This document shows, in pieces, positions 1 through 64,000 of a stretch of 64,000 bases of DNA. The stretch covers positions 136,620,000 through 136,683,999 of the forward strand of contig CM067369.1 in assembly GCA_034401795.1 (NCBI GenBank), read 5' to 3'. Numbering within the stretch: position 1 is the stretch's first letter; every line of letters starts with the position of its first letter. The notes beneath the pieces are model-generated. The model searched no databases. It was not told where the DNA came from and worked only from the letters and a program-made list of their open reading frames with translations. The position numbers and the translations under genes were made by a program. Origin of the DNA: Chaetoderma sp. LZ-2023a (Eukaryota > Mollusca > Caudofoveata > Chaetodermatida > Chaetodermatidae).

Positions 1-87
1 CACCTACAGGTATAGGCGCCTCACAGAATGCTGGTAGGCTACTTTTCTTAAAATGGCATGGAGCTCACCGGATTGATGTTAGCAATA

Positions 88-434
88 GATTTTCTGGACT
101 GTGATGAACCGTTGAAAATAAAATTGTTAAAATTGAATACTTTTAGAGGCTTAAATTGTGTGCCTAGATGTAATGAAGCGAAATAAGTCTTAGCATAGGA
201 TGATTTCATTGCGTATAAATTAATATAATTCTTTGTCAAATTGAATTAGAGGTACGAGTCACTAATTCAAATTCAAGACTAACATGCGAAATTAATTTAT
301 GCGGAATGAAATCGTGATATGTAAAAATTTATGTCGTTTCGTTCCATAGACGGACACAATTTAGGTCTCTAAATGTATACAATTTTAACAATTTTGTTTT
401 CAAATGTTTTAGTATGAATATGCACCTTTAAAAA
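88..434. mobile_element. Family F palindromic MITE, copy 1
   Basis: The two halves are imperfect reverse complements: the left half contains TTAGAGGC-like and GATGATTTCATT blocks that reappear inverted on the right. The right end reads ATGCACCTTTAAA, matching the intact copy at 49,303-49,650. The left terminus is degraded. It is non-coding. The small open frames here are by-products of the palindrome. Confidence 0.75.
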
Positions 435-439
435 CTTAT

Positions 440-610
440 ATCAGCAGTGGTCTTGAAAAATGTGCATTTGCATACCAAGAGAAGACTATTTTTGAAAATG
501 TATCACTGGAATGACTGAGCCAGTCAGTCCAGTGATAAATCTTCAAAAAAAGTCCTTTCATGGTCTGCAAATTGACATTTTCTATGAGAAAATTGACATT
601 TTCTTTAACA
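440..610. mobile_element. Family A palindromic MITE, copy 1
   Basis: It carries the A core: a block like CAAGAGAAGACTATTTTTGA, then CACTGGAATGACTG, then both inverted. The centre is short and the outer TTAA ends are eroded. By comparison with better copies it is a non-autonomous element. Confidence 0.75.
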
Positions 611-1181
611 AATTTGACCGTCAAATGGTTACATTAGACTTCATATCGGGGTTGACCTGAAAATAAAGTATTATTTGATATTTCCTTTAACGATTGAATG
701 CGACACATGAAAATGCACATGCCCTCAAAATGCTGTTAGACACTTTGGCTAATAAATCTGGTTGAGGAAATGTAACAAATCAGCCCAAAATTGTCCATGA
801 CTTAATATTTTAAAACCTTTGTTTAAAAACATAAATTATTCTGTTTCTGTAACGCTTTCCATTGATGTTCGCCAAATGCAGATGAGCTACCCCACTGAAT
901 GTTGCTTTTCCCAATAACATATCACGACAATACATATCAAGACAATACATATTTCTTTACAAAAATCATCTCATTTTCATCTCATTCCATAGCCAATTGG
1001 CAGCCAATTTATGCAAAGGTTAAAAATGGAGCCAACATTTAGTATTATGAGGTACGCTGCCATCGCTGGTGGCAATTCAGCAACCGCGATAAAAACGTAC
1101 ATCGGTTAAGAGAGACGCAGAGTAGCATTGCATTAAGAACAAGTGCAGAGATTATTGTGCACTCCAAACAATTAGCTACCC
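611..1181. other. Gene-free AT-rich interval
   Basis: I see no coding frame with recognisable content, no tandem repeat and no clear match to the repeat families elsewhere in the window. Confidence 0.5.
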
Positions 1182-1379
1182 CAGGGGCGGATCCAGGAGG
1201 TCATTTGCTGGGTGGGGGGGGGGGGGCGGGCACCCAAAATTTCAAGGGAGTTAACTCTTGCAAATGGGCTTACTCCGCCACCAGCGGGTAAGTAAACATA
1301 ATTTACAGCTCTGCCCCGGGGGGGGGGGAGTGGTGGCACGTGGCCCCGTGTGCGCCACCCCACCTTGATTCCGCCACTG
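1182..1379. mobile_element. hAT-like MITE with poly-G tracts
   Basis: The left end is CAGGGGCGGATCCAGG and the right end is the reverse complement of CAGTGGCGGAATCAAGG, giving imperfect inverted repeats. CAGGGGCGGATCC-type ends are typical of hAT elements in invertebrates. Two long G runs lie inside. An 8 bp target duplication is not evident (AGCTACCC left, AGCCCTTG right), so the superfamily call is tentative. Confidence 0.55.
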
Positions 1380-3889
1380 AGCCCTTGATCAAGCATACCA
1401 ACCGCAATTAATTTTAGCTACCATCCAATAGCTATCTAAATCTCGAATAGAAATTACCCTACCCTACCCACTCCACTTCTCCGTTTTCACTGACGTGCTC
1501 ACGAGATGCATTTGCTTCTATTGAATGTTCTGGGGTTAAGATATACAGAAAAAATTGTCATAAAATAACTTGCAAACCTCCAGACAAAACTGGCCATTTT
1601 GCATTTCCGATTGGCTATACACATAGCCTATCTGAATAGTACAATGGAAAATGCCTGATAGGTTTACATTTTACTGTAGACAATTTTCTTTGTTCACGTG
1701 CATTCTGAGGGGCACATACACCAGTCCGTTACTTTAGCTTACTGAATGATACCCATTGGAATTCTAGCTGCTTTTAGATCTTGAAGTAAACACGAATGGA
1801 AATGTTGGGGACGATACCGAAAGACTTAAGCATGCTCTAAGTGCACTTAATCGATCTCGGTGTCCGTGTAAACAGCATCTCAAATGCCGTCTCTCTGCCG
1901 GTTACTCTCGTTGGGAATTGTCTTGGTAGCACTGGCCGCCAGTTAAAGATGAGCGTGCCCATAATGAGCCCAACATCAACGCAGTGGAGTAATGCGTACT
2001 CGAAGGTTACCACTCCTCATCCGAGATGGGTGATGTACGCTCTACAGTCATGTGTCAACCCGGTTGAGAAGGCGGCTGTGGACAAGCCCCACCCACCAAC
2101 CCCTCCCCAGCCTAGCACCCATGCCAGCGACACTATAAGGCGCTAACAATTTTAACCCAATAGCACAGCTCAGAAATTACTTCAAATATTTAAAAAAAAA
2201 TAAATATAACATACTGTTGACTATTTTGAACATTATAGTCTGGAAGAATCTTCACCGCTCGTTGTTTAAGAGTATATACACACTTTCTTGCTGATTCTGT
2301 AAGGTCTGGTACACTTTAACAAGTCCACCGGGTGCCTGGACAATTTTCTTTCGCCCACTTAAAATAACGTCATTCAAGCAATTTTGAAATACGCATAGTC
2401 TCTGTTTACGTCGCATGTTTAACTTAAATCCATAATGCATTGCCATTTAATTTCACATCTATGATACATTATATGAAGCTATATAATAAGTTATAAAACT
2501 TGGTAACCATATTTACTTAGGAATTAGCATTATCCAGTAATATCCGCATTAAATACCCTTACGAAAACTGGTTACTACTGATATCCTCCATCGCTTAGCC
2601 GTAACCATTTTTCAGCTTAGTCAGAAAAGCAGTCACACCAACATTAGCATGGGAATGCATCATAATTTGTCATATTCTAGAGGATATTTATTAAGCATAT
2701 TCAATATTGCAAAATTGCTATGCAGTAATACGAGGGGAGACTGGAGTTGGTTGGAACAGTTTGGAAAATATTCATCGCTGTGAGATACTATTAGAAAAAC
2801 TTTAGGTGAGAGAAAAGGCATTACTGTATCAACTAATGACCAAGAGTTGTATGAGATCGCTGCATGCTTATGTCGCTTGGTTATATCCTGAGCAGTTTAA
2901 AAACTATGTAAACAGACTTGAGTTTTGTAGGCAACAGAGGAAATTTCATGTCTGAAAGTGGCATGGAGGATGTCCTCATTTCTGCTTTTGATGGTGTATC
3001 AAAAATGCTGAAGTGGGAAGGAGGAGTGGTGGGGGGGGGGGGGGTTACCTACACAGTGAACGAGCCCGTAAGCTGGAAAACAGCATCCCCAAGTGTTACT
3101 GCGAAAGTGTGGTTTGAAATTTTGATAAAGCCAGTACCTATAATACTGTTATTTGTAAGACCACGGTTTGAGGGCTGATTGCCTCATACAACTATGTGCA
3201 GTAAAAGCCACGATTCCGTACTTTTCTTTCATCTAAACATTTCAACCATCCAAAATATGGTTTGTACTGCTTACGTGAAATAGAATGTCTCCCCGATCCT
3301 GTGCTGCAGCGATTTATCAAAGGACAACATGTAACTCCCCATAGTAACCTGTTACGGGATGTGAACTGATATCTATCAAACCCGCCCGTACGCGGTATGG
3401 TACTTGTGGGAGCATTGACAAATCTATCTGCAATCAAAAAATACTGTACACATAGATAGCAATCTCATCTATGATATAGCCATCTTAACGGAGACTAGAG
3501 ATGAGACTCGTGTTTTGTCGCACAAATAACAGGGCGTGAGTTAAATTCGAAGTGACAGATCCAATATAAGAGCGAAGCTGAATACTTGCCTCGATCCAAT
3601 GGGCTATATTTATCAACCCAGTGCCTTACTAAAAGCCGTTGCTAGTCTCAGTAGTGTCAATGCATACTATTCGGTCAGACTAGGTACTGCTCTATGGTGA
3701 TATCATAAAGGTATATGTCCAGAGGGCGTCCATAGCTCGCTAACTACTCCGCTATAAAGATTAACCTTGTACCACGACATTCTCCAGTTAATGCTTCTAA
3801 AACGATCACCATATAAACCATTAGAAAAAATTCCTAACAGCACATCGCCATCAGTTCTAATATGAAATAGTTGTTGGGGGTCACAAGCT
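1380..3889. other. Long gene-free interval
   Basis: I found no recognisable gene, RNA or transposon. The longest frame (1,841-2,146, +) encodes about 101 residues of low-complexity Pro/Thr-rich sequence with no motif I recognise. A 12 bp G run occurs near 3,031. The interval may hold decayed single-copy sequence. Confidence 0.45.
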
Positions 3890-4110
3890 AGCAGGTCTTT
3901 AAGCCTTTAAGGACGACGCGGGCCAAAAACAACCTATGAAGTGGTCATGAGGAGTGTCAATTTGCGGGCCAACTGAAGACTATTTTTGAAAATTTACCAC
4001 TGGAATGGCTGGCTCGATAACCGAGCCAGTCATTCTAATGGTAAAATTTCCAAAATAGTCTCGTCTTGGCCTGCAAATGGACATTCAATAAATAAATATT
4101 AAAATTTTTT
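3890..4110. mobile_element. Family A MITE, copy 2
   Basis: A near-complete palindrome. The core TACCACTGGAATGGCTGG is followed by its inverted half around CCAGTCATTC. The left end reads TTTAAGCCTTTAAGGACGA, a decayed TTAACCCTTT end. The next A copy follows directly in the same layout. Confidence 0.8.
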
Positions 4111-4350
4111 CAACAAATTTCAACGACGCCGGGCAAAAACGACCGCTGCAGTCGTCTTGGGGAATGCTCATTTTCAAGCCAAGTGAAGACTATTTTTGAG
4201 AATTTAAAACTGGAATGAGTGGGTCGATAACCGAGCCAGTCATTCCAATGATACATTTTCAAAAATAGTCTCGTTTTGGCCTGCAAATGGACATTCAAAT
4301 AATAAATATTTAATTTCTTTTCTACAAATGTAGTCATTAAACAACTCTGT
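4111..4350. mobile_element. Family A MITE, copy 3 (tandem with copy 2)
   Basis: It has the same palindromic core as the preceding copy, about 200 bp downstream, including GCCGGGCAAAAACGACCGC at the left and a GGCCTGCAAATGGACATTC arm at the right. The two copies share both flanking arms, so one likely arose by tandem duplication of the other. Confidence 0.8.
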
Positions 4351-4851
4351 TCTGAAGAATTGCTATATTTTGACACCAAACCATGAATGTACAGCACAAT
4401 CTACGCCAGTAAAGAAGTTATTGGTTTGGTTGGCGTCTATCGAGTCCCTGATTCCAGGTCACATTAACTCCATTCTAGGCGGGTTTTATTTCAGTCGATT
4501 ATTGGTAACTTCCCCAGCTTTCAACTGGTAGCCATTTATACTCCTGGGTGGAGAGGCGGCAACGAAGAGTGAAGGAGATTGCCCATGTTGCCAGCGATCG
4601 TCAGTTGGCCGAAGGTCGCCAGTTTCACGGCTCTGCTCGTTCCCACCCGAGCTACCGCCTCCTCAACGCCAATAACACAGATTCAGATTCAGATTTTTCA
4701 GATTCTATATTTACACCCAAGCCACATAATGGCATATGGGGAATATGAATTTACAGAAATTATAAATGTTATGGCGATCAGACATTATATATCAATTCAT
4801 AATTACATATTTTGGTATTTATCTAGTTATATAACCACTGTTTGTGCTTTC

Positions 4852-4855
<4 letters not shown>
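4351..4855. other. Gene-free interval before the AGY repeat
   Basis: Two overlapping frames (4,548-4,748 and 4,579-5,001) are open. The longer owes most of its length to a serine-codon microsatellite. There is no recognisable domain, splice signal or conserved motif. Confidence 0.45.
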
Positions 4856-4937
<82 letters not shown>

Positions 4938-4998
4938 CAGCAGCAGTAGCGATAGCAGTAGCAGTAGCAGTAGCAATAGCAGTAGCAGTAGTACTTCA
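4856..4998. repeat. (AGT)n/(AGC)n trinucleotide repeat
   Basis: Roughly 45 tandem AGT then AGC triplets with interspersed variants. Read on the plus strand they spell poly-Ser, and on the minus strand poly-Leu. Neither reading has supporting coding context, so I treat it as a microsatellite. Confidence 0.95.
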
Positions 4999-5418
4999 TA
5001 ATTAGTAATGACAGAATTATTACTGTTATTGTACCGCCATCTCAATAACAAAGTACTAAAATTATAGTGGTCATATTGTGGGGGTCATCAGTGTTTAGAT
5101 TATAATAAATATATAATAACTGATTATAAAAAATGTCAGATTGGTATTCTTAGAAATGGGTTATTGCTGTACATAAGGTAGTCATTTTTTAAAACACCAT
5201 AATGCTGTGTTATGTGTGGCAATCCAATGTAGTAAGATTTGCTTTGTAATACCGCGCATGTAACGCAGAGTATGGCAGTATTGCATTGCATCACATCATA
5301 CAAATGTTTTGTACAATATCATTTCCTATTGTGACATACTATTCTAAGGTAAAGGACATGACATGGCACGATATGCTACAAAAGTATAAACTAGTATAAT
5401 ACAGCACCTCTTTTCCGT
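4999..5418. other. Gene-free interval
   Basis: AT-rich, with no recognisable gene or repeat. Confidence 0.4.
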
Positions 5419-5826
5419 AATGGACTTTCCATTTTTAGCTATGCCCCGCCCATCCCTAGCTAAGCTCCACCCGCGCCTTGTCCGTGTTGGGATCGACCGA
5501 TCTCTGAACTCCCTCACTATCAATTTCCAGAAAACTACGCAGGTAAGCTGTTGAATATTTGGAAACTAATTCGACTGGGCGCTGTTGCTGCCTATGGCAG
5601 CAACAGCGCACCAGTCAAATTGGTTTCAAAATATTTAACAGCATGTTTATTAATAGCCAAAACATACAATTCGTACAGCGTGTCGGACTATTAAGCGTTA
5701 AAGACGGGATATATCGAATCATTCATGGCGTCATGATTATGACGTCATCATACACGCACGCTTACCTGACGTCATATAATGTAAGATCATCGATGGATAC
5801 TCTGGAAAGGTGGATTCTGGCCAAGG
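5419..5826. mobile_element. Family B MITE, copy 1 (complete)
   Basis: The ends are AATGGACTTTCCAT and the inverted CTGGAAAGGTGGATT. From the left it carries a TAGCTATGCCCCGCCC block, a GATCGACCGATC block, and a central hairpin around GGCAGCAACAGCGC with flanking TTGAATATTT arms. It then has AATTCGTACA and several TGACGTCA-type sites. It is about 408 bp long and has no coding capacity. Confidence 0.85.
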
Positions 5827-5899
5827 GTGCCAAGGTGGTAGTCTGTCAGATTTGTCATTGCTATACCTTAGAGCTAAAAATATATTTTAGTCGAACTGC

Positions 5900-6360
5900 A
5901 GTAAGATAAAAAAGTCTCTATTTTGGAAACAATGCTGCTGAAAGCTGTTGCGTTTTAGTTTCTGGCATACGTCTTCGTGATTTCACAGACACACATTCAA
6001 CCCAAGTTTGGAAAAGATCGCTCAATTAGAGTTATTGAAAAATGCTTCAAAGATATCTATTTTGAAAATATTGTTGCTGAAAGCTGTTTCGGTTGCGGGA
6101 TTAGCCTTTGGCTACAAAATTGGCATACGTGCTCGAGACCACATTGGTAAGCTTCCACGTTACGGTTGGAGAAAATTGCACCAGTAGAACCAGTGCTATT
6201 GAAGAATGCGTAAAATTTATATTTTGTAAACTGTTGCGAAAAGCCGCTGCTGCTGCGTTTCAGACCCCAAACGTGGTATATGCGCTCGGGACCATCCGCG
6301 CATACTTCCCTCCAAATTTGAACACGATCCTTTCAGTAAAAGCAGAGTTATTCAAAACAT
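5900..6360. repeat. Degenerate ~150 bp tandem repeat, about three units
   Basis: A block resembling TTTTGGAAACAATGCTGCTGAA recurs near 5,917, 6,054 and 6,212. Each is followed by a GGCATACGT..TCG segment and then ATTGAA(A/G)AATGC. The units are strongly diverged. The small open frame at 6,108-6,365 falls wholly inside the array. Confidence 0.6.
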
Positions 6361-6361
6361 A

Positions 6362-6363
6362 TT

Positions 6364-6427
<64 letters not shown>

Positions 6428-6475
6428 CCACCACCAACAACAACAACAACAACAATAACAATTACAACAACAAGC
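6362..6475. repeat. (CAA)n microsatellite
   Basis: More than 30 CAA triplets with a short CCA interruption and a few TAA/TTA variants towards the right. Confidence 0.97.
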
Positions 6476-6519
6476 ACTCCATGCTCGATATACCCTTGCG
6501 TCTTGCGACGCGGGTAAAA

Positions 6520-7250
6520 ACGTGTTCTTTTTTCCTGACTATTATTGGAGTGGAAGCCATTGCTGCTTATCCGATTATATTCAAAATATCAAACAGAGCA
6601 TTTCTTACATTGTGTTCAAATTTGTAACGCGCTTCTGTTTTTGTTGTTTCGGAAACGTGTTAACTTATTTATGAACCGGGGGTCTATACAAAATAGGGCA
6701 AACTTTCTCTAATGTAGGCTATAAAATAACCGCTGGCTGTTTAGGAATGAAGTCAACTGAAAGACATTTATTCCTAATGCGGTAATCGCATCCTGTCAGA
6801 GTACTTTCAACAGATTTATCCCTGCAGGTTTTATTTGAAATGGGGTTACTCTGCTTGTCTGGATGACGGCATTTATCGTCGTGCGTGAATCATACATATG
6901 CAGATTACCTGGACCAGTGTGTGCCATTATTATGTAGCTCAAGCGAACATTTATTGACTTTATTCCATCATTACGGGAATGGGAGTTCAGATTATCCCCG
7001 CTAGGTATACCCTCTGAGACATGGTCTAACGAGCTCCCGTACCATTAACGTTTAACACTCTGGTGTAAATTTTTTTTTCATTTTCAAACTAAATTAAAAT
7101 ATGAACTGGTGTTCCTTTTTCAACAAATTTGCTGGAAGATGTTGCTGTCATAGACAGCAACATCGTCTACCAAAATTGTTGAAAGATGTACACCAGTTTT
7201 TTCGCTATTGACACAGTAAACGATCGAATTGTGGCATCGGTGTGGTAAGG
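6520..7250. mobile_element. Family C-like hairpin elements (remnants)
   Basis: At 6,540-6,680 there is a right-half remnant (CAAAATATCAAACAGAGCAT then TTCTTACAT). At 7,130-7,195 there is a clear hairpin: TTGCTGGAAGATGTTGCTGT, a short loop, then an inverted arm ending in CACCAG. The arms resemble family C at 48,602. Between them is ordinary AT-rich sequence. Confidence 0.5.
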
Positions 7251-7795
7251 GGTTATTCCGGCTTTACACTACCTCCCCTTGCAAACCGTAACCTAATTGA
7301 AGATTAAAACGACCGTATGTTGAATATTTAATGAGATAAAACGGATTTCCATCAACACTAGCGTATTCCGGCTTGAGCGGTGAAGATGTAGCGTACCGGT
7401 ACCTTATAGGAGCTGCCTGAAGGAATACACGAATCTTGGGTATACAGTACATATTTTAATCTTTTGCATCACGACGCGTCACAATACAATGACGGAAATT
7501 ATGTAATGATTTATTCCAATTAATAAATCGATAACGTCAGTACTGTAGATAATACCATTACTTACAGTTTATACTCACGCCGCCGAGAGCTGGTGTGAGT
7601 ATTGCGGTTGGTGCCGTCTGTTCGTTTGTCATACAGCCACGTCTGTTTGTAATGTCTGTCTGTTCATCCGAGGTATATCTCCGGAATCCTATGAAATAGA
7701 ATCTCCCAATTTAGAACATACATTCATATTATGAGAGGCTAGACACATTTTTAGTTTTGGTGCAAAAGGTAAAAAAATTCGAGGTCACGATATAG
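7251..7795. other. Gene-free interval
   Basis: No gene is recognised. From about 7,590 there are CTGTC-rich segments and a GGTATATCTCCGGAATC block that resemble the satellite-like sequence that follows. Confidence 0.4.
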
Positions 7796-7876
7796 ATTGA
7801 TTCCAACAGGGAGAGTGTGAGGGTGGAGCGTAGCTAGAGATGGGCGTGGCATGGCTAAAACTGGAAAGGTTCATTC
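7796..7876. mobile_element. Family B fragment (one end)
   Basis: This matches only the B terminus: AGCTAGAGATGGGCGTGGC, then GGCTAAAACTGGAAAGGTTC. The hairpin and the other half are missing. Confidence 0.65.
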
Positions 7877-7919
7877 GCTGCACGGCTGGGATTTGAGTAG
7901 GGGGTGGAACCTCAACAGC

Positions 7920-8560
7920 TTAAAATAACCCCTCCTCCGTTATTTATGAACAGATCTCGATAAAACTTGACAGGGATATTCTATAGGCCACTTTCGACAT
8001 AGATACAGATTTTCGATCGACTGCCCTGCTGGTGATTAAAACCGTGGTCCACCCTTCTCCAAGCGCATCCCATCCCTTATTGATGAACAGATTTGGATAA
8101 CGTTCGAGAATGGTGTTCGCTTGGTCTCTCTCGATAGCTTTTACGGAGCAGGATTTTAGATTCACTACCCTGGTGGGGCTTAGAAGGGTGTATGTATGTA
8201 TGATTACTGTATTCTGCGGCTGTAGCAGTAGACACATCATACAGCTGCAATGAGCCCTTCTTCGTTTTTGCCCACTGTGTCTTGTCCTCAGCCGAATTCC
8301 TTAGCTTCCTCAGGTCCATTCTTGACTTGAGTGTACCGAGTCCTGATTTCTTGAGGTAGATTTATGATTTAGAAGGATGTACCGCCCTTAAATTTTGTTA
8401 TCGTTTCTCCTCCGTTACTGAGGATCGTTATTGGCGAATGGATCTTGATCAACCTTGAAAGGGAGGTGGGTGTTGGGGGCTGGGGATGGGCTGGAGCCGA
8501 TTTTCGATTTACCTCATGATGGGGTTTAGAAGGACGCCCAGCTCTAAATATTATGATCTG
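7920..8560. repeat. Degenerate satellite interrupted by a LINE 3' fragment
   Basis: Blocks like CCTCCTCCGTTATTTATGAAC, each followed by GATCT.GAT and then GATTTTCGAT..AC, occur near 7,928, 8,062 and 8,403. The normal spacing of about 135-150 bp is stretched in the last interval by the insertion at about 8,170-8,360. Confidence 0.5.
8170..8345 (-). pseudogene. LINE 3'-end fragment
   Basis: About 170 bp match the low-coordinate part of the LINE remnant at 16,510-16,820, for example CAGCCGAATTCCTTAGCTTC and CATTCTTGACTTGAGTGTAC. In the longer copy the reverse strand encodes the tail of a reverse-transcriptase protein, so this is a 5'-truncated insertion. Confidence 0.7.
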
Positions 8561-8569
8561 TATTCGAAT

Positions 8570-8790
8570 TTGTTCAAGAAAATTTAAATTTTCTCATAGA
8601 AAAAGTCCATTTGCAGACCAAGAGAAACCTATTTTTGAAAATTTCCCACTGGAATGGCTGGCTCTGTGATCGAGCCAGTCCTACCAGCGGTACAATTGCA
8701 AAAATATCCTTCTCTTGGTCCGCAAATAGACATTTCTCAAGACCACCACAGAAGCCGTTTTTTAGCTGATATGAGTGTTAAATAGTTAAT
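8570..8790. mobile_element. Family A MITE, copy 4
   Basis: The palindrome contains CCACTGGAATGGCTGGCTC, an inverted GAGCCAGTCC arm and CTTCTCTTGGTCCGCAAA. The right end decays to GTTAAATAGTTAA, consistent with an old TTAA boundary. Confidence 0.8.
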
Positions 8791-8889
8791 CTCTAATTCC
8801 CAGAATTTCTATTTCACCACGCAGCCAGAGCGTAATTAATTTAAACACAATGACAGACAAAACCGAGGATGATAATTGGCATGTCGATA

Positions 8890-8935
8890 CACGCAGGCAT
8901 GCGCGCACGCGCGCACGCACGCATGCACTTAGAAC
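8890..8935. repeat. CGCA-rich microsatellite
   Basis: Short alternating purine-pyrimidine tract of GCGCACGCACGCATGC type. Confidence 0.85.
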
Positions 8936-9398
8936 CAGCGCAGTAAGTCTAGGCAGAGTGATATATTATTTTCTAAGTTGAATTCACGTCGTAGCCAGGT
9001 GTGTAGTATTTACGTTTCGCATCCCAAGCAGAGAAATCGCCATGCTTACAACTTACAAGTATTGGTATCAATTTATACAAAGACAGAAAAGTATATGTAT
9101 ATTTATTTCCTTTTTGTTGCCACCAGCGTTGTATATACATCCTTGGTGAGTCAGATAATATTTTCTTATACTAATAGGCTACTATTCGATGCTTCCGTTG
9201 TATCCATCTGGCCATTTATAACCCGTTTGTGGCCCAACAAACCAGCAAGGGTGGGCCCATATGTCAAATTCTTTGCGATGTAGGCCATAATAAATATTAT
9301 GTGAATATTTTGAAAATGGAGAAGGTCAAATTACCGAAATTTTCAACTTCGTTTCAGTATCATAATCCATATATTTACTATACCTACTTTGAATCTAA

Positions 9399-9487
9399 AA
9401 GCGTGTTGTCACTGAAGAGTTAATCGCGAATAACGCCATACCTCAGTATTGGGCTACGCCGGTTATGTCTCCTGTGAGAACACGACC
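9399..9487. mobile_element. Family E MITE, copy 1 (Harbinger-like)
   Basis: It is about 89 bp, with ends AAGCGTGTTGTCACTGA and the inverted CCTGTGAGAACACGACC. Both sides are flanked by TAA. Internal GAATAACGCC is shared with the copy at 14,259. Ends of the GGCCGTGTTC type with a 3 bp TAA duplication are typical of PIF/Harbinger. Confidence 0.6.
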
Positions 9488-9609
9488 TAAGATTCTGAAA
9501 TGGCAATGTTCACAAGTCACAGACTCGCGTATTCAAATGCTGGCTGAGATTATTGTTTGTTTACATCACCAGCGAAATACATTAACGCATCGTCACTCTA
9601 GTTGGCAAT

Positions 9610-9803
9610 AAACCGGCTTTTGCAGTGGTCTGCGGAGAAAATTAATGTCCATTTGCGTACTAAGTGATTCAGAAAACTATTTTTTTAAATTTACAACTGG
9701 AATGACTGGCTCGATAATCGAGGCAGTCATTCCCGTGGTAAATTAAAAAAAATAATATTCTCTGCAAATTTCTTGAATAAATTTGAAAGTTAAAGGGTTA
9801 ACA
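9610..9803. mobile_element. Family A MITE, copy 5
   Basis: A complete palindromic core (GGAATGACTGGCTCGATAAT and its inverse). The right terminus is TTAAAGGGTTAA, a good piggyBac-type end. Confidence 0.82.
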
Positions 9804-10388
9804 TAATACCGCGAACTCTGTCAACACCCCGTATGTTCTGGTCTGTGTTTATGGAACTTGGCACTAATGGTCAGAATTGATGCGCGCCATATATCTATAT
9901 ATGAACCCATTAGCACAAATTATCATAGCAACAAGGCTTTCAGCCCGTTTCATGTTTCTCGATTTGAACACACGAGTAATATTGAACGAAAGATTTTCAT
10001 TGGTTAGATAACGTGTAATAATCCCAAACGTCCCGTGACACTGCAAATGTTTCATAGCGACGACGACCGTGAACATATAAACAAGCCAGGGTACGTTGAT
10101 TTAAATTATATATACTACCTAGTTATGCAATACGTTTTTAATTTACATGATATACGCAGAAATTTTACAAGCTGGGTTAAAAGTAAAACTCATTTCCGAA
10201 ATAACAATATTTCTTTGTTTGTCATTATATTTTTGACGCAATCTTCAGATCGTTTATCAAGAGGTGCGTTACAGCGACGAAAACGAACGACGCAAAATGG
10301 CGCTTTCAAATGGGTTTCAGGGATCGATTTTATTGAAATATTTTTCAAGTTATCAGTTTACATGATAAATAGAATCTCAAACTCGGCC
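9804..10388. other. Gene-free interval
   Basis: Frames of 70 and 136 codons overlap here on opposite strands (9,864-10,076 and 10,035-10,445). Neither has a recognisable domain, and the second runs into the minisatellite region. I do not support a gene. Confidence 0.4.
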
Positions 10389-10460
10389 CCATTTCATATC
10401 ACTATTATCAACCTCGTCGAAAATTATCCACATTGCTCTCGCTAAAGCTCGTGTAATGTG

Positions 10461-11415
10461 TTAATGATATGAAATGGTTGATAATAGTGATAAGAAATGG
10501 TTGATAATAATTATATGAAATGGTTGACAATAGTGATATGAAATGGTTGATAATAGTGATATGAAATGGTTGATAATAGTGATATGAAATGGTTGATAAT
10601 ACTGATATGAAATGGTTGATAATTGTGATATGAAATGGTTGATAATAGTAATATGAAATGGTTGATAATTGTGATATGAAATGGTTGATAATAGTGATAC
10701 GAAATGGTTGATAATAGTGATACGAAATGGTTGATAATAGTGATATGAAATGGTTGATAATAGTGATATGAAATGGTTGATAATAGTTATATGAAATGGT
10801 TGATAATAGTGGTATGAAATGGTTGATAATTGTGATATGAAATGGTTGATAATAGTGATATGAAATGGTTGACAATAGTGATATGAAATGGTTGATAATA
10901 ATGATAGGAAATGGGTGATAATAGTGATATGAAATGGTTGATAATAATGATATGAAATGGTTGATAATTGTGATATGAAATGGTTGATAATAGTTATATG
11001 AAATGGTTGATAATAGTGATATGAAATGGTTGATAATAATGATAGGAAATGGGTGATAATAGTGATATGAAATGGTTGATAATAGTTATATGAAATGGTT
11101 GATAATAGTGGTATGAAATGGTTGATAATTGTGATATGAAATGGTTGATAATAGTAATATGAAATGGTTGACAATAGTGATATGAAATGGTTGATAATAA
11201 TGATAGGAAATGGGTGATAATAGTGATATGAAATGGTTGATAATAATGATATGAAATGGTTGATAATTGTGATATGAAATGGTTGATAATAGTGATATGA
11301 AATGGTTGATAATTGTGATATGAAATGGTTGATAATAATGATATGAAATGGTTGATAATAATGATAGGAAATGGTTGATAATAGTGATGTGAAATGGTTA
11401 ATAATAGTTATATGA
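10461..11415. repeat. 23 bp minisatellite, about 41 units
   Basis: The unit is close to GATATGAAATGGTTGATAAT plus AGT. Variant units (AATTGT, AATAAT, GGGTGA) recur in the same order, suggesting higher-order amplification. Because 23 is not a multiple of 3, the long reverse-strand frames with HITIINHF-type repeats are by-products of a stop-free unit. One inverted unit sits outside the array at 10,389-10,412. Confidence 0.97.
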
Positions 11416-11519
11416 AATTGAACTCGTTCCAATTCCTCTTTATATCTAATTTCACTCCACAATAATGAAATTTATTAATGATTTAACCAGCAAGACATAT
11501 TCTGTATAATGGAAGAAAT

Positions 11520-11625
11520 ATTATGTTGAAAGTTGAAAATAATTTGACTGGGAGGTGTTGCTGTGCAAGAGCTACCGGCCCAATTAGTTTCAAAATACTC
11601 AACGGCTGTTCTGTAGACGCAGAAT
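11520..11625. mobile_element. Family B/C-type hairpin remnant
   Basis: TAATTTGACTGGGAGGTGTT, a short loop, then CCAATTAGTTTCAAAATACTC form the arms of the B core. None of the flanking B sequence is present. Confidence 0.6.
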
Positions 11626-11699
11626 ATAGTAGAACCTGCGACGTTGAAATTTCAAGTATTAAACTTACCAATCTCTATAGCAGAGTCTACCTCTCTCAA

Positions 11700-12090
11700 A
11701 TTCGACTTCACAAGTAAAAAATAATTTTATTAATTTAAATACGGAATTAAATCATCATATATTAAGATTTATTTTGTTGTATTACATTGAGGTACACAAT
11801 TTAGCCTTTGAACCCTTTACCTCTCAAATTTTAGAATTTTTCATAAAAAATGTTGATTTGCAGACGAAGAGAATACTACTTTGAAATTTTATCACTGGAA
11901 TAACTGGCTCGGTTATCCAGCCATTCATTCCAGTGATACATTTTCAAAAATAGTCTTCTCTTGCTCTGCAAATACACATTTCCCAAGAACACTCCAGAAG
12001 TCTTTTTTAGCCGCTTTGAGTGTTAAAGGGTTAAAAAAACTATACAATTTTAACCATTTTATTTTCAACATTCTGATGTGAAGCCTTAAA
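11700..12090. mobile_element. Family F element split by a family A insertion
   Basis: The F right half (CATATATTAAGATTTATTTT through GAGGTACACAATTTAGCC) stops near 11,808. The F terminal segment (CAATTTTAACCATTTTATTT onward) resumes near 12,040. Between them is an A element, so F is the older of the two. Confidence 0.75.
11809..12036. mobile_element. Family A MITE, copy 6 (nested in F)
   Basis: The left end is GAACCCTTTACCTCTCAAA and the right end GTTAAAGGGTTAA. Inside is the standard palindrome with ATTCATTCCAGTGATACATT. Inserted within F. Confidence 0.82.
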
Positions 12091-12329
12091 ACGTGGGGAT
12101 GCCTTCGGGTGGGTGGGTGGGCGATTTCAAGGAGAGTGAGTCATATTTTTCTATGAGTGTGCCCAGTATGGTGTTAGGCCCAGTTGAATCAAGCTACATT
12201 GGAGCTCGTGTATTTTATTCCCGATAATTTGGATACTTTGGATGTTTATCAAAAGTAACCTGGTGTTGGCGCTCCATTTTCACTTCACCATTCCATAAGT
12301 AATTTTGATCAAAATTTCAAAATATTTAC

Positions 12330-12478
12330 TTATTGAATGCCCATTTGCAGGCCAAGAGAAAACAATTTTTTGAAAATTTTCAAAGATAGTCTTCTCTTGG
12401 CCTGCAAATTGGCATTCCGCAAAGCCATTGTCGCAGAGGCAGGTTTTGGCCGAGTTTGACATTAAATGGGTAAATTGG
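12330..12478. mobile_element. Family A MITE, copy 7 (core deleted)
   Basis: The outer arms are GCCCATTTGCAGGCCAAGAG and the inverted CTTCTCTTGGCCTGCAAATT. They meet almost directly, because the CACTGGAATGACTGG centre is missing. The right end is ATTAAATGGGTAAA. Confidence 0.78.
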
Positions 12479-12685
12479 TGGGATGATGATGTCATCAGTA
12501 ACGGAAGTGCCGTTGGGAATGCTCATTAATGGTTCAGAATATGGTCGGATTCCGGTAATAACTACGGAAGGCGTGCAGCTGAGTCTAGAAATACTGAATA
12601 GTGAATATGCACGACTGCGCTTTACTGAGAGGGTACGAATTCTAGACATCTGTTCAGGAATCGAGGCAATACAAAATGTGCCCCC

Positions 12686-13066
12686 CATATTAACTCCTCT
12701 AACGTCAACTCAACAGCCGCAGCGGTCAGCAACAGTCTCTGTAGTGGCCTTGAGAAATTTCCATTTGCGGGAGAAGAGAGAACTATTTTTGAAAATCTTA
12801 CCATTGGAATGACTGGCTCTGTCACAAAATTTTTCAAAATAATCGTCCCTTATGCTGCAAATGGACATTGGCTAAGCACAAAATTTGGAAATTTCCGACC
12901 ATTAAATCTTTAATTGTCAAACCAGCCGGAACGATCACTTCAGTAAGCTATTTTGTAAATGCCAGTGGAAAATGTACATAAAGAGTCTTCTGGGAGCTAG
13001 CAAATGTACATTCGCTGAGAAAAACCTTCAAATTCCTTGAAGAATCGTTACCATTAAAGGGTTAAT
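12686..13066. mobile_element. Family A element, copy 8 (long, decayed)
   Basis: The left end TTAACTCCTCTAACGTCAA and right end CCATTAAAGGGTTAA bracket one decayed palindrome (12,750-12,880) and a second more degraded arm set (12,940-13,030). The whole may be an A2-type element or two overlapping insertions. Confidence 0.6.
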
Positions 13067-13276
13067 TTAGGCGCGTGCAACACTGGCATTTAATATACCA
13101 ATAACCTAGATGGTACGACGTTCCGCCATAACGCAGGTTACTGAGCCAGTATTAGACCAATACAGGGCCAATACAGGGTCAATATAGCCCAGAATTGGCC
13201 CAGTCCCTCTCAGTAACATTTGTTATAGGGTTAGATTTTCTCAGAATTTGAATACGGTATCCGGACATGACAGCTG
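13067..13276. other. Gene-free interval
   Basis: Short segment with CCAATACAGGGCCAATACAG-type direct repeats near 13,155-13,190. No gene. Confidence 0.4.
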
Positions 13277-13661
13277 AATGGAGGAATCCACGTTTAGCTA
13301 TGCCCTCCCATTTCTAAATAACTTCTCCCGTGTAGGGTTCGATCTCTCGCTCTCTCTTTCTCCCCATCCCTCCCTCCATCCCTCCCGCCTGTCCACCCAT
13401 CCTCCCTCCCTCCATCCCCCATCCCCCCCCCCCTCTCTCCCCACAGCGCCCAGTCAAATTGGTTTCAAAGTATACAACATAATGTTTATTAACTAGTAAA
13501 GACATACAATTCGTACAACAACGCTTAGCCCGTGATAAATTACGCGTTCGTGACGAATTTATCTACTTCATTCATAATGAAATTGATTGTGACGTCATCC
13601 TACACGTCCTGTAGTTGATTATGACGTCATATGATAGGTGGATAAACTGGAAAGGTCCATT
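13277..13661. mobile_element. Family B MITE, copy 2 (one arm replaced by CT-rich tract)
   Basis: The left part starts AATGGAGGAATCCACGTTTA. The right end is ACTGGAAAGGTCCATT. The left hairpin arm is replaced by a (CCCTCCCTCCAT)-like tract at 13,340-13,440, leaving only the right arm (CAGTCAAATTGGTTTCAAAG). Two TGACGTCA octamers remain near 13,583 and 13,622. Confidence 0.78.
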
Positions 13662-13691
13662 CGTCCAGGCCATCCCAATAACATTTGTTAT

Positions 13692-14076
13692 AATGGACGG
13701 TTCCAGTGTATCCATCTATCATATGACGTCATATGACATCATACTCAACTAAGTGACGTGTATGGTGATGCCATAATTAATTATGGCATGCATGATTCGA
13801 TTTAGTCCGTGTTTAACGCTTATTAGTCCGACGCATTCTACAAATTGTATGTCTCTAAACATTTAATAAACATTCTGTTGACAATTTTGAAACTAATTCA
13901 TTGGCAGCAGCAGCACCCAGTCAGATTAGTTTCAAAATATTTAACAGCTTACCTGTATAGTTTTCTGGAAATTGATAGCCAGGGAGTTCAGAGATCGATC
14001 TATGCCAACACGAGCGAGGTGTGGGTGGAACTTAGCTAGAGATGGGCGGGCCATAGTAAAACTGGAACGGTTTATT
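13692..14076. mobile_element. Family B MITE, copy 3 (complete, inverted relative to copy 2)
   Basis: The ends are AATGGACGGTTCCAGT and its inverse ACTGGAACGGTTTATT, the best pair of B termini in the window. The order is CRE-rich half, hairpin, then GATCGATC and AGCTAGAGATGGGCGGG block. It faces copy 2 across a 30 bp gap. Confidence 0.87.
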
Positions 14077-14258
14077 GGGTTTGATCTACTCAGGATAATT
14101 CAGCCAGTAAGCCTATCTACTCTCTTTTAAATTATAGGCCTACGTACTTTTGCCTTTCTCGTAGAAGTTTTAGTACAGCGGACATATGCTCATATAAGTT
14201 CGTCCACTTTATGAAAAAAGATATGACTTGGCACACATATACTAGGTCTACGCACTAA

Positions 14259-14348
14259 GGCCGTCTTCTCACTAGAGACTTAATCAGGAATAACGCCAAA
14301 CTGAAGTATGGCCATATTTCTGATTAACACTCCAGTGAGAACACGGCC
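14259..14348. mobile_element. Family E MITE, copy 2 (Harbinger-like)
   Basis: A 90 bp element with ends GGCCGTCTTCTCACTAGAG and the inverted CTCCAGTGAGAACACGGCC. It is flanked on both sides by TAA as a direct repeat. These are the hallmarks of a PIF/Harbinger MITE. It is non-coding. Confidence 0.8.
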
Positions 14349-14352
14349 TAAG

Positions 14353-14580
14353 ATTGGAGGCAACCAGGATTTGGTATGTGTCAAATCGGGCGGCTATTTT
14401 TCAAGATGGCCGCCAGGAAAATTTCCCGATCTAAGTGTAAGGACATAATGAGACCAGGAAATATTTTAATAACATTTTATTAATATTAATATTTCGTATT
14501 TAATACACAGAGTAGGCTATGGCTCACAAATATGTTAACATGTTTCCAAAATAAAAACAGAAACATATTAGGGAAGATGA
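14353..14580. other. Gene-free interval
   Basis: AT-rich. It includes ATTAATATTAATATT-type simple sequence but nothing else recognisable. Confidence 0.4.
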
Positions 14581-14584
14581 TATT

Positions 14585-14830
14585 GTGGGTATGTACGCGT
14601 GTGCGTGCGTGAGTGCGTGCCTGCCTGCGTGCGTGCGTGCGAGAGCGAGCGAGTGAGTGAGTGAGTGAGTGAGTGAGTGAGTGAGTGAGTGAGTGAGTGA
14701 GTGAGTGAGTGAGTGAGTGAGTGAGTGAGTGAGTGAGTGAGTGAGTGAGTGAGTGAGTGGGTGGGTGGGTGGGTTGGTGGCGGGGGGGGGTGTGGATCGG
14801 TGTGTGAGTGCGTGCGTGCTCGTGTGTCCT
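14585..14830. repeat. (GAGT)n microsatellite with GTGC flanks
   Basis: About 30 GAGT units at 14,648-14,760, flanked by GTGC-rich and GGGT-rich tracts. The reverse-strand frame with a THSL repeat is a by-product. Confidence 0.97.
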
Positions 14831-15985
14831 GAGCTCTATCTACAAAACTCATTATGCGATTTGGCTCAAATTTTACCACAGAGAAGTAACTTGCGGTGAC
14901 AGAGGTCTCTAGCCTTTGACCCTGATTCGCATAAGGTCTGGATTCTTATCGATCAATTCTAGATCTGGATCGATCAAATTCTGGATCTGTCGATATCTCT
15001 GAAACTACTAGTCCAATTTGACTCAATTTTAAGACATGAAAGTTGAAATACACACACTAGGCTTCCACAGCTTTGGGCGAGATCTAGTAAAATGTGGAGA
15101 AAACCACGGAAAATGGGTAAAAATTCGGAATATCCTAAAATACGAAAACCGTTTATAGGGTGACAAAAAGCTTAGGGCCAGGGTCTGCAAACTCTGATTG
15201 CTCTGGTTTGATCTGCTTCCAATGAAAGTCCAAAATATTCACGTACGTCTCATTTTATTTTGGAAACATTAACTTATTTCTAAGCTGTAGGGCTAGTATC
15301 AGTGATATCAGAGCTCATTCTGAATGTCTATCTCACCTGTTCGTGGTCATTTTAGGTCGAAATCTTTAAAGCTTGAATTCTGTAATGAATAATTAAGCAT
15401 ATATTCTGAGATATAAACATATAGTTGTTCATATATAGAGACCACATTGAAACATTGAATGGTTTTATGAATATGTCTTCTCAAAATTTACCTCTTTAGA
15501 GGTACAGTACGTTTCAGAAATAACCTAACATGTTACCAAAACAAAATAAAAACTTACAATTGAGTATTTTGAACATAACGGCAACTACGCTCAAACTAAT
15601 CAACATCACATTTCTTAAATCGTGTTCAAAATTATACTAACTAACATGTTTCTATTTTTCGTTTGGAAACTGCATTTGAATTCTTTATTAACCATGACGT
15701 GTGCTGTAGAGTGACTGATGATGATGCCCTTCTTTTGGGACAAACCTGCAACTATCGGCAAATCTCTCCGCGAAGCATCAATATTTAACACTCGCATGTG
15801 ACAATGCGCATTCAATCCGTAGAATAAGCGAACGCTGGCAAAGGTCAATGAACGAGACTTGTCAACGATGGATGAAAATTATGAGAGCTAATGTCTTGCG
15901 CCACCATGCCAAAGAGACTGATGCCGATCTGGGACATCGTAAGGTGACTGTAGTAGCAGAAAGCTACTCACACCACTGTATTCGC
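14831..15985. other. Gene-free interval with a family C remnant
   Basis: At 15,500-15,665 the sequence (CAAAACAAAATAAAAACTTA, then CATTTCTTAAATCGTGTTCA) resembles the C element at 51,120-51,330. Elsewhere there are ATCTGGATCGATCAA repeats near 14,960 and no gene. Confidence 0.45.
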
Positions 15986-16285
15986 GGAACGTATTAAATT
16001 TTTTCAACGCGTTCTTTAGGATTCAATCTATTACGTCATAAATGACGTAATTAAGTTCGCCAAGAACGCTTAATTGATGGTGGACTAAGTGTTGTTGTAA
16101 AAATTGTAAGTCTTTACTATTTAATAGACATTATGTTGAATATTTTGTAACTAGTTTGACCTGACGCTGTTGCTGCCTATGGCGCCCAGACAAATTAGTT
16201 GCAAAATATTCAACAACTTACATGAATATTTTTCTGGAAATTGATAGTCATGGTGTGCCCGGATCGATATAAAACTGGATTTCTC
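15986..16285. mobile_element. Family B MITE, copy 4 (truncated)
   Basis: It contains the ACGTCATAAATGACGTAAT half, the GTCTTTACTATTTAATAGAC segment, the hairpin arms and TTTTTCTGGAAATTGATAGT. The GGGCGG block at the far end is missing. Confidence 0.75.
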
Positions 16286-16504
16286 TATTATTTGAACGAA
16301 TAAAACATAATGTTGATAGAATTGGAGTACAGTTCATGTCGGTTCACTCAAATAGATATAAAAACAGAGCTACATTCCAGAGATGAATGCTGATCGTCGC
16401 CGTGAGAAGCCATTCATTGTTATTATGAACTTCGGAAAATCCCTTAGCAAAGTCATTTCGATGATGACAGCGAAGCTGTAGTAATTTGCAGTTCTCTCAC
16501 GTGC

Positions 16505-16825
16505 TGCAAACAGTGTACGTATGTATGATTACTGTATTTTGCGGCTATAGTAGTAGAAACGTCATACAGCTGCAATCAGTCCTTCTTCGCTTTTGCCCTC
16601 TGTGTCGTGTCCTCAGCCGAAATTCTTAGCTTCCTCAGGTCCATTCTTGACTTGAGTGTACCGAGTCTTGCTTTTCTTGAGGTCACCTCGTAGTACGCTT
16701 ATCAGATTTATGCAATGACGTCCTCTCCTGGCTTCGTATTTGCTGGCTCCGAGTATGGCGAATTCCAAGGCCCTGTGTGCTGGTGTCTCTTCTGGTATCC
16801 TTAGCAGGTGGCCAAACATGGACTA
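16505..16825 (-). pseudogene. LINE ORF2 C-terminal remnant
   Basis: The reverse strand encodes a tail with the signatures FGHLLRIPEETPAHRALEFA and KYEARRGR. This is the C-terminal segment that follows the reverse transcriptase in several LINE clades (motif W/F-GH-LRMP). The fragment is about 100 codons, 5'-truncated, and its 3' end continues to about 16,505. The copy at 8,170-8,345 shares that 3' part. It has no intact domain and is not functional. Confidence 0.8.
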
Positions 16826-16984
16826 TCTTTGCTGGACGACTTTTACAGACAGCGGCGTATACGTATGGACCAGCTCTATATAGTCTATTGCCCGTTGTTC
16901 AAGTCAGCAACGGAAAGCCAATGCACATAGCCGGTATTGAGAACATTCAATTTTAGTTATGGTGGGTGGTCGTCACATTAAATG
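16826..16984. other. Gene-free interval
   Basis: Nothing recognised between the LINE remnant and the D element. Confidence 0.4.
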
Positions 16985-17655
16985 ATAACTAACCTCATTT
17001 CATGGTATCTATGCAGGTGATCGAGGAGGCCACGCATAAATTATGCATGGGATTTTAAGCTTTTTACTATCTCGCCAAAGAAAGATATTCAAGCTTTAGT
17101 AGCTAAATGTTGGTACATTTCTGCAGCTTATTATAGCTGCCGTCGTTTACTTGTCAACCAATCAGAAAGAACCTAGCGTGTCTGCCTAGGCACATGCCCT
17201 TAGCCTTAGAGGTGCCGTCTATAGCTTGACAATGTGGATTAAAAGCAAGCATACAGGTAAACTATTGTATATTCTGAAACCAATTTGACTGGAAGTTGCT
17301 GCTGCCTTAGGCAGGAACAACTTTCAGTTAAATCAGGTTCAGAATATTCAACAAGCTGAGTATTACATAATAAAGAATCTAATGCATTGGCACTTACATG
17401 GCATTATTACGCACACTAAGCTAGAGGAGACAAAATGGTGGCGATCACTGTTCAACGTTTACGCGATGTTACAAAGCAGATAATTGTGAGACAAAATGGT
17501 GGCGATCACTGTTCAACGTTTACGTGATGTTACAAAGCAGATAATTGTGATACAGATAAAGGAATGCGACATGATTTGAATGATATGGAATCTATAAACC
17601 GTAACGTATCGGTGCAATACAACATTTGAGATGAGCTTAGCATCCCTTTAAGATG
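16985..17655. mobile_element. Family D element, copy 1
   Basis: About 670 bp collinear with 59,706-60,363, sharing GGTGATC, AGCTTTAGTAGCTAAATGTT, CAACCAATCAGAAA, a B/C-like hairpin (TTGACTGGAAGTTGCTGCTG) and AATGGTGGCG. The left terminal inverted repeat is eroded. It holds an extra 61 bp tandem duplication (17,427-17,548) absent from the other copy. Confidence 0.78.
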
Positions 17656-18215
17656 ACAGTAGTGAAAGCACTTAGTGATCAGATTAGTGGGAGCGGGTGG
17701 TCGAATGGTTGGACAACGACCCTTGTAAACCACAAACCGATGGTTCATTTCTTAAAGCTGCACATGCCCACATAACTGAAGGACATCACGTGACTAATGA
17801 AGACAGCACACGCTTCAACAGCAAGCTTACTCTGACTACCAATGGGCAGCATCCGAAATAACTTCATTACTTTTTGAACGGTGTACAAGCAAAGAACAAA
17901 TGAAAGACCATAATTCAACTTTTGGCAGCTCGTCCATTAGGGAACTGTGGAGGTGAAATGCTGTGATAGAGTCACACACGAAGATCTCTTATGTAAGTAG
18001 ATACCTCGTATTTAAATGAATATTTCATATCGAAATGGCAACTTCAAATCCAGCACTCTGAAAAAGAGTTGTCAGGACGTTTGGATGCTTGTTGAAGGAC
18101 ATTTTATCTGAAAGTTTGCCACAATATCTGGGAGAGTATGACAATAAGACGGAGATATTTTCGCTGATGAGTAAGTGTTGACTGGCAAGGTATTAGCCCC
18201 TCTTGTGCCAACTTA
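17656..18215. other. Gene-free interval
   Basis: No gene or repeat recognised. Confidence 0.4.
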
Positions 18216-18600
18216 ACCCTTTAATGGTCAAACTGACCAAAAAACTACTTTGCAGTGGTCTTCAGACATGGCTATTTGAAAGGCCCAGAGAAAAGTATTT
18301 TTGCATATTTACCACTAGAATGACTGGCTCGGTGACCGAGCCAGTTATTCGAGTGGTAAATTGTCAAAAATACTCTTGTCTCGGCCTGCAGATAGACACT
18401 GGCTAAGTAAACCTTTAAGTTACTTTATCATTACCCCTTTAATAGTCAAGCCGGCGAAAAAAATTCAATGCTAAATTAACAAAAATTGTCTTCTAAAATT
18501 AAAATATTTTGAAAGGTATTGACCATCAAAATGTTTAATTGATATATCAAGTAGTATTTTGAGCGCTTTGAGGCGCTGTTGACACAACATGGGTTAATAG
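18216..18600. mobile_element. Family A2 element, copy 1 (long form)
   Basis: The left end TTAACCCTTTAATGGTCAAA is a near-ideal piggyBac-type terminus and the right end reads ACATGGGTTAA. It holds the A palindrome (18,270-18,400), then a distinct 3' segment with TTGATATATCAAGTAGTATT and GAGCGCTTTGAGGCGCTG. It is about 385 bp and has no transposase. Confidence 0.85.
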
Positions 18601-18605
18601 CCTGT

Positions 18606-18880
18606 CATCTTGTACGAATTGTATTTCATTCCTATTTAATAAGCATTCTGTTATTTTTCGAAACTAATTTGTCTGGGCCATTCATAGGCAGCAACAGCAC
18701 TCGGTCAAATTAATTTCAAAATAGCCAAGACCTTATATGCATAATTTTCTGGAAAGTGAGATTCATTCAGGGAGTTCAGTGTTAGATCGAACCTGGCTAA
18801 CACGGACACAGGTTGGGCGGAGTTTAGATAGAGATGGGTGGGGCATAAATAAAGCGGGATTCATCCATTGTGGCTGGATG
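18606..18880. mobile_element. Family B MITE, copy 5 (truncated)
   Basis: It begins near TTGTACGAATTGTATTTCAT, then the hairpin arms, TTTTCTGGAAAG, GGCGGAGTTTAGATAGAGAT and a decayed end AAAGCGGGATTCATCC. The CRE-rich half is missing. Confidence 0.75.
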
Positions 18881-20119
18881 TGATTTTTAGCCAGATAAGA
18901 CGTGTCAATACAGATGTCATTGTGCTTGCTGTTAGCCTGATAACGCGGATTACTGGACCGGCACTTAGACAATACCCCCCAACCAATACGGCTCAGTAAC
19001 TTGCATTACCAGGCTAGTCTACCAATTCGGTTTGGTTTTGCTAGTATATGGGTGGTATTTGACACAAGAAAATCTCCCCCTGTGAATATCTTTAAGATAT
19101 ATAGACGCAGTCGCTATAAAATACCCAGGCATTATGAGATAACAAGAGGGTCCCGTCATACAGTGCTCATCACTGTGTGAACGTGAGCTAGGGTTAGGTA
19201 GGCAAGAAATGTCGGCATAATCAAAGTAAACCGGATGCTGAATGGATTCGTCCTCGGATGGAACCACGCAACATACGGATTACAAAATCAAAACAAAATT
19301 GCTAGAATTAGAATCTTTCGGACATTTCGAAGGGACTATGGAGGGATGCAACCCGGATGACTGATCGAGTTCGTCCTCGGACGGACGCAGTCACCATACG
19401 GGCTGCCTAATCAATCAAAATCAAACAAGTGCGCGCTGGTACTTGCTCGGATGATGGCCAGAAGAGCAAATGGGTCCCAGGACCCGAAGGACCCCACATT
19501 CCAACATCCCCACTCCCCCCAAAGGGGCCGGGAGGTCTCTGACCTAAAGCCACCCCCCCCCCCCTTGGGTACATCAGGTCATAAGACCGCACGCACCTAC
19601 TCCCCCCGACCCATCACCTACCCCATCCCTTCCCCACCCCCGTTAGGTCCAGGTTAGGCCCTCCCCATCTCCCACGCCCAAGCATGAGGAGCAACAGAAA
19701 AGCCATGGACAAGAACAGCAACATGAGATAAAATCGAGAGACAACGATCAACACACACCCAGAGAGACACAAGCTAATGCACAAACCGACGTCACAAGAA
19801 TTCACAAGAATTCAACAGAAACCATAGAGGCCAGGCGTGAGTCTAGACCCTAGCATTGGGAACTAGCATATAAACGCCTTAAATATTACAACACACACAC
19901 ACACACACGAGATAACAAGAGCACCCCCTGCCCTCCTTCCAAGCGGCGTGCACACAGCTTTATCACGTTCGCGATCATGTAGTGTCTATGACGATATGAC
20001 GCCCACATTGTGTACACTTGTACAGGCATTATCGGCAGTAATCCTAGATAAAGTTATTCCAATACTCGACAGATTCGATGTGGTAATATATGACACGGAA
20101 TCTCCCGATGGCAGTGTAA
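18881..20119. other. Gene-free interval with short repeats
   Basis: Two copies of a ~70 bp block, both containing TTCGTCCTCGGA then CATACGG, lie near 19,243 and 19,370. There are poly-C tracts near 19,553-19,564 and a short (CA)n at 19,889-19,908. The open frames here are short and Pro-rich, and I do not support them as genes. Confidence 0.5.
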
Positions 20120-21065
20120 ACAAAATCAAACAGGCAATGTAAGATCAGACAGGCACGGTAAGATCAGACAGGCAATGTAAGATCAGACAGGCAATGTAAG
20201 ATCAGACAGGCAATGTAAGATTAGACAGGCAAGGTAAGATCAGACAGACAATGTAAGATCAGACAGGCAATGTAAGATCAGACAGGCAATGTAAGATTAG
20301 ACAGGCAAGGTAAGATCAGACAGGCAAGGTAAGATCAGACAGGCAATGTAAGATCAGACAGGCAATGTAAGATTAGACAGGTAATGTAAGATCAGACAGG
20401 CAAGGTAAGATCAGACAGGCAAGGTAAGATCAGACAGGCAATGTAAGATCAGACAGGCAATGTAAGATTAGACAGGTAATGTAAGATCATACAGACAATG
20501 TAAGATCAGGCAGACAATGAAGGATCAGACAGGCGATGTAAGATTAGACAGGCAATGTAGGATCAGACAGGCAATGTAAGATTAGACAGGCAATTTAAGA
20601 TCAGACAGGCAATGTAAGTTCAGACAGGCAATGTAAGTTCAGACAGACAATGTAAGATCGGACAGACAATGTAAGATCAGACAGACAATGTAAGATCCGA
20701 CAGACAATGTAAAATCAGACAGATACTGTAAGTTCAGACATGCTATGTAAGATCAGGCAGGTAATGTAAGATCAGGCAGACAATGAAGGATCAGACAGGC
20801 GATGTAAGATTAGACAGGCAATGTAAGATTAGACAGGCAATGTAAGGTTAGACAGGCAATTTAAGATCAGACAGGCAATGTAATGTCAGACAGACAATGT
20901 AAGATCAGACAGGCAATGTAAGTTCAGACAGACAATGTAAGATCAGACAGACAATGTAAGATCAGACAGACAATGTAAGATCCGACAGACAATGTAAAAT
21001 CAGACAGATACTGTAAGATCAGACATGCTATGTAAGATCAGGCAGGTAATGTAAGATCAGACAGG
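20120..21065. repeat. 19 bp minisatellite with 266 bp higher-order repeat
   Basis: The unit is close to GATCAGACAGGCAATGTAA, about 50 copies. In the right half the same ordered series of variant units repeats at an offset of exactly 266 bp (14 units). For example, the rare CAGACAATGAAGGATC variant is at 20,511 and 20,777. Confidence 0.97.
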
Positions 21066-21340
21066 CCATGTTCACAGAGGAATGTAGGGAGATCAAAAGC
21101 ATTCCACCAAGCTATCATACCCTTTTCCAGCACATATCCTGCGTAGGTTACCAAGCAGGCCCCGTGTAGGAGAGAGGCCCTGACCTTCGAAGGTACTGCA
21201 CTGAAAATTTTGGGTGGAAGAGATAGCAGGATTTGTCGTCTGAGTCAAAGATAAATGGAAGAAAATGTGGAAATCTCTGCCCCTAACGAGCTCTGCCTAT
21301 CACGCAGTAATCAAGTGTGGGTTTATTAACCCTCTTGTTT
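21066..21340. other. Gene-free interval
   Basis: Nothing recognised. Confidence 0.4.
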
Positions 21341-21626
21341 CAATTTAACCATTCAATGGGAAAACTGACCAAAAACAACTTTGCAGAGGTCTTCAGACAT
21401 GTTTATTTGAAAGGCCTAGAGAAGTGTACTTTTGATGATTTACCACTAGAATGACTGGCTCGGCAACCGAGGCATTCATTTTAGCGGTAAACTAAAAAAA
21501 CAATACCCTTCTTTTGGTCTGCAAATAGACATTGGCTAAGTAAAAACCCTAATTTTCTCTACCATTACCCCTTTAATGGTCAAGCCAGCGAAAAAAAATT
21601 CAGTGGTAAATTTACAAAATAGTTGT
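21341..21626. mobile_element. Family A2 element, copy 2 (3' truncated)
   Basis: It starts CAATTTAACCATTCAATGGG and contains the A palindrome (TTTACCACTAGAATGACTGG and inverse), then GGTCAAGCCAGCGAAAAAAA. It is broken just after ATTTACAAAATAGTTG, where a B half-element begins. Confidence 0.78.
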
Positions 21627-21795
21627 TTGACGAAATATTCAACAGCATTTTTATTAAATAGTAAAGACAGTAATTCGTCATCGATGAACCCATCTCCGTC
21701 ATTCACGACGTAATTGATTTTGACGTCATCCTACACATCACGTAGTTGATTATGGTATCATATGATGGATTGATAAACTGGAAAGGTCCATTCCA
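21627..21795. mobile_element. Family B half-element, copy 6
   Basis: Only the right hairpin arm (GAAATATTCAACAGC), AATAGTAAAGACAG, the CRE-rich half (TTGACGTCATCC) and the terminus AAACTGGAAAGGTCCATT are present. The join to the A2 element looks like a recombination or insertion breakpoint. Confidence 0.78.
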
Positions 21796-22235
21796 TGAAT
21801 CTTCTTCACGGTGCTAGATAACATTAAAATATGATAACAACTGTTTTGTCCTTATACTCATAATGGTAAATCTCCATGGTGGCCATCTTGGAAAATGGCA
21901 GCGAATGTTGATAGTTTCCACCCACCCCCCATCTTTAATCTATGGTCTGTACTATATGTGTGTCAAGTCCCTTGCTTTTATCATAAAGTGAACGATTCGA
22001 GTGATTCAGTCGTCCATCCGCTAGACTAATCAGACTAAGTACCGAATAACTGAATCTAAGCAACATCCAGTATTGACAGCCCCATGAACATTGCCATAGT
22101 CTACACCACCGCCACAACAATCCCACCTCCAGGCCCACCCAACCCACCATCACCAGCACCACAATAAACTCGAGCATGACCCTGACCACCACAACCAACA
22201 AGACCCGCACCAACATCGCCATCACCACCACCAGT
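21796..22235. other. Gene-free interval
   Basis: It includes GGTGGCCATCTTGGAAAATG near 21,880 and CA/CC-rich sequence leading into the trinucleotide tracts. A 271-codon reverse frame (21,935-22,750) consists mostly of homopolymeric Val, Ser and Ala runs from the microsatellites and is rejected as a gene. Confidence 0.5.
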
Positions 22236-22343
22236 ACCACCAGTATTACCACCACCACCACCACCACCACCACCACCACCACCACCACCACCACCACCAC
22301 CACCACCACCACCACCACCACCACCACCACCACCACCACCACC
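22236..22343. repeat. (CCA)n microsatellite
   Basis: About 36 CCA/CAC triplets. Confidence 0.98.
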
Positions 22344-22424
22344 AATTTCTTCTTCTTCATCAATGATTTAAGTATACAGTTGTACAAGATAATGATGATG
22401 GTTTTCGAACATGGTGATGATTCT

Positions 22425-22546
22425 GTTGCTGCTGCTCCTTCCGCCGCCGCCGCCACCGCCGCCGCCTCTACCACCGCCGTCGCAGCTGTCGACGATAACG
22501 GTGGAGGCGGGGGTGATGGTGTCGCCGCCGCCGCTGCCGCCGCCGC

Positions 22547-22581
<35 letters not shown>

Positions 22582-22670
22582 GTGATGCTGATGATGACGC
22601 TGACGCTGATGACGACGACGACGATGATGATGATGAAGATGATGATGATGATAATAATGATGATATTATG
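22425..22670. repeat. Compound GCC/GAC/GAT trinucleotide repeat
   Basis: GCC-rich triplets, a GACGAC run, then GATGAT runs, all open in several frames at once. It continues into the left edge of segmental duplication copy 1, and the second duplication copy is likewise preceded by (GAT)n. Confidence 0.95.
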
Positions 22671-22679
22671 TTCGTATAC

Positions 22680-23564
22680 ACAAACACGCACGCATGCACG
22701 CGCGCGTCTATGTCGTAGACGGAGACCAAGCAATAAATAACTTTATGCACATTAAATATTCAACATTAGCCTATGACCAGGCAATTGTATTTCTAACAGG
22801 TTTTGTCCAATCTATCTTGACGTGTTGGATGTTAATTTGTTGGTAACCTTCCAGTCTGCGTAATGAATACGTTATGTGTTCTGTTAAAGCAGTTTGCGCA
22901 GTTCGCGATTTGAAACCCTCCAGAAATTCAGCCTCTAAATATTTTATCTCCTGGCTTGTTGTAACGCAATCTAATTACGAAATCGTTATAAATTCGACAG
23001 TTGCCTCCCTAAACTGTAGGTAGGTAGGGAAAGCTTTCGCGACAGTCTACCAATGATCTCCAGGCGCTGTCAGAACCTCTATTAGCCACGTTTTCTGGAT
23101 CAGAGAGAGAGAGGTAACATCAAATTACAATCAATAATCCTGATCTAAAGTACCGATGCATTCTCCATCGTGATAAGTGTGTGAGCGCTTCATGCCCTAT
23201 TTACCAAGATTTCTCCTTCTTTCGGGTGTACACGGGGTATCTCTAAATGAAGTCAACAGTCGCATCTCAAAGTATCCACCCACTTACTCAAAACCCACCT
23301 ACCCATCCGTTTATCCAACCCCACCCAGGCACCCACCCATCCACCCACCCATCCACCCATCTACCCATCCACCCATCCACTCATTCAACCATCCATCCAT
23401 CCATTCACCTCTCCGTCTGTCCGTCCATCCATCCAGCCATCCGTTCGTCCATCGGTCAGACAATCGTTCGATCGGTCGGCCGGGCGGACAGATGGTCGGA
23501 CTGTCGGTTGGTCGGACGATCGGCTGGTGGGTGGGTGGTTGGGTCACCCGGTATGTCGGTCGGC

Positions 23565-23623
<59 letters not shown>

Positions 23624-24570
23624 TGTGTGTGGGTGGGTGGTTGAGTGGGTGAGTCGGTCGGTGGGTTGGTGGGCCGGTCGGTCTGTTGGCCGGTCCGTAG
23701 TGGGTGGTTGGGCTTGTCAGTATGTCGGTCGGTCTATCTGTCTATCATGATAATATGTATTATTTTACCGACTCTTGACTGCTCATATACCGCATTCGGA
23801 AAGTTGCTAAACTATTGAAATGCCCAGCGATAGCGCAGTCTTATGTTGAAACTCGGTGCAAAATATATACACTTGATTAAATCACCTATCGTCAATCAAA
23901 GCTTGATTTTTAGCATATTGTCATATCAACGTCACGTCACGCGAAGCCAGCGAAAATTAGAAGCTTTGGAATGGTTTACGTGTAATATCTTATTATATGA
24001 TAATACAACCTTGAAAGCGGAGCTGCCAGCCATTCCCATGATGATATACTTTGATAGGGTTACAAGGCACATATCCAACGTTGTATTTTCGTGTTACTGT
24101 GGAGATGCATGTGCATTCGCAGAGCGCGACAGCACAATGACGGGTAATGTCTGGTAGCTTGTAACGTGATGTATAGATATTTAGTCTAGTCTGTGCAGGG
24201 CCATAAATCATTAACAACGTTATCTATCAACGATGAACAGACGCGACGTAGAACGATCAGGGAGATGAGCTTTAGAGCGTCGAATATCTGTGTCCATTGC
24301 CCATTTATAACGGAACCTGTCATACAGCAAAATTGGCATGGTTATTTCCCAAAGAGCCATTTATCGAATATCTGTAGAGAGTGGTAGTCGGTCAGGTAAA
24401 TAACGCAGGTCTTAGGAAATGATGTGCTAAACATCATCGTGCTAACCTTGCGATCTAAAGTTGATTATTTTGAAACCCACAAGAGTGGAAGTTGTCCAGC
24501 TTTACATTTATTATATTGTAGTGGTATGTCCACAGTTATTAGCTCCTATACTCAGTTACGTAGAGAAACT
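22680..24570. repeat. Segmental duplication, copy 1
   Basis: It is collinear with 26,800-28,000. Shared blocks include GACGGAGACCAAGCAAT.AAT, CAATCTATCTTGAC.TGTTG, TTGACTGCTCAT and TGATGTATAGATATTTAGTC. Over one 195 bp stretch (24,193-24,387 versus 27,592-27,786) I count 14 differences. Copy 1 has about 700 bp more (about 22,836-23,530). It carries no gene I can support. Confidence 0.9.
23310..23745. repeat. CCATCCAC / (GT)n / GGTCGGTG simple-sequence cluster
   Basis: CCATCCACCCAT-type repeats, then GGTCGG-type repeats, a (GT)n tract of about 25 units at 23,569-23,620 and GTGGGTGG. Reverse and forward frames are stop-free only because of the repeats. Confidence 0.95.
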
Positions 24571-24574
24571 GACG

Positions 24575-24790
24575 AGAAGCGACATCTACTGTGGTCTTGC
24601 GGAATGCCCATTAGCAGACCACGAGAAGACTATTTTTGAAAATTTACCGTTGGAATGACTGGCTCCGTAACTGCCTCAGTCATTCAAGTGGCACATTCTC
24701 AAACCCAATCTTCTCCATGTCTGCAAATAATATTCAATAAGCAAATACTTTTATATTGTTGAGCAAATCTAGCCATTGAATGGTTAAAAT
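24575..24790. mobile_element. Family A MITE, copy 9
   Basis: The left arm is GCCCATTAGCAGACCACGAG, the centre GTTGGAATGACTGGCTC, with an inverted arm and right end ATTGAATGGTTAAA. It sits at the right edge of segmental duplication copy 1. The paralogous position at about 27,970 retains only the outer end of this element. Confidence 0.8.
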
Positions 24791-25055
24791 AGTTCTTCAT
24801 TAGCTATACATGTAAGCAACCATCAATTGCTTAACAGTGGTGCATGACAGGCTTCAGCGATTCTTTAGATGTGGTACTTCTCCATGACTAAAATGGGCAA
24901 GGAATTGGTATTAATAGGCGATTGATTAAATACATTTTTATCGCAAAGATCCATTATCAAATAAACGTCTCTTAAGGAACATTGCCACTGCAATTGTTTT
25001 AGCACTCTTTTAGCACTCTAATGGCTAAATTTAGTCAAGAAATTAAAAAAATATC
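24791..25055. other. Gene-free interval
   Basis: Nothing recognised. Confidence 0.4.
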
Positions 25056-25180
25056 TGTATATTGATTGTTCATTTGCGGGCTAGAGAAGACAATTTTCAA
25101 AAATAATATCCTCTTGGCCTGCACATCGCATTCTTCAAGACCACTGTAGGGGCCGGTTTTGGCCGGCTTCGCCACGAAGG
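25056..25180. mobile_element. Family A fragment (core deleted)
   Basis: Outer arms TTCATTTGCGGGCTAGAGAA and the inverted CTCTTGGCCTGCACATCGC lie nearly back to back, followed by GGGGCCGGTTTTGGCCGGCTTC. Confidence 0.7.
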
Positions 25181-25637
25181 GTAGTTATTTTGAAAACAAT
25201 GTTGCTGTAAGCGTGTTGAAGAAATATCAATTAGGACACGAAGAAGATATAACATTCGTAAAGTTGCTAAATAACATTTGACTGCAATAAATCTAGGAAT
25301 TATAACCTCACCGGGTCACTTATTCTATATACGTCTAATTGGCCTGCACATAATGGTACTTAGGCCCTAATTAATGTTGAATGCGACATGTTGAATGGTC
25401 AATTTGTGGTTATTTAGAAAACAATGTTGCTGTACGCTGTTGCTGTTTTTAAGACATCGACGTATGGCAGCAAAACCATTATATAAATACCAGCTAAGAT
25501 AGGAAGAAGAAATGAACAGTCAAAATGTTTCTATATCACTTTTGATTGCAAGAAATCTTGGAATTACCTCACTGGTTCACTTATTCGACATGCGTCTAAT
25601 TCGCCTGCACATAATCGTATTTAACCCCTCTTGTATC
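25181..25637. repeat. Diverged direct-repeat pair
   Basis: Blocks with GAAAACAATGTTGCTGTA occur near 25,193 and 25,418. Each is followed by TCTAATT.GCCTGCACATAAT some 150-180 bp on. The motif also resembles the array at 5,900-6,360. No gene. Confidence 0.5.
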
Positions 25638-26025
25638 AACTTAACCCTTTAATGGTCAATCTGACCAAAACAACTTTGCAGGGGTCTTCAGACATGGCTA
25701 TTTGAAAAGCCTAAAGAAGATTATGTGTTAATATTTACACTTGAATGACTGGCTCGGTAACTGAGTCAGTCATCCTAGTGGTAAATTATCAAAAATACGC
25801 TTCTCTCGGCCTGCAGATAGACACTGGCTAAGTAAAAACATTAATCTTTTTACCATTACATCTTTAATGGTCAAAGCCAGCGAAAAATAATTCAGTGGTA
25901 AATATACAAAAATATCTTCTAAAATTAAAATATCTTGAAAAATATTGCCCATCAAAATGTTTAGTTGATATATCAAGTAGTATTTTGAGCGCTTTGAGTT
26001 GCTGTTTACACAAGAGGCGTTAATT
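25638..26025. mobile_element. Family A2 element, copy 3 (long form)
   Basis: The left end is TTAACCCTTTAATGGTCAAT and the right end AAGAGGCGTTAA. It is collinear with 18,216-18,600 throughout, including TTGATATATCAAGTAGTATT. Confidence 0.87.
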
Positions 26026-26369
26026 AGAGCAAAACTAAACAGAACCGACTTTTCAATATATGAATCCCGCAATGTAATTTCCAAATACCATACATTCTAT
26101 CTCTTGAGTAATTTAAAGTGATTTGTCTGGAAGCCATTGTAATCGAGGCAGTATCAATTTCCAGTCAAAGTAAATCTCCATGCTACATTATCAATGTATT
26201 GGAAAATGAGCACCTGCACCTTGTTTTAAGTGTAAGCGAATTGTGATCTACTTAATATCCACGTTGCATAGGTTACGAAATGTACTACTACAGAATTATT
26301 GTGATTCATTGCATTGAAACTCTCTAAAAATTCAATTGATTGATTAACAATTTTCACATGTCTGTGGGT
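26026..26369. other. Gene-free interval
   Basis: Nothing recognised. Confidence 0.4.
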
Positions 26370-26732
26370 CACTTACTCACTCACTCACTCACTCACTCAC
26401 TCACTCACTCTCTTACTCACTCACTCACTCACTCACTCACTCACTCACTCACTCACTCACTCACTCACTCACTCACTCACTCACTCACTCACTCACTCAC
26501 TCACTCACTCACTCACTCACTCACTCACTCACTCACTCACTCACTCACTCACTCACTCACTCACTCACTCACTCACTCACTCACTCACTCACTCACTCAC
26601 TCACTCACTCACTCACTCACTCACTCACTCACTCACTCACTCACTCACTCACTCACTCACTCACTCACTCACTCACTCACTCACTCACTCACTCACTCAC
26701 TCACTCACTCACTCACTCACTCACTCACTCAC
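26370..26732. repeat. (ACTC)n microsatellite, about 90 units
   Basis: About 360 bp of ACTC with a single TCTT interruption near 26,411. It is the purest long microsatellite in the window. Confidence 0.99.
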
Positions 26733-26739
26733 GACGACG

Positions 26740-26742
26740 ACC

Positions 26743-26795
<53 letters not shown>
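26740..26795. repeat. (GAT)n microsatellite
   Basis: About 17 GAT triplets followed by CGCA-rich sequence, matching the order of simple repeats left of duplication copy 1. Confidence 0.97.
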
Positions 26796-26799
26796 CGCA

Positions 26800-26985
26800 C
26801 GAACGCACGCACGTATGCATGCACGCACGCACGCACGCGTATATGCACGCACGCACACGCGCACGTCCATGACGTAGACGGAGACCAAGCAATTAATAAC
26901 TTTATGCACATTAAATATTCAATATTAGCCTATGGACAATCAATGATATTTCTAAGAGGTTTTGTCCAATCTATCTTGACATGTT

Positions 26986-27040
<55 letters not shown>

Positions 27041-28000
27041 ATTTTGATTGGGTCAATCGGTGGGTGGGTTGTGGGTGGGTTTGTCCGTCGAGCAGTCAGT
27101 AGTGGGTGGGTGGGCCAGTCAGTGTGTCTGTCAGTCTATTTGTCTGTCACGATAATAGATATTATTTTACCAACTCTTGACTGCTCATAAACCACATTCC
27201 GACAGTTGCTAAACTGTTGAAAAGCACAGCAGTAGCGCAGTCTTATGTTGAATCTCGATGCGAACTATATACATCTGATTAAATCACCTATCATCAATCA
27301 AACCTTGGTTTATAGCATATAGTCATATCATTCTCAGGTCGCGCGAAGCCAGCGGAAATTAAAAGCTTTGGAATGGTTTACTGTAATATCTTATTATTAT
27401 TATAATACAACCTTGAAAGCAGAGCTGCCATCCATTCCCATAATGATATACTTTGATAGGGTTACAAGGCACATATCCAACGTTGTATTTTCGTGTTACT
27501 GTGGAGAGGCATGTGTTTTCGCCGCGCGCCGTACAATGACAGGTAATGTTTGGTATCTTGTACTGTGATGTATAGATATTTAGTCTAATCTGTGCAGGGC
27601 CATAAACTATCAACAACGGTATCTATCAGCGATGAACAGACGCAACGTAGAAAAATCAAGGAGATGAGCTTTAGAGCATCGAATATCTGTGACCATTGCC
27701 CATTTATAACGGAACCTGTCATACATCAAAATTGGCATGGTTATTTCCCAAAGAGGCATTTATCTAATATCTGTAGAGAGTGGTAGTCGGTCGGGTAAAT
27801 AACACAGTTCTTAGCAAATGATGCGCTAAACATCAGCATGCTAACCTTGCGATCTAAAGTTTGATTATCTTGAAACCCACAAGAGTGGAAGTTGTCCAGC
27901 GTTATACTTATTATATTGTAGTGGTATGACTACAGTTATTACCTCCTATGCTCAGTTACTAACACTTTCATGGCGAAACTGACCAGAAGCAACAGCTACT
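26800..28000. repeat. Segmental duplication, copy 2
   Basis: Paralogue of 22,680-24,570. A (GA)n tract at 26,984-27,033 and GGGT-rich sequence replace most of the internal 700 bp of copy 1. It ends at 28,000, inside the left end of an A element where a LINE is inserted. Confidence 0.9.
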
Positions 28001-28004
28001 GTGG

Positions 28005-28830
28005 TTTTTTGTTTTAAACATATTTTATTGTCAATTAACAACAATTGGATTTAGTCACAAGTCAAACGGACTTAGATTTGACTCTTTCTAGAAAATACTA
28101 TAAAATGCGATATGTTATAATTTTACATAATAATTTTATGTTATATTGCAATTGGATGTTTACATATATACATTAACATTATTTATGCTACACATTAAGA
28201 ATAGTGAGACTAATAATTGAAAATTGAAACTGAAACGTGCGTCAAGTTTATTGATTGTATGTCTTTGATAGATTTTAGTAAACAAGCTGTTAAATATTTT
28301 GAAACTAACCCGGCCGGAAGCCATTGCTGCAAAAAGGAGCACTGCTACCCAATCACACTAGCCTCATCATATGCAACAACACTCATGGATAGTTACCTCG
28401 AAATTGGGATTCTGGGAATTCATGATTCCGATTCCAACACGCGGAAATGCGGGCTGTGCTTAAAGTCAGTCAAACCTTTTTGTATTCTTAATGTAATTCT
28501 GGACTTTCTAAAATATGAAACAGTTTTCTTCAAAACCTAGATCGGGGTTGCCATATAGTAATATGTCTTCTGAAATAACAAAATGTAGTAGATCTCTAGA
28601 TAGCTGGTGTCGATGTTCTGTATATTTGACACACTGGAGTAAATAATGTTTGTTATCTTCTATGATGCCCATGCAATGGGGCCAATTAGGATTGTCACTA
28701 AGATGAAAATAATTAAGATGAGTATTAAGTTGACTACATTTATTTCGTAATTTAGTGTGTATAATATTGGGAAGTCGGTCCCCAGTGCTATAATATGCAG
28801 GTACGGCGCTAACGTGGTTGTGATCAATTT
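28005..28830 (-). mobile_element. 5'-truncated LINE with nested B element
   Basis: Reading the minus strand from 28,830, the frame encodes an RT C-terminal tail with NWPHC, EDNKHYLLQC and YIKNTKRFD signatures (the Cys/His tail of several LINE clades), then a stop. The 3' end at about 28,005 has AATAAA-like and A-rich sequence. The 3' UTR is split by a family B element. It is a dead, truncated insertion. Confidence 0.78.
28250..28465. mobile_element. Family B MITE, copy 7 (nested in LINE 3' UTR)
   Basis: TTTTGAAACTAACCCGGCCG, a partial second arm, then TACCTCGAAATTGGGATTC and GATTCCAACACGCGG follow the order of B, with the outer parts missing. Confidence 0.65.
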
Positions 28831-29628
28831 TTAATTTGAATATGCCACCGCAAACACCTACGCACCATCACTGGACACTGATGGCCAGAGAGCATAATTT
28901 CCAACGATGCACTATACAAGATGTGTAATACGTCTCCGCTGTCTGTAAAAGTCGGCACTAGGCACTTCCACCCGTAATATACGTGTGTCTTCATCTTCTG
29001 TTTCATTTCGGCCACCAAACCGTTCACAGACTTTCTAGAAACAGAAATCAATCTTCATATCCGCCGATTATAATTCCTCACATAGGAAGTAATTAACTCT
29101 TCAGCATAAGCAGCTCGTCTCCCGTCCACGCCGTTGAGCAAGGCGCTGATAGAGAGCACTGATAACTAATAGGTGCCAGGACTAGTAAAGAACTTCTTCG
29201 TCAAACTCCAACTTCACCAATGCCGAATAAGTGCTAGAACAGTGTCAGCTGCCGTTAAACGGACAGCGTGCAGGCCATTTTGTTAGGCTTCTGCATTTTT
29301 ACCATTTAGATTTTTTTATATCACGCCGATGACTAAAATGCGAAATTAAATTATTGTATTATTCCTTTTCTGCATCGATTACAAGTAGGCCATCCAGGTC
29401 AGTTTAGACCTAACTGTCTTTTAACTGTATAGATCGTAACGACCAGCGTCGTTTCTATACCATTTTTATCTAGAAAAATGTGCTGTCTTTCAGTAGTTAT
29501 TCGTTTTTATAGAAAGGGTCAAGTATTTTTTGGAAAGCTGCCACTGGAATGATCGCCTAATTATAATCAGCCCACCTTGTACATGAAATTACTTCATATG
29601 CTTCTATTGCTTCAAAAGTATAAGATTT
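28831..29628. other. Gene-free interval with a decayed A remnant
   Basis: At 29,440-29,560 a few A-like blocks survive (GCCACTGGAATGATCGCC). The 75-codon reverse frame at 28,824-29,051 has no recognisable domain. Confidence 0.4.
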
Positions 29629-30013
29629 AGTGGCCGTACCAGGAAATGTTTGGCAAGGGGGCAAGTTATGGGTAAGTTTGTCCCAGGGGCCGGTTTGATT
29701 TAAGTCATCCTCCCTCCCTAAAAGCGGGGTTGGGATTTGGGGGGGGGGGGCGTCCCCAAGGAAAATTTAGATGCTCAGAGAACCCATTTCCTGCACTCTG
29801 CGTGATAAGCAGCATCCTTATTTTGCTTCTCCAAATAAATAGCTACATGAAATATCTTCATGGAAATATATTGGGAGGAGGGGTGGGCAAGAGGAGGTGA
29901 GGACAAGACATTCGTGAAGGGTCATAACACCCCACCCACCCACACCCCCCCCCCCCTCCAAACCACCCACACCCACACACACTGACTAACACCACCCAGT
30001 GGCTCCGCCACTC
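29629..30013. mobile_element. Possible hAT-like element with poly-G/poly-C core
   Basis: The left end AGTGGCCGTACCAGG and right end CCAGTGGCTCCGCCACT are roughly inverted, and long G and C runs lie inside, as in 1,182-1,379. The ends match imperfectly and no target duplication is clear. Confidence 0.4.
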
Positions 30014-30957
30014 GTATGAATACCCACCTCACCTCCCGTTACATTATGGCGTGCTAAAATGCATGAATTTAACCGTAGTTTTGTGAAGATCTGTCAACCA
30101 TTTAATATATAAAATATAACAAAATATTTAATATTTTGTGTTTTTTATTGAAATCTAATTCTCGTTTGTGCTCCCCTTAAGTTATTTCTGAGTTATACTG
30201 TATTTATCCTAGTGCTCTAAATCAATGGCCGATAACGAGTTCTCTACTGAAATATTATATTGTGAAAATATACGAATACAGCCAATAATTCTCGCCGTAT
30301 TGAGTCCAAATTGAATCATTGCTATACTTCTTGACATTTGCCAGGTTTCATTCAATATATCATTTGGTATGCATGCATAATTATTGATATAAATGACACA
30401 GAGTTGGCGTGTCGTTACGTAGCTTGTTATTCTCATTGACTATAAATAGCAACACCTTTATGTATCCGTTTATCAGTTGTGTGATGAGAAATCTCATCAT
30501 CATCGCCACCACACTATATGATACACTCTGAATATGTAAGATCAATCGTCTCCGCTCGCGCATCACAATTCCACTCTGACATTTTAGATTCACGGAATAG
30601 ATGTATGCGCATACAGACGCGCATAGCGACAACTCCTAGAAATTGATTATAAGCTAATGATAGAGGCCTACGTCATAGATGTCAGTATTAGAGTATCCAT
30701 ACGTTTATTGTGTTCGGGTAAGACTTGGTTATTTCTGCTGATAAATTCATAAAATATTATAATAAGGAAAGAAATATACCGCTGTACCTATGAAATGACC
30801 GTTGAAGAGTGTTGGAAGCCTACAAATTAGCCGTATAGGGTAAAAATACACATTCTTATTTAGATTTCAATCAGGATAAACATGAAGAAATGGACACTAT
30901 CCTTTCGTTCGCACCGTGAGTATTTTATATGTAAATGGATAATCTAATCTGTCACTC
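30014..30957. other. Long gene-free AT-rich interval
   Basis: No gene, RNA or repeat recognised. Confidence 0.45.
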
Positions 30958-31345
30958 AAGTATTTGACGTCAAAATGAATTACGTCACATGTAGGCTGAA
31001 GTCACCGAATCAAAATGCGCAATGAATGACTGGCATAGCTAAGTCCTTCATGAACTTGTAAAACTTAGCCATGTGAACGAAGTGTGTGTCTTTACTATTT
31101 AATAACTATTCTGTTAAATAGTTTGAAACTAATTTGACTGGGCACTGTTGCTGCCATAGGCAGCAACATCGGCCAGCCAAATTAGTTTCAAAATATTCCA
31201 ACAGCCTATGTGTATGTTTTTCTGGAAATTAAGATTCAGAGAGTTCATGGTTCGACCGATCCCAACACGGGTAAAGCATGGGCGGAGCTTCGCAACAGAT
31301 CGGCGTGGAATAGCTAAAAGTGGATTCGACCATTATTCCTCACGC
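30958..31345. mobile_element. Family B MITE, copy 8
   Basis: The CRE-rich half is decayed (TTGACGTCAAAATGAATTAC). The hairpin is well kept (CTGTTGCTGCCATAGGCAGC). After it come TTTTTCTGGAAATTAAGATT, GGGCGGAGC and a decayed terminus. Confidence 0.8.
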
Positions 31346-31589
31346 CAGCTGAATGAATCAACAGTACAGATAACTTACAAGAAACCGTAATTTCATCCAT
31401 TCACGTTACGAAATACGAATCCCTTCCACGAAGCATTTAAACCTGGCAAATATTGAATTTGTCTGTACCTCGAAAAATTGGGACACGTTCTGTAGTGAAC
31501 TCAAGGCTGCTGGAATCCGATTGCGTAATACGATATGACGTTCACGTCTGCATCCGCGAAGAGAATATACCGGCTAGCCCCATCCTGTG
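31346..31589. other. Gene-free interval
   Basis: Nothing recognised. Confidence 0.4.
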
Positions 31590-31967
31590 TAACCCTCTAA
31601 CGGTCAAACTGACGAAAAACTACTTTTCAGTGCTCTTCAGACATGGCTATTTGAAAGGCCGAGAGAAGAGTATTTTTTAATATTTACCACTAGAATGACT
31701 AGCTCGGTAACCGAGCCAGTCATTCTAGTGGTAAAATATTCAAAAACATTCCTCTCTCGGCCTGCAGATAGACACTGGCTAAGTACAAAACTGTATTTTC
31801 TTTACCGTTACCCATTTAATAGTCAAGTCGGTGGTAAATTTACAAAAATAGTCTTCTAAAATAAAAATATCTTTAAAAATATTGACCATCAAAATGTTCA
31901 ATTGATATATCAAGTAGTATTTTGAGCGCTTTGAGGCGCTGAACATGACAGGAGGGGTTACAGTGTT
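31590..31967. mobile_element. Family A2 element, copy 4 (long form)
   Basis: The left end GTAACCCTCTAACGGTCAAA and right end GGAGGGGTTAC are inverted with mutated TTAA. The palindrome centre (GTAACCGAGCCAGTCATTC) is well preserved, and the 3' segment with TTGATATATCAAGTAGTATT is present. Confidence 0.85.
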
Positions 31968-32082
31968 TAGGGCTGTGATCTTAGTGATAGTGGTTTTACG
32001 AGGATTATAAATATTTAAAATTGTGAACGAATCACAAGTTTTCGCGTTTTGGATTTTTGTGCTACGAATACTAATGGCCCTT

Positions 32083-32507
32083 TCCAGTTTTAGCTATGCC
32101 CCGCCCATCTTAAATAGCTACTCTCCACCCACACCACGCCCGTACAGGGATTGATCAATCCCCAAAAGCCCGGACTATCAATTTCCTAAAAAGTAGGTCC
32201 ACCTAACCGCACACCTGTTTTACAGGTAGTTGTTGAATAATTTCAAACTAATTTGACTGGGCGAGTTGCTATGGCAGCAACAGCGCCCAGTCAAATTTGT
32301 TTCAAAATATTCAACAGAATATTTATTAAATAGTAAAGACATACAATTCGTACAAAAACACATAGTCCGTCTTCAATTATGCGTTCGTGCCGTACTTGTT
32401 TACGTCATTCATGATGTCATAATGACCTCATTGAGTATGACATCATTCTACATGTAACGTAGTTAATTATGACGTCATACGATGGATGGATACATTGGAA
32501 AGTTTTT
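32083..32507. mobile_element. Family B MITE, copy 9 (complete)
   Basis: The ends are AATGGCCCTTTCCAGTTTTA and ACATTGGAAAG. All internal blocks are in order, including GGCAGCAACAGCGCCCAGTC, CAATTCGTAC and ATTATGACGTCATACG. Confidence 0.86.
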
Positions 32508-32575
32508 CTGCTTGTTCGATTGTGTAGATAGATAACGTTATGGCGTGCAGTGAGACTGCGACTATTATCGTATAT

Positions 32576-33285
32576 ATGTAACGCGCCAATAACCAATTTG
32601 GCCCGTTTGTAAACTGTGCAGGCTCACATACCAATGTGTTATCAGCGCTCTCGTTTGTAAACGGCACAGACCCATATGACAATTTGTTATCTGGGCGCCC
32701 TTTTGTAAACGGTGCAGACCCATATAACATTTTGTTATTGGCGCACCCTTTTGTAAACGGCGCAGACCCATATGACAATTTCTTATTGGTGCGCATGTTG
32801 GTAAACGGTGCATGGACCATATGTCAATATCAAACTTGCGCCAATATGATATGTACAGATTTGTAAACGAATTATGATTTCTAGCCCTACCTTCGTAGAT
32901 CAATGATTAATTTTCAGTCACTGAAAGAGTTTATTTAACGTCTTTCCAAAAGACGTTAAATCATTTCACCATCCATTTTATGACATACCTACTTAATCTC
33001 CGGGAGAGGTGTGACGCAAACATAGTTTTAATTAACGGACTAATGTGTGCATAAATAGGTGATATTACGTTTTCAAAAATAATCTGTCGCTCTACAAATG
33101 GGTATTTTCTCATGAGAAGATGAACATTTTTCTTTCATAAATGTGAGCATTATTTAAAGTGTTTAAGAATGCCATCCGTTTACACACGGGTGCGCCGATA
33201 ACAAATTGATATATGGGACAGCGCCGGTTACAAACGGTCCTGTGCCGTTTACAAATGGGCCAAATTGGTTATTCTGTCGCTACAT
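32576..33285. mobile_element. Family G element, copy 1 (sub-repeats near its left end)
   Basis: The ends are ATGTAACGCGCCAATAACCA and an inverted TGGTTATTCTGTCGCTACAT. Just inside the left end are about four ~58 bp sub-repeats with (C/T)GTTTGTAAAC and CAGACCCATAT, and inverted remnants (TTTACAAATGGGCC) lie at the right. The G copy at 46,915 has the same architecture. Short frames in the sub-repeats are not genes. Confidence 0.7.
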
Positions 33286-34171
33286 ATTAGTAGGGGAGCC
33301 AAGGCTGAAAAAAATCACTTTTCACCTATCGGAAAGTAATAGTTTATATCTGTGTTTTTCCTCTTCCTCTTAGCATAAGTTTTTGGAAAATGTCTGTTAG
33401 CAAGAATTTCCGTCTTGCAAATTCGAGATTTTGCCAATTAACCACTCCATTGACAACCACATTTCTGCATTGTGACAGAATATGTGTTTTAGTGGAATAG
33501 AGTAAGAATCTCAAAAGGAACTCCAATTTTGGTCATGAACCATATAGATTACATACATTGCATAAGTACAAACACTTTCAAGACAATTGGCCGTTTCATT
33601 CTTACGAAATTGTAATTTATTTCAAATAATTTTTTTGGCTATAAGCATAATTACTAAATAATGAACCATTGGCGAGCTGTTGCACTCACAAGGACACCAC
33701 TCTCCGTATCACAACGCACACGTTTTCCCCTCCTTTTGACATATGCTATACCTATATATGACGCAGGGATGAAATGTTATTTGACATTGGGTACCTCTAC
33801 CCCCATTGTGCGCCTCAGTTTTAAATTACCTTTAAAATCAATGGTTTCACAAATATCCGGAATCAGATAGATTCAAGGAAATAGTATTACTCTAGATCAG
33901 GTATGCAAAGAGACTTAAAACAGACCAGTTAACAAGTTTCAAACTAGTATTTTGTATATTGCAAACACATCTGAAATTTTAGATTATCACGCTTCACCAT
34001 TAAAACGCAAAATTACCATTGTCCATATATGCACACAAAGCAGTAAATAAAGTACTCATCCAGAAAAATAGGCATAGATGCAGACAGGCCTGACAGAGAA
34101 ACAAGGTAGTCTTAGGTCACGTGGAGGACAAAGGATATGCAGTATTATGAAAACAGATCATCTTGTGTATA

Positions 34172-34382
34172 CAGTGACGCCTCTCTTTAGCGACCACTTC
34201 ATGCGTCATTATAAGCGGTTGTTGAAGACATGTTCACTTAATATGGCTATTAATGCAGTTAATAACTTTTGGGACTACAGGCTCGTTGTTCTTAAAGATG
34301 AGTTCTCTTACGACCACCCATCTTTAAGAACCACCATCTTGTGGTCTCAAAAGTAGGTTGTCGTTATAGACAGGTTTGATTG
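34172..34382. mobile_element. pogo/Tigger-like MITE
   Basis: It is flanked by TA on both sides. The left end CAGTGACGCCTCTCTTTAGC and the inverted right end CAATCAAACCTGTCTATAAC are partially matched. Internal GACCACC blocks repeat. CAGT..AACCTC ends with TA duplication are typical of pogo-type Tc1/mariner MITEs. It has no transposase. Confidence 0.68.
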
Positions 34383-34788
34383 TATGTATATTTGTGAGTA
34401 TGTATTATATGTGTGTGCGTGTGTGCATGAATTCTTGCATGCCAGTCACATAGGACATGTTTGAAAGACTTCCCGTCCACATAGATTCGACCCGCAGCAA
34501 CATGCCACAAAAACAGATTTCCCCAGCTCTGTCACAAGGACAGGCCTTTGTACAAAGTGGTTTGCCATTATATTTCAGCTACAATATTCTTCTTCTTGCG
34601 TTCATCTGTCTCATGACAGTGATCTTAGACTGTTTTCCTTATTTGGTGCATGAAAGCTGAAGTGGTCATCAAACTGTCTCTGTCTCCTCTGATCTTCTCT
34701 TCAAAAGATACTTCAATAGAATAGGCCAGAAGTTTCTCCTAGCCTGTTCATCTTGCTGGCAGTGCTGCAAGAGATGTTCTGCTGTTTC

Positions 34789-35397
34789 TTATGCCTGCTG
34801 ACACTCACAAAGTGCAGAATCTGTAATCTTGAGACGGTGAAGATGTGCATTGAGACGATTGTAACCAGTCCTCAATCTGAAGATGCATGTCTGATCCTCC
34901 CTACTGAGGCTGTGTATTGCATCGTTATGCTGCCTGCTGGTGGTTCTTGTGGCTTTAATGATATGCTTCAGTTCTTCAAAGTCAGCCTCACGGTTGAATT
35001 GTTCTTTATTTGACCCAGCTTTGTCATTTCCTGATATGTCACAATGCGAGGGGATCCACGGTAAGTTGACATTATTTTCCTTGGCCAGGTGCGTAAGAGT
35101 GTCATGGAGCGCTGAGAGGGAGTCTGTCAGGAAGACAATATTTTCATTTCTGGTTTTTCGTTGTATCAGCTTTTGGCTAGCTAAGATCAGTTCCTGGATT
35201 TCTGCAGTGTAATTTCTACAGTGCATCCCTGTTGACAAGGATGAGTCTGTTATATCGCCACATGGAAACCGATTGTGAGCACCTGCCCCTCCATTCTTGA
35301 CAGCCTGGATAGCTGATCCATCTGTATAACCATGTATCCACTCTTCCTCATGGTAGTTTTCTGCAATATGACTCAATGCAAGAACTTTGTTTGTCAC
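34789..35397 (-). pseudogene. LINE RNase H domain
   Basis: Open for 202 codons. It contains GYTDGSA (first catalytic Asp), YTAEIQELI (Glu), FLTDSLSAL (Asp) and IPSHCDISGNDKAG, where the usual final Asp after NxKA is a Gly. The C-terminal ALCECQQA is the start of the LINE Cys-rich tail. It removes RNA from cDNA hybrids in active relatives. It lies downstream of the RT in the same element. Confidence 0.88.
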
Positions 35398-36014
35398 CTC
35401 TCCTTGACCTCCCTTGCTTTCAATCTCTGGATTGAGGGGCAGATTGAAATTGTATTTTCTATTTCAGAAGCTTTCCATGGTTCCCTCTCAGAGATAGCAG
35501 TTATGTTTGTACATCGGGGAAAGATGTCCGACTCTCTGTTTCTTCAAATTTTCCTTGAAGTTAATAAGAAATTATCCATCTTGAGCCTTCATCTAGACAT
35601 TTGGTGAGTCCGCCAGCATATGCATGGGACGGTGAGGCATCAATTTGAATTTCTCGTATTGAATCTCGGCCTTGATCTCGCGTCTCTGCTGGAGTGGCTG
35701 GATATTGGTAAGTTCTTCCATCGCTGCTATTGGAGTGGTCTTCATGGACCCTGTTAGGATATGAAGAGCCTGATTTTGTACCTTATCCAGTGTCTGAAGA
35801 GTGCTTGTAGCAGCTGTCATCCATGATGATGAGCCGTATTCGATGATGGGCCTAAATGATCCAGAGTAAACCAGTTTCGGAATTTTCATGTTAGTCCCCT
35901 ATTTTGTTCCAGTGAGCTTCCGCATAACTGCCAGTCTTCGCATGGCTATACCTTCAGCTTTTCTGATTTGCGCCTTCCAGGTTAGTCTTTTGTCAAATAT
36001 CAGACCAAGATAAG

Positions 36015-36900
36015 TTACTTCATTCTCAAAGTGCAGAACTGAGTCACCAAATTACAAGACTTGTCTTGTGTCTTGTGTTCCTCTTTAGTGGATAGTGTGA
36101 ATAGAGTTGCGACTGTCTTCTCTTTGTTGATCTGGACAAACCATCTTGCAACCCAGGAAGTGAGGTGATCAATTGCGAGTTGCATGCGGTAATTGGCTGT
36201 TGACACATACCCCTCACTGCTCCACAACACGAGGGTGGCAGCATACAATGCAGCTCTGACTCCCATTGGAAGGTTCTTCAACAGGTCATTGATGAATATT
36301 GTGAAGAGGGTGAGAGAGACTACACCACCCTGAGGTACACCATGTCGTGGTAGGACTTTCTTGCTGCTCGTCCTATTCAGCTGTACTGCTGCCTTTCGGT
36401 TGTGGAGGTACTGGTATATCCAGCTGTACATTTTTCCAGAGATATCACTGGTCTTGAGCTTTTGGAGGAGTTCATGCTTCCATACTTTATCAAATGCTTT
36501 CTGCAGATCAACCCACACAGTGATGGTATGCTTTTCCTGTTGGAACACCTCCTCAATAGACTGTGTCAGATACTTTGTTTGATCCTCAGTAGATCTACAC
36601 TTTCTGAAGCCATTTTCTTCATCCGCTAACAGATTGTTGCTTTAAAGATGTTGAAGAAGATTTTGACTGAGGATTCTTTCCATGGCTTTTACAGTGCAAC
36701 TAGTCAGACTGATATGTTGATAACTTGCCGCTTTGAATTTATTCTTGCCTTTCTTCAGTACAGGGATCATGTTGGCCTCCCTCCAAGACTGGGGAACTTC
36801 TCCTGTGTACCAACTGTGTGCTTTCCAATAGTACCCAGATTCCTCAACATCTTATTGGATTCCATCTGGTCCAGGTGACTTCCTGCTTTTCTGAACATTC
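36015..36900 (-). pseudogene. LINE reverse transcriptase domain (broken)
   Basis: The palm motifs are visible: KSPGPDGIQ at the end of the preceding frame, WVDLQKAFDKVWKHELL, RHGVPQGGVVS and FINDLL. The catalytic YADD box is replaced by YAATL, so both conserved aspartates are lost. A stop and a frameshift separate it from the upstream linker (37,145-36,852). This copy is inactive. Confidence 0.9.
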
Positions 36901-37559
36901 ACGCTTTTCTCCAACTCGCTGATGGTCAGAAGCTCACCCATTTCCGCAGCATGTATTTGCGTTTTTCCGTTCCCCGTTGCAGACTTCATTGCAGCTTTTT
37001 TATAACTCACTGGCACATATAGATTGCTTACTTTCTGAAACATACAAGCAAAGTGTTCGGCAGCAGCCTCTCTTGTTTTAATTTCACAATCATCTTCCAG
37101 AGTTATGTTCGGTCCTTTGCTGTTTACATCGTTAAGCTGCTTCACAAGCCTCCAGAGTTTGTTCGTATCCTTTTCAAGATTTAAGCTTGAAGTTTTTTTC
37201 TCTCCACGATTCTCTGGAGGCTCTGATTTTGGCTTTCAGATACGTTACCTTGGATTGTTGGAGTCTCACATGGGTGGCTTCTGTTGGGACATTCTCTGCA
37301 AGTTCCCTTGCATTGGACATATCTTCGTGTAACGTTTGCAGAGACGTAGTCCAGTAAGGTCTGTAGTTTTTCCTGGATCCCCTAGGAATGCATTTGCCAG
37401 CAGCAGAGAGTAAAGCAGAGTTAAGCTCTTTAACAACTTTATTGATGTTTTGGTTTTTGACATCCATGTATTTTACCACTCTGTCATTCTCTTTCTAATA
37501 TCTGTCCCAGTCTGCTTTCTTATAGTTCCATCGAGGGGTCTGATTTCCATCAATCTCAA

Positions 37560-38189
37560 CATCCATGGTAATGGTAAAAGAGGGCAGTGATCACTGCCTC
37601 CAAGTTGTTCTCCAACCATACGCAAAGATTCTTGATGTAGATTTTCTGTCGAAAATGCTAAATCAGGAGAACTTGAGGTATGCCGTAGAGTAGAATGTAG
37701 GGGGTCATCTGCATTATTCAAGAGAATAAGCTTATGCTCATCCATCCAATGTTCAATGTCTTCTCCTATCAGTAGAATGATAAGCCCATAACTGAGAATG
37801 ACTGTTGAGGTCACCAGCAACGATAGTTGAATCTGGGCGAACTGGGATTTTTCCGAGATTCAATGGTTCATTATTATGGCAGTAATAGTTGTCAACGGTG
37901 ATAGGATGTTTCTCTCGAATTATCTTGATTGTGAGAATGTCATATCCTTCCATGTCTCTCCGAACTTCAATGGCGTTTAGGTTATTCCGGACCAGGGTTA
38001 TGACTCCACCTTTATGCCTATCATCCCTGTCAGATCTGAAGCAGTTTCTTGGATACACGCGGCATCTACGCCTTTCTCCTTGAGAATGTGGCTAAGCTCC
38101 GTTTTCTTGTTAGAAACCCCTTCAGCATTCCATTGCATGATAGTCAGCGGTTTGCTTACTTGGTCTTTAGGTTGGACAACCTTCTTCAT
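37560..38189 (-). pseudogene. LINE endonuclease domain (frameshifted)
   Basis: Signatures in order are MQWNAEG near the start, CIQET, a GDLNSHSQLW block and GGSDHCPL, matching motifs of apurinic-like endonucleases that nick target DNA for LINE integration. The domain is split over three reading frames (38,189-37,998, 38,058-37,753 and 37,820-37,473). It cannot be translated as one product. Confidence 0.85.
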
Positions 38190-38499
38190 TTTTGTCCAAC
38201 GTCTACGAACTTTACCACCAGTAGCTTAGGTGGACACCTTCCAGGCTGGGGTGGGGTGGGGAGCGTGGGTGGGGGGGGGGGCGCGGCCCGGTGCTGCACA
38301 TGGCTGGCAGGATCTCACACGGCGAGCACCATGACTGATATTCATAGTATTATCTGGTATGAAAGATGAGTTGTTTAGTGCTATGGTTGGCCACTCGCTC
38401 CAAATACATGGCTTGGTACCCAGATAAAGTGTTACACCCCTGTGCTCGACCCAAGATCAGAGATCTCTGATCTACTTTGAAACCTAGCACTTGTAGCAG

Positions 38500-41285
38500 G
38501 GGCAGCTACAATGATTTTGGTAACTGTTTTATGTCTGGTTTTGGAGACTGTGTCATTTTAATTCTTGTAAGAACCTCATCTGATACAGACCTTTCAAATC
38601 CATCTGTTGGATCAGGTAGCCCGAGAATATGGTTATGAGCATTTTTGTACATAGCAATTTGAAACAGAGCCCGATATCAGTGTTGCAAAAAAGCATCTTC
38701 TGTTGGAGGAAGTGTCCGGAAATCACTTCTGAATGATGCAAATGCGTGTTCCCTCAAAACGTCCAATAATGAGAAGGTAGGTTTGTTATATAAGGATGCT
38801 ACAATCAGTCTAACATCTCCAATCACATCCCCAGATTTATCCGTACTATTTTCCCCATAGCTTGCTAATGCTTGTAGTTTATTTTCCTTCATCAAGGAAA
38901 TGGTAACCTTGAGTGCCTTCTTGTTTCCTTTCGAAAATATGGAGCTGGCGGTGTCGCAACCTGTGATGACATAGGTGGCGAGTAAGATGGAGAAGACGTA
39001 TTTGACTGCGTAATTTAGCATAGTTGTCAGACGAACTACCAAGTCATGAATAGGAAGAAATTTCCCCCATGCGTAGCATCCACATTTCTTTCTAAATGCT
39101 CATCGTACTATAGTATATGGCCATAATTATCACGCCAGTGTCATCTGATTAAATTGCTACACGATGATAGCCCGGTTTGTTCACTGAATAGTTGGCATGC
39201 ACCATAAGGCGCGTCCAAGTAGGATAATTCATCAATGCCAACAACATCATTTATGGTAACTGACACCGCTTTACACGAGTTCTTAAATTAAATGTTCCAC
39301 CTAAGACTAGTATAATAGCATTCAGCTTTTGTCTCGACACTGGTTTCATCCATTCTTCTGAGAGATAGTCCAATATATCTGCCTTCGTTTTCTCATTCCC
39401 CATCAGCTTGGCCAATGGAGGAAGTAATACTCCTTCCTGATGCAGGAATGTATTCTGCGGTTTCAACTTTAGTCCTATTTTGTCGTTCTTCTAGTTTCAA
39501 ACGCTTTTGTTGGCCCAAAGTCATATCTATCTCTAACAAAATGTATTAAGTCACAACCACCAGGCTTCATAGTGATTATCTTGTTGAGATGCGCATCTTT
39601 GAAATCTTCAAATGTTCTAGTGCCAAGTCTTTGGTATTTCTGTAGAAAACACATCAAATCTACAAGAAATCTGTTTGGCATATCACACACAGGCAGGTAA
39701 GAATGCTCATTCATTATAATAATCTGATTTAAAAACCTTTTCTTATTTTATGTGTGTCATGTTGCACATCAGGTTCAAACAGAGAAGATGGGTATTCTGT
39801 CCATTCATGTCTGAATGCTTCATTTCTTACTTCTTTGCTGTTTTCATTGAATATAAAACACAAGGAACGAGTCTTTGTTGTTTCCTCTTGATATATTTTC
39901 TTTATGCGTGTGACTTTCCTTTTTGTCTTTGTTTCTGCAAATGGTGTTATAATGGGTGGTAGAATCTTATCCGAGTTGCTTTCTTTTGCTGATTTAACCG
40001 CCTTTTTCCCTTGTGTAATCGCAAGAGCTAAACTTATGTTTCTGGCTTTTTGTCTGGTAGCAATGTTTACCAAAGAACATCTAAAAGGGATTTATCATCT
40101 CAAATCTTACCACATTCATGAGCCTTGCGACCATCTCATTTTCTTCAATGTCCTTCCTGTTTAGCTGGCTGTAAATCCTCTTCATTGTTTAGGTTGATTA
40201 TTACCTTAACTTGTTCACCAACCTTAGCCATAAAAGGTACTGCTTTAACATACTTGTCTCGTGGGGACTTATTAAGACTGACTCCCTTGAACATAGATAT
40301 TTCCCCTCCTTGTTAAATGTCTGCGCAAGTCCTAAGTCTGTCCACGCGCCATTGAATGAAGCTGTTGTCTATCTTACTGTGAAGTTACCACAACAAAACC
40401 GAGTGTACACATTCGGGTGTGTATTTGGCAGTTGATTCAAAGTTTCATGGAGGTGCTGTGGAAGACATACCATGTAAATATGATGCTTCATGGACACTAA
40501 TAAGGGTAGCATTTTCTCAGCTTCCTCTAAGTGTTTCTGCCAATTACCAGATCTTTATGATTCAAAGTAGCCTAGAACAATGGCTACCACATCGATTTAT
40601 GCATCCCCGTAATTGGCTGTTGTATGGAGTGTCAAGGTGAACTCATCCCAATTTTCTTGCAGCTTAATATCCTCCATAAATCCTAGCAGATCATCCAATA
40701 ACAACCCCGGTTTGGTTGGAGATTATAGGAAGAGTGGTCGATATCCTATCGTTGTTGACTCTTCTACATTGTACGTCTTTTTCTGAAAGGTTTCCATTTT
40801 GGACTTATGTTAAAGTCATCGGTTGGCATAAGGTTTGTTGGTATCATTCGAGACCGCATCCAAACTATATTTGTGCCAATCAGCTTATATTCATAATCTT
40901 CTGTGTCAGGTAAATTTGTACCAGTCAAAAACCGTGTTTGTCTTCTGTCTTTCAGACTTAAATGGGCCACATCTACAGTGAATGGATTTGGCGCCTTTAC
41001 TACTGTTTTCCTACTTTTTCAAAGCTTTGTGGCAAAGAGATCTGTTGCTGTTTTGCATTTGTGTCTTGGTTATATTGGTAGAGAATGTGTGTAGTAGCAT
41101 GCAGGGTTGTTCCGTCTTTAGTATTTTCATGAAAATCTAAATTGTCAAAAGCAAATAGTGCAAACAAACCTGGCAGCATATTTTCTGGTATGAATACCCC
41201 CATTTACTTCAGTATTATCATTTAGCTGATCTGCTGCATGAGTTATATACTGTTGTGCATCTGTCAAACTATTTAAATAGCATTA
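38500..41285 (-). pseudogene. GCDT-motif protein gene, copy 1 (decayed)
   Basis: Minus-strand fragments line up in one order: a segment with FDNLDFHENTKDGTTLH (41,203-41,000), HPNVYTRFCCGNFTVR and WTDLG blocks (about 40,600-40,300), a RQKARNISLALAITQGKK block (40,073-), RDYDFG-like RDRYDFGPT (39,714-39,475), DTRL-like WTRLMVHANY and SDDTGVIIMAIYY (about 39,210-39,090), ITGCDTASS..KGNKKAL (39,042-38,677), LPPTEDAFLQH, an in-frame TGA, YRALFQIAMYKNAH, and finally HCSCPCYKC near 38,515. I know this arrangement from memory as an unnamed, highly repeated protein family in cnidarian, mollusc and other invertebrate predicted proteomes. Several frameshifts and stops make it a pseudogene. The N-terminus is lost near 41,285. 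Function is not established. Confidence 0.8.
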
Positions 41286-41384
41286 AATAGCATTAACGGT
41301 GATAAATAAAGCGTGTGGCCATTTAATATGCTATCCACTATAGTGGGCTTGATTAACAGACGTTGTAACGGTTTTTTGTCATTT

Positions 41385-41470
41385 TGAAATGAGCCGCCTT
41401 ATATAACCACATGTCTTAGAGAACCACCAGAATGTGGTCCCACAACCAGGTAACCACTATAGACCATCTG
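41385..41470. mobile_element. pogo-like MITE fragment
   Basis: ACCACATGTCTTAGAGAACC and GTGGTCCCACAACCAGGTAA resemble the interior and right end of the pogo-like MITE at 34,172-34,382. The ends are missing. Confidence 0.45.
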
Positions 41471-42120
41471 CACGAGATAATTGAATACAAACGTATTTCG
41501 GTTTACTATACAAATAGTATAATGTCGTAAATTTGCTAAAAATAGAATTCGATAAAGTCACGAGCTGACAGCTCCGTTGACGTCCCAATTTTAATTGGTG
41601 TGAAAAGAGGGTGTGGGGGTAATTGTGGCGCTATATCTCTGCAATGCTTCGGCCAATTACATTAAGCAATATCTTAAAGTTTAGGGCATATATTTATATG
41701 GTATTATTTTGACAAATTATTATACAGACTAATTGAAAAAAGTATTTTTGGCGTATTTTATAATTAACCATGAATAAAACAAAAAAAAAACCCGAAAAAA
41801 TCAAACTTTCAAGAGTAAAAATACATTTTCCCAAGAAATAAAAATTCTCAAAACATGTTGTGTCATGTAATCTTCAATAGTAAATGCTGATATGCTATAT
41901 TCATTAGCGCTGACATTCAAATTTTAAGCCGTGGGTTCCCCAATGGCAATCTCAAACAGAAATGTGGGCGTGGCGCTTAATATAGCAATATCTCATTTTT
42001 GTAACCCAGATAATCTTACTAGCAAGTATTTTCATAAAAGGAACATACGTGTACATGAGATTTACAAAATGAATAGCTACCAACTATTATTTTCCGATAG
42101 GCAAACTCCTTAAACAATGG
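41471..42120. other. Gene-free right part of the transposon
   Basis: AT-rich with A runs near 41,780. No gene upstream of the GCDT pseudogene is recognisable. Confidence 0.4.
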
Positions 42121-42147
42121 CTTTTTAGCATGTTGGCTCCCCTACTA

Positions 42148-42569
42148 TATACGTTTGTCCCAAGCCTGAATATACGTCGACGTTTCATCAGAGTGATACT
42201 GTTCGTTTTGACATTGTTGGTTGACCTATGAAGGCACGCTAATACACGAACATGTGTTTAACACGAGTATTCGAGGCCATAGTAGTGGAGACTTTCATTT
42301 TTTGTCACTGTATGATGTAGAGCCAGACTCTGGCAATAGGATGCTCCCAACCCAGTTTGCTTGAAATCGATCCAGCTGCTAATGGTTATTAGTCTTTTAA
42401 CCAATATCCTAGAAGTTTTCGTAAATCCAAGAGGGCCGCCAAAAAATCGACCACTCGATTTTCTTTATAGAAGTTCGGAAGCCTACCCCCCCCCCCCATG
42501 GGAACCTTCAAGTCAACCTTTTTTAAAAAAAAGTATTTTTGGTGTATTTTTTTCAAGTAGATTTGTTAA
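42148..42569. other. Gene-free interval
   Basis: Contains a C run near 42,487-42,497. Nothing else recognised. Confidence 0.4.
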
Positions 42570-42750
42570 ATGTATATACTATTAGAGGCTTAAAATGTAT
42601 ATTAATTTACGTAGAATGAAACGATCATGTGTTAAATCAAATTTTGTTTGATTACATCTAGGCACATACTTTTAGCTTCCAAAAGGATAAAATTCGAAGT
42701 ATTTTATTTTCAAACATTGTGGTGTGAATATGCATATACGTTTTAAATAA
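42570..42750. mobile_element. Family F half-element, copy 3
   Basis: ATTAGAGGCTTAAAATGTAT, then the inverted half with ATGAAACGATCATGTGTTAA, GGCACATACTTTTAGC and GTGGTGTGAATATGCATA match the F element at 49,303. The left terminal part is missing. Confidence 0.65.
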
Positions 42751-43139
42751 AAGGTTGCTGGATGGCAGATGTCTGACAGCCATTTGACAGACGTTTGGCA
42801 GACGGATGGATAGACGGATAACAGATTGACGGAGAATCGATGGACGGTCGTCGCGTAAGCTCGCTTGGCCTTTTAGGCCAGGTCAGCTATAAACAGAGGC
42901 GTAGATTTGTTCCAAGAAGTGTGGGGGATGATCTCGCCAGGCGGGGGGCGGGGGGGGGGGGGGGGGGTGGCTCTCCCCTGAAGATTTTGAAATCACGGTG
43001 CTCTCACATGACTTCTCATGCATAACTTATTATAATATCTACCCATTTTACGTTTTTTCTTTTTCTCCAAAATTGCGTGCTCCTGTGTGTGTGCGCGCGC
43101 GCGTGCGTGCGTGTGTGCGTGCGTGCGTGCATGCGTACG

Positions 43140-43179
<40 letters not shown>

Positions 43180-43363
43180 TATGTGTATGTTGGCTCACTC
43201 CACCAAAAAACCACAGCCTACTGGCCTATGGGTGCCCCCCCACGGACAGCGGGTGCAAGGATTTTCCCCAGCTAATTCTATGACCCTCTGAGAGACGATC
43301 TTATGCATTTTGATTGTGTAGAAATACATTTATTGTACTTGTAAGTTAGACATAATTCTCTTT
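42751..43363. repeat. Simple-sequence cluster: poly-G and (GTGC)n
   Basis: GACGGATGGATAGACGG-type repeats at 42,775-42,850, a G-rich run at 42,941-42,968 and (GTGC)n at 43,083-43,182. Small reading frames across the (GTGC)n tract in several phases are by-products. Confidence 0.85.
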
Positions 43364-43487
43364 TAAAGCTGCATATTCACACCAAAATGCTTGAAAATAA
43401 AATTGTTGAAATTAGATACTTATTAGAGGCTTAAATTGTGTACCTCAATGTAATGAAACGAAATAAATCTTAACATATGATGATCCG
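43364..43487. mobile_element. Family F half-element, copy 4
   Basis: It starts TTAAAGCTGCATATTCACAC and continues AAAATAAAATTGTTGAAATT and ATGAAACGAAATAAATCTTA, matching the F left half, then stops abruptly at the edge of unrelated sequence. Confidence 0.75.
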
Positions 43488-43744
43488 GTTTACATTATGA
43501 AGCATGACACGGTGCCAGTGTCCATCTCCATCTTTGATGACTAAGGCAACTTGAGAATTACATCAGCCAAGTCTGTACTTAAGGCTAAAATAAAAGTCTA
43601 TGCTTCGTTTATGCTATGTCAGATTCCAGACGTTAACATCATTGACTGATGTGCCATCCTGTGGGTAATGCACCAGCATAATAAGGGAACTGTTAACAGG
43701 GTGGTTTTTTTACAAAGAACTTATGCAATTACATATTTCTGATG

Positions 43745-45720
43745 TCAGTCAAGAGGGATGCTTATCTGGTTTTCGATAAAGACTTTGACTTCAGCATCAA
43801 AAGTGTAACCATCATTGATATCTAAATTTTGATCATCTGCATCATCAGCTTCGCTAGTATAATCTGTTGTACGCTCCTTGATATTGAAAGAATTTTCACA
43901 GGCATGGCCACTACCACAGGAGCAAAATAACATGAAAACAAGGTGACACGTGCAGTCTCCATTTCCACTTGTCACCTCTACATGCTCACTTTGATACACA
44001 GTCACACCTGACCAACTTGAGGACGTGTTCGGGAGTATACGGTACTCCATCTCCCAGGTTAGGTTTGATTACCAGGATTAGGCATCTGTTTGTGATATCC
44101 ACTTTTCATCCATAATCTACTGCATTGAGAGGTGATGTATATCCACTCCGAGCATTGTACTGTTGAGCGAGCTGAGGCTTTGCACTGCGAACTCTCTGCT
44201 GAAATGTTTCGGTTGATGGCGGCAAACTACACAGCTTGCACAACATTGATGCCCTTGTTATTTTCCTAGTCTTCTGCGCCCAGTATCGCTTGCAGCACTC
44301 CGTAATGGATGAACACGGTGTTTTGATGTCGTAGCACGTGGTCATGAAACTTGCCGCTTGCTTGGTGACTTTGACAATATCTGCCATCAGTTGGTCGACC
44401 TGATCCTATGTATGGCTTTTCGAGCCACAATGATTGCTGCTCTCTTGTCAACTCTGTCAGTCTCCGCAACTGAATTACAAACAGTTAAAGCACGGAATGC
44501 CAAGATTTCTGGTATGATGAAATTTGAGCATGGCTGTGCGCGCTTTCCTCAACATCAGTGCAAGAACGACGGTGGATTACAGACTGAATTGCTACGGTGA
44601 ACTGGGGCTTCTCGCTTGTGTAGGAGAAGAGCATGATAGTAAAGCAAACATGTTCGTGTCACCATACAACTTGTGATTCTGGATCTTCACTTGCAAGGTG
44701 GATGGCTCTTTTGATATAACCCCCTTCTCCGGATGTTGTGACACGATCCCGACTATGCGCTCTGCGTGGCTTAGACAACTGGGTGGGTATTGTGTCCTCC
44801 CCTAGTAACCGCCAACTTGTGATATTGAGTCACATTCTGTAGGAACACTTCACCAATTAAGATCTGCTCGCAAATGAGTGAGCTCAGGTCTGCGTTGTTG
44901 GCAGAGTTCTTGAGCACTTCATTTCGAGCAGGAAGATGGGGGTGGGGCTAACATCGAGCTGATGGGCATGACTAACGGTAGCTCAAACGCACCTTGTAAT
45001 GCTCTTGGATAAGTTACGGTATTGGTCGAAATCCAGGTTCAGCCAACCGCATGGAGAACCATATATCGAATCCCAATATGAATGTATCAACAGTTCCGTG
45101 ATCTGGCCAGTCAACTTTCCAAGTAACAGCTGATACATCCATCCCGATAGCTGCTGGGATTATGGATATTCTTCTTTAACGCGGACATTCTAGTACCGAC
45201 CCACATCTCACCATCAACATGGAATACTGATTGTGGATACGTGGTCAGATCCGTGATGAGCATGTGTTGCAGGTCGAAGTCGCAAGAAGGCTGATCACAT
45301 GAGCGTAGATCAGCTCTTGGTCAATAATAGCATTCTCCCCGTCTATGAGATGTTTCTTATTTGTGGTGAAGGTGACTAATTGTTTTGAAAGTTAGCTGTA
45401 AAAGGCATCTGGCTATAATCCCATGAACTGGACCAGCTTCCTTGTCCGGATCTCCATGGCTCTGTCAATGTGGACATCTGATTGAGCTAGTTGGCCACTC
45501 GAGATGTTGAGCAGACATCCTGCCACATTAGTAGCTGGATACAATGCGTCAATTTGACTCAAGAGCTGAGCGCAGTAATTGGCGATCAATCTGTCTCGAA
45601 CGATGTGACCTGCAGACTACTCCTGGGGGGGTTCCAATAATGTCACCTGGTCTGTCTCCTTTCCGCATCCAGTTTATCACAATACACATATCAAGCCACT
45701 GTCCATTGTAGACGCCAGCA
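43745..45720 (-). pseudogene. GCDT-motif protein gene, copy 2 (decayed)
   Basis: Minus-strand order matches copy 1 for the C-terminal part and adds N-terminal blocks. These are a VHIDRAMEIRTRKLVQFMG region (about 45,450), ENAIIDQELIYARVISLLA (about 45,330), AVTWKVDWPDHGTVDTFI (about 45,110), a degraded FRALTVCNSVAETD at the GCDT position (about 44,490), LCSLPPSTETFQQRVRSAKP (44,230) and VLKLVRCDCVSK, stop, ACRGDKWKWR (about 43,980). After a frame change come CSCGSGHACENSFNIKE and an acidic tail ending at 43,745. The C-terminal Cys pattern recalls a Tesmin/TSO1-like CXC cluster. Multiple stops and frameshifts are present. No TAGTAGGGG end is found around it. Confidence 0.72.
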
Positions 45721-46914
45721 TTACTTTATTTACACGTACACTGATTTCAATCACAATCACTGAAATGTCTATTAGCATGCACTACGTTATCCATCTGAAC
45801 CAATTCATACAGAAAACCCGCAAAATTACGACAGATTATAGGCGTTTTATGTGGATTTTGGCGGCCATCTTGGAGTTACATCATTAAGATGGCTGCCAAA
45901 TGGTAAAATAACTTCAGACTTGCATTCTTCCATCTTGAGAACATACTTATAGAGGGAAACATCATCATTATACTGCATTTTACAACGGTTTATATGGGCA
46001 TGTGTGCTTTACCATGATTTTGTTCTTTTGGAATTACGTCATTGTGGTGACTGTGAAATGTTAAAATAGCTTCAGAATCGGAATCCCCGCCCTCGAAAAC
46101 ATACCTATTGTTGCCACCATCGCCATTCTACTTTACTTTTAACAGAAGTTATGACAAATTCTAGATTTCGGTCCTTATAACGGCCATCTTGAATGCTGAA
46201 AAGCCAAGTAGGTCGCCATCGAAAATTTCAGTTAGCCACCAAATACTATCGAGAAATACCCCCAAAGATTTTTGTAAACAGTCATCGCATGCCTTTATAA
46301 AAATCATTTGTTTCTAACACCAGAATACCAGTATTGATGATGACGATCCCGATGGATGATGATGATAGGCCTACCAATATTGTATAATGCAATGTAACTT
46401 ACTCGAAGGCGGTGCTTACTATTAACGGTGGCTAGTGATCATATAACAATAACTGTATTAAATTGTTTTCGGCTAAGTAATGTATCTTATAAGACATTTT
46501 TCCATTACACTCATAACATTTTAATTATTTTTGCATAATCACCCATACAATGTTATAGATATATGGACCGTGTCACCGCCATAATCTTGTTATATAGATG
46601 CCTATCGATATATAACACAAGCAGCCTGCTCAGTTATTAGATGTACACACATGTTCTACGGACTATGGATACGAGTTTTCATAAAAATATTCACGTGATC
46701 TTTCGCGAGAATCTCGTTAAACAACGTCCCTAGCGATGACTACCTGAAATGCGTGCGTTTACATTAGCAATTTCCTTGGAAACAACTCCTTCGAATTAGT
46801 TAATCCGCAGATTTTGACGAATAACTGTTCCGACATAAGTTTCGAATTAGCGCATCCACAAATTCGACAATAACCGAAACTTCGGCGTTGCTCCGGATTA
46901 ATTCTCTAATGTCA
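45721..46914. other. Gene-free interval with weak direct repeats
   Basis: GGCGGCCATCTTGGAGTTAC at 45,861 and similar GGCCATCTTGAATGC at 46,182, plus two AACTTCAGA..CTT / AGCTTCAGAATC blocks about 165 bp apart, indicate a weak duplicated segment. No gene is seen. Confidence 0.45.
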
Positions 46915-47365
46915 ATGTAACGAGCCAATACCGAATTTGATATCGGCGCGTCCGTTGGCCAACGGCCTAGGGACCAATATCAAATTTAATATCGGCGTAT
47001 CCGTTGTCCAACGGCGCAGGGATCAATATCTAATTTGATATCGGCGCGCCAGTTGGCCAACGGCGCAGGGGACCAATATCAAATTTGATATCAGCGCGGG
47101 GGGCCAGTATCGAATTTGATATCGGCGCACCCGTTGGCCAATCAGAAACTTGTGTAATTTGATATTGGCCCCCTGCGCCATTGGCCAACGGGCGCGCCAA
47201 TATCATATTCAATATTGGTCCCCCGCGCCGTTGGCCAACGAGCGCACCGATATCAAATTCGTTATTGGGCTTGCGCAGTTGACCAACGGGTGCGCCGATA
47301 TTAAATTTGATATCGATCCCTGCGCCATTGGTCAATGGCGCAAATTCGATAATGGCGCGCTACAT
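46915..47365. mobile_element. Family G element, copy 2
   Basis: The ends are ATGTAACGAGCCAATACCGA and the inverted TTCGATAATGGCGCGCTACAT. Both halves consist of ~58 bp sub-repeats with AATTTGATATCGGCGC and CCGTTGGCCAACGG, arranged head to head. It shares ends and architecture, but not sub-repeat sequence, with 32,576-33,285. Confidence 0.75.
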
Positions 47366-47640
47366 GAACACGGCCCTAGGACTGAGTGGGATAAGATCGA
47401 GTAGGAGATTACATAAATGTGATTGTTGGTATAAAAGCGCAGACACAGCAGATGGCTGTAAAGGTGAAAAGGCCGGTGATTGAAAAGGTAAAAAAAGACA
47501 AGCCGCCCTGGTCCTTGATTCTGGATAACGAGAAGTACGCCCAGACGGGAGGGGTGTGGTGGGGGGGGGGGGGTGTGTGGATTAATTCGCTATATTACAT
47601 TACTTCTAGCGTGAAAAATTGAGGGATCCGATATGCCACT
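47366..47640. other. Gene-free interval
   Basis: A G run at 47,560-47,570 and a 67-codon frame (47,419-47,622) that crosses it. No recognisable domain. Confidence 0.4.
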
Positions 47641-47867
47641 CGATTATCTAACGTCATGATCAATTACGTCGATCGTTAGTCGATGTTGCGATTAAATGAC
47701 GTAGCGACTTTACGTACCACGAAAGGTCCGTCAAGGAAACGTATGAGTTATATGTCTTTGATGAATTTACAATTAATGTTAATAATAATTCTGTTGAACA
47801 TTTTGAAACTAATTTGACTGGGGGCTGTTGCTGCCATAATATTCAACAGCTTAGCTGTATACTGGAG
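47641..47867. mobile_element. Family B half-element, copy 10
   Basis: TAACGTCATGATCAATTACG, then AACATTTTGAAACTAATTTGAC, the hairpin start and AATATTCAACAGCTTAGCTG. It is cut where the next B element begins. Confidence 0.65.
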
Positions 47868-48215
47868 GAATCAAGTTTGAGGTCTTCCCCGCCCATCTCT
47901 AGCTAAGCTCCTCCCACTCTTCGCCTATGTTGGGATCGATCGATCCCTGAACTCACTGACTATCAATTTCAGAAAACTATATAGGTAAGCTGTTGAATAT
48001 TTTGAAAATAATTTAAACTTATGGCAGCAACAGCGGAAAGTTAAATTAGTTTCAAAATATTCAACAGCTGTGCATGTTCATTAAGTAGTAAAGACATACA
48101 ATTCGTACACCGACGCTTAGTCCGTCATTCATGGCGTAATTGATTATGACGTTGTCCCACACGTCACGTAGTTCATTATGACGTCATATGATTGATGGGT
48201 AAACTTGATTCCCCA
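47868..48215. mobile_element. Family B MITE, copy 11
   Basis: It reads in the opposite B orientation: CCCGCCCATCTCTAGCTAAG, GGGATCGATCGATCCC, hairpin arms, CAATTCGTACACC and ATTATGACGTCATATG. The outer ends are eroded (GGAGGAATCAAG left, TAAACTTGATTCC right), though these are still mutually inverted. Confidence 0.8.
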
Positions 48216-48600
48216 TTGGGATTCAGGGAATTCAGAGATCAAATTAGTGTATATACATCAATTCCAAAAGGCTAATACTTCGGAATGTTATTAAGCATTA
48301 GTTCTGTCGTGACGGTCACAATGCGATGGCTGTGCATGTGAAATTACTAAACACCCCCACGGGACTTACTGTGGAGTCTGGGCTTGAGCTAATTTTACAA
48401 ATTGACCAATTCTAACAGAGAAATAGCTTAAAGTGTGCTAAGCAATGTTGAATTATTGATGGGGGTGAGCGGGAGATAGGATCGCAGACCACGGTGTAGT
48501 CAACAAGGAAATTCAGCTTATCCTACAATATAGCTCAGAAGTAATTTAAGATGTTCCCAAGAACAAAAAAAACAGTTAGTTAGTTAGTAAGAAATTTGCT
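48216..48600. other. Gene-free interval
   Basis: Nothing recognised. Confidence 0.4.
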
Positions 48601-48601
48601 G

Positions 48602-48689
48602 TTGAATATTCTGAACAAAATTTGATTGGAAGACATTGCTGCCTTAGGAAGCAATGTCTTCCAATCAAATTTTGTTCATAATATTCAAT
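48602..48689. mobile_element. Family C near-perfect hairpin
   Basis: Arms of about 40 bp (TTGAATATTCTGAACAAAAT through AGACATTGCT and the inverse) pair with almost no mismatch around a GCCTTAGG centre. The flanks resemble 51,120-51,330 (TTTTGG..TATGTG, then TTATTTCCGAGCTGTACTGTA). Confidence 0.8.
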
Positions 48690-48899
48690 AATACGTTTTA
48701 TTTTGTTTTGGATATGTGATAGTTTATTTCCGAGCTGTACTGTAGTCTATTGATTCAGGTCACATGACTATCTGCCGGAAACTAGTGGCAACAAATTTCG
48801 CTTTATGGCTATTGCAGCACGTGATGACAATTCTGTTTAGTCTGGGAGCCCGCTGACATTTAATTAGACATTTAAGTAGAAAAAGGTTTGATGGCTAAA

Positions 48900-49290
48900 A
48901 TTTATCTAGGGGCCGGTGCATGGGGTAAAAAATTGTCAGAGTCGTTGTCCTGAAGCGTACCGTGTGCTACGAGATCCGTCTGTGTGCACGCGATTTGATT
49001 GCCTCGTGCCGTTTTGAAAAAAAACAGGTCCCATAACGCGAGATTGATAAAATATAATAAACGGTGGCCTAACGCAGGACTACTGCATTGATAACCGCAC
49101 ACGAAGTTTTCAAACGCATATTGATCCGTTTGAAACGGCCGTGTGCGCCAGGCATTAGCATTGTGAAAGCTGGTAACGATTTGACTGCCTCATGTCATTT
49201 TAAAAGTCACGTGATCGTAAATTGTTAGCAGATTCCGTAACGACGGATTTCTAAAATATAATAAATGCAGGCCTAACGCAGGAGACCGTT
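48900..49290. repeat. Direct repeat pair, ~110 bp each
   Basis: Two blocks about 190 bp apart (48,985-49,085 and 49,175-49,285) share GATTTGA.TGCCTC.TG.C.TTT at the start and AAAATATAATAAA.G..GGCCTAACGCAGGA at the end. They may be halves of one element. No gene. Confidence 0.6.
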
Positions 49291-49302
49291 TCTATGGTCC
49301 CG

Positions 49303-49650
49303 TTTAAAGGTGCATATTCACAGCAGAATAGTTCAAAATGAAATTGTTAAAATTATATACTTTTAGCGGCTTAAATTGTGTGCCTAGATGAATGAAACGA
49401 AATAAATCTTAGCGTGTGATGATTTCATTACGTATAAATTAATATCATTTTTTAAGTTGTGAAATTGAATTAGAGGCCCTAGTTCAAATTCACAACTAAA
49501 TCTACGAAATTTATTTATATGTAATAAAATCATCACATGTTAAGATCTATTTCGTTTCATTACATTGAGGTACACAATTTAAGCCTCTAAAAGTAGATAA
49601 TTTCAACAATTATATTTTCAAGCATTTTGGTGTGAATATGCACCTTTAAA
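49303..49650. mobile_element. Family F MITE, copy 5 (complete)
   Basis: A 348 bp imperfect palindrome with ends TTTAAAGGTGCATATTCACA and the exact type of inverse TGTGAATATGCACCTTTAAA. It is the reference copy for the family. The TTAA inside both ends suggests a TTAA target preference. Confidence 0.9.
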
Positions 49651-49882
49651 ATGGTCATATGAGTCAGAAATAAGGTAGTGGGCGCCACTAGAAAAATCAC
49701 CCCAAACCTGTTTTGATAAAAATTTGGTGTACAGCTTAAATTCTTTTCAAGTTAGAATGTGATCATCCATTTTGCAAACATGTGAAACTTAAGAAAGAAA
49801 AAGCTCGTTCAGATGTTAGTTAGGAAGAGCGATAATTACTGTTAATTATCAGTTTAATTGAGTATATGTTTCAAATTAAATT
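49651..49882. other. Gene-free interval
   Basis: Nothing recognised. Confidence 0.4.
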
Positions 49883-50105
49883 TAACCCCTTCATGACGAA
49901 TCTGGCCAAAACCGGCCTCGGCAGTAACCATGAGGAATATCCATTTGCCGGCAAAGAGAAGACTATTTTACGAAATATTACCACTGAAATGAGTGGCCAT
50001 TCCAGTGGTAAACTTTCAAAAATAGTCTTCTCATGACCTACAAATGGACATTCAATAAGGACATATTTAGATTTTCTAGACCAAACTTAGACATTAAAGG
50101 GTGAA
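49883..50105. mobile_element. Family A MITE, copy 10
   Basis: The left end is TTTAACCCCTTCATGACGAA and the right end GACATTAAAGGGTGAA. It includes GGCCAAAACCGGCCTCGGCA and the palindrome with a shortened centre (GAAATGAGTGGCCATTCC). Confidence 0.84.
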
Positions 50106-50199
50106 AAGGTAGTTTAGGCTACAAAAAACCCCAAAATACATTCCGTAAGAAAAGATTTATGGTGCATTCTATGCCTAAGAACAGGTCAATAGTAACAGG

Positions 50200-50300
50200 C
50201 ACGTGCTGTATAACAATTTCGACGCAATTTGATTGAACGCCATTACTACCGGCTTCCAAACAAATTAAGTCTAAAATATTCAACAGAACATTTCTTACAT
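50200..50300. mobile_element. Family C fragment
   Basis: GCAATTTGATTGAACGCCAT, then GGCTTCCAAACAAATTAAG and CAACAGAACATTTCTTACAT, as in the C copies at 51,190 and 6,590. Confidence 0.55.
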
Positions 50301-50303
50301 CCT

Positions 50304-50688
50304 ATTCAAAATGGACCATTACAGTTTTAGCTATGCCCAGCCCATCTATATCTAAGCTCCACCCACACCTCGTCCGTGATGGGATCGATCGATTTCTGAA
50401 CTCCCTGACTATCAATTTCGTGAAAGCTATACAGGTAATCTGTTGAATATTTGGTAACTAACTTGACTGGGTGCCCAGTCAAATTAGTTTCAAAATATTC
50501 AACAGACTTTATTTAACAGCAAAGCCATACAATTCGTACAGCAACGCATAGTCCGTCTTCAAATATGCGTTCGTGACGTACTTATCTACGACATTCATGA
50601 CGTCATAATTGATTGTGATGCCATTCTATACCTAACGTAGTTGATTATGACGTCATATGATGGACGGATACAGTGGAACGGTCCGTTA
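50304..50688. mobile_element. Family B MITE, copy 12 (complete, short hairpin)
   Basis: The ends are AATGGACCATTACAGTTTTA and CAGTGGAACGGTCCGTT. All blocks are present in order, but the hairpin centre is shortened to GACTGGGTGCCCAGTC. TGACGTCAT sites lie near 50,598 and 50,648. Confidence 0.87.
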
Positions 50689-50844
50689 CTAACTAACACG
50701 CCTCTAGGTTTTTTGGTTTGTAAACATTTTAACTTATCTATAAGATAGAGACATTGTAAGCGAATACATAAATATCACGATAAATAGCCCTATATCGACA
50801 TGATCGATTTCCTACCCACTTAAACCCGAAAAGCAGAATTCGAA

Positions 50845-50995
50845 AATTCATTTACAATTTAATAAATATTAGGTTGGATATTTTGAAACTAATTTGACTG
50901 AGAGCGGTCGCTGCCATTATTTAAATTAGTTTTAAATCATTCAAAAGCCTACCTGTATGTATACCTTGAAATTGAAAATATGGGAATTTACGTTT
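50845..50995. mobile_element. Family B core fragment, copy 13
   Basis: ATTTTGAAACTAATTTGACT, a decayed centre, AAATTAGTTTTAAATCATTC and CCTACCTGTATGTATACCTT. Both ends are missing. Confidence 0.65.
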
Positions 50996-51119
50996 CAAAG
51001 GGTTAGTGTAGGATTTTAAAAGATGCTATTGTACCGATTTTTATGTCTACATTTCATTGAAACGGGTCAGTATCATAGCTGGATGCGTAGCCTATATATA
51101 GTACATCTCAGGAATAACA

Positions 51120-51330
51120 ACACACGTGTCCAAAACAGAATAAAACGTACTCTTGAATATTTTTAACATAATTGAATTGAAAAACTTTCCAATCAAATTA
51201 TGTCCAAAATATTCAACAGAACATTTCTTGCATCGTTTTAAAAACTATACTAACTAACAAATGTTTCTAATATTTTGGTTTCGAAACATCTAAACTTATT
51301 TTATGAGCTGTACTATTAGCAGCGAACTCG
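51120..51330. mobile_element. Family C element, copy 3
   Basis: AACAGAATAAAACGTACTCT, the hairpin arms (AATTGAATTGAAAAACTTTC and inverse), CAACAGAACATTTCTTGCAT and TTATTTTATGAGCTGTACTA. Confidence 0.6.
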
Positions 51331-51551
51331 TTCGATATCGTTAGATTATGCCAGCATTCTGGAATTATCCTGGATTTATTATCAGAGTAGACATTGCAAT
51401 CTAGGAATATAATATACATAAAGCAACAGTACCTGTTTATATGCTATAGGTGTAAGGCGCAGATGAATACATCTTTCTATCGCAGGTAAAAAAAACCTGA
51501 AGTCGATACAGCGAGTAAAAGAATACACTTTCTTATGTATACATAATATGA

Positions 51552-51660
51552 TAAACTATGGATGAATCCAAATTTAGTTATGCTCCGCCCATCTCTAACT
51601 AAGCTCCGCCCATGCTTAAAGCGTGTTGGTATCGATTTATAAATACGCTAAATCGATATA
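51552..51660. mobile_element. Family B terminal fragment, copy 14
   Basis: ATGGATGAATCCAAATTTAG, GCTCCGCCCATCTCTAACTA and GTTGGTATCGAT match the GGGCGG end of B only. Confidence 0.65.
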
Positions 51661-52704
51661 TATATATTTTAACCATGAATTCTAATACTATTTTCGAAGT
51701 AATTATAGGGTCGGTGATCCAAACTCCGTGATATACCAAATTCCGTGCCAAGGCTTCGTTTTCAAGCTATAATGACATATCATACACATAATAATAATGA
51801 TTTATTATATTTTGAAGCCTCTTATCTGACAAAACCAGCTGAACTGCAAAATTGTTTAGTTTTAATTACACAAGATTGCATAACCAGGTGTGAATCCGTA
51901 GTAAACATTGGCCGCTGTTGAAAAATGCTCGGAAATGTTTTCAAAGGAAATTTCCACTTTTATAGGCGGCGTTCATTCCTACTCTTATACTAGCATCTAG
52001 ATCAGATTATCTAGTCAACAGATGGAGCTTTTTGGAGTGCTGGCTGCTTGGATGGCTTCTCAGCATTGTTTCAATCACAACCATCTTACTCCCAAAAATT
52101 CTGTTAAAATGTGACCTAATTCCGTAGTATTGTGGATTACCTATTATAACATTAACTAACAGGTGTATTTGTTCTCCTAATCTTGATTGTGTAGAAGTGA
52201 ATGTTAGAATCTCAGTGATTTATGCATTTTGGCGAATTCCGTGAATTATTTCCATTATTTGAAGCATATTTTTGTTAAAGGGGTAGTCTGAGCATTTCCA
52301 AAACTGGTCCCATTTTAAATACGGCTCTAACTTATCAGTGTTTTGTAATAAAACAGCTTCTGTGCCCCTAATGTAACCCTTGAACACTAAGCAAATGTGG
52401 AATGCATGATTTATTTCATTTTTTGACGTTTTAGGCATTTAGTATACTATTTTGTGCATTGCCATGGAGTTCGGCAGCCCTGACTTGCCAGATAGCGTGG
52501 TAATTTTGATGGGGGTTCCAAACTTTATTGCCAGATACTAACAAGATTTTACATAAATTTCTTATGAAACGTATATAGCAGGAGAATACTTAAAAATAAT
52601 CGATTGATGCATATACTTTTTCACTGGTTGGTATGAGTTTGGTGATTGGCCTAAGGAAAGTATAAGTTTCAGCTAAATACCATGGAGTTTGGTTGCCCCA
52701 TCCT
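51661..52704. other. Gene-free AT-rich interval
   Basis: CCAAACTCCGTGATATACC and CATGGAGTTTGG-like phrases recur near 51,719, 52,463 and 52,681, hinting at decayed repeats. No gene or known element is recognised. Confidence 0.4.
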
Positions 52705-52950
52705 ACATGTACGCTGTTGAATGTTTTGAAACTGATTTGACTGGATGCTGCTGCTGCACCGGCGCCCGGTCAGATTAGTTTCAGAATATTCGACAGAATG
52801 TTTATTAAATAGTAAAGATGTACAATTCGTACAACTGACGGACATTTAACAGATCACGACGGGCTTAGCTACGTTATTCATTACGCATGTTTATTGTGAC
52901 GCCAGCCTACATATGACGTAATTCATTATGACGTAATATTCCTGAGTGAC
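52705..52950. mobile_element. Family B half-element, copy 15
   Basis: GCTGTTGAATGTTTTGAAAC, the hairpin, AATAGTAAAGATGTACAATT and a decayed CRE half (TATGACGTAATTCATTATGA). It abuts the next B copy directly. Confidence 0.72.
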
Positions 52951-52951
52951 A

Positions 52952-53325
52952 GATGACCCCGCCCATCTCTAACTAAGCTCCACCCAAACCTCGCTCGTGT
53001 TGGGATCGATCGATCCCCGAACGCCCTGACTATCAATTTCCAGAAACTATAAAGGTAAGATGTTGAATATTTTGAAACTAATTTGACTGGGTGCTGTTGC
53101 TGCTTATGGCAGCAACAGCGCCCAGTCAAATTATTCTCAAAATAGTCAACAGAATGTTTATTGGATAGTAATGACATTCAATTCGTACAACAACGCTTAG
53201 TCCGTAATCAATTATGCGTTCGTGACGAACCTAGCTACATCATGTATGACGCCATTGATTATTAACACGTCACCTAGATGATTATGACGTCATATGATTG
53301 ATGGATAAACTAGAACCCCTCCATT
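52952..53325. mobile_element. Family B MITE, copy 16
   Basis: CCCCGCCCATCTCTAACTAA, GGGATCGATCGATCCCCGAA, full hairpin arms meeting at GCTTATGGC, TTCAATTCGTACAACAACGC, ATTATGACGTCATATG and the terminus ATAAACTAGAACCCCTCCATT. Confidence 0.85.
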
Positions 53326-53429
53326 GAAAGATATGAAATAGCTCGCAGCCAACTGTTTAAAATTACATGTGAGGTTTGACTGGGTGCCGTGGCTGCCTAT
53401 TAGTCCAGTCAATCTAAGAAAAAATATAG

Positions 53430-54785
53430 GTGCACCCGGGCAAAATTGCAACAGCATTGCTGTCAGTAGATTTATGGCAAAGGAGCAATAGCATATTACC
53501 CCCAAAAAATCTAGCCGTTTCGGACGGTGAGAAATATATAATTTTATTTGGTATAACCCGCACTCTTTTGCGTCGCGTTTATTACTGATTTAATGAGCGC
53601 GCACATTGTTCTTACGGTCGTCAGCTCAGAATTTAATTCGCTAACTCTTCCTTTATACTCCCCTATATCCTATGTTTAAACTGGCACGCTTATTTAGTGT
53701 TATGCTAGGTGTAAATCTAAAATATCTGCTGTGCTACCGTATTCGGAATTTTCTTCTTACGTGCTAGTAGTAGTGTAGACCCCGTCTACCTTGTCTATGC
53801 GAACCACAAGCGGATACTTTAAGAGTTCCACTGGTGTACTGAACTTAGATTTCTGTCATTTCCTCGTGTCGTTTTCTTTTTCCTCGGACATTCTGCCGTT
53901 AGTAGGAGTATCAGGATCAAGTTATTAAATTATGTTATAATATAGCAGTCTATGATGACGTAAACTTAGCTTGGTCGCCGTGGTAGGTGACAATCCACGC
54001 CATTTGAGCGTACATGGAACGTACATGCGTGTGCCTGAATTAAAAATATTTTTCAATTATGACATCTTAAGCAATTATATAAATTTTATATCTGTAGTTC
54101 ACCCGGTCTTTAGCTGGTGCGAAAGCTACAAAAACAAACACCATCACTGCCACTGCCTCAGTGCTGCACTCTACATATTATAATGTTCATGGGTTTTATT
54201 TGATTAAGCGGCGATGGCCCCTTCTCATGAACTAGGGAAGCACGTATACGGCCACACAGAACAACACAATCAAATGTTAGATGGCGTAACAATCAAATCA
54301 AATTTAAACCATGACAGTGTCTAATGTGCATTTAAATATCCTGATACACTACTTTCACTTAAATATAATGTACTTGGAGTGGTATACAGCCAAACATGGT
54401 CGAGTGGATAAATCCATATAATATACACTTGTTGACTGGCGACCTGGCAATCTGGAGTGCTGCAGAGCATGCCAGCGAAGCAGGCTATAGAATACATGAG
54501 GGAGTGAATAAGCACCTACAATGGACAGAAGATTGGGGCTGGAACTCAATGGAGTCAAATACTGTATTCAGCAACTTTTTAGTTCTCTCTCATGCTTGGA
54601 GAGAGTACCTTGCCATAGAACAGCATACCCACATTTTTAGCATCAATCTAGACTACCGCCTGATATGGGACCCCCATATTGAGGAGATTGAAGCGAGGTC
54701 CATCAGAAAGATTGTTATCATGAGGAAACTACATAGGGATTACACTCCAAGAGCCTGAGAACAGTCTATATAGGTACAGTACAAT
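53430..54785. repeat. Large inverted duplication, left arm
   Basis: It is collinear in reverse with 56,585-57,825. Shared landmarks include AAAAAATCTAGCC, GTAGGAGTATCAGGATCA, TTATTAAATTATGTTATAAT, AGTCTATGATGACGTAAACT-type sequence, TTCATGGGTTTTATTTGATT and CAGCGAAGCAGGCTATAGAA-type sequence. By eye about four fifths of positions match, with several indels. Its inner end is a LINE remnant. Confidence 0.9.
54396..54785 (+). pseudogene. LINE RT thumb fragment inside left arm
   Basis: The frame encodes LTGDLAIWSAAEHASEAGYR, WTEDWGW and LDYRLIWDPHIEEIEARSIR, then KIVIMRKLH. This corresponds to the segment from the RT YADD box (degraded) through the thumb of an I/Nimb-type LINE. It is a fragment with no upstream RT. 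Confidence 0.85.
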
Positions 54786-54829
54786 CAGATTTTTTTACCA
54801 CGAATGTAGGTGTGGGCCAGCCACTCCTA

Positions 54830-55870
54830 ACCACTGAAAGTTGACATTTACCAATTGCGTGTGAGGAAAGTTGATCTGTTGTCAATTCTAAACACTGAAA
54901 GACAATAATTTACCAATTTTTAGTGCTAAAAAAAGATATTTCTACCCAAAAACAGGATTTTCTACCACTTCTGAACACTGATGGATGATGTTTCCAGTTC
55001 TGATCATTGATGCATGGAATTTCACAAATCTCATGCCATTAGAAATAACCTTTTGCCAACCCTAACCGCTGAAAGTTGACATTTACCAATTATAGTGAGG
55101 AAAGTTGATATGTTGTCAATTCTAAGCACTGAAAGACAATAATTTACCAATTTATAGTGCTGAAAATTATATTTCTACCCAGAAACAGGATTTGTTAGCA
55201 CTTCTGAACACTGATGGATGATATGTTGCCAATTTTAATCATTGATGCATGGAATTTCACAAATGTCACGCTATGAGAGATAACCGTTTGCCAAACCTAA
55301 CCCCTGAAAGATAACATTTACCAATTGTGAATGAGAAAAGTTGATTTTGTCGGCAATTCTAAGCCCTGAAAGACAATAATTTACCAATTCTTAGTGCTGA
55401 AAAATGATATTTCTACCCAGAAACAGGGTTTGTTACCACTTCTGAACACTGATGGATGATAATGGTCGACACGTGTCCAGTATATGGATGTATCCACTCG
55501 GCCATATTTGCCAATTCTGATCACTGATGCATGGAATTTCTCAAATGTCATGCCATGAAAGATGACCTTTTGTCAAACCTAATGCCTGAAAGATTACATT
55601 TACAAATTGTGAGTGAGGAAAGCTGATCTGTTGTTATTTTAAGCACTGAAAGACAATAATTGACAAATTCATAGCGCTGAAAAATGATATTTCTACCCAG
55701 AAACAGGATTTGTTACCACTTCTGAACACTGAAGGATGATATATTGCAAATTCTGATCATTGATGCATAGAATTTCACAAATGTCAATGCCATGAGAGAT
55801 CACCTTTTGCCAACCTAACCCCTGAAAGTTGACATTTACCAATTGAAAGTGATGAGATGCACATAGGCAA
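54830..55870. repeat. ~235 bp tandem repeat, about 4.5 units
   Basis: Units start at about 54,839, 55,074, 55,309, 55,590 and 55,828 with GAAAGTTGACATTTACCAATT or a variant. Each has CACTGAAAGACAATAATTTA, ATATTTCTACCCA.AAACAGG and GAACACTGATGGATGAT. The third interval is longer because of a foreign 46 bp block at 55,465-55,510. The array fills the spacer of the inverted duplication. Confidence 0.95.
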
Positions 55871-55879
55871 TAGACTACA

Positions 55880-56930
55880 GAACATGTACAGTATATTTTA
55901 TATTCCCAACCCTTCCGCCTGTACTGCTGATCAGTCACCTTAACATTCAGTTTGGGAGGGCGTCCAGGAACCCCCCTCAGGTGGTCAGCTGCTACGTGAA
56001 GGGTACTTATTTTCACTTTGAGGTTGGAACAGGGGGACCCACTGCGGACAGAGATGGTTTCAGAAGGTATGCCTGTGTGTTGGCTGAAGACACCACTGTC
56101 TCTTATGGCTCTGGTAGATTTATTGCTGTGCCAGGGCTTTGTGTGTGGCATCAGTCTGTTCTTGTTTTCCAGTGAGTGCATGAGCGCTGGCCCTTATTCT
56201 GACACTGAGTGGGTCTGTAGACCACACCTGGTGTGTCAGAATCTCACATCGATCTGGATTATTTAGACAATACCTACATTCTCCTGGCATTTCTTCAGCT
56301 GATCTTGCTCTGTGCCTCAGTCAGCTCTTTGTTAGAGCTTGCACCTTCATTTGGAGAGGGTGATCCATGAGTCGCTTGAAATTTTCATCCTGTATCAGAA
56401 TTTTCTTTCTCCCTTTAGCTTTCCAGTGGTTGGTCTTTTCCATTTCATGGATATAGGAGTAATTTTCATTGCCCCAAGTATGCTTCTGAGTTCAAAGTTT
56501 TACACGTTGTCTAGATTTGTCCATCGTCGACACACACATTTTCCAAGTGCTTGAGGCATACTCCTACACAGATTGTACTGCACCTGTATAGACAGTTCTT
56601 AGGATCTTGGAGTTTGATCGCCATGTGGTTCCCAAGAACTTCCTCATAACACCAAGCTTTCTGATGACCCTCACCTCCATCAACTCAATAGAGGCCTTTC
56701 ATGTCAGAAGGTAATCTAGATTGATGCCAAAAAGGTGAGTGTGCCGATTCATGGTAGGGTACTCTACCCAAGCATGAGTGAAAAGATGCTGGATAAGGTC
56801 CGTGACTTCAGTGACGTCTAGCCCTCAATCTTCTGTCCACTGTTGTAGCTTATTCATGCCCTTCCATATTCTATAGCCTGCTTCGGTGGCATGCTCCACA
56901 TTGCCCGGTCGTCAGTCGACAAGTGTCCAG
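55880..56930 (-). pseudogene. LINE ORF2 remnant (minus strand) in spacer and right arm
   Basis: The reverse strand keeps WPSGYIHI, AEHA-like and LDYLLT phrases, then SIRKLGVMRK-like RVIRKLGVMRKFLGTTWRSN and ILRTVYTGAVQS. It continues into FKRLMDHPLQMKVQALTKS and an RNase H-proximal tail before 55,900. Stops are frequent. The part up to about 56,585 pairs with the left arm. Confidence 0.75.
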
Positions 56931-57825
56931 TATATGGATGTATCCACTCGGCCATATTTGGTTATATGCCACTCCCAGTACATTACCTTCAAGTAAAAGG
57001 ACTGCATTAGGGTATTTAAATGCACATTAAACAATGTCGTGGTTCAAATTTGATTTGATTATTATGCCATCTAAAGGTTGATTGTATTATTCTGTGTAGT
57101 CGTAGACGTGTTGCATTAGTTCATGGAATGGGTCTATCGCCGCTTAATCAAATAAAACCCATGAACATTATAATATGTAGAGTGCAACACTGAGACAGCG
57201 GCGCTGATCGCGATTGTTTTTCTTACCTCTCACACCAGCTAAAACCCTGTAAGCTACAGATATAAACCAATTTTAATTGCTTAAAATGTCATAATTGAAA
57301 AATAAATTTAAATCATGCACACACAGTACGCTCCAAATTGCCTACATTTATTTGAAAGAATGTATGTCTTGGTATATGTAAATACATTGCATTCACGCAA
57401 AAATGAGAATTGTATGAATTAATGAATAATATACCAATTATCACCTATCACACCCACCTAAGTTTACGTCATCATAGATTGCTATATTATAACATAATTT
57501 AATAACGTGATCCTGATACTCCTACTAACGGCGGAATATCCGAGGAAGAGGAAAACGCCACGAGGAAATGACAGAAATCTAAGCTCAGTACTCGGTCCAT
57601 AATAGTGATACGAAAAGTGACCTCGTTCCAGATCCTCTATATAAGCGAGCCGCTTTGAAAACAGGATATATGGAAGAATAAAGGAAAAGTGAAAAGTGCT
57701 CATTAAATCACAAATAAACGCGACGCAAAAAAGTGCGGGTTATAACACCTAAAATTATATATTTCCCACCGTCAGAATTGGCTAGATTTTTTTGTGTCAT
57801 ATGCCATTGCTTCGTCAGGTGCACG
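56585..57825. repeat. Large inverted duplication, right arm
   Basis: The inverse of the left arm. It ends about 120 bp before the TMEM200-like gene's ATG and some 55 bp before the splice acceptor. It likely contains the 5' flanking or intronic sequence of that gene, so the left arm may be a displaced inverted copy of it. Confidence 0.9.
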
Positions 57826-57863
57826 TATAACATGCTTTAAGTATGTGTTACATTGTAAAATTG

Positions 57864-57881
57864 TTTTCACTTTCTTTGCAG
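57864..57881 (+). promoter_or_regulatory. Probable 3' splice acceptor before the coding exon
   Basis: TTTTCACTTTCTTTGCAG is a strong pyrimidine tract plus CAG. It places the start of the coding exon at 57,882, with at least one upstream non-coding exon not identified here. An in-frame TAA at 57,923-57,925 shows that the exon start is 5' UTR. Confidence 0.65.
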
Positions 57882-57946
57882 CTTAATGGCGTGTTCAAAT
57901 GTGATGTCCGCGGAAATCTTCCTAACATAGTATCCATGTTTCTGCA

Positions 57947-59680
57947 ATGTTCGTACCAAGTTTTCACTTGGGGCGGTCATATGGCGCACGCGGGGCAAGA
58001 GTTGCCTTGGGAACACGACGGAAAATCGCCCGTCCCAAACGTTCTCCCGCTCCATGGACCCTGAAAATTCCATATATGTTTCGAATTTCTATCGGCGCCC
58101 TAATAGGGCTGTTAATTCTGGTCGGAGGTACCGCTTTAAGCATTATGGCATATTACCCAGAATTTTTCTCCCTAAGATTCGCCCACAATTCCAGTTTGCC
58201 TGTCGGAGACACGAATCGGACATATACCACGTGGTACAATAGTAGACAGTTCTCGTTCGTTGGGCCTGTGTGTATGGGAATCGGATTTTTCACGATAATG
58301 GTTGCTTGTGTGGTTTATTTCGAATTCCGAGATAGGTACTACAGAATGATGCCAACAGAAACGTTGAAGAAGCTACCTGATAAAGATGTATATGATTTAA
58401 TGGTAGAACAGTTTCGAAAGAAATGTTTTCGGGGTACGCAAGTACCAGTGGTTAAACCGCCCGCTAATGCTAATACACCTGGAGCTATGGCGGTATTGGC
58501 AGCTTCAGCTGCCGCTACTAGCGTAGATAATATTGTGTCGCACTGCGCGCCATACCTCCTACAGCGGCCAAAATCAGCCCAGCCATCACTTTCTGAAATG
58601 GATATCCTCTCCGGACACACACATACCAAGTTTTCTTCTATGCATGAACTAGCTCTCTCTGTGCACCATCTTCAAGCTTCTAAATTCCTCCGTCCGGAAG
58701 CGAGTACTGAATCATGTCCTGAATATTTAGACTTCTCGCCATGTAAACCCGGTAAAGACATCAGCGTGTCAACCATTCAAACTGATAGTACGAGCGCATC
58801 ACGATCCGGGGCGCTCCTTACTCGGCCACGGCGACGGGATATTCCGCAGAGACGCAAACTTTTACCAGGTGTTCAGAATCCAGCGTTCATGTCTGATGAG
58901 GATTTGCCGAGGTGGTTCCAAACTCCCGAGGCTTTGAGAGGGGAAATGGATTCCATTGCTGGTGATATTTGGACAGATCGGAAATTCACTGATGAACATG
59001 GCGTATCCCGAAGTCAGAGCGATATTGGTCATCCAAAGCTTTGCGACAAAAGTCAGAGCCATGACAGCTCACTCTGTGTGCCTTCCCGACAACGGGTGCC
59101 GCGGACATGGCCACGAAAGAGCAGATCAGATAATGGATTGGAATATAGCTTAGATCCCAATTGTGAGGAGACAATGGAGGTAAGCGACGAAAGTGAATGT
59201 GATAGTTCCGTCTTGCATGTCTTACCATCCCCAAATGCAGATGACATTAGTATTGCTCAAGCGTCATTAGAAACGGATGGTTCGCAGTCTTCTGTTGATA
59301 AGCATGATTCGTCCAGTCTGCAGACATACGAGGTGGATGACGGTCGTTCTGTAAGTCAATTAGGACATGTGAGTACGAGTACAAATGACAATAAGAGCCT
59401 TGACTGTGATAGCGACTTTGTCGAACTAGAAAGCGAACATAAACCGGTATCACCTGCCGTTGGTCAGCTAACCCTCGGACATATCAGTGTGTGGTCCTCG
59501 CATCAGGACCTAACTACACCGTTCGAATTTCAAAAGCCAGACGTCAGACATAAAGACATACCTAGGAGACATAGTACTCAAAAGGAACGGATAAGTGAAT
59601 GGTCTTCTAATGCCATGCCACCTATAGACAATGGCTCCCCGTCCTCAGATGAAAGGGTTATCTTCAAAATGCAATTGTGA
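57947..59680 (+). CDS. TMEM200: TMEM200-family two-pass membrane protein
   Basis: 577 residues in one uninterrupted exon. Residues 23-46 are basic. TM1 spans about 47-69 (IGALIGLLILVGGTALSIMA then YYP) and TM2 about 103-126 (VGPVCMGIGFFTIMVACVVY). The loop at 70-102 has two N-glycosylation sequons (NSS, NRT). After TM2, FEFRDRYYRM precedes a long cytosolic tail rich in Ser, Thr and acidic residues. The G-I-x-x-x-x-x-YxP after TM1 and the GPxxMGIG then ExRD arrangement at TM2 are hallmarks of vertebrate TMEM200A/B/C, which I recall are also encoded in a single coding exon. The tail keeps only scattered short similarity. The start is the first ATG after an in-frame stop. The cellular role is not established; it is likely a plasma-membrane or endomembrane protein. 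Paralogue assignment is not possible here. Confidence 0.88.
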   Translation: MFVPSFHLGRSYGARGARVALGTRRKIARPKRSPAPWTLKIPYMFRISIGALIGLLILVGGTALSIMAYYPEFFSLRFAHNSSLPVGDTNRTYTTWYNSRQFSFVGPVCMGIGFFTIMVACVVYFEFRDRYYRMMPTETLKKLPDKDVYDLMVEQFRKKCFRGTQVPVVKPPANANTPGAMAVLAASAAATSVDNIVSHCAPYLLQRPKSAQPSLSEMDILSGHTHTKFSSMHELALSVHHLQASKFLRPEASTESCPEYLDFSPCKPGKDISVSTIQTDSTSASRSGALLTRPRRRDIPQRRKLLPGVQNPAFMSDEDLPRWFQTPEALRGEMDSIAGDIWTDRKFTDEHGVSRSQSDIGHPKLCDKSQSHDSSLCVPSRQRVPRTWPRKSRSDNGLEYSLDPNCEETMEVSDESECDSSVLHVLPSPNADDISIAQASLETDGSQSSVDKHDSSSLQTYEVDDGRSVSQLGHVSTSTNDNKSLDCDSDFVELESEHKPVSPAVGQLTLGHISVWSSHQDLTTPFEFQKPDVRHKDIPRRHSTQKERISEWSSNAMPPIDNGSPSSDERVIFKMQL

Positions 59681-59705
59681 TATCAGACCTATGTTAGCAA
59701 ACTAA

Positions 59706-60363
59706 GGACGTGTTCGCACGAGAGAGTTAATCCCGAGTAACGCCGATTAAAGGAGAACTAATCTCATCTCTTAATAGCTATTCAGGTGATCTAATATGCC
59801 ACTCATAAACTATGCAGGTAGTTTTAAGCTTTTTTTATCATGCCGCTATAGAAAGACAGGCTTTAGTAGCTAAATGTTGTTACATTTCTACAGTCTATGA
59901 TGGCTGTCGTGATTTACTTTTCAACCAATCAGAAAAAGCCTAGTGTGTCTGCCTCGGGATATACGCTCAGTCATAGAGGTGCCGGCTATAGTTTGGCAAT
60001 TCGGTATTAAAGCAATCATACCGATAAGCTGTTGATTATTTTGAAACTAATTTGACTTGAGGTTGTGTTGTTGTTGCCTACGGCAGCAACAACTTCCAGT
60101 CAAATTAGTTTCAAAATATTCAACGAGATGAGTGTGATATAATAAAGAATCTAATGGATTCGTACTTACATGGCATCACACAAAAATGGTGGCGCTCACT
60201 GTTCACCATTTACGCGATATATTACAGCAGATAGTTGTGATACAGAAACTGGAATGTGACAGGATATGAATGAAATGGAATCTATAAACCATAATCTATC
60301 GGTGCCAGTATAACATTTGAGATGAGATTAGCACCCCTTTCACTCTCTAGTGTGAGCACGCCC
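59706..60363. mobile_element. Family D element, copy 2 (complete)
   Basis: The ends are GGACGTGTTCGCACGAGAG and the inverted CTCTAGTGTGAGCACGCCC, flanked by TAA and TTA. Internally it has GCTTTAGTAGCTAAATGTT, CAACCAATCAGAAA, a hairpin with GGCAGCAACAACTTCCAGTC and AATGGTGGCG. It lies 25 bp downstream of the TMEM200-like stop codon, so it probably contributes the 3' UTR. Its own AATAAAG at about 60,140 could serve as a polyadenylation signal (inference). Confidence 0.82.
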
Positions 60364-60605
60364 TTAGCATAAGTTTGCTGTGGTCGTTAGAGCCCTCCTT
60401 CGAAGCGGGTTAACCATATTACTCTAAGCCAATCAAAAGTGTTCTAATGGTAACATGTTGTGTGACGCTAAAGTAAAATAATTCGCTAACTAATTGTTTG
60501 AAAGACTTTTAAAACTGTCCACCTCTCCATCACAGATACAATCATTCAAGTACGAGGTAAAACGTATATACCATTGAGTGAGTAAATATTAATTTGACAG
60601 TGGGC
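60364..60605. other. Gene-free interval
   Basis: Nothing recognised. Confidence 0.4.
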
Positions 60606-60606
60606 T

Positions 60607-60607
<1 letters not shown>

Positions 60608-60665
<58 letters not shown>

Positions 60666-60880
60666 TAGCTGCAGCAGCAGCATCAGCACCAACACCATCA
60701 TCACCACCACCACCACCACCACCACCACCACCACCACCACCACCGCCACCGCCACCACCACCACCACCACCACCACTATCATCATCACCATCACCACCAA
60801 CGAAATAACGACAACAACAACTACTACAACAACGACGACGCCAACGACGCCGACGCCGCCAGCACCACCACCAACATCAT
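60608..60880. repeat. Compound (CAT)n/(CAC)n/(GAC)n trinucleotide repeats
   Basis: (CAT)n at 60,608-60,665, CAG-rich, then (CAC)n at 60,699-60,775 and CAA/GACGCC variants to about 60,870. The reverse frame is poly-Met/Val and is not a gene. Confidence 0.96.
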
Positions 60881-60899
60881 CATACGTAAATGAACGATG

Positions 60900-61224
60900 T
60901 GGAATGATTTGTATATAAGTTGACTGGAAGCTGTTCTTGTTATAGTTAGGTGTCACATTAATCTCAAATTAGTCAACTTATGATGTTTTACATTGTACCT
61001 GATCTATTGTATGTGGACTATATGAGTAAATTTTTTTAGTGTTCATACCGCCATTTTGTATATTATCATCCTCTTATAGACTACCGTATCCACGCTTAAC
61101 CATACGTACATATGGTCTGCATATGCCCAAACCAGAAAGGGTAACCCAATGATATTAATTACACTGTTTAATATATTAGAACATCTATCATTATGGAGCG
61201 TTAGACTATCTGCGAGCTATCGTC
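60900..61224. other. Gene-free interval with a short hairpin remnant
   Basis: AGTTGACTGGAAGCTGTTCT and the inverse TCAAATTAGTCAACTTATG near 60,917-60,985 form a decayed B/C-type hairpin. Otherwise nothing. Confidence 0.45.
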
Positions 61225-61287
61225 GTTGTCATCGTCGTCGGCGGCGGCGGCTTCGGCGTCGGCGGCGCCGTTGTCGTCGGCAGCGGC
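61225..61287. repeat. GGC/GTC trinucleotide repeat
   Basis: CGTCGTCGGCGGCGGCGG-type triplets. Confidence 0.9.
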
Positions 61288-61735
61288 GGTTAACTCCCCT
61301 TTTGCCAACTTATCTCTATGATGGGCAAGCCAGCACAAACTGTCACTGCAATGGCCTTGAAGAATGCCCATTTGTAGTCTGAGTGAAAATTATTTTCGAG
61401 CCAGTCATTCCAGTGGTAAATTGTTCAAAATAGGCTTGTCTTGGCCTTCAAATGGATAGTGATGAAAATTCAAATTTTGACATTCTTGACCATGAACCTC
61501 GTAATAGCCAAGCGGTACAAAAAGCGTCCCTGCAGTGGTCCAGAGAAATTTCCATTTGCAGGACAACAAAAAATCTAATTTTGTAAATTTCAGTGGTCTT
61601 TTCTTCGTCTGCAAATGGGTATTTCCTGAGAAAAATTAGGTCACGACCAGTCCAATTATCTTCAAAATAATGCGTTGATTGGTATACTTATCATTTTGAG
61701 CGCGTTGATGAGCTGTTGATACAAGATGGGTTAAT
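61288..61735. mobile_element. Family A element, copy 11 (long, rearranged)
   Basis: The left end TTAACTCCCCTTTTGCC and right end AAGATGGGTTAA. Two decayed arm sets (61,360-61,455 and 61,540-61,625) are followed by the A2-type GAGCGCGTTGATGAGCTG segment. Confidence 0.72.
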
Positions 61736-61737
61736 TG

Positions 61738-62780
61738 ATGAATCCAGTTTTTCTGTCAATCATATGACATCATAATCAACAACGCCACATGTAGGCTGAC
61801 GTCATAATCAATTACGTCTTGGATAACGCGATTCAGTGCGTCATAAACGTGTAATGATGCGTTTACCTGGCAGGCGGGGTGCGGAATTGCGGAACGCGGA
61901 ACGGAAAGCTCTTATGTGGAATGCTGCTAAAATATCGCCTGTACCATTTACCTGCACGCGGTATCATTGCGTTATTTTACGAAATACATTGCGCCCGTTA
62001 GGTTGATTACCTTCCCCATGTTTGATGATATTGCGATATTTCTATCAAATTTCTTTTAAAAGCGTCAACACATTCTTTACGCTTTGATATCTAGCTTTCC
62101 ACTGAGACCACTACAAAATGTTTATATACGGAGGCGAGAGATGTAGATCCAAAATAGCGGATACTGACGACCTGATTCAAAATAATATCTTGGCCTAATC
62201 TAAAAATTATGTGATTATAATATTACTGATTTCCTTTTTTTCTACAAATTAGTACTTATAAGATGATACATCAGCTTTAACTTCTTGGATTACCCTTTCG
62301 TTGCTAGGTTACATGCGCTCTATTCCGCAACGGAATCTTTTCCGTCCGGAAAGATCGCTACACCGAGCGATCAGGTTTTCCGCATCCCGCATGCCGCTTA
62401 CCGCGTGCAGGTAAATGGATGAAGGAAAATAGTAAAGAGCGATCTGAAGTATATTCCGCGTTCCGTTTCCGCAACCCTCTTTCCGCATTCCGCGGGCCAG
62501 GAAAACGCAGCTTTATAGTTCGTCAAGTTGTGCGAATTTTATGTCTTTAGTCTACTATTTAGTAAACATTCTGTTGAGTATTCTCAAACTAATTTGAATG
62601 CGCGTGGTTGTTGCCATAGGCAGTAACAGCACCCAGTCAAATTAGTTTCAAACTATTTAACAGCTTACCTGTAGGCCCCCTATAGTTTTCTGGAAATTGC
62701 GATTCAGAGAGTGCAGGGATGGATTGATCCCAACACGGGCGTAGCGCGGGCATGGCTAAAACTAGATTCCTCCATCTCTC
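61738..62780. mobile_element. Family B MITE, copy 17, split by element H
   Basis: The CRE-rich half (AATCATATGACATCATAATC to about 61,862) and the hairpin/GATTGATCCC half (about 62,506-62,775) are collinear with intact B copies once 61,863-62,505 is removed. The B ends are decayed (GATGAATCCAGTTTTTC left, AAAACTAGATTCCTCC right). Confidence 0.8.
61863..62505. mobile_element. Element H: TIR element nested in B
   Basis: The ends are TTTACCTGGCAGGCGGGGTG and the inverted GGGCCAGGAAAACGC. Just inside both ends are GCGGAA/TTCCGC-rich arms, and a second inverted pair (ACCTGCACGCGGTA at 61,950 versus TACCGCGTGCAGGT at 62,400) lies further in. It has no coding capacity. The superfamily is unknown. 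Confidence 0.7.
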
Positions 62781-63400
62781 TATTCGTGTGGTATATAGAA
62801 TAACCATTCTTAATGACTATTGTAATGTGGAAATTATTGTTTACAAAACCTTTTATACAACATTACAGTTTTAGATTCAAAATATGAAAATTCAAACTCT
62901 TGGTTAATGGTCTCGCCACTTGTACAAACTAAGGTTGATGGTTGGATTTTGCGTCTCGAAGAAGTGTATCAATTTTGCGGCCAAATGATCAATATCAATT
63001 TGATACTGTCCCGGAAAACCATATGAATTTTGGGATCAAATGTCAATGTCAGCTAATAAGAGCAGGCAGGCGAGACTCGGAATTCTCTAGAATGCTTGTT
63101 GAGAAAGGAGTTCAGTTAGGTGTGCGGTTGGTGGGTAGGGGAGGACGGTTGTTCAGTTAGCAGGGCGGAGGGGCGGCCAGACTGTGTGCGGCCGGGTGGT
63201 CGGTCGGTCGGTCGGTCGCTCACTGGGGGAAAGATTGTCCGTGGAGCCCTAAAATGTGTGGTAAATTTGGGGTCAAAAGATCAAAGTTTAAGGCCACGAT
63301 GACCAGATCAAAATGAGTATCTTGAAAGCTCTGTCCTTGAATATCATATTTGTCAACTACTCTGGTTTTTGGCGCACCTGGCGAGAATGGGGGTAGGGTG
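62781..63400. other. Gene-free interval with (GGTC)n
   Basis: Short (GGTC)n at 63,197-63,217 and a G-rich segment at 63,390-63,415. The 72-codon frame at 62,942-63,160 has no recognisable domain. Confidence 0.4.
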
Positions 63401-63409
63401 GGGTGGTGG

Positions 63410-64000
63410 TGGTGGTACGCTTTAGAGCGTCAAATTTTGATTGGTCCATTTTTTTGGTGAAAGATTTCTTTGTAAAAAAGATTTACCGGAAAGTGTCAAA
63501 ATGCATCTCAACCTTAGCTTCTTGGCGGATTTCAACTAAATTTTCCTTGAAGGATTCTATAGTAGTAGGCTCTAGAATTTCTATTCAGAATTTTGATTGG
63601 TAGAGATTTTGGGTGAAAATCTTAGATTTTCGAACAAAAATTACCGGAAAGTGTCAAAACGTATATCCTCCTTAATATCTGGAACGATTTCAACCAAATT
63701 TGGTTAGAAGGGTCTTATGAAGGTAGGGTCTAGAACTTCTATTCAAATTTTTGTTTGGTCAATTTTTTTGGTGAAAATCTTAGATTTTATGAAGAATTTA
63801 CGGGAGTGTCAAAACGTACCATATCTCCTCTTTAGCTGCTTGACGGATTTCAACTGAATTTGCTTGGAAGGATTCTATCTTGGTAAGCTCTAGAACTTCT
63901 ATTCAGAAATTTGATTGGTCAGGTTTTTTAGTGATAATCTTAGATTTAAGAAAAATCTACCGGAAAGTGTCAGAACGCATCTCTTCCTTAGCTTCTTGCC
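63410..64000. repeat. ~158 bp satellite running off the window end
   Basis: The marker ACCGGAAAGTGTCAAAA (or a variant) occurs at 63,485, 63,643, 63,799 and 63,959. Each is followed by GGATTTCAAC..AATTT and TCTAGAA.TTCTATTCA. The array continues beyond the window. Confidence 0.93.

Follow-up and report, generated by a model that had tools for sequence, protein, structure and literature searches.

The closest described systems belong to the Academ superfamily of DNA transposons. The AcademX lineage of this superfamily is said to go back to Kojima in 2020. Its nuclease is of the XPG type. Target duplications of AcademX are 3 or 4 bp long and those of AcademH 9 or 10 bp, these lengths being related to the encoded nuclease and helicase (PMC10045372), and curated bivalve Academ elements have a mean length of 5565 bp (PMC10294476). 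A literature search found no work that joins GCDT proteins with transposons in invertebrates and none that joins Academ with XPG, and DUF6589 was without mention among the matches listed. The locus described here lies in a window of 64,000 nucleotides (the whole stretch of DNA that was analysed). It is likely that it represents a dead terminal-inverted-repeat DNA transposon of the AcademX lineage, whose only gene, GCDT, would encode the mobility protein with a D-D-E and an XPG/FEN-like region.

Between 33288 and 42147 lies a DNA transposon copy that is dead and interrupted and whose sole gene of its own is GCDT (Table 1). The initial annotation had reported exact ends of 15 bp and a second matched block around 8.86 kb and both blocks were found in place, the outer ends agreeing in inverted orientation at 15 of 15 positions and the inner blocks at 85% over 27 nt; between outer and inner blocks 22 and 31 nt remain unmatched. 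Its further description of imperfect ends of ~75 bp holds for both blocks, but inward of the first 15 bp the agreement is patchy. The gene carries frameshifts and stops; its nuclease part with TGCDT lies at 38961 upwards, DNxD at 41146, and ~450 bp of other copies, including the TADQA region, are deleted near 40700. The LINE in the window is missing from the other family copies compared and is bounded by a target duplication of 10 bp; it inserted later, into the C-terminal part of the GCDT gene, and is no part of the transposon. A retrotransposon as a component of the element was rejected on account of this absence from other copies and its own target duplication. GCDT, which had been called the only non-retrotransposon gene inside, is the only gene of the element, and the retrotransposon arrived afterwards.

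A hairpin-forming sub-terminal repeat (34265-34371, 41406-41464) is found near both ends in the same orientation, with 71% identity over 59 nt. Since the two repeats lie in sequence common to other copies they belong to the family, and for the same reason their reading as separate Tc1-like insertions, at 34.3 and 41.4 kb, was rejected. They may be protein-binding sites. Elsewhere in the window an open frame of 584 aa at 57926-59677 (+) has a Pfam match to DUF2371 (E 3.9e-06); it presumably encodes a TMEM200-like membrane protein and is likely a host gene. The units of a tandem satellite at 10411-11471 keep long minus-strand frames open, which by their look are no gene.

Table 1. Features of the interrupted transposon copy and its immediate borders in the window.
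Feature	Position	Strand	Basis
Left target-site duplication TAT	33285..33287	.	Sequence; 3-bp duplications seen in family
Left terminal inverted repeat TAGTAGGGGAGCCAA, at the gene's 3' side	33288..33302	+	Inverted match; genome-wide recurrence
Inner inverted block (CCTATCGGAAAGTAATAG...)	33325..33351	+	Recurs at both ends in other copies
Sub-terminal repeat, copy 1	34313..34371	+	71% like 41406-41464, same orientation
GCDT C-terminal Cys-rich coding remnant, severed by LINE	34470..34585 (lower limit approximate)	-	Homology to other copies; Cys-rich end read from family majority sequence
LINE target duplication CAGCTACAAT, copy 1	34576..34585	.	Sequence
LINE inserted later, with remnants of endonuclease, reverse transcriptase and RNase H	34586..38502	-	Pfam matches
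LINE target duplication CAGCTACAAT, copy 2	38503..38512	.	Sequence
Decayed GCDT gene	38503..41270 (limits approximate)	-	Three frames with stops
Sub-terminal repeat, copy 2	41406..41464	+	Within sequence common to other copies
Inner inverted block, right	42075..42101	-	Inverted match to 33325-33351
Right terminal inverted repeat, at the gene's 5' side	42133..42147	-	Match to 33288-33302; genome-wide recurrence
Right target-site duplication TAT	42148..42150	.	Sequence; 3-bp duplications in family

An inverted pair of 15-mers alone is weak evidence, because dinucleotide shuffling of the window sequence gave such a pair in 18 of 300 cases and a second, unrelated pair occurs in the window itself (33657-33671 / 37861-37875). 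The collinear inverted arrangement of the 15-mer and an 11-mer was found in none of 300 shuffles. In the genome from which the window comes (2753 contigs, 2.44 Gb) a search with the 15-bp end gave 87 exact sites, 37 forward and 50 reverse, and none with the reversed control. Pairs of ends less than 26 kb apart comprised 14 that face each other, at lengths of 1519-24,944 bp, and none that face away or run in the same direction. Thirteen of the facing pairs were fetched as whole intervals (12 and the window), and a 25-kb pair as its two ends only. In the fetched pairs the sub-terminal sequence is GGTTGAAAAAATCAC-like at one end and CATGCTAAAAAGCC-like at the other, with small variants, and this recurrence of the same two differing sequences, one per end, bears out the supposition that the two ends belong together. 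The 13 copies, members of what is here termed the old family, can be aligned along their whole length, insertions and deletions aside, and share a common core of ~5.3 kb; one of them (L013) measures 5423 bp. In an alignment of 11 copies, from which the internally deleted L009 and L014 were omitted, divergence from the majority sequence was 4.6-6.8% in 10 and 17.6% in the other (L015), with a median pairwise divergence of 10.7%. The window's transposon family is old and its copies are scattered across many contigs.

Insertion of the old family duplicates 3 bp, and empty sites confirm this. Exact 3-bp duplications (TAT, GAA, TAA and GAT) were found in seven of the 14 pairs, a number reached by none of 2000 permutations (mean 1.45). 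One further pair (L019) has an exact duplication of 4 bp, which is ambiguous because it lies inside a TAG run, and the flanks of the remaining six agree at 2 of 3 bases. When the flanks of L014 are joined with only one GAT between them, the join is spanned by matches to 40 scored places of a dispersed repeat, the total being 159 if partial matches are counted; an example is C12:138875234-138875491, where positions 3-260 of the query match 258 bases. L013 sits in a 35-bp tandem array, the 35-bp step of which is kept across the join once one TAT is removed. Both of these empty sites, which the initial annotation had suggested looking for in order to define the target duplication, agree with 3 bp, and its reading of the locus as a DNA transposon is upheld by the facing pairs, the end-to-end homology, the duplications and the empty sites together. 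The repeat into which L014 inserted was considered as a LINE, a reading that was rejected as Pfam finds no reverse transcriptase in its open frame. The right half of that repeat recurs as an array at C9:126858161-126864360, with pieces ~52 bp apart.

Genes of the GCDT family were located with P0001, a 226-aa protein from the nuclease region of copy L018; the search gave 164 matches in all. The old family was defined as the 130 matches at 41% identity or above among those listed, which form 93 loci, with 19 matches at 32-34% (other families) and one in an already-counted locus left out. Among the matches listed a GCDT piece lay inward of 50 of the 87 ends at a distance of up to 10 kb and outward of none, the chance expectation for a piece within 10 kb outside an end being ~0.0004 per end. 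GCDT is the element's own gene, as had been proposed, and the copy number of GCDT is thereby explained. No nuclease piece was listed within 10 kb inside the other 37 ends, some of which enclose only other parts of the gene. The proposed search for end pairs around GCDT genes succeeded in 11 of the 14 facing pairs, which hold a nuclease piece among the matches listed; those without one are the internally deleted L009 and L014 and the 25-kb pair. A reading of the ends as MITEs, against which the initial annotation had cautioned, was rejected in view of these nuclease pieces and of the lengths of the facing pairs, since with a shortest pair of 1519 bp the ends are not mainly MITEs. An independent relative, P0003, matched 17 of the 20 loci L009-L028 by tblastn, with no match at L009, L016 and L028. 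The other outcome that the initial annotation would have taken as a refutation, GCDT genes elsewhere that lack the ends, did not arise either: among the matches listed 39 of the 93 old-family loci still have, less than 10 kb away, an exact end on the right side. The other 54 have no exact 15-mer there, which may be explained by decay. The ends of other GCDT families are related to this 15-bp end but differ from it, and not every GCDT gene is therefore covered by it.

A young family with long open frames was found in the same search at 32-34% identity, its protein identity with the old family being 34% in the nuclease part. The element in L059 (L059:1834-9030) is 7197 bp long, has the ends TAGTCAGGGAGCAC and the duplication CTG, and contains a single open frame of at least 150 aa, which encodes the 1621-aa protein P0003. 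There are 11 full-length copies that are ~99% alike (that of P0003 itself and ten at 99%), eight of them stop-free. Both ends were found in nine of the 11 copies examined, and all nine have an exact 3-bp duplication (CTA, TCA, TAG, CAA, AAC, ATA or CTG), an outcome seen in none of 5000 permutations. The 14-bp end of this family occurs at 70 exact sites (one for the reversed control), 37 of which fall at young-family loci as typed in the analysis. When left ends were accepted up to 12 kb and right ends up to 4 kb away, both exact ends were present at 16 and at least one at 21 of 23 loci, including two loci at 66-75% identity. The young family, in which genes are intact, ends are related to those of the old family and 3-bp duplications are exact, has moved recently.

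Two young copies on C17 have a common damaged left end, and in one of them TGG stands on both sides, as judged by eye. At C17:92653143-92653383 and C17:92803194-92803434 (L072, L062) two copies agree in their left flank as well as in the damaged end, and one of the two has, by eye, a Tc1-like coding sequence in place of the right end; the common flank and end are what a segmental duplication would give. A third GCDT family (L080, C16:106300200-106301600) has the motifs EADTR, PDTDV and CDSKSCFKGKGKKKA in one open frame, of 381 aa within the stretch examined, and these nuclease motifs are the same as in the old and young families.

The motifs DNxD, TADQA and LEQT are conserved between the old and young families and are a candidate D-D-E triad. 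They are followed in series by E[AC]DTR, DTD and TG[CK]D-type motifs at spacings near those of FEN1, and in P0003 and L080 by GxGxxxA, which at the level of motifs suggests an XPG/FEN-like nuclease region with GCDT in place of GSDY. A model from six XPG/FEN proteins gave its best local match over the nuclease motif in all three GCDT families. Shuffled sequences scored as well in 0 of 300 cases for L080, 4 of 300 for the old majority sequence, 16 of 300 for the nuclease part of P0003 and 117 of 300 for the whole of P0003. A profile of the three GCDT families found its best match on the GxDY motif in all six XPG proteins tried; for five of them no more than one of 300 shuffles equalled it, and for the sixth 26 did. 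No standard search tied the GCDT proteins significantly to XPG nucleases or to any transposase: Pfam gave no XPG match for them, extra nuclease pieces included, searches of the PDB with them gave no match, and hhalign with the three-sequence profile gave no support for the XPG link. The basis of the nuclease reading is therefore the motifs. A match of the old family to Pfam DUF6589 after TADQA has E 0.014 and 14.6 bits (cut-off 27), and for P0003 Pfam gave no DUF6589, no helicase and no informative match. By eye, the C-terminus of P0003 is rich in Cys, and finger patterns of the C..C type stand close to its N-terminus. Nothing was gained when viral contigs were scanned with P0003 and the GCDT piece from the window, phages with P0003, or prokaryote genomes for XPG sequences with human FEN1.

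Transposition of such an element may be envisaged as follows. The GCDT protein would bind the TAGT..GGGAGC ends, perhaps aided by its terminal Cys-rich stretches. An RNase H-like D-D-E region around DNxD, TADQA and LEQT would then cut and join strands in a cut-and-paste manner, and the XPG/FEN-like region could trim one strand or a flap in excision or gap filling.

The rival that survives best is that the GCDT transposons make up a superfamily separate from Academ, the 3-4 bp duplications being coincidental and the anatomy and mobility gene unchanged. The faintness of the DUF6589 similarity in the old family (E 0.014), its lack in P0003 and a comparison with Academ made by description only speak for a separate superfamily, but a nuclease together with duplications of 3 or 4 bp is the combination published for AcademX, and sizes of ~5.3 and 7.2 kb are near the bivalve Academ mean, which leaves it improbable. 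An elaboration that we hold to be equally doubtful would add to the separate superfamily a fused FEN-like nuclease that partly processes the strands and a family recently active here, and would make transposase-nucleases of the unnamed multi-copy GCDT proteins of invertebrates. Far less probable is that GCDT is a host gene family or a passenger, captured by a transposon and moved by the transposase of another element. The catalytic assignment of the protein, predicted from its sequence, leaves some room for capture, but GCDT is the only sizeable open frame in the young element, and two families as distant as 34% protein identity both hold it between related ends, which a single capture hardly explains. 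A chance match of ends around a cluster of retrotransposon debris would gain from the fact that one 15-bp inverted pair is not rare in shuffles, but it is already refuted by the genome-wide facing pairs, the end-to-end homology, the duplications and the empty sites.

As the probable mobility protein of a DNA transposon, the GCDT family, multi-copy in many invertebrates and unnamed, would gain a concrete job, and it is easy to mistake genes of this type for families of host genes. With its genes intact and its target duplications exact, the young family allows a direct test of what a flap-nuclease-like domain does in fusion with a transposase. What is new is that GCDT proteins are tied to a transposon, with a recently mobile family in the same genome; the kind of transposon is most likely a known one.

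Comparison with known proteins and transposons sets the GCDT elements apart from several kinds. With XPG/FEN nucleases (FEN1, EXO1) they share the order and spacing of E..D, DxD, GxD and GxGxxxA, the intervals being 27/55/10 residues in P0003, 27/56/10 in L080 and 20/53/9 in human FEN1, but the similarity lies under ordinary search thresholds and the GCDT region sits in a transposon protein of 1621 aa. DUF6589 proteins have in common with them the weak local match in the old family and differ in that P0003 is without one. In this genome DUF6589 proteins are a large multi-copy family, the 102 scored of 1025 candidates all lying above the cut-off where listed, with several open frames of more than 1000 aa among the places listed and 0 of 14 control genomes positive; they are possibly another transposon family, and by eye none of the 102 listed places coincides with a listed GCDT place. 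CMC or CACTA elements have ends that start with CACTA or similar and duplicate 2-4 bp, and were rejected because the ends here start with TAGTAGGGG and TAGTCAGGG, though the duplication length would fit. The 8-bp duplications of hAT, TA of Tc1/mariner and TWA of PIF-Harbinger are likewise excluded by 3-bp duplications that vary in sequence. AcademH, which would belong to the same superfamily if the filing is correct, has duplications of 9 or 10 bp and a helicase and so differs from elements that duplicate 3 bp and for whose P0003 Pfam finds no helicase. With AcademX the GCDT elements share inverted ends and a duplication of 3 (rarely 4) bp, and the motifs of their protein suggest a nuclease-like region as well. 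Since duplication length, putative nuclease-like region and rough size fit, the GCDT transposons are filed under the AcademX lineage, a filing that is only probable because the comparison with Academ is by description and not by sequence. The epithet 'undescribed' in the initial annotation is accordingly to be dropped, as a transposon that duplicates 3-4 bp and putatively encodes a nuclease fits, by description, the published AcademX (PMC10045372).
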